From contig CACBHY010000002.1 of NCBI GenBank assembly GCA_902539165.1, positions 165,342-229,341 on the forward strand: a DNA stretch of 64,000 nt, in the 5' to 3' direction. The notes below the pieces were generated by a model, which was given only the letters and a program-made list of their open reading frames with translations, searched no databases and was not told where the DNA came from. A program made the translations under genes and the position numbers. This document shows positions 1 to 64,000 of this stretch, piece after piece. This DNA comes from an uncultured Pelagibacteraceae bacterium. GTDB taxonomy: Bacteria; Pseudomonadota; Alphaproteobacteria; Pelagibacterales; Pelagibacteraceae. Within the stretch, counting starts at the first letter, position 1. The number at the start of each line of letters is the position of its first letter.

Positions 1-498
1 AAGATAAGCTCTATAGCTTCCTAAAATATGTGGGACCATTGCTTCTGCTGCAGCAAAGCTATAGGTAAATTTTGATCTAGTATAACCACCGATACAGTTT
101 AAAAATCTGTGAAGTTGACTTTGAGCATGATGAAATCTTCCAGCACTAGCCCATCCATATGACCCCCCATATATGGAAGAGTTACCAAATTTTTCTCTAA
201 CTCGATTTAGTTCGTCAGCTACTAGCTGTTCAGCTTTTTCCCAGCTTACCTCAATAAATGATTCACTACCACGCAATTTATTATTTGTACCAGGTCCACC
301 TTCCAACCAGCTCTTTCTAACCATTGGTGCATCTATTCGTGTAGGACCATCAAGTACGTCTAAAATTCCTTGAGCAATGGGAGAGGGATCTTTGTCATGT
401 TCCCAACCTAAAAGTTCTTCAACTTTTCCATCTTTTACTTTAGCTCTGTATGTACCCCAGTGATTACTAGTTAGAGGAAGACCTTTGTCTTTGGTCAT
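1..498 (-). CDS. Molybdopterin-dependent oxidoreductase, biotin sulfoxide/TMAO/DMSO reductase-like (N-terminal part; runs off the window)
   Basis: Reverse-strand translation MTKDKGLPLTSNHWGTYRAKVKDGKVEELLGWEHDKDPSPIAQGILDVLDGPTRIDAPMVRKSWLEGG...SIYGGSYGWASAGRFHHAQSQLHRFLN, typical of the BisC/TorA N-terminus; no stop before the window edge. Confidence 0.85.
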   Translation of the reverse strand, partial: MTKDKGLPLTSNHWGTYRAKVKDGKVEELLGWEHDKDPSPIAQGILDVLDGPTRIDAPMVRKSWLEGGPGTNNKLRGSESFIEVSWEKAEQLVADELNRVREKFGNSSIYGGSYGWASAGRFHHAQSQLHRFLNCIGGYTRSKFTYSFAAAEAMVPHILGSYRAYL

Positions 499-2624
499 GC
501 TAGCTTTTTTTCTAAACCTAAAGCTATTCTTTGTTTTTTTGTCCAAGCAAGACTTATTCTATCTATAATAATAGCCATAAGAACAATTCCAATACCAGCT
601 GCTAATCCTCTTCCAGTATCAGATCTTGCTAATCCATTAAATACCTCAAGACCCAATCCTTTACCGCCAATTAAAGGGGTAACAATTTGCATAGCAAATG
701 CCATTATTACAGTCTGATTGAAGCCAATCACCAAACTTGGAACAGCTAATGGAAATTTAACTTTATTTAATGTTTGAAGTAAAGTTCCACCAAATGATCT
801 TGAAACCTCAGAAAAACTTCCAGATACTTGAGTAAGACCTAAAGAGGTTAATCTTATAATTGGAGGTATTGCATAAATCACTGTTGCTAATACAGCAGAA
901 ACGATACCGCCTCCAAAAAACATCAATACAGGAATTAAATAGCAAAAATAAGGAAGAGTTTGCATAGCATCTAATATTACATTTTGGATATTTCTAAATC
1001 TTTCATTGTATGATGCTATAATTCCCAAAGGTACTCCAAGCGCGAAACATAAAGCTACTGAAACTAAAACAGAAGATAAAGTAACCATTGATTGGGTCCA
1101 AATTCCACAAGCAGCAATAAAAAACAACAATAGCACGGTAATAATTGCAAATCTTAATCCTACAGTAAAGTATCCAATCGCAGTGAATATACCCATAGTA
1201 TACCACCATGGAATATGAGTTAAAAAAGTATCAAGCGGTCTTAAAAGATTAAGGTAAACAAATGCCCTTAATCCTTTTGTAAATCCTATAAATGAAGGAT
1301 TAACTGTTAAGGATTTAACTGTTTCTGCTATTGGTTGTCTTATAGAAAGTTTCCATTCTGATGGAAATGATCCAATGTTTACAACAAAAGCGTCAATCAA
1401 AACAATAATAAAAAAAACTATAAATGATGGAATTAAATAATATCTTCTACTTATCAACTCTCCAATTTCATCAGCAAAGTCTTTATTAAAAATGGCAGTT
1501 AAATATTTAAATACATTAGATATTAGGAAGGTTACTTTTTCACAAATATATTTAATTATTAAATGAATTAAAGTTAATGGTTTTTCCAAAACTCTAGCTA
1601 TTTGATATTTTTCCCAAGCTTGAGGAAGTAAATAAAACTTTTGAACATCTGACGGAAGAGTTTCCTTTTGTTTACTAAATGACATGCTAAACCTATCAAA
1701 TAGAATAGCCATAAAAAGAATACACAATCCACCTTCCATCGCCCAACCTACATCAAGATTTCGAATTGCTAACCATACTTGACCACCTATGCCCTCCGCA
1801 CCAATAAAACACGCTAATACTACTAGTGCTAAAGCCATCATAATTACCTGATTAATACCCATCATGATACTTGGTAATGAAAGTGGAATTTTAATTTTGT
1901 ACAGAAGCTGAAGTTTGCTTGAACCAAATGAAGTCGCGGATTCAATTGTTTCTTTTGAAACTTGTCTTATTCCTGAATTAGTCAACCTTATTACTGGTGG
2001 CATTGCATAAATCATTGTTGCCAATATCGCAGGAGCCCCTCCAATTCCAAAAAAGAATAAAGCTGGAAAAAGATAGACAAACGCGGGCATGACTTGCATT
2101 GTGTCTAAAACTGGTTTCATGAAATTATCAAACCGGTTGCTTTGAGAACATAAAATTCCGAGAATAACTCCAAAAAATACACACAAAAAAACTGATAATC
2201 CCATCAAAGCTAAGGTTTGCATCGACTCGTCCCACATCCCTACAGCACCCCAAAAATAAACTACAAACATTGAGTACAAGCCTAACCTTAAACCCCCGGC
2301 AATTAAGCACGGTAAAAAAAGAATTGCAGCAATCAATAACCAAGGAGAGTCAATTAGAAAATCTTCTAAAACATAATATCCCTCTTTAATATAGCTAGCG
2401 ATTATTTTAGTGATCCATCTATAATTCTTTTTTAAATAGTCTTCACCATCATTAACCCATGCAGTAAAAGTAAATTCATCTGTTATCTGCTTTGGGAATT
2501 TAGATGGACCATCGTTTTGAAAAGAAAGCCATAAGGCGCCAAGAAATACAGCTAGTACAAGAATATATTTAATCAAACTTTTTGAAGAATATGATTTTTC
2601 TAAAACGTGACCTTCAGCAGACAT
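495..2624 (-). CDS. proW: Glycine betaine/proline-type ABC transporter permease, two fused permease domains
   Basis: 709 aa with two copies of the permease motif (IYAMPPVIRLTNSGIRQV / IYAIPPIIRLTSLGLTQV); divergent from a ProV-like ATPase. Confidence 0.88.
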   Translation of the reverse strand: MSAEGHVLEKSYSSKSLIKYILVLAVFLGALWLSFQNDGPSKFPKQITDEFTFTAWVNDGEDYLKKNYRWITKIIASYIKEGYYVLEDFLIDSPWLLIAAILFLPCLIAGGLRLGLYSMFVVYFWGAVGMWDESMQTLALMGLSVFLCVFFGVILGILCSQSNRFDNFMKPVLDTMQVMPAFVYLFPALFFFGIGGAPAILATMIYAMPPVIRLTNSGIRQVSKETIESATSFGSSKLQLLYKIKIPLSLPSIMMGINQVIMMALALVVLACFIGAEGIGGQVWLAIRNLDVGWAMEGGLCILFMAILFDRFSMSFSKQKETLPSDVQKFYLLPQAWEKYQIARVLEKPLTLIHLIIKYICEKVTFLISNVFKYLTAIFNKDFADEIGELISRRYYLIPSFIVFFIIVLIDAFVVNIGSFPSEWKLSIRQPIAETVKSLTVNPSFIGFTKGLRAFVYLNLLRPLDTFLTHIPWWYTMGIFTAIGYFTVGLRFAIITVLLLFFIAACGIWTQSMVTLSSVLVSVALCFALGVPLGIIASYNERFRNIQNVILDAMQTLPYFCYLIPVLMFFGGGIVSAVLATVIYAIPPIIRLTSLGLTQVSGSFSEVSRSFGGTLLQTLNKVKFPLAVPSLVIGFNQTVIMAFAMQIVTPLIGGKGLGLEVFNGLARSDTGRGLAAGIGIVLMAIIIDRISLAWTKKQRIALGLEKKLA

Positions 2625-2647
2625 AAAATTTACTAATCAAAATAAAC

Positions 2648-2670
2648 TATTTTACTTTTAAAGTAAAATA
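2648..2670. promoter_or_regulatory. Perfect 23-bp palindrome TATTTTACTTT-T-AAAGTAAAATA in the divergent proW/proV intergenic region
   Basis: Read directly: 11-bp arms with a 1-nt centre. Confidence 0.6.
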
Positions 2671-2703
2671 TTGTCTTATATTAGCTAAGATTTTTGAATT
2701 ATT

Positions 2704-3750
2704 ATGGATGATAATAATAAAATAGTTTGCTCAAATATCTGGAAACTGTTTGGACCAGATGAAAAAAGAATAAAAGAAAATTTAGATTCAAATCTCTCAA
2801 TTAAAGAAGTTCAAGAAAAAACTGGACATGTTGTTGCTGTTAAAAATGTTAGTTTTTCTATCCAAAAAGGTGAAACTTTCGTTGTCATGGGCTTGTCAGG
2901 AAGTGGAAAATCAACATTGGTAAGATGTATATCAAGACTAATTGAACCTACTTCAGGTACAGTCAAAATGGACGATATTGATGTTACTAAAATGAGTGGT
3001 GGAGAATTATTAGATTTAAGAAGAAATAAAATGAGTATGGTTTTCCAACATTTTGGATTATTCCCTCATAGGACAGTTGTTGAAAATATTGCCTATGGTT
3101 TAGAAATTAGAGGTAATAAAAAACAAGAGCGAACAGATAAAGCTATGGAAGTTTTAAAAATGGTTGGTCTTGATGGATGGCAAAATAATTACCCGAGAGA
3201 ATTATCTGGAGGTATGCAGCAAAGAGTTGGATTAGCAAGAGCATTAGCAGTAGATCCTGAAATATTAATTTTCGATGAACCATTTTCCGCCTTAGATCCT
3301 TTGATAAGAAGAGAAATGCAAGATGAATTATTAAAACTTCAAGAGAAGCTTCAAAAGACAATGGTCTTCATTACGCATGATTTTTTAGAGGCTATTAAGA
3401 TGGGTGATCATATCGCAATCATGAAAGATGGTGAAGTTTCACAAGTTGGAACACCCGAAGAAATAGTTGCAAATCCAAAAGACCAATATGTAAAAGATTT
3501 TTGCGAAGATGTTCCAAAGTATAAAGTTCTAAGTGCAGGAAAAGTTATGAGAAAAGAATGCTGTGACGAGACTAAAAAATTATATGAGGATAAATCATAT
3601 TGTATACCTGATAATTCAAAGATTGAGACATTGATTGATAAGCTAGTTGACTCTGACAAATCATTTCCAGTGGTGTGTTGTAATTCAGGAGATTTGTTAG
3701 GCGAGATTGATAGGGCAATAGTTATGAAATCAATGAAATCAGCTAGTTAA
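2704..3750 (+). CDS. proV: Glycine betaine/proline-type ABC transporter ATP-binding protein
   Basis: Walker A GLSGSGKST, signature LSGGMQQRVGLARAL, Walker B ILIFDEPFSALDP, partial CBS-like C-terminus. Confidence 0.9.
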   Translation: MDDNNKIVCSNIWKLFGPDEKRIKENLDSNLSIKEVQEKTGHVVAVKNVSFSIQKGETFVVMGLSGSGKSTLVRCISRLIEPTSGTVKMDDIDVTKMSGGELLDLRRNKMSMVFQHFGLFPHRTVVENIAYGLEIRGNKKQERTDKAMEVLKMVGLDGWQNNYPRELSGGMQQRVGLARALAVDPEILIFDEPFSALDPLIRREMQDELLKLQEKLQKTMVFITHDFLEAIKMGDHIAIMKDGEVSQVGTPEEIVANPKDQYVKDFCEDVPKYKVLSAGKVMRKECCDETKKLYEDKSYCIPDNSKIETLIDKLVDSDKSFPVVCCNSGDLLGEIDRAIVMKSMKSAS

Positions 3751-4675
3751 ACTGACTTTTAACTTTAATACTTTTTTGTTTAACTTTATCTCTCCAAATA
3801 ATTATCATACCAGCTAAAACAATTGCTAAGACACCTGGAAAAAGTTGCCCCCATGGTGCTTCTTTAAAAAAAATCCATCCAAGAACAAAAGACGAAGGTA
3901 TACCCAAATATTCAAATGAAGCCATTTTACTTGCTGAGATTAACCTGTAAGAATAAATAAACAAAATTGCAGCAGTTCCACCTAAGATACCAGTTAAAGT
4001 CATTAAAAAGAAATCTTCAATACTTTTAATTTCAACATGCCCACTTGTAATGAAATATAAAATTACACCCCCAATAACATTAAAAATTAGAGTGAAAAGT
4101 TGTATCTTTGCAGTTGAGTGACCATCAGGAATAAATTTAAGAATTATAACGGTCATAGCCCAAGCGATAGCTGTTAAAATAGGAAAGATTGAATAGAAAT
4201 TGAATATCTCACTGGTAGGTTTCATAATTAGTACAACACCTAAAAAACCTATAAAAATCGCTGACCATCTGTAAATTCCAATCTTGTCTTTTAAAAAAAA
4301 TATTGAAAATATAACTATAAAAAAAGGGGAAGAAAAAGTTAGAGTCATTGCAGTTGCAAATTCAAGATTTATTACCGAAATAAAGATAAATATATTCATA
4401 GCTAAAAATCCCAAACCTCTAAAAAAGCTTAGTGTCATGAAGGTTTTATTTAAATTTTTAAAAATTGTGAAATGCTCTTTTGTATACAAAATCAGCAAAA
4501 TTAAAGGTATAACTCCAGCAATATTTCTAAAGACTGCAAGTTGAATTACTGAATACTCGTTTCCAAGAAATTTAATTACCACCATATATAAATCAACACA
4601 TAGAATTGCCATCAGCATAGTCGTAACTGCAAGGTAAGTTTTTTTAATATCAATTTTTTCTGAGGAAATTTTCAT
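3743..4675 (-). CDS. EamA/DMT-family transporter
   Basis: 310 aa, about 10 TM segments, EamA-like repeats. Confidence 0.8.
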   Translation of the reverse strand: MKISSEKIDIKKTYLAVTTMLMAILCVDLYMVVIKFLGNEYSVIQLAVFRNIAGVIPLILLILYTKEHFTIFKNLNKTFMTLSFFRGLGFLAMNIFIFISVINLEFATAMTLTFSSPFFIVIFSIFFLKDKIGIYRWSAIFIGFLGVVLIMKPTSEIFNFYSIFPILTAIAWAMTVIILKFIPDGHSTAKIQLFTLIFNVIGGVILYFITSGHVEIKSIEDFFLMTLTGILGGTAAILFIYSYRLISASKMASFEYLGIPSSFVLGWIFFKEAPWGQLFPGVLAIVLAGMIIIWRDKVKQKSIKVKSQFN

Positions 4676-4717
4676 GTATAATTTTTTTTTAAAAATTGTA
4701 TAAACCTTACAAATAAA

Positions 4718-5908
4718 ATGAGTAATTTTAAACTAAATGAATCTGATATCTTGTCTAATCAAGATTGGACATTCCCAACTAACATTGCATATGGTCCAGG
4801 TCGTCTTAAAGAAATAGGTAAAATTTGTAATAATTTAGACATCAAGAATCCTTTAATAGTTACTGATAAAGGTAGCCCCAAATTACCATTTGTCAAAAAT
4901 TTACAAAGTTATTTAGCTAACACAAATGTAAAGTCAGATTTATTTTTTGATATATCACCAAACCCTAGAGAGGATGAGGTATCTGTCGGTTGTAAAAAAT
5001 ATCAAGATGGAAAACATGACTCAATAATTGCTATTGGCGGTGGAAGTGCAATGGACGGAGGTAAATTAATTTGCCTTACAGCAAATAATGATGTGCCTTT
5101 AAGAGATTTTGAATTTGAACTTACACCTCCAAAAATTAGTAAAGATAATCCTTTTCCAAAGATTATTACCATTCCTACAACAGCAGGCACAGGAGCTGAA
5201 ACAGAGATAACAGCAATGGTTACCTACTTAAAAGAGGGTATGAAATTTTGTATGTGGCACCCAGATGTTAGACCGTCTTTAGCATTAATTGATCCAGAGT
5301 TAACAATAGGATTGCCATCTAATTTAACTGCATGGACAGGAGCTGATGCTTTAATACATGCTATTGAGGGATATTGTGTGCCTGGATTTAATCCAATGTG
5401 TGATGGGGCAGCACTGGAAGGACTTTCTTTAATTTCAAAATCATTAATTAAAGCAGTTGAGGAGCCTGAGAATATATTAGCTAGAGGTGGTATGCATGTT
5501 GGTTCTTGTTTAGCAGGAATATCATTTTTGAAAGGGTTAGGAAATGTTCATTCTATTTCTCATATGGTAGGAGCGGAATATAATACTCATCATGGATTGA
5601 CTAATGCAATAGTTTTACCAGTTGTCATGAAATATAATTTGCCTGGAATGGAAGAAAAAGTTCAAAGAATGTCAGAAGCAATGCAATATAAAGATCATTC
5701 TGTTAACGCATTTATAAAAAATTTAGAGGAACTTTTAGATAGAATTAAAATTCCAAATAGTTTAGGTGAAATTGATGTTCCAGAAGATTGTGCTGAAAGA
5801 ATTGCTGAAAAGGCAATGAAAGATCAAGCATATGCAACTAATCCTAAAGTAGCTTCATTGGCTGAGATGAAAGAAATGGTTTTGCAAAGTATAAAAAAAG
5901 CTAGATAA
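4718..5908 (+). CDS. Iron-containing alcohol dehydrogenase
   Basis: GGGSAMDGGK motif, TIPTTAGTGAE, conserved His residues (DALIHAIEGY, HSISHMVGAEYNTHHGL). Confidence 0.88.
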   Translation: MSNFKLNESDILSNQDWTFPTNIAYGPGRLKEIGKICNNLDIKNPLIVTDKGSPKLPFVKNLQSYLANTNVKSDLFFDISPNPREDEVSVGCKKYQDGKHDSIIAIGGGSAMDGGKLICLTANNDVPLRDFEFELTPPKISKDNPFPKIITIPTTAGTGAETEITAMVTYLKEGMKFCMWHPDVRPSLALIDPELTIGLPSNLTAWTGADALIHAIEGYCVPGFNPMCDGAALEGLSLISKSLIKAVEEPENILARGGMHVGSCLAGISFLKGLGNVHSISHMVGAEYNTHHGLTNAIVLPVVMKYNLPGMEEKVQRMSEAMQYKDHSVNAFIKNLEELLDRIKIPNSLGEIDVPEDCAERIAEKAMKDQAYATNPKVASLAEMKEMVLQSIKKAR

Positions 5909-5911
5909 GCT

Positions 5912-7333
5912 TTGATGCTTGAAAATCAATCAGTTAATGAAATACAAAAAAATATAAAAAGTCGACAAATCTCAATTAAAGAAGTTGTTGAGTATTATTT
6001 AGATAGAATTGAAAAATTTAACCCTGACTTAAACGCAATTGTTCTTCAAAAAGATCGAGAATTAATCTTAAAAGAAGCAATTGAAAAGGATAATACCAAG
6101 GAAATTGATAAACCTTTAAATGGATTGCCAATAGCAATTAAGGACCTGACAGATGTTGTGGGTTTTAAAACTACATATGGATTCCCAGGCTCAAAAAATA
6201 ACCAACCTAAAAAAAATTCATTATTTGTAAATCGTTTGATTGACAAAGGAATAATTGTTATTGGAAAAACAAACACCGCAGAACTTGGTGTAGGCGGACA
6301 TACAATCAATAGACTATTTGGACCAACTTCAAATGTATATGACTTATCAAAATCTGCAGCTGGATCAAGTGGAGGTGCAAGTTCAGCTGTTGCTGCTGGA
6401 TTGTTACCATTTGCTGATGGTACAGATCAAATGGGATCATGTCGTGGACCTGCAGCATATGCAAATATTTATGGTTTTAGACCCACACCAGGTTTAATCC
6501 CGTCAGATCGCTCAGGACAAAATTTAAATTTACCTATACTTACTACGCCAGGATGCTTTGCGAGAAATCCAAGAGATATGTCGATTTTATTAGATGAAAT
6601 TGTAGGCAGTGCTTCAGTTGACAAATTTTCATTTGATTTAAATGGCTCTTTTAAAGATCAAAATATAAGTGAAAAAGAATTTTCATCTTTTAAAATTGGA
6701 TGGCTTTCTAATATGAATGGGGATTATATTGTAGAAAAAGATATATTGGAAATTTGTGAGACTAAATTAAAAGATTTAGAAAAAATCAATCTTAGAGTAG
6801 AAAATCTTAAACCAAAAATAAATACTGATATTTTGTGGAAGAGTTGGACAACATTAAGGGCTAAAAGTATTTATGAAGATACTTTGGCTATGAATATTTC
6901 CGATATTAGTTCAATGACATATCAAGCTATTTGGGAATATAACAAAGGTAAAGAAATTAAAGCTGAAGATTTAAAAATAGCCTTAGATCAAAAACAAGAA
7001 TGTTTAAATCAAATAAATTTAATTTTTGAAAATTTTGATTTTTTAGTATTACCATCTGCTCAAATTTTTCCATTTGATAAAAACGTACAATTTCCAAAAA
7101 ATATTAGTGATAAAGAATTAGACACATATCATCGGTGGTTAGAAGTTTTTGTATTATCGAGTCTTTTAGAATTACCTACCATGACAATTCCAGTTGGTTT
7201 TAATCAAAACGGTATGCCAATAGGCATGCAAATCATTGGAAAAAATAAAGATGATTTGAAATTATTCTCTTTTGTAAGTAGATATGAAGATATTTTTAAT
7301 TTCAGTAAAATAAAACCTAAATTTGTTAATTAA
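5912..7333 (+). CDS. Amidase (amidase signature family)
   Basis: GLPIAIKDL, SAAGSSGGASSAVAAGLLPFADGTDQMGS Ser-rich signature; start may be the second Met. Confidence 0.88.
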   Translation: MMLENQSVNEIQKNIKSRQISIKEVVEYYLDRIEKFNPDLNAIVLQKDRELILKEAIEKDNTKEIDKPLNGLPIAIKDLTDVVGFKTTYGFPGSKNNQPKKNSLFVNRLIDKGIIVIGKTNTAELGVGGHTINRLFGPTSNVYDLSKSAAGSSGGASSAVAAGLLPFADGTDQMGSCRGPAAYANIYGFRPTPGLIPSDRSGQNLNLPILTTPGCFARNPRDMSILLDEIVGSASVDKFSFDLNGSFKDQNISEKEFSSFKIGWLSNMNGDYIVEKDILEICETKLKDLEKINLRVENLKPKINTDILWKSWTTLRAKSIYEDTLAMNISDISSMTYQAIWEYNKGKEIKAEDLKIALDQKQECLNQINLIFENFDFLVLPSAQIFPFDKNVQFPKNISDKELDTYHRWLEVFVLSSLLELPTMTIPVGFNQNGMPIGMQIIGKNKDDLKLFSFVSRYEDIFNFSKIKPKFVN

Positions 7334-7334
7334 T

Positions 7335-8231
7335 ATGACTCATCCTCACCATTACAAGATATCAATAGCATTAGCCATATCAGCTGGGGCTTGGGGAATA
7401 TATTGGTTGCCACAAAGAATTCTTGAAGACGGTGGCTTAACTGGTGGTTGGGGCACAATATCTCAAATGATAATTGGAACATTAATATTATTACCCATTG
7501 CACTCTGGAGATTAGGTAAAAGAAGAGGTACAGGCCTCGAGCTTCCTGCTATGGGAATTTTAATTGGTGGAGGTTTTATATGTTATGCATTAAGCTTTCT
7601 TCTAACCGATGTAGTTAGAGCCTTAATAATGTTTTACATGACACCTGTTTGGACAACTATTTTTGAAATTATTTTTTTAAAGAAAAAACATGGTTGGCAA
7701 AGAATTGTCAGCTTAGGTTTAGCACTCGGTGGATTATGGGTGGTTTTTGGTCAAGGTGGCAACATTCCGTTACCAGAAAATGCAGGAGACTGGTTAGCTC
7801 TTTTAGGTGGAGTTATGTTTGCAGGAGGAATGATTAGATTGGAGGTAATCAAAACTGACGGAGTTTTCCCTATAATTTTCGGTTTTTTCTTTTATGGCAC
7901 ACTATTTAACATAGGAGCTGGTTTTTTACTTGTTGATTATCTTGGACCAATGCCATCTACCGAAGCATTTATTTCAATGACAACATTTTTAGTTTTAATT
8001 TCAGTATTCTATTTTATCCCAACAGGTATTGTAATCTTATGGGCCCCAACTCAAATAGGAGCGGGGATATGTTCAATTCTATTTTTATCAGAAATAATAG
8101 TTGGAGCAATTAGCTCCAGTATTCTTACAGACGAACCATTTGGTTGGCGCCAGATTGTTGGATGTTCTTTAATTGTTATTGGCGGAATTGTAGCTGTAGT
8201 TTTATCTCCAAAAGAAGATGTAAGTAAATAA
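7335..8231 (+). CDS. DMT-family transporter
   Basis: About 10 TM; ATG at 7335 chosen over the upstream TTG in the ORF track. Confidence 0.8.
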   Translation: MTHPHHYKISIALAISAGAWGIYWLPQRILEDGGLTGGWGTISQMIIGTLILLPIALWRLGKRRGTGLELPAMGILIGGGFICYALSFLLTDVVRALIMFYMTPVWTTIFEIIFLKKKHGWQRIVSLGLALGGLWVVFGQGGNIPLPENAGDWLALLGGVMFAGGMIRLEVIKTDGVFPIIFGFFFYGTLFNIGAGFLLVDYLGPMPSTEAFISMTTFLVLISVFYFIPTGIVILWAPTQIGAGICSILFLSEIIVGAISSSILTDEPFGWRQIVGCSLIVIGGIVAVVLSPKEDVSK

Positions 8232-8284
8232 TAATGATTTAAATAAAATTTATAACATTTAAAATTATAGGATATAGTATTTAG

Positions 8285-9145
8285 ATGAATTCAACTAAAA
8301 TAAATGTAAGACGTAGTTTTATTTTTACGCCAGGTCTTAAGCCAGAAATGTTCCCAAAGGCTATTGCATCAGGTGCAGATATGGTTTGTATCGAACTTGA
8401 GGATGGAATAGCAATCAAAGATAAAGATGAAGCAAGAAGAAATACAATTAAAGCACTTGAAACTCTTGAAGTAAAAAGTGGTGTTGAGCTAGTAGTTAGA
8501 GTTAATTGTCAACGAACTAAGTTTGGTCTTTTGGATCTGGAGGCTTTTGTTTCGAGTAAAAAAAAAGTTAAAGCAATAATGTTACCCAAAGTCAAAACTC
8601 CTGATGAAATTACTTTTATTGATGATCTGCTGACAGATTGTAATTTAGACACTGATCTTCATGTAATAATGGAGACCAACGAAGCATTGGAGAGCATTTA
8701 TGAAATTGCTCATGCAAGTAAAAGAATAGTTGCACTTTATTTTGGAGGAGTTGATATGGCTGCAGAGCTTAGAGTCCCAAATGAGTATAAAAATTTGATT
8801 TACGCAAGATCTAAATTAGTACATGCAGGAGCCAGTGTTGGTGTGGATGTTATAGATGTACCTTATTTAGACTTGGAAGATATGGACGGGATGAAAAAGG
8901 AAGCAGAGCTTGTTAGAGATTTAGGATTTACAGGAAAAGGTTCTATTCATCCAAAACAAATAAACATGTTAAACGAAATTTTTACACCTTCTAAAGAAGA
9001 AATTATCAAAGCTAAAAAAATTGTAGATCAATTTAATAAATCGGATACAGGTTTAGTAGTAATTGATGGCAAACTTATTGAAAAACCTGTTTTACGTGAA
9101 ATGCAGAGAAAAATATTAATAGCAGATAAAATAAACCAAAGTTAA
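8285..9145 (+). CDS. HpcH/HpaI aldolase/citrate lyase family (CitE-like CoA-ester lyase)
   Basis: RRSFIFTPGLKPEMFPKAIASGADMVCIELEDG ... GFTGKGSIHPKQI. Confidence 0.88.
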   Translation: MNSTKINVRRSFIFTPGLKPEMFPKAIASGADMVCIELEDGIAIKDKDEARRNTIKALETLEVKSGVELVVRVNCQRTKFGLLDLEAFVSSKKKVKAIMLPKVKTPDEITFIDDLLTDCNLDTDLHVIMETNEALESIYEIAHASKRIVALYFGGVDMAAELRVPNEYKNLIYARSKLVHAGASVGVDVIDVPYLDLEDMDGMKKEAELVRDLGFTGKGSIHPKQINMLNEIFTPSKEEIIKAKKIVDQFNKSDTGLVVIDGKLIEKPVLREMQRKILIADKINQS

Positions 9146-9148
9146 TTT

Positions 9149-10312
9149 CTATAGATTTTTGTTAACAATTTCGTCTAACATATTGATCATATCTCTTTTA
9201 TAATTTTCGTCAGTACCAGAGTCTGTTTCAATAACTGAAAAGTACGAGGCTACAATTCCATTTTTTAAGTTTATTGCCAAAAATTGACCACCAAGACCAG
9301 AATGACCAATCCAATCACCACATCTCATAGAAGAATTAGAATAGTATAGGTATTTATTGGAAGATAATTCCATGTATTTAGTGCCTTTATTTTTAAGGGT
9401 TTCATTTAAAAATTTTTCCGAACCAACTTTTCTATTTTCTACACCATATCCTTTTCTAGAAAATAAAAGTCCATACCTTAAAAAATCTCTTGAAATCAGA
9501 CATCCTCCCCCCGAAATCCATGGCATACTATCTCTATCAGTTCCCATATACATAGCATCTTCAAAACCTGCAGCCTCTACCGCTTCTAACAGCCAGTCTT
9601 TTAATTTCTTTCCACTAACTTTCTCAATAACAACTCCTAATACATCAGTATTTGCCGACTTATAGTGAGATAAGTCACTTTTATTTTGTAAATCCTCTCC
9701 CTCTATAGACTTAATAGAATTTAAAAATTCTTCTTGGTTAATTTTATAGTTTAAGTCTTCAGGAAGCCTCCAACCACAGACAGGTTCGTGTAAAAAGGAA
9801 GATGTATAGGGATCTGTATAATCTTCACTATAAGAGTTTTTTATATTCATATCTAGTACATCTTGAATTTTTGCTGATGCGTAACCCGAATTTATATCTG
9901 GTAAGTACTCAGAAACAGTTTTGTTTAAATCAATAATATTTTTTTCAACAAGCTCACCTATGAATAAATTTACAAACATCTTTGTGATAGACATAATAGT
10001 TTGAGGAGTATGTTCATTGAAATCGTCTGCATATTTTTCAAAAAGAATATTTTGATCTTTTCCAACCAATAATGAGCAGAAATATTTATGATTTATCATT
10101 TTTTGAACAGATGATATTTTTTCAATGTTAGTATTGTATTTTTTATGTAAAGTTAAAACTTGGTCAGATCTAAATAACAAACCATACCTGTTTATTTTAT
10201 GTAAATTTCTATATCCCTCTCTTCTTGTTTCAGGTAAATACCATTTTGGTTTATTATCTCTTATAATTTTAAGAGAAGGATTTGGTTCACTAATAATTTT
10301 TTTTTTATCCAT
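9149..10312 (-). CDS. Serine hydrolase, beta-lactamase-like family
   Basis: SxxK-type motif (MSITKMF), YKSANTDVLG, IGHSGLGGQ. Confidence 0.78.
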   Translation of the reverse strand: MDKKKIISEPNPSLKIIRDNKPKWYLPETRREGYRNLHKINRYGLLFRSDQVLTLHKKYNTNIEKISSVQKMINHKYFCSLLVGKDQNILFEKYADDFNEHTPQTIMSITKMFVNLFIGELVEKNIIDLNKTVSEYLPDINSGYASAKIQDVLDMNIKNSYSEDYTDPYTSSFLHEPVCGWRLPEDLNYKINQEEFLNSIKSIEGEDLQNKSDLSHYKSANTDVLGVVIEKVSGKKLKDWLLEAVEAAGFEDAMYMGTDRDSMPWISGGGCLISRDFLRYGLLFSRKGYGVENRKVGSEKFLNETLKNKGTKYMELSSNKYLYYSNSSMRCGDWIGHSGLGGQFLAINLKNGIVASYFSVIETDSGTDENYKRDMINMLDEIVNKNL

Positions 10313-10331
10313 TATATTTAAAGTAAATAAT

Positions 10332-11249
10332 TCATTTTAAAACAGAAATAGCTTTAATTTTTTCTGGTCCAACACCACAACATCCACCGACAATTTGAGC
10401 ACCATTTGATACCCAAAGTTTTGCTTCTTCAAGATATGTAGATGGCGAAATATCATCAACTAATTTCCAATTTGGTTTTTGAAAATAGCCATTATTAGGA
10501 TAAGCACCAACTGTTCCTTTGTGAATTCTTTTTAAAATTTTTACTGCATCATTTGTAACTTTAATATCGGAGTGAGCAATCAAAATTGGTCCCTTATGAA
10601 TTTGACTGAATTTTATTAAAGAGTTTTCTAAATAGTCATAAAATTGAGCTTTAGAATTGGTTACACTTTCTTGATAGCCATGCATTAATTTTCTTTTTTC
10701 ATTATTCATTGCGCAAGAGATAGAAAGCCATATTGGTAAATCAATTTTAGATGAACATTCAATAATACTCTCTACAGTTTCATCTTTTGATGTCATTGCT
10801 TCTAAAATAATTAAATCGACACCTGCATCTGATAAAATCCTTAACTGTTCAGTAAATCCAGGTTTTATCTCATTAATAGTTAATTTATCCCAACTACCCG
10901 ATGTAGAAACCGATCCTGCAACTGCAATTTCTCTATCTGTCGATGCTGCAGCTTTTAATGCTATACTAACAGTTTTTTTGTTCCATTCTTGAGTAAATTC
11001 CTCATACCCATATTCTTTCATTGATATCGGTGTAATTGCGTAAGTGTTTGATGTAATTACATCTGCTCCAGATTTTATGTAGTTTTCATGGACTTGAAAA
11101 AGTTTATCCGGATCATCTATTGCACATTTTCCAGCCCATAAATCATTGTCCATCTTTGCACCAATTTGCTCTAGTTCTCCACCATTACCACCATCAAGTA
11201 TTACGATGCTATTGTTATCTAATTTTTCTTTTACATATTGGTAAGACAT
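10332..11249 (-). CDS. Homocysteine S-methyltransferase family protein
   Basis: ILDGGNGGELEQIG N-term; C-terminal Zn-binding GGCCG. Confidence 0.85.
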   Translation of the reverse strand: MSYQYVKEKLDNNSIVILDGGNGGELEQIGAKMDNDLWAGKCAIDDPDKLFQVHENYIKSGADVITSNTYAITPISMKEYGYEEFTQEWNKKTVSIALKAAASTDREIAVAGSVSTSGSWDKLTINEIKPGFTEQLRILSDAGVDLIILEAMTSKDETVESIIECSSKIDLPIWLSISCAMNNEKRKLMHGYQESVTNSKAQFYDYLENSLIKFSQIHKGPILIAHSDIKVTNDAVKILKRIHKGTVGAYPNNGYFQKPNWKLVDDISPSTYLEEAKLWVSNGAQIVGGCCGVGPEKIKAISVLK

Positions 11250-11252
11250 TAC

Positions 11253-11636
11253 CTATTTACTATTTGTAAACGCACAAATTTTATTTCCATCTAGATCACG
11301 AATATAAGAATAATAAACCCCTGAACCCTCAGGTCTTTCCCCACCAGAACCTTCGCTTGTTGCTCCCAGCTGTAAACCAAGTTCATGAAATTTGTCTACA
11401 ATATTTCTTGAATTAGTTATAAATGAAACTTGAGAACCATTACCTATAGTTGCTTGCTTTTTATTTACAGGCTTTGTAACGTAAAATTCAATTTTCCCAT
11501 CACTACCTTTTTGAGAATAACCTGCACAAACATCGTCGGTTTCAATTCTTTCTAAATCTAAAATTTTAAACAGTTCATCGTAAAATTTAATTGCACGATC
11601 TAAATCGTTAGTTCCAACCATTATGTAACCAATCAT
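11253..11636 (-). CDS. VOC family (glyoxalase-like) protein
   Basis: MIGYIMVGTNDLDRAIKFYDELF...YSYIRDLDGNKICAFT. Confidence 0.82.
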   Translation of the reverse strand: MIGYIMVGTNDLDRAIKFYDELFKILDLERIETDDVCAGYSQKGSDGKIEFYVTKPVNKKQATIGNGSQVSFITNSRNIVDKFHELGLQLGATSEGSGGERPEGSGVYYSYIRDLDGNKICAFTNSK

Positions 11637-11637
11637 A

Positions 11638-13071
11638 TTATTTTGGCCAATGAGTAATTGTTTTTACTTCTAAGAATTCATGCAATCCCCACACTCCACC
11701 TTCACGTCCATTCCCTGATTGCTTGTAACCACCGAAAGGGGCACCTGGGTCAGCACCATTTCCGTTAACATAAATTGTTCCTGCTTTAAGTTTTTTAGAG
11801 ACTCTTTTAGCTTTTTCTTTGTCTTCAGTCTGCAAATAATTTCCAAGACCATACTCAGTTTCATTTACAATTTTGATAGCCTCCTCTTCAGTTTCAAATG
11901 GAATAATTGAAAGAACAGGACCAAATATTTCTTCCTTAGCTACTCTCATATCGTTAGTTACATCTGTAAAAATTGTTGGTTTGATAAAGTAACCTTTATT
12001 CATACCGTTTGGAAGCTCAGGACCGCCAGCAGCCAAAGTAGCACCTTCATCTATACCACTTTGTATCAAGCTAATTATCTTATCGTATTGAGCTTTTGAA
12101 ACAACAGGACCTATATGATCTCCCTCTTTAGAAGCATGATCTACTTTTATCAAATTAGCTTCCTCTGTAGCTTCTTTTACAGCTCTATCATAGATTGATC
12201 TTTCAACTAGCATTCTTGTTGGTGCATCACAAGATTGGCCTGAATTACTCATTACATTTCTAATACCATCACGAACTGCATTAGGGTGTGAGTCAGCAAA
12301 AACAATGTTCCCACCTTTACCACCTAATTCAAGACAAACTCTTTTGATTGTTTCTGCTCCATTTTTTAAAATTAATTTTCCTGCACGTGTCGAACCTGTA
12401 AATGAAACTAAATCAATATCAGGGTGTGTTGAAATATCAGTACCTACACCTACACCATCTCCGTTTACTAGGTTAAAAACACCTGCTGGAAAGCCCGCTT
12501 CATCGATCATTTCAGCAAATAACATAGCAGACATAGGTGCTATTTCTGATGGTTTATGGATCATAGTACATCCAGTTGCGAATGCAGGAACAACTTTTAA
12601 AGCAATTTGGTTAATTGGCCAGTTCCATGGAGTAATTAGACCACACACTCCAATTGGCTCGTAGCAAATTCGGTTGTTTGATTCTGGACTGAATTGCTCG
12701 TCAAATTTAAATTCTTTTAATCTCACTATGAAATCTTCAAGGTGGGATTGACCGCTCGATGTTTGAGAGTCTCTTGACCAATCCATAGGTGCTCCCATTT
12801 CCATAGATATGGCTTCTGTCATTTCAGAATATCTTTTTTTATAAATATCTAATAATTTTTCTAGAAGATTAATTCTATCTTCCTTAGAGCTTTCACTCCA
12901 TGTTGCTAGCGCTTGTTTAGCAGCGCTCACAGCAGAGTTTGTATCCTCTTTTGAACCAAGAGAGATAGTTGCAAAAGCTTCTTCTGTAGAAGGATTAATT
13001 ACCTCAAGATCATTTGGTTTACTTGGAGAAACCCATTTTCCATTTATATAAAATTTTCTTTTGTCTAACAT
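11638..13071 (-). CDS. Aldehyde dehydrogenase family protein
   Basis: FTGSTRAGKLI, LELGGKGGNIVF, SGQSCDAPTRMLV, GYKQSGNGREGG. Confidence 0.9.
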   Translation of the reverse strand: MLDKRKFYINGKWVSPSKPNDLEVINPSTEEAFATISLGSKEDTNSAVSAAKQALATWSESSKEDRINLLEKLLDIYKKRYSEMTEAISMEMGAPMDWSRDSQTSSGQSHLEDFIVRLKEFKFDEQFSPESNNRICYEPIGVCGLITPWNWPINQIALKVVPAFATGCTMIHKPSEIAPMSAMLFAEMIDEAGFPAGVFNLVNGDGVGVGTDISTHPDIDLVSFTGSTRAGKLILKNGAETIKRVCLELGGKGGNIVFADSHPNAVRDGIRNVMSNSGQSCDAPTRMLVERSIYDRAVKEATEEANLIKVDHASKEGDHIGPVVSKAQYDKIISLIQSGIDEGATLAAGGPELPNGMNKGYFIKPTIFTDVTNDMRVAKEEIFGPVLSIIPFETEEEAIKIVNETEYGLGNYLQTEDKEKAKRVSKKLKAGTIYVNGNGADPGAPFGGYKQSGNGREGGVWGLHEFLEVKTITHWPK

Positions 13072-13093
13072 AATCTAACTCCTTATAATATAA

Positions 13094-14236
13094 TTAGTTG
13101 AATTCTTTAAGTATTTTTTCCCGGTGCTCATCTAAATCAGGTATGTCGCCTCTTTTTTTTGGATCTTTATAAGTTGACATCTTTATTGGGTTACCTGCTA
13201 ATTTAAAATCTCCAATAACTTTATGGTAAGCCTTAACAATCATATTCCTTGCTTCAACCTGTGGGTTCTCAACTGCTTCTTTAATATTGTATATAGGGCC
13301 GCAAGGAATTCTTTCTTTTTCCATTTCATTTACCCAATCAGTTGTTGATTTTGACGACAACTTATCTTCTAAAATTATTTTCAGTTTATCTATATTTTTT
13401 GCTCTAGCTGAATTGGAATTAAATTTTTCATCTATGCTAACTTCTGAAATTTTTAAAACGTTACATAATTTTTCAAACAATTTATCATTACCGGCAGCAA
13501 CTATAATGTAGCTATCTTTTGTTTTAAAAGCTTCAAAAGGTGCAATAGAAGGATGTCTTGAACCCATTGGTTCGGGAATTTCATGTTTTGATAAATATCT
13601 AGCAATTGCATTTTCAAGTATAGCTATTTGACAATCAAGCATGGAGACATCTATGAACATTCCTTTTCCAGTTTTTTGTCTATCGTATAAAGCTGCATTG
13701 ATACCAATAGCAGTAAACAGACCGGCAGTGATATCTCCAATTGACGTACCAACTCTTGTAGGTTCAGAGTTAGGTTGACCAGTTACACTCATCAATCCCC
13801 CCATACCTTGAACTACCATGTCGTATGCTGGCAATTCTTTTAAAGGACCTGTTTGTCCAAAACCAGAAGCAGATGCGTAAATTAGTTTAGGATATTTTTT
13901 ATTCACTTCTTCCCAACCATAACCCCATTTTTTTAGAGTACCAGGTTTAAAATTTTCTACTAAAATATCTGCCTTAGACAAAATTTTATCAAAAATTTTT
14001 TTATCATCTTCATTTTTTAAATTTAGAGCGATACTTTCTTTTCCTCTATTTAGTGACATAAAATAGGCAGAATAATCTTGAACAAACGGTCCAAATTTAC
14101 GAGAGTCATCACCAATTTCAGGTGCTTCAACTTTTATAACTCTTGCACCAAGATCTGATAATATCATAGTGCAATATGGACCAACTAATACCCTTGTTAA
14201 ATCTACAACTAATAAGTTTTTTAAAGGCCCATCCAT
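13094..14236 (-). CDS. CaiB/BaiF-type CoA-transferase
   Basis: LLVVDLTRVLVGPYCTMILSDLGARVIKVE, YDMVVQGMGGLMSVTG. Confidence 0.9.
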   Translation of the reverse strand: MDGPLKNLLVVDLTRVLVGPYCTMILSDLGARVIKVEAPEIGDDSRKFGPFVQDYSAYFMSLNRGKESIALNLKNEDDKKIFDKILSKADILVENFKPGTLKKWGYGWEEVNKKYPKLIYASASGFGQTGPLKELPAYDMVVQGMGGLMSVTGQPNSEPTRVGTSIGDITAGLFTAIGINAALYDRQKTGKGMFIDVSMLDCQIAILENAIARYLSKHEIPEPMGSRHPSIAPFEAFKTKDSYIIVAAGNDKLFEKLCNVLKISEVSIDEKFNSNSARAKNIDKLKIILEDKLSSKSTTDWVNEMEKERIPCGPIYNIKEAVENPQVEARNMIVKAYHKVIGDFKLAGNPIKMSTYKDPKKRGDIPDLDEHREKILKEFN

Positions 14237-14261
14237 AAAATTTTGCAGTTATTTTGAAGCC

Positions 14262-14290
14262 TTGACTCTTATCAACATCTTCATTTTAAT
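14262..14290 (+). promoter_or_regulatory. Candidate sigma-70-type promoter upstream of the TRAP operon: TTGACT-N17-TTTAAT
   Basis: -35 TTGACT at 14262-14267, 17-nt spacer, -10 TTTAAT at 14285-14290. Confidence 0.55.
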
Positions 14291-14324
14291 GCACGAATTA
14301 AATAACAATTGAGAGGAAAAAATA

Positions 14325-15335
14325 ATGTTTAAAAAATTATCTTTATATTTTACTTCATTAGTTTTGGCGTTCACAATGATTGGTTCTGCTTATGCTGTTA
14401 CGTTAAAAGCAAGTCATCAATGGCCTGGAACACCAAGGGCTGATGGATCATATGATCCGCGTCATGAAATGGTTCAAATAATTGCGGATGAAGTAAAAAA
14501 AGCTAACGTTGGAATAGATATAAGAATCTACCCAGCAAAATCTTTGTATAAACCAAAAGAACAGTGGAAACCAATGACTACTGGACAATTGGATATATCA
14601 GCATTTCCTTTAGCATATGCTTCAAAGTTTCATCCAGAATTTGATGCAACATTAATGCCTGGAACTGTAAAAAATCATGATCATGCATTGAGATTTAATA
14701 AAGGTCCAATGATGACAGAAATAAAAAGAATTATTACTGACGCCGGTGTAGTAGTTCTGTCTGATGCATGGTTAGGTGGAGGATTTGCATCAAAATCTAA
14801 ATGTATAAAAAATCCTAGTGATGCAAAAGGACAAGTAATGCGAGCTGCTGGAAAAGCTTTTAACCAAATGTTAGAAGCAGCGGGAGCTGGTATTCAAAGT
14901 ATGCCTTCTTCAGAAATCTACACTGGATTACAAACAGGTGTATTAACAGGTGCAAACACTAGTTCAGGAAGTTTTGTAAGTTATAAAATTTACGAACAAG
15001 TTAGCTGTGCGACACCTCCAGGAAAATTTGGATTATGGTTTATGTATGAGCCAATTCTTATGTCTAAAAAGTCTTTTGATGCTTTAAACTCAAAACAACA
15101 AAATGCACTTATGGACGCTGGAAAAGTTGCAGAAAAATATATGACTGCTCAAGTTGAAAACTTAGATAAAAAGTTTGAGGATGCATATAAAGCTGCTGGT
15201 GTAAAATTAGTTTATATGGATGAGAAAGATCACGCTGCTTGGGTTGAGATAGCAAAAAAATCTTCTCACAAAGCTTTCGCCGAGAAAGTTCCAGGTGGAG
15301 ATAAATTAATGGAAATGGCTTTGGCAGTTAAATAA
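14325..15335 (+). CDS. dctP: TRAP transporter substrate-binding protein, DctP family
   Basis: Signal peptide, DctP-like fold motifs (DAWLGGGFASKSKCIKNPSDAKGQVMRAAG). Confidence 0.87.
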   Translation: MFKKLSLYFTSLVLAFTMIGSAYAVTLKASHQWPGTPRADGSYDPRHEMVQIIADEVKKANVGIDIRIYPAKSLYKPKEQWKPMTTGQLDISAFPLAYASKFHPEFDATLMPGTVKNHDHALRFNKGPMMTEIKRIITDAGVVVLSDAWLGGGFASKSKCIKNPSDAKGQVMRAAGKAFNQMLEAAGAGIQSMPSSEIYTGLQTGVLTGANTSSGSFVSYKIYEQVSCATPPGKFGLWFMYEPILMSKKSFDALNSKQQNALMDAGKVAEKYMTAQVENLDKKFEDAYKAAGVKLVYMDEKDHAAWVEIAKKSSHKAFAEKVPGGDKLMEMALAVK

Positions 15336-15350
15336 AAATACTATATAAAG

Positions 15351-15387
15351 AACCCCTATTTATTGATTTTAAATAGGGGTTTTTTTT
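15351..15387 (+). terminator. Rho-independent terminator/attenuator between dctP and dctQ
   Basis: AACCCCTATTT / AAATAGGGGTT 11-bp stem, 9-nt loop, 8-T tract ending directly at the dctQ ATG. Confidence 0.9.
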
Positions 15388-15882
15388 ATGAAAAATAAAT
15401 ATTTAAAATTTTGCGATTTTATAGCAAGAGCTTGTGGAGCTTTTGCTGTTTTGGCCTTACTTTTATCTATATTAGTTATTGTGGAACTAGTATTTGAAAG
15501 ATATTTTTTTCAAAGAGCAATAACTTGGCAAACTGAACTTGTAACAATGTTACTAGTTGCTTCTACATTTATAGGTAGTGCTTATGTTTTAAGCGAAAAA
15601 GCTCATGTTAGTATGGAGTGGATTTATGATTTTATGTCAAAAAAAAGTGTTTTACGTCTCAAAATATTCACTTCATTTTTAAGTTTATTATTTTTTTTAA
15701 TTTTGTTTTATTTTGGTTTTTTGATGGTAGAGGAAGCATTTACTAAAAACTACTCTACAGGAACAGTTTGGGATCCTCCATTATGGATACCTTATTCATC
15801 AATGATGATAGGAGCTATTTTAATGATACTTCAATACATTGCGGAAATTATTAAATTAACGGATGAGGCTAAGCAAAATTAA
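15388..15882 (+). CDS. dctQ: TRAP transporter small permease, DctQ family
   Basis: 164 aa, 4 TM, RAITWQTELVTMLLVASTFIGSAYVL. Confidence 0.85.
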   Translation: MKNKYLKFCDFIARACGAFAVLALLLSILVIVELVFERYFFQRAITWQTELVTMLLVASTFIGSAYVLSEKAHVSMEWIYDFMSKKSVLRLKIFTSFLSLLFFLILFYFGFLMVEEAFTKNYSTGTVWDPPLWIPYSSMMIGAILMILQYIAEIIKLTDEAKQN

Positions 15883-17213
15883 TGGATCCTCTAATAATAG
15901 CAATTATAGTAGCTGTTTTTACATTGATAGTTTTATTTTCTGGAATACCGATCGCCTTTGGTCTTAGTTTTGTATCAATAGTTTTACTGGTTGCATTTGA
16001 AGGTATTCAAATGCTCGATGTTTTTGCAGAAACATTTTATGCGGGCCTAAATTCTTTTGTACTTCTCTCAATTCCAATGTTTATTTTAATGGGAATGGCA
16101 GTAGCAAATTCTCCTGCTGGAAAGGATCTTTATACTGGTTTAGATAGATGGCTTTGGCGAGTGCCAGGGGGGTTAGTTATTTCTAATATAGGTGCTTGTT
16201 CTATATTTGCTGCTTTAAGTGGATCTAGTCCAGCTACATGTGCAGCCATAGGTACAATGGGTATACCAGAAATGAGAAAGAGAGGTTACTCTGACCAAAT
16301 TGCTACAGGTACTATTGCAGCGGGTGGAACATTAGGAGTCTTGATTCCTCCAAGCATAGTTTTAATTGTTTATGGAATTGCAACCGGTACATCTATTGGA
16401 AGATTATTTTTATGTGGTTTGGTTCCAGGCTTTATGTTAGCTGGCATGTTTGCTATTTGGGCATTAATACATAGTTACTTCATTGATAAAGAAGCAGCAA
16501 AAGCTTTAAGTAATAGAGTAAGACCAACCTTAAAAGAAAAACTGGAAGTGTTACCAAGAATACTCCCATTCTTAGCAATTATAGCTGGAGTTCTATATGT
16601 TTTGTATGGTGGTGTAGCAACTCCTTCTGAAGCTTCTGGTGTTGGAGCATTTTTAGTATTTGTATTGATAGCCGTAGTCTACAAAATTTATCAACCAAAA
16701 AAAATATGGAATATAGTTAAAGTATCAATGAAAGAGAGTGTAATGATTATGTTCATTATTGCAGCTTCTTATCTTTTTGCTTTTACTCTTTCCCAGCTTT
16801 ATGTAACTCAGTCTTTAGCTCAGAGTATGGTTGAACTAAGTTCTAATAAATGGGTTGTATTTCTTTTAATAAATATTTTTCTTTTAATAGCCGGTTTCTT
16901 CTTACCTCCAGTTGCTGTGATAGTAATGACATCAGCAATATTGTTACCCGTTATAACAACTTTAGGATTTGATCCATATTGGTTTGCAATTGTATTTACT
17001 ATAAATATGGAAATAGGATTGATAACTCCACCTGTTGGATTAAATCTTTATATAATTAAAGGAATTACCCCAGACGTTAGTTTGTCAGAAATCTTAAAAG
17101 GTTCTATACCATTTATGATTATAATGGCTTTAGCTATTTTAATTTTATGTATCTTTCCAGAAATAGTGACATGGCTTCCTGACAAAATAATGGGTAAACC
17201 TCTTGGATACTAA
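15882..17213 (+). CDS. dctM: TRAP transporter large permease, DctM family
   Basis: 443 aa, GSSPATCAAIGTMGIPEM, GGTLGVLIPPSIVLIVYG. Confidence 0.9.
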   Translation: MDPLIIAIIVAVFTLIVLFSGIPIAFGLSFVSIVLLVAFEGIQMLDVFAETFYAGLNSFVLLSIPMFILMGMAVANSPAGKDLYTGLDRWLWRVPGGLVISNIGACSIFAALSGSSPATCAAIGTMGIPEMRKRGYSDQIATGTIAAGGTLGVLIPPSIVLIVYGIATGTSIGRLFLCGLVPGFMLAGMFAIWALIHSYFIDKEAAKALSNRVRPTLKEKLEVLPRILPFLAIIAGVLYVLYGGVATPSEASGVGAFLVFVLIAVVYKIYQPKKIWNIVKVSMKESVMIMFIIAASYLFAFTLSQLYVTQSLAQSMVELSSNKWVVFLLINIFLLIAGFFLPPVAVIVMTSAILLPVITTLGFDPYWFAIVFTINMEIGLITPPVGLNLYIIKGITPDVSLSEILKGSIPFMIIMALAILILCIFPEIVTWLPDKIMGKPLGY

Positions 17214-18207
17214 TAATAAAATTAATCGAAAAATATCTGTTGCTCCAATGATGGATTGCACAGATAGACATGATCGTTTTTTCTTAAGATTAATGAGTAA
17301 AAACGTCATGCTTTATTCTGAAATGGTTGCAACTAAATCTGCAATACATGGAGATAGAAAAAAAATCTTATCCTACAGTCCTGAAGAAAAACCATTAGCA
17401 TTACAAGTTGGTGGATCAAATAAAGAAGAGTTAGCAGAAGTTGCAAAGATCGCAGAGGATATGGGATACGATGAAATCAATATAAATCTTGGGTGTCCAA
17501 GTAAAAAGGTTCAAAAAAATATGTTTGGAGCATGCTTAATGAAAGAACCAGATCTGGTAGCAGAGTGTATAAATTCAATGGTAAATGCTTGCAATATTCC
17601 AGTTACTGCCAAAACAAGAATTGGTTTTGATCAAACAGAAGAATTTGATTATTTGAATAATTTTATTCATAAAATGCGTGATGCAGGAACCAAAACATTC
17701 ATTTTGCATGCAAGAAAAGCAATGCTGACTGGTTTATCTCCAAAACAAAATTTAAATATTCCTAAATTAAATTACAACATGGTTTACGAAATAAAAAAGC
17801 AAAACCCTGAATTGGAAATAATTATTAATGGAGGTATTTCAAAAGTAAGCGAAATTAATAATCATTTAAATTTTTGTGATGGTGTCATGATTGGAAGATC
17901 GATTTATCAAAATCCATATTTTTTAATAGAAATTGAAAAAGAGTTATTCAAAAATGATAACAATCCAACAAGAGAACAGGTTGTAGAAAAACTTTTAGAA
18001 TATGTAGATAAAGAGGTTAAATTAGGAACAAAAGTTAATCATATAATGAGACATACAGTAGGTCTGTATCATGGTCAGGTTGGTTCAAAAGATTGGAAAA
18101 GATATTTAAGTGATAATCTAATGGCTCGAGAGTCTGATTTTCAAAAAACAAAACATATTATGACAATTGTTCAAAATAATGAGAAAGCAATCCAGGCCAA
18201 TTCTTAA
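17203..18207 (+). CDS. dusA: tRNA-dihydrouridine synthase (DusA-like)
   Basis: VAPMMDCTDRHDRFFLRLMS, NINLGCPSKKVQ, GVMIGRSIYQNPYFL; TTG start is uncertain. Confidence 0.88.
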   Translation: MDTNNKINRKISVAPMMDCTDRHDRFFLRLMSKNVMLYSEMVATKSAIHGDRKKILSYSPEEKPLALQVGGSNKEELAEVAKIAEDMGYDEININLGCPSKKVQKNMFGACLMKEPDLVAECINSMVNACNIPVTAKTRIGFDQTEEFDYLNNFIHKMRDAGTKTFILHARKAMLTGLSPKQNLNIPKLNYNMVYEIKKQNPELEIIINGGISKVSEINNHLNFCDGVMIGRSIYQNPYFLIEIEKELFKNDNNPTREQVVEKLLEYVDKEVKLGTKVNHIMRHTVGLYHGQVGSKDWKRYLSDNLMARESDFQKTKHIMTIVQNNEKAIQANS

Positions 18208-19043
18208 TGGAAATTTTAGATATAAATGAAATAATTAATTTATTAGTTGTTTTATCAATAGCTGCATCAGTTGCAGGTTTTATGGCAGGTTTATTAGGAG
18301 TTGGAGGCGGTATTATAATGGTACCAGCTCTTTATTATGCATTTACAGTATTAGATTTTGATATTGCAACAAGAATGCATTTGTCTGTTGGAACCTCTTT
18401 AGCAATAATAATTCCAACATCAGTTATTTCAGCTAAGACTCATATGGAATTTGATGCAGTTGATTTTAAATTAGTAAAATCATTTGGTGTTTTTATTGTA
18501 CTTGGAGTAATTGGAGGTACTTTTTTAGCAGTAAATTTAAAAACACCCACTTTTGTTTTATTTTTTTCAATTATGGCTTTCATAGTTGGCTTATTTTTTA
18601 TTTTCTTTAGAGAAAAAGTTGTAGAAAATCCAAAACAAATTAAAGATTCAATTAAAAATATTTCTGGAATTATCGTTGGTTTTATTTCTGTGTTACTTGG
18701 TATTGGAGGTGGATCTTTAATGGTCCCATTTATGAGAACTTTTGGTTACGATATAAGAAAATCTATAGGAACAGCATCAGCTATTGGGTTTTTGATTGCT
18801 TTAAGTGGAACTATTACAATGATAACTGGAGGTAAAATTGTTGGAAACGTAAGCACACCTTTTAGTATTGGTTACATTAATTTATTAGGTTTTATTGTGT
18901 TTGTGCCTGTGACGATGTTAATGGCACGCGTAGGTGCAAAAGCTGTATATAAATTAGATAAAAAGCTGTTAAGCAGGATCTTTGGAACTTTTTTAATTGC
19001 TGTTTCTATAAGATCTTTTATTGAATATTTAAATTTAACTTAA
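18207..19043 (+). CDS. TauE/SafE (TSUP) family membrane protein
   Basis: GLLGVGGGIIMVPALYY and LLGIGGGSLMVPFMR repeats. Confidence 0.85.
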   Translation: MEILDINEIINLLVVLSIAASVAGFMAGLLGVGGGIIMVPALYYAFTVLDFDIATRMHLSVGTSLAIIIPTSVISAKTHMEFDAVDFKLVKSFGVFIVLGVIGGTFLAVNLKTPTFVLFFSIMAFIVGLFFIFFREKVVENPKQIKDSIKNISGIIVGFISVLLGIGGGSLMVPFMRTFGYDIRKSIGTASAIGFLIALSGTITMITGGKIVGNVSTPFSIGYINLLGFIVFVPVTMLMARVGAKAVYKLDKKLLSRIFGTFLIAVSIRSFIEYLNLT

Positions 19044-19062
19044 TAAAAAATTATAAATAATA

Positions 19063-20370
19063 ATGAAATTCAATTTAAAAGAAATTATTTCTTCAATAGC
19101 AGATGTTGGTCAAAAGCTATTTAAAAAAACTGAACTTAAAAAAAACGACCTAGAAACAATTCTATCATTGTGTGATGATTTAATTTCTAATAAAGGCGCT
19201 GCATTTGGTATTACTGTTGCAAGAGATATAACTGATTTATATCAATCACTTACACTGGAAAATAAGCTTCTTTTTTTTCAAAAGATTAATGAGAAATATA
19301 AGCCTAATCACACAAAAGTTGCAGAAGCTATTGAAACTTATCAAAAAACCCAAAATGATAAAAATTTATACAGGTTATTTATTACCTCAGAAGGGAAAAG
19401 AAGAGAACTTTTTAAGAGAATGAACATGGCTCCTAATGGAATTTCAACAATCGTTTCGTTGAGAGAAGATTTGTTAAAAATTCTAGATGAACACAAAGAC
19501 CTCAAACCTTTAGATGATGACTTAAGAGAATTATTTAAATCCTGGTTTAATCCAGGATTTCTTAAACTTGCGAAAATAACTTGGGATACCAAAGCAGCAG
19601 TTTTAGAAAAAATTATGAAATATGAGAGAGTTCATGAAATTAAAGATATGGATGAACTTAAAAGAAGATTAGGGGAAGACAGAAGATTTTTTTCATACTT
19701 TCATCCAGCACTTGAAGATGAACCAATAATATTTGTTCAAGTAGCACTAACAAATGGTCTTGGAAAATCCATTCAAGAAATAACGAAACCCAGAACTGAA
19801 GGGGATAAAAAATATGATTCTGCAACTTTTTATTCTATCAGTAATTGCCAAGAGGGATTATCAAGAGTAACACTGGGAAATTTTTTAATTAAAAGAGTAG
19901 TTTTTGAAATACAAGAAGAGTTACCAAATATAAAAAATTTTGGAACTTTGTCTCCTATACCTGGTTTTAGAGATTGGTTTTCTTATTTGGAGGATAGCAA
20001 AATTAAAAATATTCTAGGAAATATCTCCTTAGAAAACATATCTTTTTTAAAATCACCCGACTTAAAACCTGGAGATCCCAGAATTCTTTCAAACAAAGAT
20101 GCTTTATTAAAATTAGTTGCACATTATTTAATGAATGAAAAAAATAATAAAAAATTACCTATTAACGATGTTTGTAGATTTCATTTAGGTAACGGAGCAA
20201 TAATTGACGATATTATTATTAACGCAAATGTATCAGAGGTAGGTTTAAATAGATCATTTGGTGTAATGGTAAATTATTTATACGAACTAAAGAATATCGA
20301 AAAAAATCACGAGGACTATATCAATAATAAAAAGATAATTGTTTCTGACAAGGTTAAAAAACTTATTTAA
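19063..20370 (+). CDS. Malonyl-CoA decarboxylase
   Basis: RLGEDRRFFSYFHPALEDEPIIFVQVALTNGL; C-terminal RFHLGNGAIIDDI...NRSFGVMVNYLY. Confidence 0.88.
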   Translation: MKFNLKEIISSIADVGQKLFKKTELKKNDLETILSLCDDLISNKGAAFGITVARDITDLYQSLTLENKLLFFQKINEKYKPNHTKVAEAIETYQKTQNDKNLYRLFITSEGKRRELFKRMNMAPNGISTIVSLREDLLKILDEHKDLKPLDDDLRELFKSWFNPGFLKLAKITWDTKAAVLEKIMKYERVHEIKDMDELKRRLGEDRRFFSYFHPALEDEPIIFVQVALTNGLGKSIQEITKPRTEGDKKYDSATFYSISNCQEGLSRVTLGNFLIKRVVFEIQEELPNIKNFGTLSPIPGFRDWFSYLEDSKIKNILGNISLENISFLKSPDLKPGDPRILSNKDALLKLVAHYLMNEKNNKKLPINDVCRFHLGNGAIIDDIIINANVSEVGLNRSFGVMVNYLYELKNIEKNHEDYINNKKIIVSDKVKKLI

Positions 20371-20373
20371 CTT

Positions 20374-20574
20374 CTAATTCATACCCCATTTAATTTTATT
20401 CCAAATTCTTTCATGAAAATAGTAAAAGAAAAGAGGAATAATTGAGCCAATACCCAGTATACTAGCACCAGTAAAAGTTCCAGTATAAATATAACCAAAT
20501 ATTACCCAGTAAATGAAAATGAAAAGTCTCCACGAAAAAGTTTTTGCTATAGATCTAACTTTTTTATCAGCCAT
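20374..20574 (-). CDS. DUF2061-type small membrane protein
   Basis: 66 aa; RSIAKTFSWRLFIFIYWVIFGYIYTGTFTGASILG. Confidence 0.7.
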   Translation of the reverse strand: MADKKVRSIAKTFSWRLFIFIYWVIFGYIYTGTFTGASILGIGSIIPLFFYYFHERIWNKIKWGMN

Positions 20575-20586
20575 ATGGTTGTTTAC

Positions 20587-20625
20587 AAAAAAAAAGAGGT
20601 GACTTCAGTCTCCCTCCATCACCTC
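20587..20625 (-). terminator. Rho-independent terminator for the phosphomannomutase transcript
   Basis: Minus strand: GAGGTGA...TCACCTC (7-bp stem) followed by a 9-T tract. Confidence 0.75.
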
Positions 20626-20695
20626 ACAATTTAAAATAAACGATTCTTTACATTTTTATGAACACTTATTAGTTGAAAATTAATGTTATCAAGAG

Positions 20696-22150
20696 TTAAA
20701 TTTTTTGATCATATTCGCCAATTTTTCCAGTTTTTTGAAGTAAATCGTCAATAAAATCAAAGATTTTTTTCTTCCTTATATCTGATGTTGGACTTTCCGT
20801 GACAATCACTAAGGAGGGTTTATTAGATGAAGCTCTAATCAATCCCCAAGATCCATCTTCAAATGAAAATCTTATTCCATTAACAGTTAAAACCTCACTA
20901 ATTGTTTGATCATCAATTTTAAATTTGCTCTCCTTAATTTTTGTAACCTGTTTTACTAGCTCATCAACAACCTCATATTTTTCTTCATCTTTACAAAAGG
21001 GAGCCATTGTTGGTGACTGAAAAGTTTTAGGTAATTCGTTAATGATCTCATTCATTTTTTTATTTTGTTTTTCTAATAAATGGCAAACTTGAATTGCTGA
21101 ATTGATACCATCATCATAACCATAACCTAAGGGCTCATTAAAAAAGAAGTGTCCACTTTTTTCAAAGCCAGCAAGAGCTTTTTCACTATTAACTTTTCTT
21201 TTTATATGAGAATGACCAGTTTTCCAATAAATTGTCTCACAATTATTACCTAACAAAATTTTATCTTTAGAATATAAACCTGTTGATTTAACATCCACTA
21301 CAAATTTTGAATTTTTATGTTTCAAAGATAAATTTCTTGCAATTAATAAACCAATTTTATCCGAAAAAATTTCATCTCCATTGTTATCAATTACCCCAAC
21401 CCTATCGCCATCACCATCAAATCCAAAACCGATATCTGCATTATTTTCTTTAACTGATTTTGCTATTTCATGTAACATTTCCAAATCCTCTGGATTAGGA
21501 TTGTATTTAGGAAAAGTCCAGTCTAAATTACAATCTAACTCTATCACTTCACAACCAATGCCTCTTAAAATATCAGGAGCGAAAATCCCAGCTGTTCCAT
21601 TCCCACATGCTACAACTGCTTTAATTTTTTTATTTATTTTGTTTTTATTGATTAAATCGTCTTTATATATGTTTTGAAAATCTTCTATTTTTTTTTCTGT
21701 TCCTTTTCCTAATATAAATTCTTCATTTAAAGTAATATTCTTTAATTCTTTCATTTCTTCTGGCGCATGTGTTAATCCTTTTTTTATTCCCATTTTAACA
21801 CCAGTCCATCCGTTTTCATTATGACTCGCAGTGACCATTGCAACAGCATCTGAATTTAAACTAAATTGTGCAAAATAAACCATAGGTGATAATGACAAAC
21901 CTACATCTTCAACATTACAACCAGTTGATAATAATCCTTTAGTAAGAGCAGATTTTATTTCTTCGCTGTAAGATCTATAATCATGTCCAACTATAACTCT
22001 TGGATTATCTTTTTTTGTATGTATTTTAATCTGCGTCCCTAAACCTTTACCAAGATTCTCTATTCCAAGTTCATTTATGCTTTCTTTATACAACCATCGC
22101 GCGTCATATTCTCTAAAGCCATAGGGGTCAATTTTGATATTTTGTTTCAT
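20696..22150 (-). CDS. Phosphomannomutase/phosphoglucomutase
   Basis: VTASHNENGWTGVKMG phosphoserine loop, GFGFDGDGDRVGVID metal loop. Confidence 0.9.
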   Translation of the reverse strand: MKQNIKIDPYGFREYDARWLYKESINELGIENLGKGLGTQIKIHTKKDNPRVIVGHDYRSYSEEIKSALTKGLLSTGCNVEDVGLSLSPMVYFAQFSLNSDAVAMVTASHNENGWTGVKMGIKKGLTHAPEEMKELKNITLNEEFILGKGTEKKIEDFQNIYKDDLINKNKINKKIKAVVACGNGTAGIFAPDILRGIGCEVIELDCNLDWTFPKYNPNPEDLEMLHEIAKSVKENNADIGFGFDGDGDRVGVIDNNGDEIFSDKIGLLIARNLSLKHKNSKFVVDVKSTGLYSKDKILLGNNCETIYWKTGHSHIKRKVNSEKALAGFEKSGHFFFNEPLGYGYDDGINSAIQVCHLLEKQNKKMNEIINELPKTFQSPTMAPFCKDEEKYEVVDELVKQVTKIKESKFKIDDQTISEVLTVNGIRFSFEDGSWGLIRASSNKPSLVIVTESPTSDIRKKKIFDFIDDLLQKTGKIGEYDQKI

Positions 22151-22225
22151 AATTTAAGTACTTACTATCTTTATGTTAATTTCTTACTAATAGTTTAATT
22201 TTTTTATTGATATTTTTTTTACTAT

Positions 22226-22240
22226 GTTCTATAAATGTTC
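22226..22240. promoter_or_regulatory. Candidate alphaproteobacterial LexA (SOS) box GTTC-TATAAAT-GTTC upstream of nrdAB
   Basis: Exact match to the GTTC-N7-GTTC alphaproteobacterial LexA motif, about 90 bp upstream of the nrdA start. Confidence 0.6.
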
Positions 22241-22329
22241 TATTGATTTACTGTTTATATAGTATATTAACACTAAACGCATACAACATGTAGTTGTTTT
22301 CGTCGCAACATTAAATTAAAGTATAAATT

Positions 22330-24267
22330 ATGAATAAAATTTTATCGCAGGCCCTAAAGAAAGCTGTCTCTGAATATTCCCCAAGTGTTAATGAAGTTTC
22401 AAAAGAAAAAAGACCAGATCTTTTCTCATTAAATAACGAGACTGAGCTTTTTCAAAACGATAAAGGTATCATTATTAAAATTGATAGATCTAAGGACTCA
22501 AATTTAACTGACTTTGGTAAAGCAACATTAAAAGATAGATATCTTGGACAAAACGAATCTTTCCAAGATTTATTTGCTCGTGTTGCAAGTTCATATGCAG
22601 ATGACAACTTACATGCTCAAAGAATTTACAATTACATTAGCAATCTTTGGTTCATGCCAGCAACACCTGTTTTATCCAATGGTGGAACTAAAAGAGGATT
22701 ACCTATTTCATGTTTTCTAAATGAAGCATCAGACAGTCTAGGCGGTATTCTTGATCTTTGGAGTGAAAACGTTTGGCTTGCAGCAAAAGGTGGTGGGATT
22801 GGAAGTTACTGGGGCAACCTAAGATCTATTGGTGAAAAAATAGGTAAAGTTGGAAAGACCTCAGGAATTATTCCTTTTATTAAAGTTATGGATTCTTTAA
22901 CAATGGCAATCAGCCAGGGTTCACTAAGAAGAGGATCTGCTGCGTGCTATCTTCCAATTGATCATCCAGAAATTGAAGAATTTATTGAAATGAGAAGACC
23001 AACGGGAGGTGATCCAAATAGAAAAGCACTTAATTTACATCACGGTGTTCTAGTTTCCGATGCTTTTATGAGAGCTGTGGAAACTGATGAACAGTGGGCA
23101 CTTAAAAGTCCTGCTGATGGCACAATTCAACAAACTATTTCAGCAAGAAATTTATGGATAAGATTATTAACTGCCAGAATTGAAACTGGTGAACCTTACA
23201 TCATTTATATCGATACAGTTAACAGGCTAATTCCTCAACATCACAAGTTAGCAAACTTAACAGTGAAAACTTCTAATTTGTGTAGCGAGATTACTTTACC
23301 AACTGGTATTGATAAAGACGGAAGAGATAGAACAGCAGTCTGTTGTTTGTCTTCTTTAAACTTAGAAAAATATGATGAGTGGAAAGACGATCCAAACATG
23401 ATTAGTGATGTAATGAGATTTTTAGATAATGTTTTATCTGATTTTATTAATAAGGCTCCTGATCAATTTAAGGATGCAAAATATTCAGCTGAAAGAGAGA
23501 GAAGTGTTGGTCTTGGTGTTATGGGCTTTCATTCTTTCTTACAAAAAAATAGAATTCCACTAGAGTCAGTAATGGCAAAATCCTGGAATAAAAAAATATT
23601 TAAAAATATTGATGAAAAAGTAAATCAAGCATCAAAAGATTTAGCTGAAGAACGTGGCGCATGTCCAGATGCGGCAGAATACGGTTATCAAGAGAGATTT
23701 TCTAACAAAACCGCAATTGCTCCAACTGCATCTATTTCTATTATTTGCGGTGGCGCATCCCCTGGGGTTGAGCCTATTGCAGCAAATAGCTATACTCATA
23801 AAACGCTTTCAGGATCCTTTAACGTCAGAAACAGATATTTGGAGGAAATATTAGAAACTCACGGTAAAAATGATGATGAAACTTGGTCTACTATTACAAC
23901 AAACCAAGGTTCGGTAAATCACCTAGATTTTTTAACCGATCTAGAAAAAGATGTTTTTAAAACTGCATTTGAATTAAATCAAAATTGGATAATTGAATTA
24001 AGTGGAGATAGAACTCCATATATCTCTCAAGCACAATCTGTAAATTTGTTTTTACCGGCTGATGTTCATAAAAAAGAGTTGCACAAAATTCATTTTGACG
24101 CTTGGAAAAAAGGCTTAAAGAGTCTTTATTACTGTAGATCAAAATCGATTCAAAGAGCTGAAAATATCAACGATTCAAAATCAACAGATATTATGGCCAA
24201 TGTTTACAAAAATAAATCAACCAAAACAGAAGAACCAGAATACGAGGAGTGTCTATCATGTCAGTAG
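22330..24267 (+). CDS. nrdA: Ribonucleoside-diphosphate reductase, alpha subunit (class I)
   Basis: SNLCSEITLPT, TAPTASISIICGGASPGVEP, C-terminal CLSCQ. Confidence 0.9.
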   Translation: MNKILSQALKKAVSEYSPSVNEVSKEKRPDLFSLNNETELFQNDKGIIIKIDRSKDSNLTDFGKATLKDRYLGQNESFQDLFARVASSYADDNLHAQRIYNYISNLWFMPATPVLSNGGTKRGLPISCFLNEASDSLGGILDLWSENVWLAAKGGGIGSYWGNLRSIGEKIGKVGKTSGIIPFIKVMDSLTMAISQGSLRRGSAACYLPIDHPEIEEFIEMRRPTGGDPNRKALNLHHGVLVSDAFMRAVETDEQWALKSPADGTIQQTISARNLWIRLLTARIETGEPYIIYIDTVNRLIPQHHKLANLTVKTSNLCSEITLPTGIDKDGRDRTAVCCLSSLNLEKYDEWKDDPNMISDVMRFLDNVLSDFINKAPDQFKDAKYSAERERSVGLGVMGFHSFLQKNRIPLESVMAKSWNKKIFKNIDEKVNQASKDLAEERGACPDAAEYGYQERFSNKTAIAPTASISIICGGASPGVEPIAANSYTHKTLSGSFNVRNRYLEEILETHGKNDDETWSTITTNQGSVNHLDFLTDLEKDVFKTAFELNQNWIIELSGDRTPYISQAQSVNLFLPADVHKKELHKIHFDAWKKGLKSLYYCRSKSIQRAENINDSKSTDIMANVYKNKSTKTEEPEYEECLSCQ

Positions 24268-25289
24268 CAGAAAAAATTAATTCAGAAATTATCCAACCAG
24301 GAAAAAAAGAAATCATACAACCAAAAAAAATGGGTTTGTTAGTTGAAAATCCAGTTTACAAACCTTTTAGATACCCATGGTGCTATGATGCTTGGTTAAC
24401 GCAACAAAGAATTCATTGGTTGCCGGAAGAAGTTCCTCTTGGAGATGATGTAAGAGATTGGCAAAAAAATTTATCTCAATCAGAGAAGAATTTATTAACT
24501 CAAATTTTTAGGTTTTTTACTCAAGCTGATGTTGAGGTTAATAATTGTTACTTAAGACATTATACTACCGTATTCAAACCTACAGAAGTATTAATGATGA
24601 TGACTGCATTCGCCGCTATGGAAACTGTGCACGTGGCAGCTTATTCTCATCTTTTAGATACAATTGGAATGCCCGAGTCTGAGTACTCGGCTTTTATGAA
24701 GTATAAAGAAATGAAAGATAAATATGATTACATGCAAGACTTCAATGTAAACTCTAAAGAAGATATTGCTAAAACAGTTGCAGTATTTAGTGCTTTTACT
24801 GAGGGCTTACAATTGTTTGCCAGTTTTGCTATTCTTCTAAATTTTCCAAGACATAACAAAATGAAAGGTATGGGCCAAATAGTAACGTGGTCTGTTCGGG
24901 ATGAAACTCTTCATTGCAATTCTATGATTAGAATTTTTAAAGAATTCATTAAAGAAAACCCTGAGATCTGGACACCTAAGTTGAAAAAAGAACTTTATGA
25001 AGCTTGCAGAACTATCATTGAACATGAAGATGCTTTTATTGATCTAGCTTTTGAAATGGGTCCAATGGAAGGTTTAACAGCACAAGAAGTAAAAGATTAT
25101 ATTAGATTTATAGCCAATCGAAGACTTGATCAATTAGGCCTAGAACCAATATATGATATTAATAAAAATCCTCTAACTTGGCTTGATACCATGCTTAATG
25201 CTGTAGAACACATGAATTTCTTTGAAGGACGTGCAACTGAATATTCTAAAGCATCAACCCAAGGTACTTGGACAGAAGCGTTTAGTTAA
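24258..25289 (+). CDS. nrdB: Ribonucleoside-diphosphate reductase, beta subunit
   Basis: METVHVAAYSHLL (E/H ligands and radical Tyr), RDETLHCNSM; ATG at 24258 preceded by GAGGAG. Confidence 0.9.
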   Translation: MSVAEKINSEIIQPGKKEIIQPKKMGLLVENPVYKPFRYPWCYDAWLTQQRIHWLPEEVPLGDDVRDWQKNLSQSEKNLLTQIFRFFTQADVEVNNCYLRHYTTVFKPTEVLMMMTAFAAMETVHVAAYSHLLDTIGMPESEYSAFMKYKEMKDKYDYMQDFNVNSKEDIAKTVAVFSAFTEGLQLFASFAILLNFPRHNKMKGMGQIVTWSVRDETLHCNSMIRIFKEFIKENPEIWTPKLKKELYEACRTIIEHEDAFIDLAFEMGPMEGLTAQEVKDYIRFIANRRLDQLGLEPIYDINKNPLTWLDTMLNAVEHMNFFEGRATEYSKASTQGTWTEAFS

Positions 25290-25291
25290 TA

Positions 25292-26416
25292 CTATCTTTT
25301 ATTTAATTTATTAACTTTTCGGTATTTATTACCGTTATAACTTGCAAGTGGTCTAATTAATTTGTTAGCTGCATGCTGTTCAAATATATGTGCTGACCAA
25401 CCAGTAATTCTTGATATTACAAATATGGGTGTAAAAAAATCAGTATCAAAACCCATCAAATGGTAAGTTGGACCAGTTGGATAATCTACATTTGGATGAA
25501 TATTTTTTCTCTCAATCATCACTTTTTCGACAATATCGTAAATTTTCTCAAACTTTTTATCCTTCTTAATCTTTGCTACTTTTCCGAAATATTCTCTCAT
25601 AGTTGGTACTCTAGAGTCTCCACTTTTATAAACTCTATGACCAAATCCCATTACAACATCTTTGTTGTCTAAAGCTTTGTTAATCCAGTTTAGGGCATTT
25701 TCTGGTTTTTTTATTTTACTCATCATGTGCATAACTTCTTCATTAGCTCCACCGTGTAAAGGACCTTTTAAACTTGCTATTGCACCAGTAATTGCACCGT
25801 GAATATCTGATAAACTACTTGTGATCGTTCGTGCTGTAAATGTTGAAACATTAAAGCTGTGCTCAGCATATAAAATTAATGAAACATCAAAGGCTTTTAC
25901 GATGTCTTTATTTGGAACTTTACCAAAGCACATATGAAAGAAATTTTCAGAAAATGAAAGTTTCTTTTTTGGAGGAATTATTTTTTTACCTTTTCTAGAT
26001 CTATAAAAAGCTGCTAAAGCAACAGGAGTTTTTGCAAATATTCTCATTACTTTTCTCATATTGGCTTTTGGGGAATTATCTCTTGTCTCCTTGTCTTCAA
26101 GACCCATTATACTTACAGCTGTCCGAGCAACATCCATTGGATGGGCTTTCTTTGGAATTTTCTTTATTGCCTCAGTTAAAGTTTTCGAGATTGATCTCTC
26201 TTTTTTTTCTTGTCTTTCAAATTCTTTTAATTGTTTTTTATTAGGAAGTTCACCATTTAAAATCAAATATGCAACCTCTTCAAATTTACAGTTGGCACAT
26301 AAGTCTTGCGCAGCATAACCTCTGTAGGTCAAAGAATTTATTTCAGGCATCACTTTAGAAATTGCAGTTTCATCAACTGTTACGCCCATCAGGCCTTTTT
26401 TAATGTCTTCACTCAT
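25292..26416 (-). CDS. prpC: 2-methylcitrate synthase/citrate synthase family
   Basis: GPLHGGANEEVMHM, MGFGHRVYKSGDSR; operon with prpB and prpD. Confidence 0.88.
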   Translation of the reverse strand: MSEDIKKGLMGVTVDETAISKVMPEINSLTYRGYAAQDLCANCKFEEVAYLILNGELPNKKQLKEFERQEKKERSISKTLTEAIKKIPKKAHPMDVARTAVSIMGLEDKETRDNSPKANMRKVMRIFAKTPVALAAFYRSRKGKKIIPPKKKLSFSENFFHMCFGKVPNKDIVKAFDVSLILYAEHSFNVSTFTARTITSSLSDIHGAITGAIASLKGPLHGGANEEVMHMMSKIKKPENALNWINKALDNKDVVMGFGHRVYKSGDSRVPTMREYFGKVAKIKKDKKFEKIYDIVEKVMIERKNIHPNVDYPTGPTYHLMGFDTDFFTPIFVISRITGWSAHIFEQHAANKLIRPLASYNGNKYRKVNKLNKR

Positions 26417-27309
26417 TCGTGCCCTTCAGTACTGAAATTATATATTTTTTCGTCTAAACTATTATATTTTTCGTATTCAACAAGCTCATACAGTCTTTTC
26501 CTAGTTTGCATTTTATCAATAATATTATTTTGGTGTCCATTTGCATAAATGTCCCTCAATCCATCCTCTACATTTTTCATTGCTAAACGTTGTGTAGTTA
26601 CTGGGTAAATCACAATATTATAACCAAAGTTTTCCAATTCTTTGTAATTAAAAAGCTTGGATTTTCCAAACTCGGTCATATTAGCAAGTAGATAACAAGA
26701 CAATTCTTTTCTAGTTTTTTCAAAATCTTTTTCATCATGTAAAGCTTCTGGAAAAATAATTTCTGCACCAGCATCAATATATGCTTTGCATCTTTCAATC
26801 ATTTTATCAATTCCCTCAACGCCTTTCGCATCAGATCTTGCTATAATTTTAAAATTTTGATCTTTTTTAGCAGCCACACATTCTTTGATTTTTTTTACCA
26901 TTTCTTCTGTAGAAATTAATTCTTTGTTATCTAGATGGCCACATCTCTTTCTTTCAATTTGATCTTCTAAATGAACACCCGTAATTCCAAATTCTTCAAA
27001 TGTTTCTATTGTTTCTTTGCAAGATTTAAAGCCAGTATCTACGTCAACAATAGTTGGAAGATTTGTTACTCTTGAAATTAAATAAGATCTCGTACTAACA
27101 TCTTGTAAAGTTGTTAGCCCAATATCAGGAAAACCAAGATCATTAGCCATAACACCACCAGACACATAAACTGCGTCATATCCAATTTCTTCAATTAATT
27201 TAGCAGTTAAAGGATTGTAAGCACCTGGAATTCTTAAAATTTTGTTTGATTTTAATTTAATATCAAAATCTATTCTTTTTTGACTAGGTTCTTTCTCAAC
27301 AAAGTGCAT
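26413..27309 (-). CDS. prpB: Methylisocitrate lyase
   Basis: PGAYNPLTAKLIEEIGYDAVYVSGG, VHLEDQIERKRCGHLDNKEL. Confidence 0.9.
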   Translation of the reverse strand: MHFVEKEPSQKRIDFDIKLKSNKILRIPGAYNPLTAKLIEEIGYDAVYVSGGVMANDLGFPDIGLTTLQDVSTRSYLISRVTNLPTIVDVDTGFKSCKETIETFEEFGITGVHLEDQIERKRCGHLDNKELISTEEMVKKIKECVAAKKDQNFKIIARSDAKGVEGIDKMIERCKAYIDAGAEIIFPEALHDEKDFEKTRKELSCYLLANMTEFGKSKLFNYKELENFGYNIVIYPVTTQRLAMKNVEDGLRDIYANGHQNNIIDKMQTRKRLYELVEYEKYNSLDEKIYNFSTEGHE

Positions 27310-28811
27310 TAAAAAATTCCTTTTTTCAGATTTCTTTTTAACTTAGTTTTCTTAACTTCGATATTTAACCTATCTAATTGACCTGGCTTCAGTTTTATTA
27401 ACTTTTGAACTGCTTTTAAAAATCTATCACTCTCTTTTTTATCAAGAATATCTTTTGTTAATGTTAAAAATTTATTAATATAATTTTGTCTTTTAAACGG
27501 TCTTGCACCGTATGGATGTGCGTCAGCTCTATCAAGCTCTTCTGTAATTTTTTTACCATTATTTAAGGTAACAACAACTTTTGCACCAAATGATTTTTTC
27601 TTTGGATTTGGGTCGTGATATTTTTTTGTCCATTTTTTGTCTTCAAAAGTCTTTATAGATCTCCATATTCTAATAGTACTTTTTCTATTTGCTCTTGATT
27701 TAGTATAAGATTTTATGTGATGCCAATCACCATCTTCTAAGGCAACTGCAAATATATACATAATCGAATGATCAAGTGTTTCCCTACTTGCGTTTGGATC
27801 CATTTTTTGAGGATCATTCGCACCAGTTCCAATCACATAATGTGTGTGATGACTGGTGTGTATGTCTATTTTTTTAATTTGATTTAAATTTTGTATTTTA
27901 CTTTTTAATTTTTTTGCTAAATCTATTAAAGCTTGAGATTGATATTCTGCAGAATACTCTTTCGTAAAAGTTTCTAAAATAGCTTTTTTACTTTCTCCTT
28001 TTTTAGGAAGAGGAACTTTATAATTTGCTTTTTTACCATCTAATATTCTTGCAATTACACTATCTTCTCCTTCATAAATAGGGCTTGGCGCTCCTTCACC
28101 TCTCATGACTCTATCTACAGCCTCAATTGCTAGTTTACCTGCATGAGCTGGTGCATAGGCTTTCCAACTTGATATTTCTCCTTTTCTAGATTGTCTTGTC
28201 GATATTGTTGTGTGTAGAGCTTGCTGAACTGCTTGATAAATTGTTTCAGTGTTTAGTTTTAACATTGAACCTAACCCTGCAGCCACACTTGGTCCAAGAT
28301 GTGCTATATGATCGACTTTATGTTTATGTAAGCAAATTCCTTTTACTAAATTTACTTGAACCTCGTATGCAGTAATAATACCTCTCAAAAGATCTAAGCC
28401 ACTTTTTTTGTTTTGTTGTGCTACAGCTAGTAGAGGAGGGATATTGTCACCAGGGTGACTATAATCTGCTGCTAAAAAAGTATCATGAAAGTCTAACTCC
28501 CTTACAGCTGTTCCATTGGACCATGCCGCCCATTCACAATCAAATTTTAATTTAGAATTAACCCCAAAAAGTGTTGAGCCATTTGTTCTGAAGTGTTTTA
28601 AAGCCATTTCCCTTGAAGATACAACCGGTCTTCTATTTAACGATGCGATAGCAACAGATGCGTTATCAATTATTCTATTGATCACCATCTCTATGGCTTC
28701 TTTATTTAATTTTGAATTATCACTAGCAATTTCAGCAATTTTCCATGCGAGTTGTTTTTTTTTTGGTAAATTAATTTTTGATGGATAAACTTTAACTTTA
28801 TGTAATAACAA
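27309..28811 (-). CDS. prpD: 2-methylcitrate dehydratase (MmgE/PrpD family)
   Basis: [30 protein letters not shown], adjacent to prpB/prpC. Confidence 0.9.
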
Positions 28812-28865
28812 AATAACTCCTTAATGATCATTTTGTTTTTAATAGTTAAATAAAATTAATCAATA

Positions 28866-29531
28866 TTAAAGATATTTAGAAATAATTTTTTCAATACCAA
28901 TAAAGTCGTTTATCAAGTGATTATGATAAATTTCATCAGATCTTTTTTCAGTATAACCATATTTTAACAAAATCATTGGTATATCTGCACCTTTAGCTGC
29001 ATTAGCATCAGTCTCGCTGTCACCAATCATAATTGTTTTTTTTACATCACCATCTAAAATTTCAACAACAGAGGTAAGGTGTCTAGGGTCAGGTTTGCAA
29101 TATTCAAAAGTATTGTATCCAGCAACGTATTCAAAATATTCATAAATTCCAATTTTTTTTAATAGGTCTACTGCAAGGTGTTCTGTTTTATTTGTACATA
29201 CTGCCATTGAAATATTTTCTTTTTTGCACCAATTTAAAAAATCTTTTATTCCATTAATTAATTTACTTTTGTTTAAAATATTTTTTCCATAAAAAGATAA
29301 AAATTCATCTGACATTTGATTTTTAATTTTTTCATCAAACCACTTCCACTCACCATGAGCTTTTGCCATCATTGCTTTTGCACCTTTTCCAACTGCATTT
29401 TTTAGTTCATCTATCGTTTTTGTTGGATAACCAAATTTTTTCATAACATGATTATGAGCAATTATTAAATCTGGAGCGGTATCTACAAGTGTGCCGTCTA
29501 AATCGAATAAAATTGTTAATTTTTGCTTCAT
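28866..29531 (-). CDS. gph: HAD-family phosphatase, phosphoglycolate phosphatase-like
   Basis: FDLDGTLVDTAPDL, CKPDPRHL, MIGDSETDANAAKGADIP. Confidence 0.85.
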   Translation of the reverse strand: MKQKLTILFDLDGTLVDTAPDLIIAHNHVMKKFGYPTKTIDELKNAVGKGAKAMMAKAHGEWKWFDEKIKNQMSDEFLSFYGKNILNKSKLINGIKDFLNWCKKENISMAVCTNKTEHLAVDLLKKIGIYEYFEYVAGYNTFEYCKPDPRHLTSVVEILDGDVKKTIMIGDSETDANAAKGADIPMILLKYGYTEKRSDEIYHNHLINDFIGIEKIISKYL

Positions 29532-29600
29532 TATAAAAGTATTTTAAAGAAATAATTTGTGAATTAATTAAAACATATACTTAATGTAAAGAAATTCTAA

Positions 29601-30218
29601 ATGAAAGAGCTAAATTCACAAAAAATTCAAAATAAATTAAGGAATAAATTTTTTAAGATGGGAGTCAAAATGACAGGACCTGAGACTATTTTTTTTTCTA
29701 AGGATACTAAGATTGGAAAGAATGTCGTAATAGAACCATATGTTGTAATAGGCTCAAAAGTTAAAATTGGTAACAATGTAATCATCAAATCATTTTCACA
29801 TTTAGAGTCTTGCAAGATTGAAAATAAAGTTGAAATTGGTCCTTACGCGAGGATAAGACCTGAAACCATATTAAAGGAGGGCTCTAAAATAGGAAACTTT
29901 GTTGAAGTAAAAAAAAGTATTGTAGGTAAAAAAACAAAAGTTAATCATTTATCTTACATAGGTGACAGCGAATTAGGTAAGTCAGTAAATATTGGAGCAG
30001 GAACAATTACTTGTAATTATGATGGTATTAAAAAAAGTAAAACTAAAATTAAAGACAAAGTTTTTATAGGCTCAAACTCTTCATTGGTTGCTCCTGTCAC
30101 AATTGAAAATAATAGTATAGTAGGAGCAGGATCAGTAATAACTAAAAATGTAGAAAAAAACTCTTTAGCACTTACACGTTCATTACAAACTGAGGTTAAA
30201 AATTTTAAAAGAAAATAA
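29601..30218 (+). CDS. Standalone GlmU C-terminal-like left-handed beta-helix acetyltransferase (no uridylyltransferase domain)
   Basis: 205 aa of hexapeptide repeats: IGPYARIRPETILKEGSKIGNFVEVKKS, GAGTITCNYDGIKKSKT, SLVAPVTIENNSIVGAGSVIT; directly upstream of glmS. Confidence 0.85.
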   Translation: MKELNSQKIQNKLRNKFFKMGVKMTGPETIFFSKDTKIGKNVVIEPYVVIGSKVKIGNNVIIKSFSHLESCKIENKVEIGPYARIRPETILKEGSKIGNFVEVKKSIVGKKTKVNHLSYIGDSELGKSVNIGAGTITCNYDGIKKSKTKIKDKVFIGSNSSLVAPVTIENNSIVGAGSVITKNVEKNSLALTRSLQTEVKNFKRK

Positions 30219-30226
30219 AAATAAAT

Positions 30227-32047
30227 ATGTGTGGAATTATAGGTATTTCTAGCAATAAATCTGTTTCAGCAAATATAGTCAACTCGTTGAAAAAATTGGA
30301 ATATAGAGGTTATGACTCAGCTGGGATAGCAACTTTATCAGATGGTAAAATTAATGAGTTCAAATCAGAGGGTAGAGTTGACAAATTGGAACAAAACTTT
30401 GATTTAAAAAACCTTAAAGGTAACATTGGTATTGGACATGTTAGATGGGCTACGCATGGCATGCCAAACAGTGTCAATGCTCATCCACACTCGTCATTTA
30501 ATGTATCGGTTGTTCATAACGGAATAATTGAAAATTCAACAGTATTAAAAAAGCATTTAGTAGAACAAGGTCATAATTTTAAATCCCAAACAGATACAGA
30601 AGTTATTGTTCACTTAATAACTGAGAATTTAAAAACCAAAGATTTTGAAGTAGCGATAACCAAAACTTTAAAACAATTACATGGAAGCTTCGCCCTTGGA
30701 ATTGTTTTTAAAGATATGCCAGATTTAATAGTAGGGGCAAGAAGAGGCTCACCTTTGGCAGTTGGTTATGGTCCAAATGAAAATTATTTGGGTTCCGATT
30801 CATATGCATTAAAGTCAATGACAAACAAAGTTACCTACTTAGATGACGGAGAGTTTTGTATTGTTAAAAAAGATCAAGTTTTATTTTTTAATGAAGAAGG
30901 AAAAAAAATAAATAAAAAGATTTTAGAACTCTCATCCAATGAAGCCAGTTATGATAAAGGAGATTTTAAACACTTTATGGCCAAGGAAATAGAGGAACAA
31001 CCAAATACTATTAAAACTGGAATCAAAGAATATATAGATAAAACAAATTCGGAGATAAATATCTTTAATTTTCCATGGAAAGTTAGTGAAATAAATTCAA
31101 TTACCTTAATAGGTTGTGGTACTGCTTACCATTCTTGCTTGATGGCCAAGTATTGGTTTGACGAATTAACTCAACTTGATGTTAATATTGATATTGCATC
31201 AGAGTTTAGATATCGAAAAAATAGATTTAAAGAAAATTCTTTATATATATTTGTTTCTCAATCAGGAGAAACTGCAGATACTTATGCAGCTCTAGACCTT
31301 TGTAATAAAAATAAAATGAAAACTTGTGCAGTGGTTAATGTAATTGAAAGTTCTATTGCAAGAGATTCAAAATTTGTATTACCAATCCATTGTGGCCCAG
31401 AAATTGGAGTTGCATCTACCAAAGCCTTTTTAGGTCAAATACTAATTTTATACATTCTTGCCCTAAAATTAAGTTCTTTACGAAAAGAAATTACTAAAGA
31501 AAACTATCAAGAAAAAATTAAAGATCTACAAGATCTTCCAAAATTAATAGAAAAATCTCTGTTAATTGATAATGATATTCAAGCCATATCCTCTACTTTT
31601 AATGAAGCAAAAGGGTCAATGTTTTTAGGAAGAGGTTTTTCATATCCAATTGCACTTGAAGGTGCCTTAAAATTAAAAGAATTATCATATGTTCATGCAG
31701 AGGGATATCCTGCTGGAGAGATGAAGCATGGACCTTTGGCCTTGATAGAAGATGGAATGCCCGTTGTAGTTTTAGCTCCAAGGGATAGTTATTATTTAAA
31801 AACTATCTCAAATATGCAGGAAGTTATAGCAAGAGGTGCAAAGGTTTTATTGATTACTAATAAAATTAAAGATGAAGTTGTTTCGGAGAATATTTGGGAA
31901 ACAATTGAAGTTGAAAATACAAATAATGATTTGTTACCTTTTCTATTGACTATACCACTTCAAAAACTTGCATATTATTCAGCGCTTAAAAAAGGTTATG
32001 ATATCGATAAGCCTAGAAATTTGGCTAAATCTGTCACTGTTGAATAA
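30227..32047 (+). CDS. glmS: Glutamine--fructose-6-phosphate aminotransferase (isomerizing)
   Basis: MCGIIGI N-terminus, two SIS domains, C-terminal DKPRNLAKSVTVE. Confidence 0.95.
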   Translation: MCGIIGISSNKSVSANIVNSLKKLEYRGYDSAGIATLSDGKINEFKSEGRVDKLEQNFDLKNLKGNIGIGHVRWATHGMPNSVNAHPHSSFNVSVVHNGIIENSTVLKKHLVEQGHNFKSQTDTEVIVHLITENLKTKDFEVAITKTLKQLHGSFALGIVFKDMPDLIVGARRGSPLAVGYGPNENYLGSDSYALKSMTNKVTYLDDGEFCIVKKDQVLFFNEEGKKINKKILELSSNEASYDKGDFKHFMAKEIEEQPNTIKTGIKEYIDKTNSEINIFNFPWKVSEINSITLIGCGTAYHSCLMAKYWFDELTQLDVNIDIASEFRYRKNRFKENSLYIFVSQSGETADTYAALDLCNKNKMKTCAVVNVIESSIARDSKFVLPIHCGPEIGVASTKAFLGQILILYILALKLSSLRKEITKENYQEKIKDLQDLPKLIEKSLLIDNDIQAISSTFNEAKGSMFLGRGFSYPIALEGALKLKELSYVHAEGYPAGEMKHGPLALIEDGMPVVVLAPRDSYYLKTISNMQEVIARGAKVLLITNKIKDEVVSENIWETIEVENTNNDLLPFLLTIPLQKLAYYSALKKGYDIDKPRNLAKSVTVE

Positions 32048-32082
32048 AAAATAAACTCTGCTAAAACACTTTCAGGTTGCAT

Positions 32083-33462
32083 ATGAAAAATTGGAAAAAA
32101 AATAGTTGGAGAAAATATCCAGTAAAACACATACCAGAGTATCCTGATAAAAAAGAATTGGATAGTGTTCTGGATAAAATTGGAACATTTCCACCATTAG
32201 TTTTTGCTGGAGAGACAAGACATTTAAAAGATCAACTTGCTGATGTTGTTGATGGAAAAGCTTTTCTTCTTCAAGGTGGGGATTGTGCAGAAAGTTTTGC
32301 TGAATTTAATCCAGATAACATAAGAGACACATTTAAACTAATGTTACAGATGTCATTAGTTTTAACTTATTCGGCATCTTTGCCAGTTGTAAAGCTTGGA
32401 AGAATAGCTGGTCAGTTTTCAAAACCAAGAAGTTCTTCAACAGAAAAAAAAGACGGAGTTGAATTACCAAGCTATTTAGGAGACAACATAAATGCTATGG
32501 AATTTAATGAAAAGGCAAGAATTCCTGATCCAAAAAGATTATTTAAAGCCTATTCACAGTCAGCTGCAACGCTTAATCTTATAAGGGCTTTTTCAAAAGG
32601 AGGTTTTGCAGATTTAAATAAAGTCCATTTATGGAATTTAGACTATATTAAAAAAAGCCCACAAGCTAAAAAATTTAAAGATCTTGAAGATAAAATTGCT
32701 GATGCTATAGCTTTTATGAGAGCATGTGGAATTACATCAGATTTTAATAATAGACTGTATACGGTAAATTTTTGGACGTCACATGAGGCTTTATTATTAC
32801 CATTTGAAGAATCTATGACCAGAACAGATTCTACTACGGGTGAGAACCACGCTACTTCAGCACATTTTGTTTGGATCGGTGATAGAACAAGACAATTAGA
32901 TGGTGGGCATGTAGAATTTTGTAGAGGTATTGAGAATCCAATAGGTATAAAATGTGGACCAACTTTAAAAGCTGAGGATTTAGTTGATTTGTGTAACAAA
33001 ATTAATCCAAAGAATGAAAAAGGTAAAATTACTTTGATCTCTAGATTTGGTGCTGATAATGTTTCAAAATATTTACCCAAACTAATTAGAGCGATCAAAA
33101 AAGAAGGACTAAATGTAATTTGGTCTTGTGATCCATGTCACGGAAATACTATCAAAGCAGTTACAGGCTATAAAACAAGACCATTCAATAGTGTTTTCAA
33201 AGAAGTTAGAGATGTTTTTGCTTGTCATCAAAGCGAGGGAAGTTATGCAGGTGGTCTGCATATAGAGATGACAGGTCAAGATGTAACAGAATGTATAGGT
33301 GGTGCTCAAAAAATATCTGAAAAAGACTTATCTTCAAGATATCATACTCATTGTGATCCAAGATTAAATGCGAACCAAGCACTAGAATTAGCGTTTTTGA
33401 TTTCTGATGAGATTAAAAAGAATAGCTCATATTCAAAAATTGCAAATAGAGCGGCATCTTAA
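32083..33462 (+). CDS. 3-deoxy-7-phosphoheptulonate synthase, class II
   Basis: LLQGGDCAESFAEFNPDNIRD, PIGIKCGPT, GGLHIEMTGQDVTECIGG; ATG at 32083 preferred. Confidence 0.92.
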   Translation: MKNWKKNSWRKYPVKHIPEYPDKKELDSVLDKIGTFPPLVFAGETRHLKDQLADVVDGKAFLLQGGDCAESFAEFNPDNIRDTFKLMLQMSLVLTYSASLPVVKLGRIAGQFSKPRSSSTEKKDGVELPSYLGDNINAMEFNEKARIPDPKRLFKAYSQSAATLNLIRAFSKGGFADLNKVHLWNLDYIKKSPQAKKFKDLEDKIADAIAFMRACGITSDFNNRLYTVNFWTSHEALLLPFEESMTRTDSTTGENHATSAHFVWIGDRTRQLDGGHVEFCRGIENPIGIKCGPTLKAEDLVDLCNKINPKNEKGKITLISRFGADNVSKYLPKLIRAIKKEGLNVIWSCDPCHGNTIKAVTGYKTRPFNSVFKEVRDVFACHQSEGSYAGGLHIEMTGQDVTECIGGAQKISEKDLSSRYHTHCDPRLNANQALELAFLISDEIKKNSSYSKIANRAAS

Positions 33463-33500
33463 GACATTGTAATATTGTCTAATATTTATATTTTACAATT

Positions 33501-34238
33501 ATGAATACTTCAGAAAAAGTTAATTTTATTTCTAATTGGATAAAAAATTACGTGGATAATATGCCTTCTAAAGCCGAAGCTTTAGTCATTGGAATTTCTG
33601 GAGGGATAGATTCGTCTGTTTCAAGTACATTAAGTGCAATGACTGGTTTAAGAACAATAGTTTTATCTATGCCAATTAAGCAAAAATCACATCAACACGA
33701 TTTAAGTTTAAAACACCAAGAATGGTTAGTAAAAAATTTTAATAATGTTGAGGCCCATACAGTTAATTTAGATGAGTTATTCTTAGCATTTAGTGCAAGT
33801 TTATCTAAATTTGATAACGAGCATGGAATGGCAAATTCGAGAGCAAGATTAAGAATGACAACACTGTATCAAGTGGCTGCAGCCAATAAAGGAATTGTAG
33901 TAGGTACAGGTAATAAAGTTGAGGATTTTGGTGTCGGCTTTTATACAAAATATGGTGATGGTGGGGTTGATATATCGCCAATAGCAGACTGTAATAAAAC
34001 TCAAATTTGGGAGTTGGGAAAAGAACTTGGAATTTTAAAAGAAATAATTGAAGCTCCCCCCACAGATGGTTTATGGGATGATGGTAGAACAGACGAAGGT
34101 CAATTAGGATTGAAATATAAAGAATTAGAGGAAGCAATGTCTAATCCAAATTCTCCGAATCGAGCTAAATACGAAAATATAAGAAAACAAAATTTGCATA
34201 AAATGGAGCCAATTCCAGTATGCATCATTCCAAATTAA
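33501..34238 (+). CDS. nadE: NAD+ synthase (ammonia-dependent type)
   Basis: GISGGIDSSVSSTLS, VVGTGNKVEDFGVGFYTKYGDGGVDISPI. Confidence 0.9.
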   Translation: MNTSEKVNFISNWIKNYVDNMPSKAEALVIGISGGIDSSVSSTLSAMTGLRTIVLSMPIKQKSHQHDLSLKHQEWLVKNFNNVEAHTVNLDELFLAFSASLSKFDNEHGMANSRARLRMTTLYQVAAANKGIVVGTGNKVEDFGVGFYTKYGDGGVDISPIADCNKTQIWELGKELGILKEIIEAPPTDGLWDDGRTDEGQLGLKYKELEEAMSNPNSPNRAKYENIRKQNLHKMEPIPVCIIPN

Positions 34239-34241
34239 TCA

Positions 34242-34261
34242 AATAGATTCACAAATCTATT
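34242..34261. repeat. Intergenic hairpin AATAGATT-CACA-AATCTATT between nadE and cysS
   Basis: 8-bp perfect inverted repeat, no T-tract. Confidence 0.4.
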
Positions 34262-34283
34262 ATTTAAGTATATTCCTAATTTC

Positions 34284-35639
34284 ATGGGTAATGATATTTT
34301 TTTAACAAATAATTTAAGCAACAAAAAAGAAAAATTTGTTCCTATAGATAATAAAAATATTAGAATGTATGTTTGTGGTCCAACGGTATATGATGATCCC
34401 CATATTGGTAATGCAAGACCAATTGTTGTTTTTGATATTCTTTATAAAATTTTTAAAAAAAAATATTCCAAAGTTACTTACGTTAGAAATATAACTGATG
34501 TTGATGACAAAATTATAAACTCGTCAAAGGATAAAAATATTTCAATTTCTGAATTGACTGAAAATGTAAATAAAAATTTTCAGAAGGATTGCATTTATTT
34601 AAATTGTGATACTCCTACGTTTCAACCAAAAGCCACTCAACACATTGATTTAATGGTAGAAATGATTTCTGATCTAATAAAAAAAGGTTTTGCTTACGAA
34701 ATTAAAGGACATGTTTATTTTGAAGTAAAAAAATTTAAAGATTATGGAAAACTTTCAAATAAAAATTTAGAAGAATTAATTGCTGGTTCTAGAGTAGAAG
34801 TAAGTGAAAATAAAAAGAATTCTGAAGATTTTGTTTTATGGAAACCTTCTAAAGGTGATGAGCCTTCTTGGGTTTCTCCATGGGGTAAAGGCAGACCTGG
34901 TTGGCACTTAGAATGCTCTGCTATGTCAAAAAAATTTCTTGGAAATGAATTTGATGTTCATGGGGGAGGTATAGATTTATTATTTCCACACCATGAAAAT
35001 GAAATTGCACAATCAAGATGTGCAAATGACTCAAAAGTTTTAGCAAATTACTGGTTGCATAATGCATTCATAACAATGTCGAACGAAAAAATGGCTAAAT
35101 CACAAGGAAATATTTTAAAGATTAAAGATTTTAGAGACAAAATAAGTGGTCAAGTTTTAAGGTTAGCCATAATGAGCGCCCATTACAAACAGCCTTTAGA
35201 TTGGAATGATAAACTTTTGAGTGATTGTGAAAATACAATTAACAAATGGTACAGTGTATACGCTACTGATTATAAAGAAGAAGAAATCGATAGTGAAATT
35301 CTAAAACCGCTCTATGATGATTTAAATACCCCAGGATACATTGCTAATCTTCATAAATTGTACGACAAAGCTCAAAAAGGTAACTCCAATGATAAAGCTT
35401 TATTTGTCTCGGCATGTAAATTTATAGGTTTGTTGAATGAACCTGAAAGTCAATGGTTAGAGTTTAAGAAAAATAAACTATCAATTAATGAAAATGAAAT
35501 TTTAGATAAGATTAAACAGAGAAATAAAGCTAGAGAAGATAAAAATTATGAAGAAGCTGATATAATAAGAGATGAGCTTTTAGACAAAGGTGTTTTAATA
35601 GAGGATAAAGATGGTAAAACGACGTGGAAATTTAAATGA
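34284..35639 (+). CDS. cysS: Cysteine--tRNA ligase
   Basis: MYVCGPTVYDDPHIGNARP, KMAKSQGN. Confidence 0.95.
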   Translation: MGNDIFLTNNLSNKKEKFVPIDNKNIRMYVCGPTVYDDPHIGNARPIVVFDILYKIFKKKYSKVTYVRNITDVDDKIINSSKDKNISISELTENVNKNFQKDCIYLNCDTPTFQPKATQHIDLMVEMISDLIKKGFAYEIKGHVYFEVKKFKDYGKLSNKNLEELIAGSRVEVSENKKNSEDFVLWKPSKGDEPSWVSPWGKGRPGWHLECSAMSKKFLGNEFDVHGGGIDLLFPHHENEIAQSRCANDSKVLANYWLHNAFITMSNEKMAKSQGNILKIKDFRDKISGQVLRLAIMSAHYKQPLDWNDKLLSDCENTINKWYSVYATDYKEEEIDSEILKPLYDDLNTPGYIANLHKLYDKAQKGNSNDKALFVSACKFIGLLNEPESQWLEFKKNKLSINENEILDKIKQRNKAREDKNYEEADIIRDELLDKGVLIEDKDGKTTWKFK

Positions 35640-37237
35640 GCAAAGATCAGCTATATATATTTGATACTACCCTTAGAGATGGGGCACAAACACAAGGTGT
35701 TGATTTTTCAATTGATGATAAAGAAAAAATCGCTTTTTCTTTAGATGAGCTCGGTGTTGATTATATAGAGGGAGGCTGGCCTGGTGCCAACCCGACTGAT
35801 ACAGAGTTTTTTAACAAAGATCACAACTTTAAATCGGCTAATTTAACTGCTTTTGGTATGACTAAAAAATTAGAACATAGTGCTGAAAACGATCCTATGT
35901 TATCTTCATTAATTAATTCAAAAAGTACATCAGTTTGTTTATTCGGCAAATCATGGGATTTCCAAGTTAAAGTTGCACTTGGAATTTCAAATGAGGAAAA
36001 TCTAACTAACATTTCAGAAAGCACAAAACATATTGTTAAATCAGGAAAAGAATTTATGTTTGATGCCGAACATTTTTTTGATGGATATAAGACCAATCCA
36101 AATTATGCACTTGCATGTTTAAAATCTGCTTATGATAATGGAGCACGATGGATTATTTTATGTGATACAAATGGTGGAACACTTCCACATGAAGTCGAAA
36201 AAATTGTTTTAGAAGTTACAAGACATATTCCAGGAAAAAACCTTGGAATACATGCTCACAATGATACTGAAAATGCTGTTGCAAATAGTTTAACAGCAGT
36301 TCAAGCTGGTGCAAGACAAGTTCAAGGAACAATTAATGGGTTAGGTGAAAGATGTGGTAACGCAAATTTAACATCTTTAATCCCCACTTTTTTTTTAAAA
36401 AAAGATTTTTATGAAAATTATCAATTGAATATTAAACGTGAAAACTTAAAAAATTTAACGCAATGTTCAAGATTATTAGATGAATTACTTAATAGAAAAC
36501 CGAATAAACACCTACCTTATGTTGGTGCATCTGCTTTTTCACATAAAGGTGGAATGCATGTTTCTGCTGTTCAAAAAGATCCTAAAACCTACGAACACGT
36601 TAATCCTGAAGAGGTAGGCAACTCAAGAAATATAGTTATCTCAGATCAATCAGGGCAGTCTAATATTACGTCTAGATTAAATTCTATAGGGATAAAGGTA
36701 GAAAAAAATGATCCAAAAATTAAAAAACTTCTTGATGAGGTAAAAGATAGAGAGTTTATCGGATATAGTTACGATGGTGCAGATGCCTCATTTGAATTAC
36801 TGGCTAGAAGGTTGATGGGTGAAATACCAAGATATATTTCAATTAATGAATATGATGTTTCAGTCAAAAAGGATAAGTCAGGCGAAGTCATCTCCTATGC
36901 AAAAGCTAACTTAGAAGTTGATGGTCAAAACATTTTATGTGAGGGTAAAGGAAATGGACCTGTTAATGCTTTAGATAATGCAATTAGAAAGAACGTAAAT
37001 AAACTAGATAAATATTCTGAATATTTAAAAGATCTAAGGTTAGTCGATTATAAAGTAAGAATTTTGAATACTGGAACAGAGGCAGTTACAAGAGTTAGTA
37101 TTGAAAGTACAGATTCGAAAGGATTAAATTGGTTTACGATAGGAGTTTCGCCAAATATCATAGATGCATCCTTTAAAGCACTAATCGATAGCCTAGATTA
37201 CAAACTTTATAAAGATAATGCTCCCGCTAGTCTTTAA
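35636..37237 (+). CDS. cimA: Citramalate synthase
   Basis: IFDTTLRDGAQTQGVDFS, HAHNDTENAVANSL, C-terminal LeuA allosteric-like domain. Confidence 0.9.
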   Translation: MSKDQLYIFDTTLRDGAQTQGVDFSIDDKEKIAFSLDELGVDYIEGGWPGANPTDTEFFNKDHNFKSANLTAFGMTKKLEHSAENDPMLSSLINSKSTSVCLFGKSWDFQVKVALGISNEENLTNISESTKHIVKSGKEFMFDAEHFFDGYKTNPNYALACLKSAYDNGARWIILCDTNGGTLPHEVEKIVLEVTRHIPGKNLGIHAHNDTENAVANSLTAVQAGARQVQGTINGLGERCGNANLTSLIPTFFLKKDFYENYQLNIKRENLKNLTQCSRLLDELLNRKPNKHLPYVGASAFSHKGGMHVSAVQKDPKTYEHVNPEEVGNSRNIVISDQSGQSNITSRLNSIGIKVEKNDPKIKKLLDEVKDREFIGYSYDGADASFELLARRLMGEIPRYISINEYDVSVKKDKSGEVISYAKANLEVDGQNILCEGKGNGPVNALDNAIRKNVNKLDKYSEYLKDLRLVDYKVRILNTGTEAVTRVSIESTDSKGLNWFTIGVSPNIIDASFKALIDSLDYKLYKDNAPASL

Positions 37238-37239
37238 AT

Positions 37240-38100
37240 ATGAAGATTAAAAAGTTTTCAAATAAACCGTCAGACATTAACGATAGAATTGGTGCTAAAC
37301 CAGTTGTCTGTTATCCAAATAATATTGAGGAAAATAATTTAAATATTTTGCATTTAGCGAGAAAAAACATGGTAAAAAAATATGAAATTACAATCCCCCC
37401 AAGAAATGCTAAAACTTTTGAAGTAAAAAAGGGTGAGTTTTTCAGAATAGAAAGCATTGAAGGACCTCAAGTAGGGGACTTAAATCTTTTTAATTTAAAT
37501 AATTTAAATGAAAAATTTTATTCTGGGAAAACAAGAGCTCTTTATGGGACACATCTTTCGGTAGGTGATAAAATGTTTAGTTGTTTTCCTTATTTAAGAT
37601 CTTTAGCAACTATTACATGGGATTCATTGGATTGGTATGATTATGATGAGGATGGGGGATCAGTACACGATGTAATTGGAACCAGGTGTGATCCTTATAC
37701 ATCAAAACTTCTTTCAGGCAAAGACTATCATTATTGCTGTCATTCAAATTTAACTAGAGCTTTAGTTAAGGAAAAAAAACTAAAAATTGATGAGGCTGAA
37801 AAAATTGTTCACGACGTTTTAAATGTTTTTATGTTAACTGGATTTACAAATGATACTAAACAATATTTTATGAAAGCCAGTCCTGTAAGACCAGGGGATT
37901 ATTTAGAATTTTTTGCAGAAACAGATTTATTAGGAGCACTTTCAGCTTGTCCTGGAGGAGATTGTGGTTCAGAGCATTCCTCCGATGTTGCTAAATGCTA
38001 TCCTTTAAAAGTAAGTATGTGGCAAGTTGAAGAAAAATATTTAAAAGATTTAGATTCATCTGAAGTTTCAATTTATGATAGAAGTCATGGCATAGACTAA
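37240..38100 (+). CDS. Urea carboxylase-associated (DUF1989) family protein
   Basis: GEFFRIESIEGPQVGDLNLF, SACPGGDCGSEHS. Confidence 0.8.
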   Translation: MKIKKFSNKPSDINDRIGAKPVVCYPNNIEENNLNILHLARKNMVKKYEITIPPRNAKTFEVKKGEFFRIESIEGPQVGDLNLFNLNNLNEKFYSGKTRALYGTHLSVGDKMFSCFPYLRSLATITWDSLDWYDYDEDGGSVHDVIGTRCDPYTSKLLSGKDYHYCCHSNLTRALVKEKKLKIDEAEKIVHDVLNVFMLTGFTNDTKQYFMKASPVRPGDYLEFFAETDLLGALSACPGGDCGSEHSSDVAKCYPLKVSMWQVEEKYLKDLDSSEVSIYDRSHGID

Positions 38101-38102
38101 TT

Positions 38103-38816
38103 ATGTCAAATAAAAATATTATATTTATTCTACACAAACCTCAACTATCAGAAAATATTGGTGCATGTGCAAGAGCCATAAAAAATTTTAATTTTAAAAA
38201 AATGATTGTTGTTAATCCAAAACCAATTTATCCAAATGATAAAATTTTAGCAACATCTGTGGGCGCAAAAAATATTATTAATACAAGTAAAATTTTTGAT
38301 AATTTAGAAACTGCTTTAAAAAATATTGATGTTGTGATTGCTACTTCTGCTAGATTTAGAAATAAAAATATCAAACATATTCAGTTAGAGGATTTAAAAA
38401 AAATCGATTATAAAAAAAAAGTGGCTTTCTTGTTTGGATCAGAGGCTTCAGGACTGTCTAACAATGAAATAAGTTACGCAAACTATACGCTTCAGATCCC
38501 AACTAACCCAGACTTCAAGTCTTTAAATTTGTCTCATAGTCTTATAATAATTGCTCAATTTGTGCATAGCATTATTAATTCAAAATTTTTTAGCTTTCAA
38601 AAATCCAGCAAAGTACAGCCTGCCTCAAAAAAAGATATATTATCAATGTCTAACTTATGCTTAAAAAATTTAGATGAAATAGGGTTCTTTAAGCCAAAAG
38701 AAAAGAAGCCAATAATGCTTGAGAACTTGAGAAATATTTTTTACAAGATGGAATTATCTTCAAAAGAAACACGTATATTATCAAGCGTATTTGCAAGTTT
38801 AGGAAAAAAACGTTGA
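38103..38816 (+). CDS. trmJ: RNA methyltransferase, SpoU/TrmJ-like
   Basis: ILHKPQLSENIGACARAIKNF, FLFGSEASGLSNNE, NPDFKSLNLSHSLII. Confidence 0.83.
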   Translation: MSNKNIIFILHKPQLSENIGACARAIKNFNFKKMIVVNPKPIYPNDKILATSVGAKNIINTSKIFDNLETALKNIDVVIATSARFRNKNIKHIQLEDLKKIDYKKKVAFLFGSEASGLSNNEISYANYTLQIPTNPDFKSLNLSHSLIIIAQFVHSIINSKFFSFQKSSKVQPASKKDILSMSNLCLKNLDEIGFFKPKEKKPIMLENLRNIFYKMELSSKETRILSSVFASLGKKR

Positions 38817-38856
38817 TTGACAAAACAATGAGTAAGTTTATAACCCCCACTATTAA

Positions 38857-39474
38857 ATGACAAAAAGATTAAACTCTAAACATAAAGTTGACAGAAGACT
38901 AAAGGTAAACCTTTGGGGAAGACCAAAAAGTCCTTTTAATACTAGAGCTTATGGACCAGGGCAGCACGGACAAACAAGATCATCTAAGCCTTCAGATTAT
39001 GGAATACAGTTACAAGCTAAACAAAAACTAAAGGCGTATTACGGCAATATCAATGAAAGACAATTCAGAAATATCTACAAAAAAGCAGTAATGCTTAAAG
39101 GAGATACGGGTGAAAATTTAATAGGTTTACTTGAAAGAAGATTAGATGCAGTCATATACAGAGCAAAATTTGCAACAACAATATTCTCAGCTAGACAATT
39201 AATCAATCATGGACACGTTAGAGTTAATGGTAAAAAGGTGAATATCGGAAGTTATCTAGTTAAGGAAGAAGATTCAATTGAGATCAGAGATAAGTCCAAG
39301 CAATTAGCAATTATTGATATTGCTTTAGCAAATAAGGAAAGAGAAACTCCAGAATATATTCAAATGGATGAAAAAAACAAAAAGTTTAAATTTGTAAGAA
39401 CACCAAAATTTGAAGAAGTTCCTTATCCAATTGTTATGGAGCCTAATTTAGTTATTGAATATTACTCTAGATAA
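38857..39474 (+). CDS. rpsD: 30S ribosomal protein S4
   Basis: [58 protein letters not shown]. Confidence 0.95.
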
Positions 39475-39813
39475 TTAGTTTTTAGCTTTAAAATTAATAC
39501 TTTTACTTTCAAGCAGTTTGGCTAATTCACCGGTTTCGAACATTTCTTTTATAATATCACAGCCACCTACAAATTCATTTTTTATATAAAGTTGGGGGAT
39601 TGTAGGCCAATCACTATAAATTTTGATACCTTCCCTAAGTTTTTGATCTTCTAAAACGTTTATACCTTTAAAGTTTACCTCAAGTAACTTTAATATATTA
39701 GATGTAGCCATTGAGAATCCACATTGTGGTGCATCTGGTGTACCTTTCATAAACAAGCAAACATCGTTACTTTCAATTTCATTTTTGATTAAATCATTTG
39801 TTTGTTGGTCCAT
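39475..39813 (-). CDS. grxD: Monothiol glutaredoxin, Grx4 family
   Basis: [36 protein letters not shown]. Confidence 0.92.
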
Positions 39814-39814
39814 T

Positions 39815-40045
39815 TTAATTTTCCTTTGTTTTGATTGCTAAAGCATGTAATTCGTTACCCATTCTACCTTTTAATGAGTTGTAAACCATTTTATGTTGTT
39901 CAATTTTACTTTTTCCTGAAAATTGAGATGAAGTTATAGTTGCGGAATAGTGGTTCCCGTCACCAGCTAAATCTTGTATTTCAACGACAGCATCAGGCAT
40001 TGCTTCTTTTATTAAACTCTCGATTTCATTTAAATTCATTGCCAT
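39815..40045 (-). CDS. BolA family protein
   Basis: [30 protein letters not shown], adjacent to grxD. Confidence 0.9.
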
Positions 40046-42237
40046 TAATTACTCATATATTCTTTTAACCACTTTGTATTAAACTCTTTTAATTCGTCAA
40101 TTGTAACTTTTGTCTTTTCATTTAAAAATAGCATATTTTCATTAATTGTTCCAAGTTCGTCATAATGAACAGCATTTTTATTCAATAAATCAACTACTTT
40201 CTTTAGATCACTGTTGTTTATTTCTATAATGTACCTACCTTGATCTTCTGAAAAAAAGTATTCTATTTCATTTATTAAATATTTTGGTTTTTTAAGGTTA
40301 ATACCTTTATTCCCCTTAATGCACATTTTGGATACAGCTGTAATTATTCCACCTAAGGAAATATCATGTGCACTTTTAATTAAATTATTTTCAATTAATT
40401 TTAATAATGTTTCTCCGTTATTTTTTTCGTTAAAAAGATTTATTTCTGGTGGAGGACCATTTTTTTCATTTATTATAACTCTTGCAAATAAACTTTGATC
40501 AATATGACCCTCTGTTTTTCCAATAACTAAAACACTGTTATCTACCTCTTTAAAATCCATAGTAATCATTTTTGTATAATCTTTTATAAGTCCAACACCG
40601 CCTATAGACGGCGTAGGTTTTATTCCTTGGTCTTTTGTTTGATTATAAAAAGAAACATTTCCAGATACGACAGGAAACTTCAAGTAAGAGCTTGCTTCTC
40701 CTATTCCTTGAACACACTCAACGAATTCTCCCATATTTTCCTCATTTTCAGGACTACCAAAGTTAAGACAATTTGTGATAGCAATTGGTTTTGCCCCGAC
40801 AGAAATTAAATTCCTAAAACTTTCACACACTATTTGCTTTCCACCGGTAAGAGGATGAGCCCAACAATAAACTGCTGATGAGTCTACCGATGCCGCGACC
40901 GCTTTGTTGGTACCATGAACTCTAACCACACCAGAGTCACCCCCTGGTTTTTGAATAGTGTCTCCCATTACAGTATGATCGTATTGCTGCCAAATCCATT
41001 CTTTACTACAAATATTTGGGTTAGCTAAAATTTTTTTTAGAACCTCAATTATTTTTAGATTATTTATATCTTCTTTTTTAATTTTAATTTTCTTGGGAAG
41101 CTTTGCTTTTTTCCATTTACGGTCGTACATTGGTGAATTTTCAACAAGAGTATTTACTGGTATGTTAGCAACTAATTCATTATCAAAATAAAGTTGAATT
41201 TTTTTGGATTTAGTAGTCTTTCCAATCACAGCAAAATCTAAATTCCATTTATCAAATATCTTTTTTGCCTGTTCTTCTTTTCCATTTTCTAAAACAATTA
41301 ACATTCTCTCTTGACTTTCTGAAAGCATGATCTCGTATGGAGTCATTTTAGACTCTCTACATGGGACTTTGTTTAAATTTATCTCTATTCCAAGATTTCC
41401 TTTTGAAGCCATTTCAATACTAGAAGAAGTAAGACCCGCTGCTCCCATATCTTGAATAGCAATAATTGAATCTCCAGCCATTAATTCCAGACAAGCTTCA
41501 AGTAAAAGTTTTTCTGTAAATGGATCTCCCACTTGTACAGTTGGTTTTTTTTCTTCAATTTTATCATCAAAACTAGCAGAAGCCATACTCGCACCATGAA
41601 TACCATCACGACCTGTTTTTGACCCGACATAAATTACAGGTTTATTTAAACCAGCTGCTTTTGAGTAAAAAATCTTATTTTTTTTGACTAAACCTAATGT
41701 CATTGCATTAACTAGAATATTACCATTATAGGAGCTATCAAAACTTGTTTGCCCTGCAATCGTTGGAACCCCCATGCAGTTTCCATATCCTCCAATTCCA
41801 TGGACAACTCCTCTTAATAAATTTTTAGTTTTTTTGTGCTGTGTTGAGCCAAAATGTATTGAATTTAAATTAGCTATAGGTCTTGCACCCATTGTAAACA
41901 CATCTCTCATTATTCCACCAACACCAGTAGCAGCACCTTGATAGGGTTCAATAAATGAGGGGTGGTTATGACTTTCAATTTTAAAAACAATTGCATCATT
42001 ATCTCCAATATCAATTACGCCAGCATTTTCTCCGGGTCCTTGAATGACTTGCTTACCTTTGGTTGGTAGTTTTTTTAAATGTATTCTTGATGATTTATAT
42101 GAGCAATGTTCATTCCACATTGCTGAAAAAATTCCCAATTCTGTAATATTAGGTGTTCTTTTTAAAAGATCACAGATTTTTTTATACTCATCTTTTTTTA
42201 ATCCATGATCAATAGCTACTTTTTCGTTTACAATCAT
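40045..42237 (-). CDS. purL: Phosphoribosylformylglycinamidine synthase subunit PurL
   Basis: MWNEHCSYKSSR, FKIESHNHPSFIEPYQGAATGVGGI. Confidence 0.95.
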   Translation of the reverse strand: MIVNEKVAIDHGLKKDEYKKICDLLKRTPNITELGIFSAMWNEHCSYKSSRIHLKKLPTKGKQVIQGPGENAGVIDIGDNDAIVFKIESHNHPSFIEPYQGAATGVGGIMRDVFTMGARPIANLNSIHFGSTQHKKTKNLLRGVVHGIGGYGNCMGVPTIAGQTSFDSSYNGNILVNAMTLGLVKKNKIFYSKAAGLNKPVIYVGSKTGRDGIHGASMASASFDDKIEEKKPTVQVGDPFTEKLLLEACLELMAGDSIIAIQDMGAAGLTSSSIEMASKGNLGIEINLNKVPCRESKMTPYEIMLSESQERMLIVLENGKEEQAKKIFDKWNLDFAVIGKTTKSKKIQLYFDNELVANIPVNTLVENSPMYDRKWKKAKLPKKIKIKKEDINNLKIIEVLKKILANPNICSKEWIWQQYDHTVMGDTIQKPGGDSGVVRVHGTNKAVAASVDSSAVYCWAHPLTGGKQIVCESFRNLISVGAKPIAITNCLNFGSPENEENMGEFVECVQGIGEASSYLKFPVVSGNVSFYNQTKDQGIKPTPSIGGVGLIKDYTKMITMDFKEVDNSVLVIGKTEGHIDQSLFARVIINEKNGPPPEINLFNEKNNGETLLKLIENNLIKSAHDISLGGIITAVSKMCIKGNKGINLKKPKYLINEIEYFFSEDQGRYIIEINNSDLKKVVDLLNKNAVHYDELGTINENMLFLNEKTKVTIDELKEFNTKWLKEYMSN

Positions 42238-42920
42238 TTTAAATTATTAATTAGATTTTTAAAAAAAAGAGATCCATCATTACCTGATAGAGACGGGTCG
42301 ATCATTCTTTCAGGATGAGGCATCATTCCTAAAACGTTTTTTTCTTTATTAAATATTCCTGCAATATTTTTTAAAGACCCATTAGGATTAAATTTTTCCT
42401 CAATTTTTCCATCTATATTACAGTAATTAATCGCAATTTGATTATGGTCTTCGATCTCTTTTAATTGATCATTTGTACAAAAGTAATTTCCCTCATTGTG
42501 AGCGATATGCAGTTCCAATACTTCATTGTTAATATTTTTAAAATAATCACTATTTTTGTTTCTAATTTTAACAAAGACATTTTTACAAATAAATTCTAAA
42601 TATTTGTTTCTTAATAAAACTCCTGGTACCAAACCAGTTTCAACTAAAATCTGAAATCCATTACAAATACCCATTACCATTCCACCAGAATTTGCAAAAT
42701 TTATTACCGATTGCATAATCTTAGATTTAGAGGCCATGCTGCCACATCGAAGATAATCACCATAAGAAAAACCACCTGGTAAAACTACTAAATCACTTTT
42801 TGGCAATTCAACATCTTGATGCCAAACCATTTTATTTTTAAAACCAAATTTTTTTAATGCAACATCCATGTCTCTGTCACAGTTTGAACCTGGAAATGTA
42901 ATGACTGCTGATTTCATCAA
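42234..42920 (-). CDS. purQ: Phosphoribosylformylglycinamidine synthase subunit PurQ
   Basis: FPGSNCDRD, GICNGFQIL, MMPHPER. Confidence 0.95.
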   Translation of the reverse strand: MMKSAVITFPGSNCDRDMDVALKKFGFKNKMVWHQDVELPKSDLVVLPGGFSYGDYLRCGSMASKSKIMQSVINFANSGGMVMGICNGFQILVETGLVPGVLLRNKYLEFICKNVFVKIRNKNSDYFKNINNEVLELHIAHNEGNYFCTNDQLKEIEDHNQIAINYCNIDGKIEEKFNPNGSLKNIAGIFNKEKNVLGMMPHPERMIDPSLSGNDGSLFFKNLINNLK

Positions 42921-43163
42921 TTATTGTGTATCAATAATTTTATAATTCTCTATCACGAGATTAGCTAAAAGCTTTTTGCACATTTCTTCTACTTTATCTT
43001 TAGCTTTTTTAGCATTTGTTTCATTAGTATTTATTTCAAAATATTTACCTTGTCTTACTTCGTTGACACCATCAAATCCCATCCCATCAAGCGCTTGATG
43101 AATAACTTTACCTTGTGGGTCTAAGACATCTTTTTTTAGTGTAATAATTACTGAAATTTTCAT
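42921..43163 (-). CDS. purS: Phosphoribosylformylglycinamidine synthase subunit PurS
   Basis: 80 aa, [32 protein letters not shown]. Confidence 0.92.
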
Positions 43164-43945
43164 TTTTTCTTTCTTTTAACAGATGATAATTTTGTTACAT
43201 TTACTGCACTAACATTTGACTGCTCATGGAGTATTCCAAGTCTTTTTGCAACTTCTGTATAAGCGGGTATAAGATCACCTAAATCTTTTCTAAATCTATC
43301 TTTATCTAATTTTTTATCAGTAACACTATCCCACAATCTGCATGTATCAGGACTTATTTCGTCAGCTAATATAATTTCATTTTTTCCACTAGATTTAAAC
43401 CTTCCAAATTCTAATTTAAAATCAATTAATTTGATACCTACGCCCCGAAACATACCAATCATAAAATCATTAATTCTCAAAATATTTTTTTTGATTTTTT
43501 CAATTTCTTTTTTAGATGCCCAGTCAAAAGCATAAATATGTTCTTCAGCAATTAATGGATCTCCTAATTTGTCATCTTTTAAACAATATTCCAGCAATGG
43601 TTCTTTTAAAACGGTTCCATCTTCTATTCCTAACCTTTTTGTAATTGAACCACTCGCTACGTTTCTTACAATAAATTCAATGGGAATTATCTCAACTAAT
43701 TTGATAATTTGTTCACGCATATTTAATCTTTTGACTAAATGATTTTTAATTCCAATTTGCGATAAGTTTGTAAGTATATGTTCAGAGATTCTGTTATTTA
43801 AAACTCCCTTACCTTCAATAGTAGATTTCTTCAGATTATTAAAAGCTGTTGCATCATCTTTAAAATACTGAATAACTAAATCTTTCTCACTGGTAGCGTA
43901 AATAATTTTAGCTTTTCCCTCGTATAGTTTTTTACCTTTTTTCAC
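43160..43945 (-). CDS. purC: SAICAR synthase
   Basis: [44 protein letters not shown]. Confidence 0.95.
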
Positions 43946-45237
43946 TATTTAAATACCCTTCTAAAGATAAAATTAATATTTTTGAAATGTTTAGAATAAC
44001 TAAATATTGATTTAAGTTTTTGTTTTGAAATTTTACTCATTATAAATTTATCTTTAGATATAACCTCAAATAAATCTAAATTTTGTGAAAAACATTCTTT
44101 TGCATATGATTGAATCATTTTGTAAGATTTTTCTCTACTTAGACCAGATTTAGTTAATTCTAACATAACCTCTTGTGAAAAGATTAAACCCTTAGTTACG
44201 TTTAAATTTTCTAGCATTTTTTTTGGATAAACAATCATATTATCTAAAATATTAGAAAGCCGTACCAATGCAAAATCTGTTGTGATATTTGCATCAGGTC
44301 CAATATTTCTTTCAACACTAGAGTGCGAAATATCTCTTTCATGCCATAGAGCAATATTTTCTAAAGCTGGAATTACTGCACTCCTTATCATTCTTGATAA
44401 ACCAGTCAAATTTTCACTTAAAATAGGATTTTTTTTATGAGGCATTGCAGACGAACCTTTTTGATTTTTAGAAAAATATTCTTGTAATTCATAAACTTCT
44501 GTTCTTTGGAGATGTCTTATCTCGATTGCGACCCTTTCAATTGATCCTGCAATTATTCCTAAAACAGAAAAATAAAATGCATGCCTATCTCTTGGTATTA
44601 CTTGAGATGAAATTGGCTCAGCTTTTAAGCCTAATTTTTTTGCAACATACTTTTCAACTTTAGGATCAACATTAGCAAATGTACCAACAGCACCTGAGAT
44701 TGCACAGGTCGATACTTCGTCAATCGCATCATTTAATCTATTTCTATTTCTTTTAAATTCTTCGTAAAAAGAGGCTAACTTTAACCCAAAAGTTACCGGC
44801 TCTGCATGTATTCCATGGCTACGCCCCATACATGGGGTAAATTTATATTTTTTTGCCTGTCTTTTAAGAACTTTTAAAATTTGGTCAATGTCATTTAGAA
44901 TAATTTTTCCTGATTGTACTAATTGTATGTTGAAACTTGTATCCAAAACATCTGAAGAGGTCATACCAAGATGTAAATATCTCGCTTTAATTCCAGCCTT
45001 TTCAGTTATAGAGGTTAAAAACGCAATTACGTCGTGTTTTACCTCAGACTCTATTTTATGAATTCTTGTAACATTTATTTTTGCCTTCTTCCTTACAACA
45101 GAAGCTACACCTTTTGGAATTTGACCAAGTTTTTCCATTGCTTCTGCTGCAGCAATCTCAACATCTAACCAAACTTTATATTTATTTTCCTCTGACCAAA
45201 TGTCAGTCAATTGTTTTCGCGAATATCTTTTAATCAT
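43945..45237 (-). CDS. purB: Adenylosuccinate lyase
   Basis: [40 protein letters not shown]. Confidence 0.95.
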
Positions 45238-45240
45238 TAA

Positions 45241-46011
45241 TTATAAGTAAGGGGGCTTTGAATAACCTTTAGCAGATTCTGTAAAAATTTCATAACCATT
45301 TTCGGTAATACCTAATGTATGTTCAAATTGTGCGGACAGCGATTTATCTTTAGTTACTGCAGTCCATCCATCATTTAACATCTTAACATGATATTTCCCC
45401 GCATTAATCATTGGCTCAATAGTAAATGTCATGCCAGGTCTAATTTCCATACCAGAATTTTTACTTCCAAAATGTAAAATATTTGGAGGTTCATGGAAAG
45501 TTGTGCTAATTCCATGACCACAAAAGTCTCTTACAACTGAGAAACCTTTTTCCTCAACATAAGATTGAATTTCATATCCTATATCTCCTAATTTTATTCC
45601 TGGTTTTAGGATTTTTATAGCTCTCATCATAGACTCGTAAGTTGTATCAATTAGATTATTAAGTTTAACCGAAGTATTTCCAATGCAAAACATTCTACTT
45701 GTATCACCATAATGCTCATCGATAATTGCTGTCACATCTACATTTATGGCATCCCCATCTCTAAGAACTCTATCTGATGGAATACCGTGACAGACTACGT
45801 GATTTAACGATGTACAAAGAGATTTAGTAAAACCTCTATAATAAAGAGGTGCTGAATATCCACCATTATCTTTTATAAATTCATATCCCAATTTATCAAT
45901 ATAATCTGTAGATACACCTTCTTTAATATTTTCTGTTAACATGTCCAGAGTTTTTGCTGCCAGGTTCCCAGCAATTTTCATTTTTTCAAATTTCTCTTTA
46001 TAATTATTCAT
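45241..46011 (-). CDS. map: Type I methionine aminopeptidase
   Basis: NHVVCHGIPSDRVLRDGDAINVDVTA, DFCGHGISTTFHEPP. Confidence 0.93.
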   Translation of the reverse strand: MNNYKEKFEKMKIAGNLAAKTLDMLTENIKEGVSTDYIDKLGYEFIKDNGGYSAPLYYRGFTKSLCTSLNHVVCHGIPSDRVLRDGDAINVDVTAIIDEHYGDTSRMFCIGNTSVKLNNLIDTTYESMMRAIKILKPGIKLGDIGYEIQSYVEEKGFSVVRDFCGHGISTTFHEPPNILHFGSKNSGMEIRPGMTFTIEPMINAGKYHVKMLNDGWTAVTKDKSLSAQFEHTLGITENGYEIFTESAKGYSKPPYL

Positions 46012-46702
46012 CTAAAATTTTAAGTTTTTTGTTTATAAAAATTTTTTTTGAACTTATATCACATCTATAAGCTAAAAAATTAACTCCTGCTTTTTTAGCT
46101 ATCAAGTAATTTTTATAGTACTGCTCATCTATATCTTTGGCTATCTTAAAATATTTCATATTTTGAATTTGAACTAAAAATAATAAATATGTTTTATATC
46201 CTTTTTTTGTGGCATCAATAAGGGTCAATAAATGCTTTGATCCCCTGGAAGTTACGGCATCTGGAAACTCAGCAGTATATTTATCTCTAAATAATGTTAC
46301 ATTTTTCACCTCTACAAAAGATTTTTGTAAATTTCTTTCCAATAAAAAATCAAATCTTGTTTCTTTGTTAAAAAATACTTCTGGCTTTATTGAATTATTA
46401 TTTTTCAGTTCCTCTATAAGATTATTTTCAAGGCCATGATGAACAATTTTGTTTGCCATATGAGTGTTGACACCAACTAAGTTTTTTCTAGTTTTTATAA
46501 TTTCAAGTCCGTACTTGAGCTTTCTTTTGGGATCGTCATTCGGAAGCACATAAACTTCGTTATTTTCATCTAACAAGCCAAGCATTGAACCAGTATTTGG
46601 ACAATGTGCCGTGACAACTTTATCTTTTACTTTGATGTCGGTAAAAAATCTCTTATATCGTTTGATTAATTTGCCTTTTATTAAAGACTTGGTAAATTCC
46701 AT
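46004..46702 (-). CDS. sfsA: SfsA family DNA/RNA nuclease-like protein
   Basis: VTAHCPNTGSMLGL, FVEVKNVTLFRD, FPDAVTSRGSKHLLTL; start trimmed to the internal Met at 46702. Confidence 0.88.
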   Translation of the reverse strand: MEFTKSLIKGKLIKRYKRFFTDIKVKDKVVTAHCPNTGSMLGLLDENNEVYVLPNDDPKRKLKYGLEIIKTRKNLVGVNTHMANKIVHHGLENNLIEELKNNNSIKPEVFFNKETRFDFLLERNLQKSFVEVKNVTLFRDKYTAEFPDAVTSRGSKHLLTLIDATKKGYKTYLLFLVQIQNMKYFKIAKDIDEQYYKNYLIAKKAGVNFLAYRCDISSKKIFINKKLKILDE

Positions 46703-46722
46703 CGCTAAATTATACATATAAA

Positions 46723-47472
46723 ATGAATAAAAAAACAAAAGTTAATGCCGCGATTTTAATTATAGGCAATGAAATTCTATCAGGTCGAACACAAGATACT
46801 AATACATCGACTTTAGCTATTTGGTTAAATTCAATTGGGGTTAAAGTTGAGGAAGTAAGAGTTATACCTGATATAGAACAAACAATAATTGACACTCTAA
46901 ATTTTTTTAGATCAACTTATAACTATGTTTTTACAACTGGTGGTATAGGTCCAACTCATGATGATATCACTGCCCAATCGGTCTCTAAAACTTTTGGTAT
47001 TAAATATGAAATTCATAAAGAAGCATTTAAAATGTTAGAGTCATACTATAAGCCAGGTGAGTTTAATGAAGGAAGACAAAAAATGTCTTGGATGCCAGAA
47101 AATGCAAATTTAATATACAATCCAACTAGCGGAGCACCCGGATTTAGTGTTGAAAATGTTTTTTGTTTACCTGGAGTTCCATCAATACTTAAATCAATGC
47201 TAGGTGGCTTAACTAATTCAATTGTTGGTGGAAAACCAATTAAAAGTCACACGATTAGCTTAAGAACTGTTGAAAGCGAAATTGCAAACTCTTTAACTAA
47301 AGTTCAAAATGATAATAAAGATGTAGAAATAGGTAGCTATCCTTTTTTTCATGCAGGCAAATTAGGAGTTTCGATTGTGATTAGATCTGAAGATCAAACT
47401 AAAATTGATGTTTGTAATTCTCAAATTTTAAATTTTATTAATGCAAAAAATATTGAAGTAGTCGATAGGTAA
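46723..47472 (+). CDS. Competence/damage-inducible CinA N-terminal-like molybdopterin-binding domain protein
   Basis: AAILIIGNEILSGRTQDTNTSTLA, FTTGGIGPTHDDITA. Confidence 0.88.
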   Translation: MNKKTKVNAAILIIGNEILSGRTQDTNTSTLAIWLNSIGVKVEEVRVIPDIEQTIIDTLNFFRSTYNYVFTTGGIGPTHDDITAQSVSKTFGIKYEIHKEAFKMLESYYKPGEFNEGRQKMSWMPENANLIYNPTSGAPGFSVENVFCLPGVPSILKSMLGGLTNSIVGGKPIKSHTISLRTVESEIANSLTKVQNDNKDVEIGSYPFFHAGKLGVSIVIRSEDQTKIDVCNSQILNFINAKNIEVVDR

Positions 47473-47873
47473 TGCTTTATTTTGCTTACGGTAGTAATTT
47501 AAATCACTTTCAGATGAAAAGAAGATGTAAGGATAGCACTTATATAAAAAAAATTAACTTAAAAGATTTTAGATTAACTTTTAGAAGCAAATACAGAGCT
47601 GCAGATATCGAGCCAAAAAAAAATTCGACTGTACCTGGTGGTTTGTTTGAGATATCAAAAAGTGATGAAAAGAAGTTAGATATTTATGAGGATTACCCAA
47701 TTTTATATAAAAAAATTTATTTTTTATATTATGGAAAAAAAGTAATGACTTATACAATGGTAAAAAAAACTCAATTTAGGTATCCAACAGAAAGATACCT
47801 GAATGTAATTAAAAGAGGCTATAAAGATTGCAAACTCAACAATAAATACCTCAAGCTTGCCTTAAGACTTTAA
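47472..47873 (+). CDS. Gamma-glutamylcyclotransferase-like protein
   Basis: LYFAYGSNLNHFQMKRRC, VPGGLFEI, DIYEDYPILY. Confidence 0.82.
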   Translation: MLYFAYGSNLNHFQMKRRCKDSTYIKKINLKDFRLTFRSKYRAADIEPKKNSTVPGGLFEISKSDEKKLDIYEDYPILYKKIYFLYYGKKVMTYTMVKKTQFRYPTERYLNVIKRGYKDCKLNNKYLKLALRL

Positions 47874-47884
47874 GTCATTACATT

Positions 47885-49357
47885 TTATATAAGTAAATAA
47901 TAAAAATTAGTTTTATATAAATTCTTAAATATTCCTTTTTTTTTGTATAAATCTGCTTGATTTTTATCCTTAGTAATAAAAGCTTTAACTTCACAATAAT
48001 TATTATCATTTTTTAACAACACATCCTTAGGATAATAATCTTTTAAATAAGGATGATTTAAAAACCACCCTCCCCAATTGCAAATTTTATGCATTTCCCC
48101 CTCCAAACTATTGGTATAAAAATTATAATCATCTGAGAATATATTTTGATAATAAATATTCTCTTTTTTTAAAATAGGCAGAATATTGTTTTTAATATCT
48201 TTATTAACTTTATATCTATTAATTACATCCCTAGAATAATTATCAGTGACATAAATCAAATGCCCAAATAAAAGAATAAGAGTTAAGTAATAGTAAAATC
48301 TATTTTTAACAAAATATTTATAAGTTAACAAAACAGAGATAAAACAGAAAAATATTCCAGGGTAATAACCTCTATGATAACCAGCTAGAACAATTAATAT
48401 AAATACAGTAAATAAAATAAAAGAATAAATGATAATTTTATTTTTAGTTAAGTAAAATGTAATCACAAAACATATGATAAATGGATAAATAATTCTTAAC
48501 ACACCCCTCAGGTGACTCGAAACTGCATTTAAAACTTCATTAAAACTAACCTGTGATATATTGAAATTTTTTACCTCTTCAGCTTCTAGCACATACTTTA
48601 AATTTCTCCAGTCTCCCCATGTATCACCACGAAAAAAATAATGTAGTTTAAATGAGGTTTGCCAATTTACAACTGCATCAATTGTGTACAAATGGATTTG
48701 TGAAATTAAAGTTGGAAATATCAATAATATTAAAAATAGAAAATATTTTTTAAAAAAAAAAATTATTTTTTTTTTATTATAATGTTCAAAAATTAAAAAA
48801 TTTATAAAAAATAAAATAACAAAAAAAGGCCCATGGTGCCTAAATAACATAGATATACCAATTAGTGTAAGTCCGGAAAGGTATAAAAAGTAATTGTTTT
48901 TAAAGTAGTACCCGTAAATAAAAATTAACAAGCCATTGTACAATAAAAGCAAAAATATACTATCAGAATGGTTGAATCCTATTGTAACCAGTAAAATTAA
49001 ATGAAATAAAATTGATGTGATGTAAATAACATTTTTGCCTTCACTAAGATTTTTGCAAAATAAATTTAAAATTGAACTTAATGAAAAACTACTTAAAATG
49101 CTTAATGAAACAATGATTATAGAAAGTGTATTTAAGTTGTTTGAAAAAATTAATGAGTAATATGTATATCCTGGCCCATATATACCGTTAATAAATTTCA
49201 AATTTCCATCTAGAGGAGTAATTTTAAATATATGAAGTATATCATTCGTCTGTGGATATCCGTCAACTAAAAGAATACTTAAAATAAAAATCAAATGAAA
49301 TATTATTAAGATGATATTAAGCTTATTTTGTAATTTGATGTTTGGTTCATCTAACAT
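47885..49357 (-). CDS. Polytopic membrane protein, possibly GT-C-type glycosyltransferase
   Basis: 490 aa, about 10 or more TM segments; architecture only. Confidence 0.45.
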   Translation of the reverse strand: MLDEPNIKLQNKLNIILIIFHLIFILSILLVDGYPQTNDILHIFKITPLDGNLKFINGIYGPGYTYYSLIFSNNLNTLSIIIVSLSILSSFSLSSILNLFCKNLSEGKNVIYITSILFHLILLVTIGFNHSDSIFLLLLYNGLLIFIYGYYFKNNYFLYLSGLTLIGISMLFRHHGPFFVILFFINFLIFEHYNKKKIIFFFKKYFLFLILLIFPTLISQIHLYTIDAVVNWQTSFKLHYFFRGDTWGDWRNLKYVLEAEEVKNFNISQVSFNEVLNAVSSHLRGVLRIIYPFIICFVITFYLTKNKIIIYSFILFTVFILIVLAGYHRGYYPGIFFCFISVLLTYKYFVKNRFYYYLTLILLFGHLIYVTDNYSRDVINRYKVNKDIKNNILPILKKENIYYQNIFSDDYNFYTNSLEGEMHKICNWGGWFLNHPYLKDYYPKDVLLKNDNNYCEVKAFITKDKNQADLYKKKGIFKNLYKTNFYYLLI

Positions 49358-49447
49358 AAAAAATAACTATATTAAATTTGTTAAAAAATCAAAATATCAT
49401 AATACTTTTTTAAAACTAAATGATATGAATAAAAAATTTTGTATTAT

Positions 49448-50161
49448 ATGAGTAATTTTTTAAATTATAATGGTTGGGAATTAGATTTCTTTGATAAAGC
49501 AAATAATTTTAGAGATTATCAAATTGATATTATTAAAAACAATCTATCTGGTAGCGTTGTTGAAATAGGCCCTGGTAATGGTTCATTGTGTGAAAAATAT
49601 AATATTTTCTGCGAAAGAGTTGTATTATTTGAACCATCAAAAAATTTATTTAGTAATTTAGAAAGAAAATTCAAATCTAATAAAAAAATTGAGTTAAATA
49701 ATAATGAATTTATTTTTTCAGGAAAGAAATTTGATTGTTTTTTATTAATGGATGTTATTGAGCATATTAAAGACCCAAAAATCTTATTAAAAAATTTATA
49801 TAATTCTTTAAATGATAATGGAAAAATAATAATAAATGTTCCTGCTTTTCAACACCTGTACTCAAAATTCGATAAAGATGTAGGTCATTTCAAGAGATAT
49901 AGTAAAAAATCATTTCTTGGTGAATTATCGTTAATTCAACCAAATAATATTAAAATGAAATATTACGACTCATTAGGTTATTTTTTATCAGCAATATCCC
50001 AACTTTTTTTTTTACTATCTAGTAAGTATAATAAAAACTACAAAAACGGCTTCCAAAAAAAAATTAAACTGTGGAATTTTTTAATACCAATTTCGAAGAT
50101 ATTTGACAAATGTCTTTTTAATTCAGTTGGAAAATCTCTTTTCATTGTTATTTATAAATAA
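49448..50161 (+). CDS. Class I SAM-dependent methyltransferase
   Basis: VVEIGPGNGSLCEKY, FLLMDVIEHIKDPKILLKNLYNSL; ATG at 49448 preferred. Confidence 0.82.
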   Translation: MSNFLNYNGWELDFFDKANNFRDYQIDIIKNNLSGSVVEIGPGNGSLCEKYNIFCERVVLFEPSKNLFSNLERKFKSNKKIELNNNEFIFSGKKFDCFLLMDVIEHIKDPKILLKNLYNSLNDNGKIIINVPAFQHLYSKFDKDVGHFKRYSKKSFLGELSLIQPNNIKMKYYDSLGYFLSAISQLFFLLSSKYNKNYKNGFQKKIKLWNFLIPISKIFDKCLFNSVGKSLFIVIYK

Positions 50162-50165
50162 TTAT

Positions 50166-52214
50166 ATGTTAAAAAATTTTTTTACTAATCCTAAAATTAT
50201 AATTTTTTTAATTTCTTTAATTTTTTTAAATAATTTGACAACATCATCTTATTCAGAAAACTGGTATACGAGTTCTGGTAATTACCATTCTACCAAATAT
50301 TCAATTATAGATCAAATTAACAATAAAAATGTTCAAAACCTTAAAAATATTTGGACTTATGAAAATGGTTTTCAACCTAGTAAAAATGAATTTTTTTATA
50401 ACAATCAAGCAACTCCAGTTTTTACTGGAAAAAATTTAATAGTTACGAGTTTAGACAAATTCCTAATCTCACTAGATCCTGAAAATGGTACAGAAAGATG
50501 GAGAACTAAGATTGATAGTCCAGGCCCAATTGCTAGAAGAGGTATAACATTTTATGATGAAAATATATTTGTACCAACTACTGATGGCGTACATGTTATA
50601 AATGAAAAAAATGGAAAACATAATCATGATTTTGGAGTTAATGGTATCATTGGTGTTAAAGAAAAGATAATCTCCTTAGTCCCACCAATAATTAATAAAA
50701 ATAAAATTTTTATTATATACAAGTCATTCATCACCTCCCATGAATTACCTTCTGGCAAACTAATTTGGAAAAAAAAATTAAATGGTGCAAGAGTCTGGTC
50801 AGGCGTTTCTTTTGATGAAACAGAAAATACAATAATATTTGTCACCAGTAATCTTGTAGATTTATTAGGAGATACAAACATTGAAAATGATTATTCGAAC
50901 AGTTTAGTCTTATTAGATGCTCTAAGTGGTAAAACTAAATGTAAATTTAAAGATACTATTCATGATCATTGGGATTTAGACATGGTTGGAAATCCAATTG
51001 TGAAAAAAAGTGATAATAATACTGTTGTCTATGGATTTTCTAAAACAGGAAATACCTTCGTCGTAGATGTTAAAACTTGTGAACTTTTAAATAAAGACTC
51101 AATTAATCGATTAAATGTCGATTCCAATTCACCAATAGAAGGCCAAACTTACTCTGATTACCAAATTAAAGTAAAGAACCCCTTCAATTTAATGGAAATA
51201 GGTTATGGAAGTAAATCATACCTGGATTATATTAAGAATGACAAAGAAAATTTAGAATATGTAAAACACAGGGTAAGAAATTCAAAATTTGGCTCAGGAT
51301 ATATTCCACTTTCATTTGATTACGATGTTATAATGTTAGGTTTACATGGTGGACCTGAATGGCCAGGAGGAACATATGATATTTTAAATAATCAAATTAT
51401 TGTTCCAACTAATCATTATCCATGGATTATAAGGTCTTATTACGGATGTTGTGTAAGAGACGAAATATCTAGGACAAAAAGAAAAACTCAGGAATTCTTA
51501 ACAAGTTTAAAAGAGATTAAGGGTAAAATAATCTATAATAACAAATGTAAATCTTGTCATGGAAAAAATAAAAATGGTTTATATATGTCTGAAATTAAAG
51601 GCGATAAATATATTCCATCATTAAATGGCATAAGCAGATTAAATAAATTTGCTTCACTTAAAGATAGTAAAAGTTTTAATTATTCTCATAAGTATTCTTC
51701 TAAGATTAAAATTAATAACTATGAGTTAGAGGATCTTAGAAGATATTTTATAAATAGAGATAATTACTTATATGAAAATAAACTTCTAGACAAAAGGGCA
51801 GATTGGCAGTTACTTTTAGATAAATATGGTAACTTTGCATCAGTTCCTCCATATGGTAAAATAACTTCATTTTCTACAATTACTGGGAAAAAAAAATGGC
51901 AAATTCCATTTGGTGTAAAAAAATTATCTGAAACTTCAAGGGTTGAGGGTGATATAAATTTTGGTGGATTATTATCTACTAAAGGAAACATTACTTTTGC
52001 AACTGGAACATCCGATCAAAAAATTTACGGATATGACTCTCTTACAGGAAAAACGTTATGGGAGTATAAAATGAAGTTTGCAGGGTCTTCACCTCCTATG
52101 ACTTATTATTATCAGGGTAATCAATATATTATAGTAAACTCAAGTGGTGGAAAATACTATGGATATAATAATTCTAATTATGGTGATAAGATATATTCGT
52201 TTATTTTGAAATAA
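50166..52214 (+). CDS. PQQ-dependent dehydrogenase-like beta-propeller with an internal cytochrome c motif (CKSCH)
   Basis: Signal peptide, repeated propeller motifs (LDPENGTERWRTKI, YDSLTGKTLWEYKMK), NKCKSCHGKNKNG inserted mid-protein; ATG at 50166 preferred over the upstream ORF start. Confidence 0.82.
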   Translation: MLKNFFTNPKIIIFLISLIFLNNLTTSSYSENWYTSSGNYHSTKYSIIDQINNKNVQNLKNIWTYENGFQPSKNEFFYNNQATPVFTGKNLIVTSLDKFLISLDPENGTERWRTKIDSPGPIARRGITFYDENIFVPTTDGVHVINEKNGKHNHDFGVNGIIGVKEKIISLVPPIINKNKIFIIYKSFITSHELPSGKLIWKKKLNGARVWSGVSFDETENTIIFVTSNLVDLLGDTNIENDYSNSLVLLDALSGKTKCKFKDTIHDHWDLDMVGNPIVKKSDNNTVVYGFSKTGNTFVVDVKTCELLNKDSINRLNVDSNSPIEGQTYSDYQIKVKNPFNLMEIGYGSKSYLDYIKNDKENLEYVKHRVRNSKFGSGYIPLSFDYDVIMLGLHGGPEWPGGTYDILNNQIIVPTNHYPWIIRSYYGCCVRDEISRTKRKTQEFLTSLKEIKGKIIYNNKCKSCHGKNKNGLYMSEIKGDKYIPSLNGISRLNKFASLKDSKSFNYSHKYSSKIKINNYELEDLRRYFINRDNYLYENKLLDKRADWQLLLDKYGNFASVPPYGKITSFSTITGKKKWQIPFGVKKLSETSRVEGDINFGGLLSTKGNITFATGTSDQKIYGYDSLTGKTLWEYKMKFAGSSPPMTYYYQGNQYIIVNSSGGKYYGYNNSNYGDKIYSFILK

Positions 52215-52225
52215 ATCGTTAAAAA

Positions 52226-53494
52226 TTAATTATATTTTTTTTCTAGAATTAAATCTAAAAATAAAGAGGCAGTCCAAGAAAAGTTTTTGGCACCGTATGG
52301 ATTACCATTATTGGTATCAAAATACTCATAAAATCCACTTTTTTTAACTAGATCAATTGTTTTCCTTCGCACTAAGTTTGCAAATTTTTTATCTTTATCT
52401 TTTAGTCCTTGATATATTATCCAGTTACAATTAATCCAAACTGGGCCTCTCCAATATCTTTTTTCCTCATACTTAATGTTATTAGGTTTAATACTAGAGA
52501 AAAAAAACTTATCCTTGGAGTTATGTTTTCTAAGTGTTTTAATAATTTCTTTGTTAATTAACTTGTTCTTTAAATCTGCAAATAAAATAAAATAATTAGT
52601 TATAGAAGGTGCTGTTATTTTTTTTTTATTTTTTATATCATAATTGACAAAACTTTTTTTCCTTTTGTCATATAATTTTTCAATTTGAGTTTCAGATTTT
52701 ACGATATAATTTTGTATATCTTTATATTCAAGATTAAATTTTTTAAGTAAACTTAATAGATCTTTATTAGCTTTTAAAAAAATAGAATTAAATCCAACAT
52801 CAACTACGTTAAACATTGAATTTTGATAAAGTTTTTTTGGATCATATTTATTTTTTCTTAAATGATTTTTTATAGTCACATATCTGTCATAGTCGATGTC
52901 TAAAGGCCTGAAATCAGGATTAATAATTTTGTTATCTCCTCTTTTGTATTTTAAATTTTTCTCAATTTTAATTGCATTTAATGGTTTGTCCCATAATGGT
53001 GAGTTATCATATCCACTTTCCCATGGGTGTAAAATTGAGACTAGACCTGAATTTTTAGGGTCTCTGTATTTTAGTAACCATTGATGATACTTTGTAATTT
53101 TTTTGATTATTGATTTAATTTTAAATTTATCTTTATTTTTAATTATAATTTTTTCTAAAATTTTTCTTAACATAATAGCCAATATTGGCGGCTGTGTTAT
53201 TCCAGAGGATCTAATTTTATTTCCACAATTCCATACAGAGTGATTTGGATAATAATTCGTATTTAAATCATGAAATAAAATATGTGGGACCATACCGTCA
53301 TTCCATTGACCTCTCAAAAGTGTATTAATTTCCTCTAACGCGAACTTGAGATTAAAATGAGAGTAACCTAAAGCAATAAATCCAGAATCCCAATTCCATT
53401 GGGCTGGGTATAATTTATTGTTAGTTGGTAATGTATAACCTTTTTTTCTATTACCTAATAAAACTTTTTTTGCTTGGTTTATTTCGTTCAACAT
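52226..53494 (-). CDS. GH63/trehalase-like (alpha/alpha)6 glycoside hydrolase, glucosylglycerate hydrolase-like
   Basis: YPAQWNWDSGFIALGYSHF, RYWRGPVWINCNWIIYQGL, YFDTNNGNPYGAKNFSWTASLFLDL; operon with a GpgS-like gene. Confidence 0.78.
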   Translation of the reverse strand: MLNEINQAKKVLLGNRKKGYTLPTNNKLYPAQWNWDSGFIALGYSHFNLKFALEEINTLLRGQWNDGMVPHILFHDLNTNYYPNHSVWNCGNKIRSSGITQPPILAIMLRKILEKIIIKNKDKFKIKSIIKKITKYHQWLLKYRDPKNSGLVSILHPWESGYDNSPLWDKPLNAIKIEKNLKYKRGDNKIINPDFRPLDIDYDRYVTIKNHLRKNKYDPKKLYQNSMFNVVDVGFNSIFLKANKDLLSLLKKFNLEYKDIQNYIVKSETQIEKLYDKRKKSFVNYDIKNKKKITAPSITNYFILFADLKNKLINKEIIKTLRKHNSKDKFFFSSIKPNNIKYEEKRYWRGPVWINCNWIIYQGLKDKDKKFANLVRRKTIDLVKKSGFYEYFDTNNGNPYGAKNFSWTASLFLDLILEKKYN

Positions 53495-54714
53495 TAAAGA
53501 TAATGCATATTATCTTCATTTACTGCTTTTTCCAATCTAATTAAAAAATCAGGAATTGCACTTTTTACTCTACTCCATGTTGGAATAAAAGGAGCATCCA
53601 TCGGGTTTAAATAAAAGTCCTCTCCAGCTTTAATGATGTTACTCGAAAACAGTTCGACCGCTTTTTCTTCAGTATGCGAGTCAAATTTTAACCCATTCAT
53701 TTCCGCATCAGCCCTGTAAGCGTCTATTAAATCTAAAGCGGATCTATAATAAGTAGCTTTTAACGACCTTAATTGCTCTCTACTAAATGAATGACCTTGT
53801 GTAGCTAATTTTTTGATAAAAGTTTTAATAATATCAATTGACATTCTTGATAAACCTTTTTTTTCGTCATCTTGTGACAAATCTTGATGCTTATGATCAT
53901 AGGTATCTGCAAGATCTACCTGGCAAATATTTTGAGGTGAAAAATTTCTTTGCATTTCAGATAAAATGCCAATTTCTATACCCCAGTCCGATGAAATTCT
54001 AAGTTCAGGTAGAATATTTCTTCTAAACGAAAATTCACCTGCTAGAGGGTATTTAAACGACTTCATAAAGTCTAAATAATCACTTTTACCAATTGTTTTT
54101 TCTAAAGCGTTTAATATAGGAAAAACTAATAGTCTTGCTACACGTCCATTCATTTTATTATCAGCAACCCTTGGATAAAAACCTTTACAAAACTCAAAAT
54201 TAAATAAAGGGTTCACAACTGGGTAAAACAATTTTGCAAGCATTCTTCTGTCATAAGTCTTAATATCACAATCATGCAAAGCAACTGACCTTGCGCTGTC
54301 TCTTGCAATAGACATTCCTATGCAATACCAAACGTTTCTTCCTTTTCCATATTCATTTGGTGCCAACCCTTTTTTTTGCAATTCTCTATCTAATTTTTTT
54401 AAATTAGGTCCATCATTCCAAAGAATAGTAAAAGGAGTTTCTAATTTTTCAAAAAAATTCCAGGCCTTCCTTGCCTGTGCTTCACTTGCTTGATCTAAAC
54501 CAATTATTATATGATTAATATAATTAGTCTTACTTATCTCAGACACTATCTTAGGTAACGCATCACCCGTAAGCTCAGAATAAAGACATGGCAATATAAG
54601 TTCCATCTTTCTCTCTTTAGAAAAACCTAAAAGTTCTTTTTCAATTTGCTCTAATGATTTTGTTCCAAAATCGTGAAGGGTTGAAATTATTCCATTCTGA
54701 GAAAAATCACTCAT
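53494..54714 (-). CDS. gpgS: Glucosyl-3-phosphoglycerate synthase-like glycosyltransferase
   Basis: GT81-like motifs: GKGRNVWYCIGMSIARDSARSVALHDCDIKTYDRRMLAKLFYPV, LAGEFSFRRNILPELRISSDWGIEIGIL. Confidence 0.82.
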   Translation of the reverse strand: MSDFSQNGIISTLHDFGTKSLEQIEKELLGFSKERKMELILPCLYSELTGDALPKIVSEISKTNYINHIIIGLDQASEAQARKAWNFFEKLETPFTILWNDGPNLKKLDRELQKKGLAPNEYGKGRNVWYCIGMSIARDSARSVALHDCDIKTYDRRMLAKLFYPVVNPLFNFEFCKGFYPRVADNKMNGRVARLLVFPILNALEKTIGKSDYLDFMKSFKYPLAGEFSFRRNILPELRISSDWGIEIGILSEMQRNFSPQNICQVDLADTYDHKHQDLSQDDEKKGLSRMSIDIIKTFIKKLATQGHSFSREQLRSLKATYYRSALDLIDAYRADAEMNGLKFDSHTEEKAVELFSSNIIKAGEDFYLNPMDAPFIPTWSRVKSAIPDFLIRLEKAVNEDNMHYL

Positions 54715-54725
54715 AGGATAGATTA

Positions 54726-55529
54726 TTAATTTTTAATAATTTTAACTAGAGCCTTTTTGATCACATCTGCCCAGCCCTCTGGGGATGGCTTATTTGTTAT
54801 TGTTATATTGTTTATAGGGATTTCATCTAAGGTAAATTTATCATTAAACACCAAACAAGGAAAATCACTCGTTTTAAGCATATCTAAATCATTATAATTA
54901 TCACCAACAGCTATTGTTTTTACATTTTTGTTATTTTTTTTGAAAAATCTAACAAACACATTTAGTGCCTTAGCTTTATTCACTTTGTCAGTTAAATTAA
55001 TTACTCTTCCACCTTCTTGCGCTGCAAGATTTTCACTTTTTAAAATTCTAAATAATTCATTTTTCTCACTCTTGTTTCCTTCAAATAAAAAGGGAATTGT
55101 ATATTTGCGATCTAAAGCCATTTTTAGTTTTTCGTCCCCTAAACCAAAAATTAAACTTTGTTTTTTCTTATCCATATCAGATAACCATTTACATTTATTT
55201 TGTAAATTTGCTGGTATAGATTTTTCAAAAATTTTAATCAAATTATCTTTCTCTCTACTGAGAATTAATTCTTTAGGTAAATTTGAATTTATTAGATTTA
55301 AACCATTTATAGCTGCACCGTTTTCAGAAATATAAGGTAAATCTGATCCAAGCTCGTTATTAAATTCTAAAATCTCTTTTTCTGTTTTACTTGTGTTGGG
55401 TATTATGAAAATTCCTTGGGAAAGAAGTAATTTCAGATAGTCTTTTATTTCATCAAATTTGAATGTGTCTCTATGGAGAAGAGAGCCATCAAGATCAGTA
55501 AAAATTAGAATTTTATAATTTTTATTCAT
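54726..55529 (-). CDS. HAD-IIB phosphatase, mannosyl/glucosyl-3-phosphoglycerate phosphatase-like
   Basis: IFTDLDGSLLHRDTF, FIIPNTSKTEKEI, YISENGAAI, AVGDNYNDLDML. Confidence 0.82.
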   Translation of the reverse strand: MNKNYKILIFTDLDGSLLHRDTFKFDEIKDYLKLLLSQGIFIIPNTSKTEKEILEFNNELGSDLPYISENGAAINGLNLINSNLPKELILSREKDNLIKIFEKSIPANLQNKCKWLSDMDKKKQSLIFGLGDEKLKMALDRKYTIPFLFEGNKSEKNELFRILKSENLAAQEGGRVINLTDKVNKAKALNVFVRFFKKNNKNVKTIAVGDNYNDLDMLKTSDFPCLVFNDKFTLDEIPINNITITNKPSPEGWADVIKKALVKIIKN

Positions 55530-55610
55530 TAAGGAATATTATAATGTTTTTTATTGATGAAAAAGCTTTTAGGGATCGTGGTTATGGGATTTATAAGATA
55601 TTAAATCATC

Positions 55611-56825
55611 ATGAATATAAAATCTTATAAATATTCTCTTTATGATTTTGCTAATTCTGCTTTTACAACAGTTATTATAACTTTTGTTTTCTCAAATTAT
55701 TTTGCGGAGTCAATTGTCCAAGATATGGTTAATGGCCAAGCATATTGGGGTTGGGCCATTGCAATATCAGGATTATGCATTGCATTTAGCGGACCTTTTT
55801 TAGGAAATTTAGCTGATCAGAAGAATTTAAACTCTATCATCTTAAAAACAAGTACCTATTTATGCATACTTTTTACTGCAGCATTATGGTTTGCAAAACC
55901 ATCTTCTGAATATATTTTATTTACCTTAATCATAGTTTGTTTAGCAAACTATTTTTATGAACTAAGTTCTATTTTCTATAATTCTTTATTAATTCATTCA
56001 GCAGATAAGCAAAATGTGGGCAAGGTGTCTGGTTTTGCTTTTGCACTTGGGTATTTGGGTGGCATTATCACACTTATTTTAAGTATTATTTTATTAATTC
56101 AATCAAATTATTTAATCGATTTAGATCAAAAAATTAATTTTAGATCTTGTGCTATTTTTGTAGCTCTTTGGTTTCTCATTTTTTCTTATCCATTATTGAA
56201 TCAAACAAAATATAAAAAAGTTGAACCAAACAAAAAGAAATCAAATAGTTTAAAAAAAATTCTTTGGAATAATGGTCTTACTAACACAACTAGATTTTTG
56301 TTTGCAAGGCTACTTTATGCTGATGGTTTAAATACCATTTTTGTCATGGGAGGTATTTTTGCTGTTGGGGTATTTAGTTTATCAATAAATGAACTTTTAA
56401 TAATGTCTGTTTTAATGAATGTTGCTGCTCTATTAGGCGCTAGTTTTGGTGGATACTTCAATGATAAATATAATTCAAAAAAAACAATTTCTTTTTCCTT
56501 AATATGTCTTATTTTTTTCTCCATTTTAATTATTTTTACACAGTCAAAAATTAATTTTTTTATTTTTTCATTTTTCTTGGGATTATTTATAGGACCAATA
56601 CAATCTGCTAGTAGGGTCATGATAACTAAATTAATAAAAATTGAGGATCAGAATAAAGCCTTTGGGTTATTTGCTACTTCTGGAAAGCTGACGTCTTTTT
56701 TTGGCCCATTTTTAGTAGGAACCATTACTTTTATAACTGAAAATCAAAGGATAGGTTTTGCCTCAGTTCTTTTACTGCTCTTTTCTGGATGGATCATATT
56801 GCATAGAACAAAGGGATTGAAATAA
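55611..56825 (+). CDS. MFS transporter, UMF1-like
   Basis: 404 aa, 12 TM; YSLYDFANSAFTTVIITFVFSNYF. Confidence 0.82.
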   Translation: MNIKSYKYSLYDFANSAFTTVIITFVFSNYFAESIVQDMVNGQAYWGWAIAISGLCIAFSGPFLGNLADQKNLNSIILKTSTYLCILFTAALWFAKPSSEYILFTLIIVCLANYFYELSSIFYNSLLIHSADKQNVGKVSGFAFALGYLGGIITLILSIILLIQSNYLIDLDQKINFRSCAIFVALWFLIFSYPLLNQTKYKKVEPNKKKSNSLKKILWNNGLTNTTRFLFARLLYADGLNTIFVMGGIFAVGVFSLSINELLIMSVLMNVAALLGASFGGYFNDKYNSKKTISFSLICLIFFSILIIFTQSKINFFIFSFFLGLFIGPIQSASRVMITKLIKIEDQNKAFGLFATSGKLTSFFGPFLVGTITFITENQRIGFASVLLLLFSGWIILHRTKGLK

Positions 56826-56917
56826 TGTTTGTACGCAGAGAATTAATTAAAAAAATTTTACTTATTCATCTTGTTCAATTATAAATATTAGCATAAACAC
56901 TCATGAAATTCATTAAT

Positions 56918-57003
56918 GCCCTCGTGGTGAAATTGGTAGACACAAAGGACTTAAAATCCTTGCCGCTTGCGGAGTGCCAGTTCGAGTCTGGCCGAGGGCA
57001 CCA
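56918..57003 (+). tRNA. tRNA-Leu (anticodon TAA), CCA encoded
   Basis: GCCCTCG...CGAGGGC acceptor stem, GGACTTAAAATCC anticodon arm, long variable arm, TTCGAGTC T-loop, ACCA 3' end. Confidence 0.95.
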
Positions 57004-57007
57004 CTAA

Positions 57008-57778
57008 ATGAGTAAGCCTCAAATCATTTCAGATAAAAATAAAAAGTCTCTTAAAATTAAAATTTTACTTAAAAAGAAGATTGAAACTAATCAATTTACA
57101 AAATCAAAGCTTGTCATTGTAATAGGAGGAGATGGTTTTATGCTTCAAACACTCAAAAAAAATAAGAATTCAAGCAAACAATTCTATGGAATTAATTCTG
57201 GAAATTATGGATTTCTAATGAATATATTTTCTTCAAAAAATATTATCAAAAATTTAACTAAAGCCAATATGATATCTATATCCCCCTTAGAAATGACGGT
57301 TAAAAGTAAAAATAATACAACTAAAAAATCACTAGCAATTAACGAGGTATCTGTTCTTAGACAAAGTAGGCAGGCCGCATCATTATCAATTAAACAAGGT
57401 TCAAGACAAATAATTAAAAAGCTAGTTGCAGATGGTGTTTTAGTTTCAACTCCTGCAGGCAGCACCGCCTATAATATGTCAGTTCATGGTCCTATATTGA
57501 GTTTGAATTCAAAAAAATTATCTATTTCTCCAATAAGTCCGTTCAGACCTAGAAGATGGAAAGGTAAAATTGTTAACGATAAATCAAAAATTACTATTAC
57601 AAATTTAAACCCAGTTAAAAGGCCCATTAGCGCTGTTGCTGATAACTTAGAAGTAAGAAATGCAAAATCGATTATAGTTAAAACCAATAACAAAATTAAA
57701 TTTAATCTTCTTTATGACAAAAACAGAAGTTTACAAAAAAAAATAAAAATTGAACAATTAAGAAAAGAAACTTCATAA
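57008..57778 (+). CDS. nadK: NAD kinase
   Basis: VIGGDGFMLQTL, NSGNYGFLMN, ADGVLVSTPAGSTAYNMSVHGPIL. Confidence 0.9.
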   Translation: MSKPQIISDKNKKSLKIKILLKKKIETNQFTKSKLVIVIGGDGFMLQTLKKNKNSSKQFYGINSGNYGFLMNIFSSKNIIKNLTKANMISISPLEMTVKSKNNTTKKSLAINEVSVLRQSRQAASLSIKQGSRQIIKKLVADGVLVSTPAGSTAYNMSVHGPILSLNSKKLSISPISPFRPRRWKGKIVNDKSKITITNLNPVKRPISAVADNLEVRNAKSIIVKTNNKIKFNLLYDKNRSLQKKIKIEQLRKETS

Positions 57779-57803
57779 ATTTGAAATTTAATACAAATTT
57801 TAT

Positions 57804-57941
57804 ATGAAAAAAATAAATCCAATTATATTTATAGCAATAGTTTTAATTGGTGGTTTTTTTGCATTTAAAATAATGTCATTTTTGGGTTGTTATGTTCGTC
57901 TTGAAGATGCAGATGCATGCTGGAAATTAACTTCTTGGTAA
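57804..57941 (+). CDS. Small membrane protein, 45 aa (absent from the supplied ORF track)
   Basis: ATG..TAA ORF: MKKINPIIFIAIVLIGGFFAFKIMSFLGCYVRLEDADACWKLTSW. Confidence 0.5.
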   Translation: MKKINPIIFIAIVLIGGFFAFKIMSFLGCYVRLEDADACWKLTSW

Positions 57942-57949
57942 AAGATTGA

Positions 57950-57999
57950 TGGTGCCCCCGCACGGATTCGAACCGCGGACCTATTGATTACAAATCAAT
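57950..57999. repeat. attL-like 50-bp direct repeat: displaced 3' fragment of tRNA-Thr
   Basis: TGGTGCCCCCGCACGGATTCGAACCGCGGACCTATTGATTACAAATCAAT, identical to 63679-63728. Confidence 0.93.
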
Positions 58000-58072
58000 A
58001 AAGTTAATTATTTTTCCTTTCATTAACATTGATAATACTTAACTAATAGAGTCCTGTCTATTGAAGCTTTTA

Positions 58073-58095
58073 AAATTCACTTCAAATTCACTTCA
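58073..58095. repeat. Left internal repeat AAATTCACTTCAAATTCACTTCA (tandem 11-mers AATTCACTTCA)
   Basis: 23-nt identical copy at 63554-63576, same orientation. Confidence 0.8.
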
Positions 58096-58137
58096 CATTT
58101 TTCTTCTAATTTATCTTAGTAAATCATATTATTAAAT

Positions 58138-59571
58138 ATGGTATTTCAAAATATTTGGTCAGGATTTAAAAATCTTTTTTCTACAGAAGTCGAACTTCAA
58201 GAACCATTTACATTTCCAAAATTAGAAAAACTCAATGAAGTTATTAAAAAATTTAAAATTGATGAAGAAGCTAAAAAAGATGGGGAAAAAAATCTACCAA
58301 GATCTGATAGAAAAAATTTAAGTGCAGCTGAAGAAAAAATTAAAGGCCATTATTACAGCATAATGCAGAATAGTAAAAAATTTGGAACCGAATATTCAAA
58401 TAACGTAAAACAAAATATCGATAATAGTGGAATTATGACTGTCGATGCTAAAATTGATAATTACAAAAAAGACTCAACTAATTGGTTTAATGAAAAAAAG
58501 AAAGAATCTAAAAATTTTAAATATTTTGATAATGAAAAAATCAAAGATGCCACTAATCGATATAATGAGTTTAGAAAAAAACATTCTTTAAATAGAAGAG
58601 CTAATTTTCCACCTTCATTAGTTTATTATTATGCTACTGTTAGCGCCCTGTTCCTTGCTGAATGTCTTATTAATGGTTTATTTCTCAAAGAAGTAACAAG
58701 ATCAGGTATAATGGGAGGTATTGGTATCGCTATAATAATTTCCTTCTTTAATGTTTGGATAGGTTTTTTATATGGGAGATTTGTTTTGCCCTTCAAAAAT
58801 CATTTTAATGGAACTGTTAAATTTTTTGGATTTTTAAGTTTGTTAATTATTTTAGTATGGTTTTTATGTGTTAATTTTTTTGTAGCTCACTATAGAGACC
58901 TAATTGTCGTAAATAATGAAATAGCATTTATTGAGGTTATACAATTTATACTAGCTAGTCCTTTAGAGATAAAAGATTTTATTTCTTTTGCATTATTAGT
59001 TGTCGGTATTGTTTTTGGTGTTTCTGCGGTTGGCAGTGGATATAAATCAGACGATCCTTACCCAGGTTTTGGTGCCGCAGAGAGATTTAAAGATAATACG
59101 ATGAAAAGATATGCAGACACGCATTATAAATATTTAATGGAGTGCAAAGATCATAAAGATCATTTAATTCGTGAAATTAGAGAATTATACAAACAAATGA
59201 GAATTAAATATAAATCAATAAATCAAATGATAGATTTATTTACAACACTTGGTGAGAAATACGAGATACAAATTAAACGTATAAATAGTGAGTGCAAACA
59301 AGCAATAATGCATTACAGAAACGAAAATGAGAGGGCAAGAACAGATAAACCACCAAAGTATTTCGAAAAACCATTTATTTTTGAAGAAACTGGAAGATTA
59401 AATGTAGATATAAATGATCAAACTAAAATGGTTCTTAAATTGAAAAATAAAGTTTCAACTATTGAAAAAGATCAAAAAGAAATTGTTAAACATATTGAGT
59501 CTAAGTATGAAGATGCAACTAAAAAAGTTCAGGATCTTGTTGATTTTCACTCAGAAGAACTAGAAAGATAA
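58138..59571 (+). CDS. Island gene 1: multi-TM protein with soluble N-terminal and coiled-coil-like C-terminal regions
   Basis: 477 aa; about 4 TM between residues 160 and 310; no recognised family. Confidence 0.7.
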   Translation: MVFQNIWSGFKNLFSTEVELQEPFTFPKLEKLNEVIKKFKIDEEAKKDGEKNLPRSDRKNLSAAEEKIKGHYYSIMQNSKKFGTEYSNNVKQNIDNSGIMTVDAKIDNYKKDSTNWFNEKKKESKNFKYFDNEKIKDATNRYNEFRKKHSLNRRANFPPSLVYYYATVSALFLAECLINGLFLKEVTRSGIMGGIGIAIIISFFNVWIGFLYGRFVLPFKNHFNGTVKFFGFLSLLIILVWFLCVNFFVAHYRDLIVVNNEIAFIEVIQFILASPLEIKDFISFALLVVGIVFGVSAVGSGYKSDDPYPGFGAAERFKDNTMKRYADTHYKYLMECKDHKDHLIREIRELYKQMRIKYKSINQMIDLFTTLGEKYEIQIKRINSECKQAIMHYRNENERARTDKPPKYFEKPFIFEETGRLNVDINDQTKMVLKLKNKVSTIEKDQKEIVKHIESKYEDATKKVQDLVDFHSEELER

Positions 59572-59573
59572 TC

Positions 59574-60407
59574 ATGCCAAGTTTTGAAGATGAAAAAAAA
59601 TCCCTAGATAACAAAGGTTACTTAATATTTGGAGCTTTAATTTTCATCGTTGCTTTAGTAATATGTTATTATGTTTATAAAAGCATAACTTCTGTAGAAT
59701 TAAATTCAAAAGGTTGTCCAGTTAAAGGTCCTTTTTCTGAACATGTTGTTCTTTTTGATCAGACAGACACTGTAAAAGATAAACCAATCGTCGAAGTAGA
59801 TGCTAGAAATTTTTTAGATAAAATTAAAATTGATGTCCCTCAATATAGTCGTCTATCTATTTACGTGATTAAAAATGATCCTGAAGGACGAAATATAAAA
59901 CCTGTCATTTCTGTTTGTAATCCAGGAGATGAAAGAAATTTAAGTTATTTTGAAAAATCTGGAATTACCCTAACAGTAAAAAAATATATGGAAGACTGGG
60001 AAAAAAATTTTAGCCAGATTATTAATCCAGTAATTAATAAAATTATGGAAAGATCAACCAGCCCCACTTCACCTATTTTTGAAATGATTAATGTTGTTAG
60101 CATTAATAGTTTTAAACATTCAAATCCAAAATATATTCATAAACTTGTTATATTTTCTGATTTTATGCATCATACTAGTGAATATTCTTTTTATAATACA
60201 TCAGATATAAATATTAAAAAATTTACTGATACTAGATATTTTAAAAATGTTTATTCTAGCTTGAGAGATAATGTTGATGTGGAGTTATACTGTTATAAAC
60301 GATATGAAAACGGACAATGTGATAATGTTGAGGGTTTTTGGAATAAATATTTTCAAGAAATAGATGCGCACAATAATAATATCAAATTTTCTAGGATAGG
60401 CTCATAA
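59574..60407 (+). CDS. Island gene 2: single-TM-anchored VWA-like protein
   Basis: N-terminal TM (GYLIFGALIFIVALVICYYVY); HVVLFDQTDTV with MIDAS-like DxTxT; HKLVIFSDFM strand. Confidence 0.65.
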   Translation: MPSFEDEKKSLDNKGYLIFGALIFIVALVICYYVYKSITSVELNSKGCPVKGPFSEHVVLFDQTDTVKDKPIVEVDARNFLDKIKIDVPQYSRLSIYVIKNDPEGRNIKPVISVCNPGDERNLSYFEKSGITLTVKKYMEDWEKNFSQIINPVINKIMERSTSPTSPIFEMINVVSINSFKHSNPKYIHKLVIFSDFMHHTSEYSFYNTSDINIKKFTDTRYFKNVYSSLRDNVDVELYCYKRYENGQCDNVEGFWNKYFQEIDAHNNNIKFSRIGS

Positions 60408-61378
60408 TGGCTAAGAATGAAGTGCCAACAGTAAAATTAAGAAGAACTAGTGCTGGAAATTTAAGAAATTTTTTTTTCATTTTTACTATAATTGGTGTTG
60501 CATCAATAGTTATTGTAAGAGGGCTTCAAGATTCATTATTATTACAAATGGCTCTACCTGGTCTTGTGGTTTTATTTTATGCAATTTTTATATTCAATAA
60601 AGGAAGAAATGTTTTAAATCTAGATCAGCTTGGTGACAGTGTGTATTATTTGGGTTTTATTTTAACACTGGCAGCATTAATTTTAGCTCTTTATGATTTA
60701 TCCGATGACCCAACCGCAGAGGATATTATTCCAAAGTTTGCAATTGCCCTAACGACTACTGTTGTTGGAATATTTGTCAGAGTTTTTATGTCTCAATTTG
60801 CTGCCTCACAAGAAGACATAAATGAAATGTCTGAAAGAATGCTATCTGATACAGCTCTAAGTCTTAAAACACAGCTCGATATGAGTACCAGTACATTTAA
60901 AAACTTAATCGATGAGATGAGCAGAAAGACCAGTGAGTCTTTAGAAAAAAATAGTATTGAATTAACCACCTTTCTAAAAGAAAATTCAGAGGAATTTGCT
61001 AAATCCTCAAAAAAAGTAATCTCAAATATAAATCTTGCCTCAGATACTTTGGTTAAAAAAACAAGTGATTTAGATAAAACTTTAGAAAATCTTAATAAGA
61101 CTACTGAAAGCTTTAATGAGAATTTAAATACACTTAATTCTGCTTTAACACAAAATAATCCAGCAAGAGAGATATCAGATTTACAAGATGTTTTTGATAA
61201 TATGACAAAATCAATGGAAGCTTACAAAAATATTGTTTCAACAGATATTAAAGAAATCACATCAAATAAAAAAGAAATTTTCAAATCATTAGAAGAGTCT
61301 AGAGAAGCTTTACAAAAAATGTACAACAACATGTCAAGCATGTCGGATTTAATAGTTTCTAAACTGAAACGAAAATAA
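60407..61378 (+). CDS. Island gene 3: MotA/TolQ/ExbB/ZorA-like membrane protein with long coiled-coil tail
   Basis: TM segments incl. LGDSVYYLGFILTLAALILAL and FAIALTTTVVGIFVRVFMSQF, then about 170 aa of predicted coiled coil. Confidence 0.7.
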   Translation: MAKNEVPTVKLRRTSAGNLRNFFFIFTIIGVASIVIVRGLQDSLLLQMALPGLVVLFYAIFIFNKGRNVLNLDQLGDSVYYLGFILTLAALILALYDLSDDPTAEDIIPKFAIALTTTVVGIFVRVFMSQFAASQEDINEMSERMLSDTALSLKTQLDMSTSTFKNLIDEMSRKTSESLEKNSIELTTFLKENSEEFAKSSKKVISNINLASDTLVKKTSDLDKTLENLNKTTESFNENLNTLNSALTQNNPAREISDLQDVFDNMTKSMEAYKNIVSTDIKEITSNKKEIFKSLEESREALQKMYNNMSSMSDLIVSKLKRK

Positions 61379-62229
61379 TGTTAAACCTTCATAAAGTTAG
61401 AAGAGGGCAAGTTTTTAGTTTTACTCTTACAGAATTGATATTGTTAATTCTTTTCATTTTATTATTACTGTTATGGCTTATCACAAATAAAAAAAATGAA
61501 GAATTAGTTAAATGGACTGAAGTAACAGGGACTAGCACTCCGGAGGAATACAAGATGCTATATCCAAATTTTCCTGACAAGACAACGACTCCTGATATTC
61601 AAGACAGATTAAAATCAGCTAACAAGGAATTAATAAAATTAAAAGAAGAGAATAAAGAATTAAAAGAAATGCTTGAAAAATTTGCTGAAAAAACAGGTAA
61701 AGAAAATCCTGAAGACCTTCCATTAAATACAAAATCTGTAATTGCAAAGGCTGAGAAGGGGTTGGGAAGAAACCCTCCATGCTGGCCAAAAGGTTGGCCA
61801 GATAACCCTGATTATGAAAATGCTGACAGAATTTTAAATGTATTATTTTTGGGTGTAGATCAAATTGCAATTATACCAGATTATCCAGATATTTATAAAG
61901 ATCAGTATAAGTTGTTACCTATTAACAAAAGTATATTAAGCTCAAATAATGACTTTAAAAATAAAACTCTAAAAAGAATATCATCTGGAGATTTTATAAA
62001 GAACTTTGATCGATTACTCCAGGTTAGTAAAAAGGAAATGGATATTAAACATAACAATCTTACTCTTAGAAGAGATTGCAGACACGAAGTAAGACTCTTT
62101 ATAGAAAACGAAAGTATATCTAGAAAAGAATATATAAGGTTGAAAGAAGAAACTGTAGAATATGTATTTGATACATTTAGATTTAGAGATGATAAATACA
62201 ATGATTACTTATTAAAGTATAAGAATTAA
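61378..62229 (+). CDS. Island gene 4: MotB/ZorB-like single-TM anchored protein
   Basis: VRRGQVFSFTLTELILLILFILLLLLWLI TM, coiled coil, then domain with GRNPPCWPKGWP and RRDCRHEVRLF motifs; directly overlaps gene 3. Confidence 0.6.
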   Translation: MLNLHKVRRGQVFSFTLTELILLILFILLLLLWLITNKKNEELVKWTEVTGTSTPEEYKMLYPNFPDKTTTPDIQDRLKSANKELIKLKEENKELKEMLEKFAEKTGKENPEDLPLNTKSVIAKAEKGLGRNPPCWPKGWPDNPDYENADRILNVLFLGVDQIAIIPDYPDIYKDQYKLLPINKSILSSNNDFKNKTLKRISSGDFIKNFDRLLQVSKKEMDIKHNNLTLRRDCRHEVRLFIENESISRKEYIRLKEETVEYVFDTFRFRDDKYNDYLLKYKN

Positions 62230-62507
62230 TGAACAAAGAAACTTTAGATGAAAAGATATTAGCTCTCAGAACAGCAGTTTTAAGTAACTTATTAAGAAAA
62301 AAAAAGATAAAACACTCAGTTCCTGATTTAGAGAAAATGGTAATTAATAAAAGTGATTTATCTGTTTATAATTATTTTTCTTCAAGAAAAAATGTAAAGA
62401 AAAGATTTATTATTTACATTATATCAATCATAATTGTCTCAATAGCTTCATATATTATTTACACATATTGGCCTTTAACAAATTTGAAGGATTTAATTGT
62501 TAAATGA
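62229..62507 (+). CDS. Island gene 5: small single-TM protein
   Basis: 92 aa, C-terminal TM RFIIYIISIIIVSIASYIIYTYW; overlaps its neighbours. Confidence 0.65.
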   Translation: MNKETLDEKILALRTAVLSNLLRKKKIKHSVPDLEKMVINKSDLSVYNYFSSRKNVKKRFIIYIISIIIVSIASYIIYTYWPLTNLKDLIVK

Positions 62508-63046
62508 AGAAAAATTTTTTCTTTTTAGCAATTCTTTTTATTTTTTTTACAAATTATTCATTTTCACAAGATGTTAAGATTCTAGATGGAGATACGATTA
62601 AAATTAATGGAGAGACAATACGATTTTCAGGAATAGATACACCTGAGACCACTTATTATCGAAAATACAAACAACTTTGTTATTTAAACAACCAGAAAAT
62701 ATATTGTGGGGAGTTATCCAAAAATAAGCTTATAGAAAAAATTTCCAATAATAAGATTAATTGTATTAGAGAAGAAAAAAAAGACGTGTGGGGACGTACT
62801 TTAGCTGAGTGTTTTGTAAATAATGAAAGTTTATCTAGTTACTTAGTAAAAACTGGATATGCCTTTGATTTTAAAAAGTATTCCAAAAAAAAATTTAATA
62901 CAGAAGAAGTATATGCAAAAGAAAATAATCTTGGTTTATGGACAATGAAATTTTTATATCCTTGGGAATGGAGAGCTAAAATTAGAAAATATAGAAAAGA
63001 TAAAAGTACTCTTAAAGATATTGAAATGTGGATGGAAATTAAATAA
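62504..63046 (+). CDS. Island gene 6: exported thermonuclease (staphylococcal nuclease-like)
   Basis: Signal peptide MKKNFFFLAILFIFFTNYSFS; VKILDGDTIKINGETIRFSGIDTPET; DVWGRTLAE, retaining Arg/Glu/Arg catalytic positions; ATGA overlap with gene 5. Confidence 0.87.
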   Translation: MKKNFFFLAILFIFFTNYSFSQDVKILDGDTIKINGETIRFSGIDTPETTYYRKYKQLCYLNNQKIYCGELSKNKLIEKISNNKINCIREEKKDVWGRTLAECFVNNESLSSYLVKTGYAFDFKKYSKKKFNTEEVYAKENNLGLWTMKFLYPWEWRAKIRKYRKDKSTLKDIEMWMEIK

Positions 63047-63092
63047 TCAAAACTATCAAATATTTGCCATATTTAGTTATTATATTAATAAT

Positions 63093-63110
63093 TGTTAAAG
63101 TTCTTTAACA
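63093..63110. promoter_or_regulatory. Perfect inverted repeat TGTTAAAG-TT-CTTTAACA upstream of the last island ORF
   Basis: 8-bp arms, 2-nt spacer, 24 nt before the ATG. Confidence 0.5.
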
Positions 63111-63134
63111 GTAAACTTCAGCAACACATAAACT

Positions 63135-63509
63135 ATGAAACAACTAGAATTAGATTTTAATTCAATAAATCTTTCTGATCACTATGAAGCTTATCAGGTT
63201 ATCGATGAGGGAAAAAATAAAATTTGTAGTTGGTCTGATTCATTGAGTGATGATGGAAAAAAGATAAGCTATAACGAGTTTACTTATAACACCACTCAAT
63301 GCATGGACTTCGAAAATTGGATTCATATTGACAAAAACGGTTTAGGTAAATCTGCATTCAAATGGCTTTGCATGTTCCTAAGGAGCATTAAAGGACGTGC
63401 AGACAGATTGGATAGGCTTAAAAAAGTTTTGGATGATGTGTGCATACCTTTTGAAGAAGGGGACTGGCAAACGATTGATAGAGATTGTGAAAGAGACAAA
63501 CTGAATTAA
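63135..63509 (+). CDS. Island gene 7: hypothetical soluble protein
   Basis: 124 aa ORF with its own upstream spacer and palindrome; no recognised family. Confidence 0.6.
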   Translation: MKQLELDFNSINLSDHYEAYQVIDEGKNKICSWSDSLSDDGKKISYNEFTYNTTQCMDFENWIHIDKNGLGKSAFKWLCMFLRSIKGRADRLDRLKKVLDDVCIPFEEGDWQTIDRDCERDKLN

Positions 63510-63516
63510 TCTCAAG

Positions 63517-63542
63517 TTAATAAAAATTTATTAAAGTTTTTT
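63517..63542 (+). terminator. Weak AT-only inverted repeat TTAATAAA-AA-TTTATTAA followed by a T-run
   Basis: Perfect palindrome followed by AG and T6. Confidence 0.35.
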
Positions 63543-63553
63543 GTGAATAAATT

Positions 63554-63576
63554 AAATTCACTTCAAATTCACTTCA
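63554..63576. repeat. Right internal repeat AAATTCACTTCAAATTCACTTCA
   Basis: Identical 23-nt copy of 58073-58095. Confidence 0.8.
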
Positions 63577-63678
63577 GTGAGTTCTATCTCCTTCCTTTCT
63601 ATAGTCTTATTAAACGATTTTTATTTTAAAAAAAATTTAAATAAAATTTGAGTTTGTTGAAAATAAATGAGATTTTAG

Positions 63679-63728
63679 TGGTGCCCCCGCACGGATTCGA
63701 ACCGCGGACCTATTGATTACAAATCAAT
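63679..63728. repeat. attR-like 50-bp direct repeat within intact tRNA-Thr
   Basis: Identical to 57950-57999. Confidence 0.93.
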
Positions 63729-63754
63729 TGCTCTACCAACTGAGCTACAAGGGC
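63679..63754 (-). tRNA. tRNA-Thr (anticodon TGT), CCA encoded
   Basis: Reverse strand GCCCTTGTAGCTCAGTTGGTAGAGCAATTGATTTGTAATCAATAGGTCCGCGGTTCGAATCCGTGCGGGGGCACCA. Confidence 0.95.
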
Positions 63755-63787
63755 ATGCGCAATAATTATTAACTATTTATTAAATAA

Positions 63788-64000
63788 TCAACTCTTTTTT
63801 TTGATATAACTTAAATGATGAAAGGCTATAGCAGCACTATTAGAGATATTTAAACTTTCAATTTTATCATTAATATTAATTTTAACGAAGAAATCAGTAT
63901 ATTTACTTGTATGTTGTCTCATACCAAATCCCTCAGAACCAAATAATAAAATAGTATTTTCTTCCCACTTGATATCTGTGAAATCCTTTTCACCCCTCGC
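63788..64000 (-). CDS. TrmH/SpoU-family rRNA/tRNA methyltransferase (C-terminal part; runs off the window)
   Basis: Reverse translation ...NTILLFGSEGFGMRQHTSKYTDFFVKININDKIESLNISNSAAIAFHHLSYIKKKS*. Confidence 0.87.
   Translation of the reverse strand, partial: ARGEKDFTDIKWEENTILLFGSEGFGMRQHTSKYTDFFVKININDKIESLNISNSAAIAFHHLSYIKKKS

What the first reader, a model, noticed from the sequence alone, without database searches (positions are those of the whole stretch)
58138..63046. Candidate undescribed membrane-motor / VWA / exported-nuclease operon carried as island cargo
Six co-directional ORFs with 2-bp gaps or 1-4-nt overlaps form one operon: (1) 477-aa multi-TM protein, (2) TM-anchored VWA-like protein with a DQTDT MIDAS-like motif, (3) MotA/TolQ/ZorA-like protein with a long coiled-coil tail, (4) MotB/ZorB-like anchored protein with PPCW and DCRHEVRL motifs, (5) small TM protein, (6) SNase-like nuclease with a signal peptide. 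Established: Zorya defence systems pair a MotAB-like ZorAB motor having a long ZorA tail with cytoplasmic nuclease/helicase effectors. Here the partners differ (VWA-like protein, exported nuclease) and no ZorC/D/E-like gene is seen. Inference: an envelope-spanning complex that senses a cell-surface event and acts on DNA in the periplasm, possibly against phage entry.
Basis: partly seen in the sequence, partly recalled or inferred. Interest (0 to 1): 0.93.

Follow-up and report, generated by a model that had tools for sequence, protein, structure and literature searches.

The report
Envelope motor operon with exported nuclease
A small mobile gene block in a streamlined ocean-type bacterium encodes what looks like an ion-driven membrane motor that holds a DNA-cutting enzyme outside the inner membrane; relatives fuse motor and nuclease into one protein, which suggests an unrecognised machine that cuts incoming DNA at the cell envelope, probably a defence against phages, although no function has been tested.

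Summary
The six-gene operon is real, at the stated coordinates. Genes 1-2-3-4 recur in the same order in about 100 alphaproteobacterial loci (35 clusters at 80% gene-1 identity). Gene 2 has a vWA fold (AlphaFold plus Foldseek). Gene 4 is MotB/ZorB-like: the family's OmpA domain matches solved ZorB and MotB, and its transmembrane helix carries Glu in 100/100 members. Gene 3 is a remote MotA/TolQ relative with two invariant Thr at the ion-ring positions; this is the weakest link. Gene 1 matches nothing known.

The exported SNase belongs to the system: adjacent or fused in 11 of 17 sampled genomes (0.04 expected), and recruited repeatedly. In three relatives it is fused to the outer end of gene 4; in a fourth an unrelated HNH nuclease (GmrSD_C) sits there. 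That places the nuclease on the periplasmic side of the motor.

The operon is mobile cargo: perfect 50-nt tRNA-Thr repeats bracket it here; tRNA-Leu repeats bracket a copy elsewhere whose genes 1-3 are 92-96% identical in DNA.

Best reading: a Zorya-like but distinct envelope machine that cuts DNA in the periplasm, most likely anti-phage or anti-plasmid. It is not Zorya. Function is untested.

The parts
57950..57999 (+). left 50-nt direct repeat, a copy of the 3' part of tRNA-Thr (att-like)
   Evidence: 100% identical to 63679-63728
58138..59571 (+). gene 1: 477 aa, 4 TM helices between coiled-coil arms; undescribed family, core of the system
   Evidence: AlphaFold2 pLDDT 86.1, pTM 0.60; no PDB relative at E<=0.001; conserved in all loci
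59574..60407 (+). gene 2: 277 aa, one TM helix plus periplasmic vWA-fold domain; D62/D65, S195-D196 and C48/C115 invariant
   Evidence: AlphaFold2 pLDDT 86.4, pTM 0.81; Foldseek top hits vWA-fold proteins; alignment A6
60407..61378 (+). gene 3: 323 aa, MotA/TolQ/ExbB-related membrane part (4 TM) plus long cytoplasmic coiled-coil tail; T87 and T118 invariant
   Evidence: PF01618 24.2 bits, cut-off 22.9; invariance 103/103
61378..62229 (+). gene 4: 283 aa, MotB/ZorB-like TM anchor with invariant T16 and E19 and periplasmic PxCW...CR[HF] domain
   Evidence: E19 100/100; the family profile matches ZorB 8vvi and MotB/PomB
62229..62507 (+). gene 5: 92 aa, one TM helix; found with certainty only in the closest relative
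   Evidence: no significant match in G020
62504..63046 (+). gene 6: 180 aa exported SNase nuclease, catalytic residues intact
   Evidence: PF00565 52.9 bits; alignment to staphylococcal nuclease
63135..63509 (+). 124-aa ORF of unknown family inside the same bracketed unit
   Evidence: no family
63679..63754 (-). intact tRNA-Thr (TGT); 63679-63728 is the right copy of the direct repeat
   Evidence: ARAGORN

Best explanation
The operon encodes a trans-envelope, probably ion-driven 5:2-type motor complex that holds a DNA-cutting enzyme on the periplasmic side of the inner membrane. It is mobile cargo and most likely protects the cell against incoming DNA (phage, possibly plasmid). Proposed working: a pentamer of gene 3 surrounds a dimer of gene 4, with Glu19 of gene 4 facing the ring of T87/T118 of gene 3. 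The coiled-coil tail of gene 3 and the coiled-coil arms of gene 1 lie in the cytoplasm. The outer domain of gene 4 (OmpA in most members, PxCW here) and the anchored vWA domain of gene 2 lie in the periplasm, where they could bind peptidoglycan, envelope partners or phage entry components. Disturbance of the envelope during DNA entry would switch the motor and bring or activate the SNase (or HNH) nuclease at that spot, so that DNA is cut before or while it crosses the inner membrane. Shown here by sequence and comparison: the conserved four-gene core, the vWA fold, MotB/ZorB homology of the gene 4 family, an exported and catalytically intact nuclease, repeated recruitment and fusion of nucleases to the periplasmic end of gene 4, and mobility. 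Inferred: 5:2 assembly, ion flow, the trigger, activation of the nuclease, and the anti-phage purpose.
For: Same gene order in about 100 loci. vWA fold of gene 2. OmpA in 34/46 gene 4 members; gene 4 profile matches ZorB 8vvi (E=5.9e-8), PomB and MotB. E19 100/100, T87 and T118 103/103. Gene4-SNase fusions L126, L165, L169 and gene4-GmrSD_C (HNH) fusion L127. SNase adjacent or fused in 11/17 genomes drawn by gene 1 alone, 0.044 expected. Linked SNases recruited repeatedly. Operon in a tRNA-bracketed unit, at two different tRNA genes in two genomes, genes 1-3 92-96% identical against 73% for the neighbouring core gene. Flanks hit more defence models than control regions (42 v 10), with Cas10, an R-M helicase and PDC-S06 as neighbours.
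Against: No functional data. Gene 3's MotA fold is marginal: PF01618 hits 1/39 members and hhalign is not significant. About half of the clusters have no SNase within the flank examined. Divergent gene 1-gene 2 pairs exist without genes 3-4. The defence-neighbour count is of models, not proteins, and the control is small. Exported SNases also serve other purposes.
Confidence: 0.58

Rival explanations
1. A DNA-scavenging or DNA-uptake machine: motor and vWA protein handle extracellular DNA at the envelope and the periplasmic nuclease cuts it into nucleotides for phosphorus, nitrogen or carbon.
For: Exported nuclease fused to a motor subunit; hosts include nutrient-limited, streamlined genomes.
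Against: Patchy presence (11/399, 16/386 genomes), mobile tRNA-bracketed unit, nuclease swapping and defence neighbours fit conflict better; no transporter or phosphatase gene is a conserved neighbour.
Confidence: 0.13
2. An envelope-maintenance or force-transducing complex in the style of Tol-Pal or the TolQ-vWA transducers; nuclease fusion and adjacency serve DNA clean-up in the periplasm.
For: vWA proteins next to TolQ-like motors are described as force transducers (PMC12204202); OmpA domain in most gene 4 members.
Against: Not a core function; a separate B subunit is present; repeated recruitment of catalytically intact nucleases.
Confidence: 0.12
3. An interbacterial antagonism device in which the nuclease is a toxin delivered to neighbours.
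For: Nuclease domains exchanged at the C-terminus of a surface-complex protein resemble polymorphic toxins.
Against: The fused nuclease stays tethered to an inner-membrane subunit; no immunity gene is conserved; no export tip or secretion gene is a conserved neighbour.
Confidence: 0.07
4. A member of Zorya with unusual effectors.
For: Motor-like pair with long gene 3 tail; OmpA domain related to ZorB; PADLOC ZorA models hit several gene 3 members weakly.
Against: No ZorC, ZorD or ZorE in the window; two extra core genes; Glu instead of Asp; for the window protein the ZorA matches fall on the coiled coil, residues 124-320.
Confidence: 0.06

Closest known systems
Zorya (ZorAB motor with ZorC/ZorD or ZorE)
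   Same: A motor-like A/B pair, long cytoplasmic tail on the A subunit, OmpA-type periplasmic domain on the B subunit in most members, association with a nuclease, patchy and island-borne (PMC11890865).
   Different: No ZorC/D/E; extra vWA protein and 4-TM coiled-coil protein in every complete locus; Glu in place of the critical Asp; the nuclease is exported or fused to the periplasmic end of the B subunit instead of acting in the cytoplasm.
TolQ-like motors with TM-anchored vWA force transducers (PMC12204202)
   Same: TM-anchored periplasmic vWA protein encoded beside a MotA/TolQ-type gene.
   Different: Those lack nucleases; the transpore-helix type lacks a separate TolR/ExbD-like gene. Here a separate B subunit, gene 1 and a nuclease are present.
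SNIPE, membrane-bound nuclease that cuts phage DNA during injection (PMC13190303)
   Same: Idea of a nuclease held at the inner membrane where DNA enters.
   Different: SNIPE is one protein with DUF4041 and GIY-YIG facing the cytoplasm; here a multi-protein complex with SNase/HNH on the periplasmic side and no DUF4041.
MotAB / TolQR / ExbBD 5:2 motors
   Same: A/B gene pair, acidic residue in the B-subunit helix, ring threonines, OmpA-type domain as in MotB/PomB.
   Different: No flagellar, Tol-Pal or Ton context; nuclease, vWA and gene 1 partners; sequence relation of gene 3 only marginal.

Membership tests
Zorya | ZorA-like A subunit: MotA-type motor domain plus long cytoplasmic tail | tested here: inconclusive
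   PF01618 just above cut-off in the window protein only; hhalign not significant; ring Thr invariant; tail present by sequence
Zorya | ZorB-like B subunit with critical TM Asp and peptidoglycan-binding domain | tested here: not met
   TM residue is Glu in 100/100; OmpA in 34/46 members but not in the window protein
Zorya | ZorC and ZorD, or ZorE, in the operon | tested here: not met
   No such PADLOC match among the window genes
Zorya | Anti-phage activity | not testable with these tools
   needs experiment
TolQ-vWA force transducers (PMC12204202) | TM-anchored periplasmic vWA protein next to a TolQ-like gene | tested here: met
TolQ-vWA force transducers (PMC12204202) | vWA protein itself is the dimeric partner (acidic residue in its helix), no separate B subunit | tested here: not met
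   a separate gene 4 with invariant E19 is present
SNase (PF00565) nucleases | SNase domain over cut-off with catalytic D, R, D, E, R | tested here: met
vWA fold | Rossmann-like vWA domain by structure | tested here: met
vWA fold | canonical MIDAS DxSxS...T...D | tested here: not met
   D-x-[ST]-D in alignment A6
SNIPE | DUF4041 plus GIY-YIG nuclease in one protein | tested here: not met
   no such domains in the operon

The most novel reading that the evidence does not exclude
A previously unrecognised class of immune machine: an ion-driven envelope motor that carries its DNA-cutting effector on the periplasmic side (fused to the B subunit in several lineages, SNase and HNH interchangeable), so that invading DNA is destroyed before it reaches the cytoplasm and self DNA is safe by compartment alone. 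It moves between even minimal ocean bacteria as small tRNA-bracketed cargo units.
Probability: 0.45. Interest if true: 0.93.

Novelty: new variant of a known kind. Interest (0 to 1): 0.82.

Why it matters
Zorya detects at the envelope but acts on DNA in the cytoplasm. This family would join the two: nuclease and motor subunit in one envelope complex, acting where there is no host DNA. The natural fusions make the idea directly testable, because mutating one protein tests both halves. It also shows that streamlined, SAR11-like bacteria receive elaborate envelope machinery as 6-kb tRNA-bracketed cargo, and it gives two conserved protein families (gene 1 and the PxCW domain) that no Pfam, NCBIfam or PADLOC model recognised.

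Tried and rejected
Gene 4 tblastn against plasmids and phages found nothing; the gene 3 N-terminus opened the family. Weak gene 4 hits in G336 and G690 carry none of the system genes: rejected. hhalign of gene 3 against TolQ and a wider MotA/TolQ/ExbB set was not significant, so the MotA claim is stated as marginal; reversed and gene 1 controls score lower. PADLOC ZorA hits to the window protein fall on the coiled-coil tail and are not used as evidence of ZorA membership. The gene 1 fold search gave only long-helix noise. Gene 5 in G020: no significant homology. The PxCW domain of L122 found nothing in plasmids. A single origin of the system-linked SNases is not supported by the tree. Viral scan: three relatives, one of them apparently the same Faunimonas contig as a genome hit (equal length, 23,019 bases), so phage carriage is not shown. 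L090 (a 'Flavobacteriaceae' MAG) is probably mis-binned and is not counted as spread beyond Alphaproteobacteria. The Nature paper on Zorya was not held. The two structure predictions went to genes 2 and 1, so genes 3 and 4 have no model. Positive-inside counts for gene 4 were inconclusive; its topology rests on the OmpA domain.
Full report
WHAT IS THERE. The genome is 1.2 Mb in 26 contigs and the window ends at a contig end. Pfam finds only MotA_ExbB in gene 3 (24.2 bits, cut-off 22.9) and SNase in gene 6 (52.9 bits, cut-off 21). Genes 1, 2, 4 and 5 have no credible family in Pfam, NCBIfam, PADLOC or PHROGs.

A CONSERVED SYSTEM. A tblastn search with the membrane half of gene 3 opened the family: 24 plasmid records of Rhizobium, Sinorhizobium, Paracoccus, Microvirga and Tistrella. 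In the loci opened, the same four genes stand in the same order, gene 4 often annotated 'OmpA family protein' and a 'thermonuclease family protein' often next door. Pairwise identity to the window is only about 17-25%, so conserved order is meaningful. A scan of genome contigs gave 199 relatives, 80 kept. With HMMs built here, gene1-gene2-gene3-gene4 was recovered in that order in these loci, apart from those cut by a contig end or frame break. 89 loci form 35 clusters at 80% gene-1 identity. In sampled genomes gene 1 occurs in 11/399 of the phylum (all of the same class), 6/298 of the order and 16/386 of the class: patchy. Some of these gene 1 hits are divergent gene1-gene2 pairs without genes 3-4.

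GENE BY GENE. Gene 2: AlphaFold2 with 40 homologues gives pLDDT 86.4 and pTM 0.81; the best Foldseek matches in PDB are vWA-fold proteins (Rpn10, TFIIH subunits, CMG2, integrin I domains). A K/R-rich N-terminus precedes the TM helix in 39/40 members, which puts the vWA domain in the periplasm, and two Cys are invariant. Gene 4: T16 and E19 are invariant in 100/100 members, E19 lying where MotB, TolR and ZorB carry Asp (position by alignment by eye); 34/46 members have OmpA and the profile matches ZorB 8vvi (E=5.9e-8), PomB and MotB (identity of 8VVI from PMC11890865). The window protein has instead a P[PS]CW...CR[HF] domain shared with L118, L122 and L166 and, by eye, L168. Gene 3: the MotA link is marginal. 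PF01618 recognises the window protein but only 1/39 members, and hhalign against TolQ/MotA sets is not significant. In its favour, the best TolQ/MotA-profile hits fall on the same two motifs (GDxxYYLGxxxTL and ALxxTxxGxxxR) and score above reversed and gene 1 controls, and the two Thr at the ion-ring positions are invariant in 103/103. Gene 1: four TM helices between coiled-coil arms, no PDB relative. Gene 6: all SNase catalytic residues are present, and they are conserved in system-linked SNases.

THE NUCLEASE BELONGS TO THE SYSTEM. SNase is linked in 17/35 clusters, upstream or downstream and on either strand, mostly within about 300 bp. Among 17 genomes carrying the system, all found by gene 1 or gene 4 in the genome surveys and not by SNase, 11 have SNase within about 1.5 kb or fused; 0.044 were expected from their SNase counts and sizes. 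Three genomes of different families encode one protein with the gene 4 TM helix, an OmpA-like region and a C-terminal SNase (L126, L165, L169), and a fourth ends in an HNH nuclease, GmrSD_C, instead (L127). Linked SNases do not form one clade: starred branches force at least six changes between linked and unlinked, so nucleases have been recruited or exchanged repeatedly. Since OmpA-type domains bind peptidoglycan, the fused nuclease should be periplasmic. I regard this as the strongest result.

MOBILE CARGO. A perfect 50-nt direct repeat of the tRNA-Thr 3' part lies at 57950-57999 and 63679-63728 and brackets the operon plus one 124-aa ORF, 5.7 kb. The copy in G241 lies on the other side of tRNA-Leu and NAD kinase, between 113-nt repeats that include the 5' part of tRNA-Leu (4138-4250 and 10250-10362 of L007). 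Genes 1-3 are 92-96% identical in DNA between the two copies, whereas the NAD kinase gene next door is 73%: recent transfer into two sites. In six relatives NAD kinase and rlmB are only 133-286 bp apart; here the gap is 6 kb, in G024 17 kb, and in G114 12.5 kb holding a divergent gene1-gene2 pair with a PrsW-like protein. No integrase was seen inside either unit. The periplasmic half of gene 4 drops to 68-71% identity inside the otherwise near-identical operon, which suggests that this domain is exchanged or under diversifying pressure.

FUNCTION. Flank genes hit 42 PADLOC models at E<=1e-10 against 10 for a similar number of genes from arbitrary regions of related genomes. Named neighbours include Cas10 in the flank of L168, a restriction-type helicase near L007 and PDC-S06 beside L028. 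The counts are of models, several of which hit one protein, so this is supporting evidence only. Motor pair, vWA domain, swapped nucleases, mobility, patchiness and neighbours together favour defence against incoming DNA. DNA scavenging, envelope upkeep and antagonism remain possible.

WHAT IT IS LIKE AND WHAT IT IS. It works most like Zorya (motor plus nuclease; PMC11890865) combined with the placement idea of SNIPE (nuclease at the DNA entry site; PMC13190303). It is not filed as Zorya: ZorC/D/E absent, Glu for Asp, two additional core genes, effector in another compartment. It is not the TolQ-vWA transducer family (PMC12204202) in the form without a B subunit, because a separate B subunit is present. 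Paper searches found no description, with the limit that many preprints and subscription papers are not held.

Noticed in passing
L119, L120, L121 (other genomes of the same order): Divergent gene1-gene2 pairs without genes 3-4 stand next to a PrsW-like membrane protein instead, and in L119 also next to an antisense SNase: a second architecture of the same sensor-like pair.
   Followed up: partly
window 61438-62338 compared with L007: Inside an operon that is about 90-97% identical in DNA between two genomes, the periplasmic half of gene 4 and the start of gene 5 fall to 68-80%: a local divergence hotspot.
   Followed up: partly
window 57008-64000 (NAD kinase, tRNA-Thr, rlmB) and L007, L120, L121: The stretch between tRNA-Leu/NAD kinase and tRNA-Thr/rlmB is an insertion hotspot in this order (0.13 to 17 kb), with partial-tRNA repeats around several units and no integrase seen inside them; L120 has another 134-nt repeat pair at tRNA-Leu.
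   Followed up: partly
window 52226-55529 (-): Three adjacent genes that look by sequence like an osmolyte (glucosylglycerate-type) cluster: glycoside hydrolase, glycosyltransferase and HAD phosphatase.
   Followed up: no
L168 12718-16560: A Cas10 (type III CRISPR) gene lies just downstream of one of the most divergent operons.
   Followed up: no
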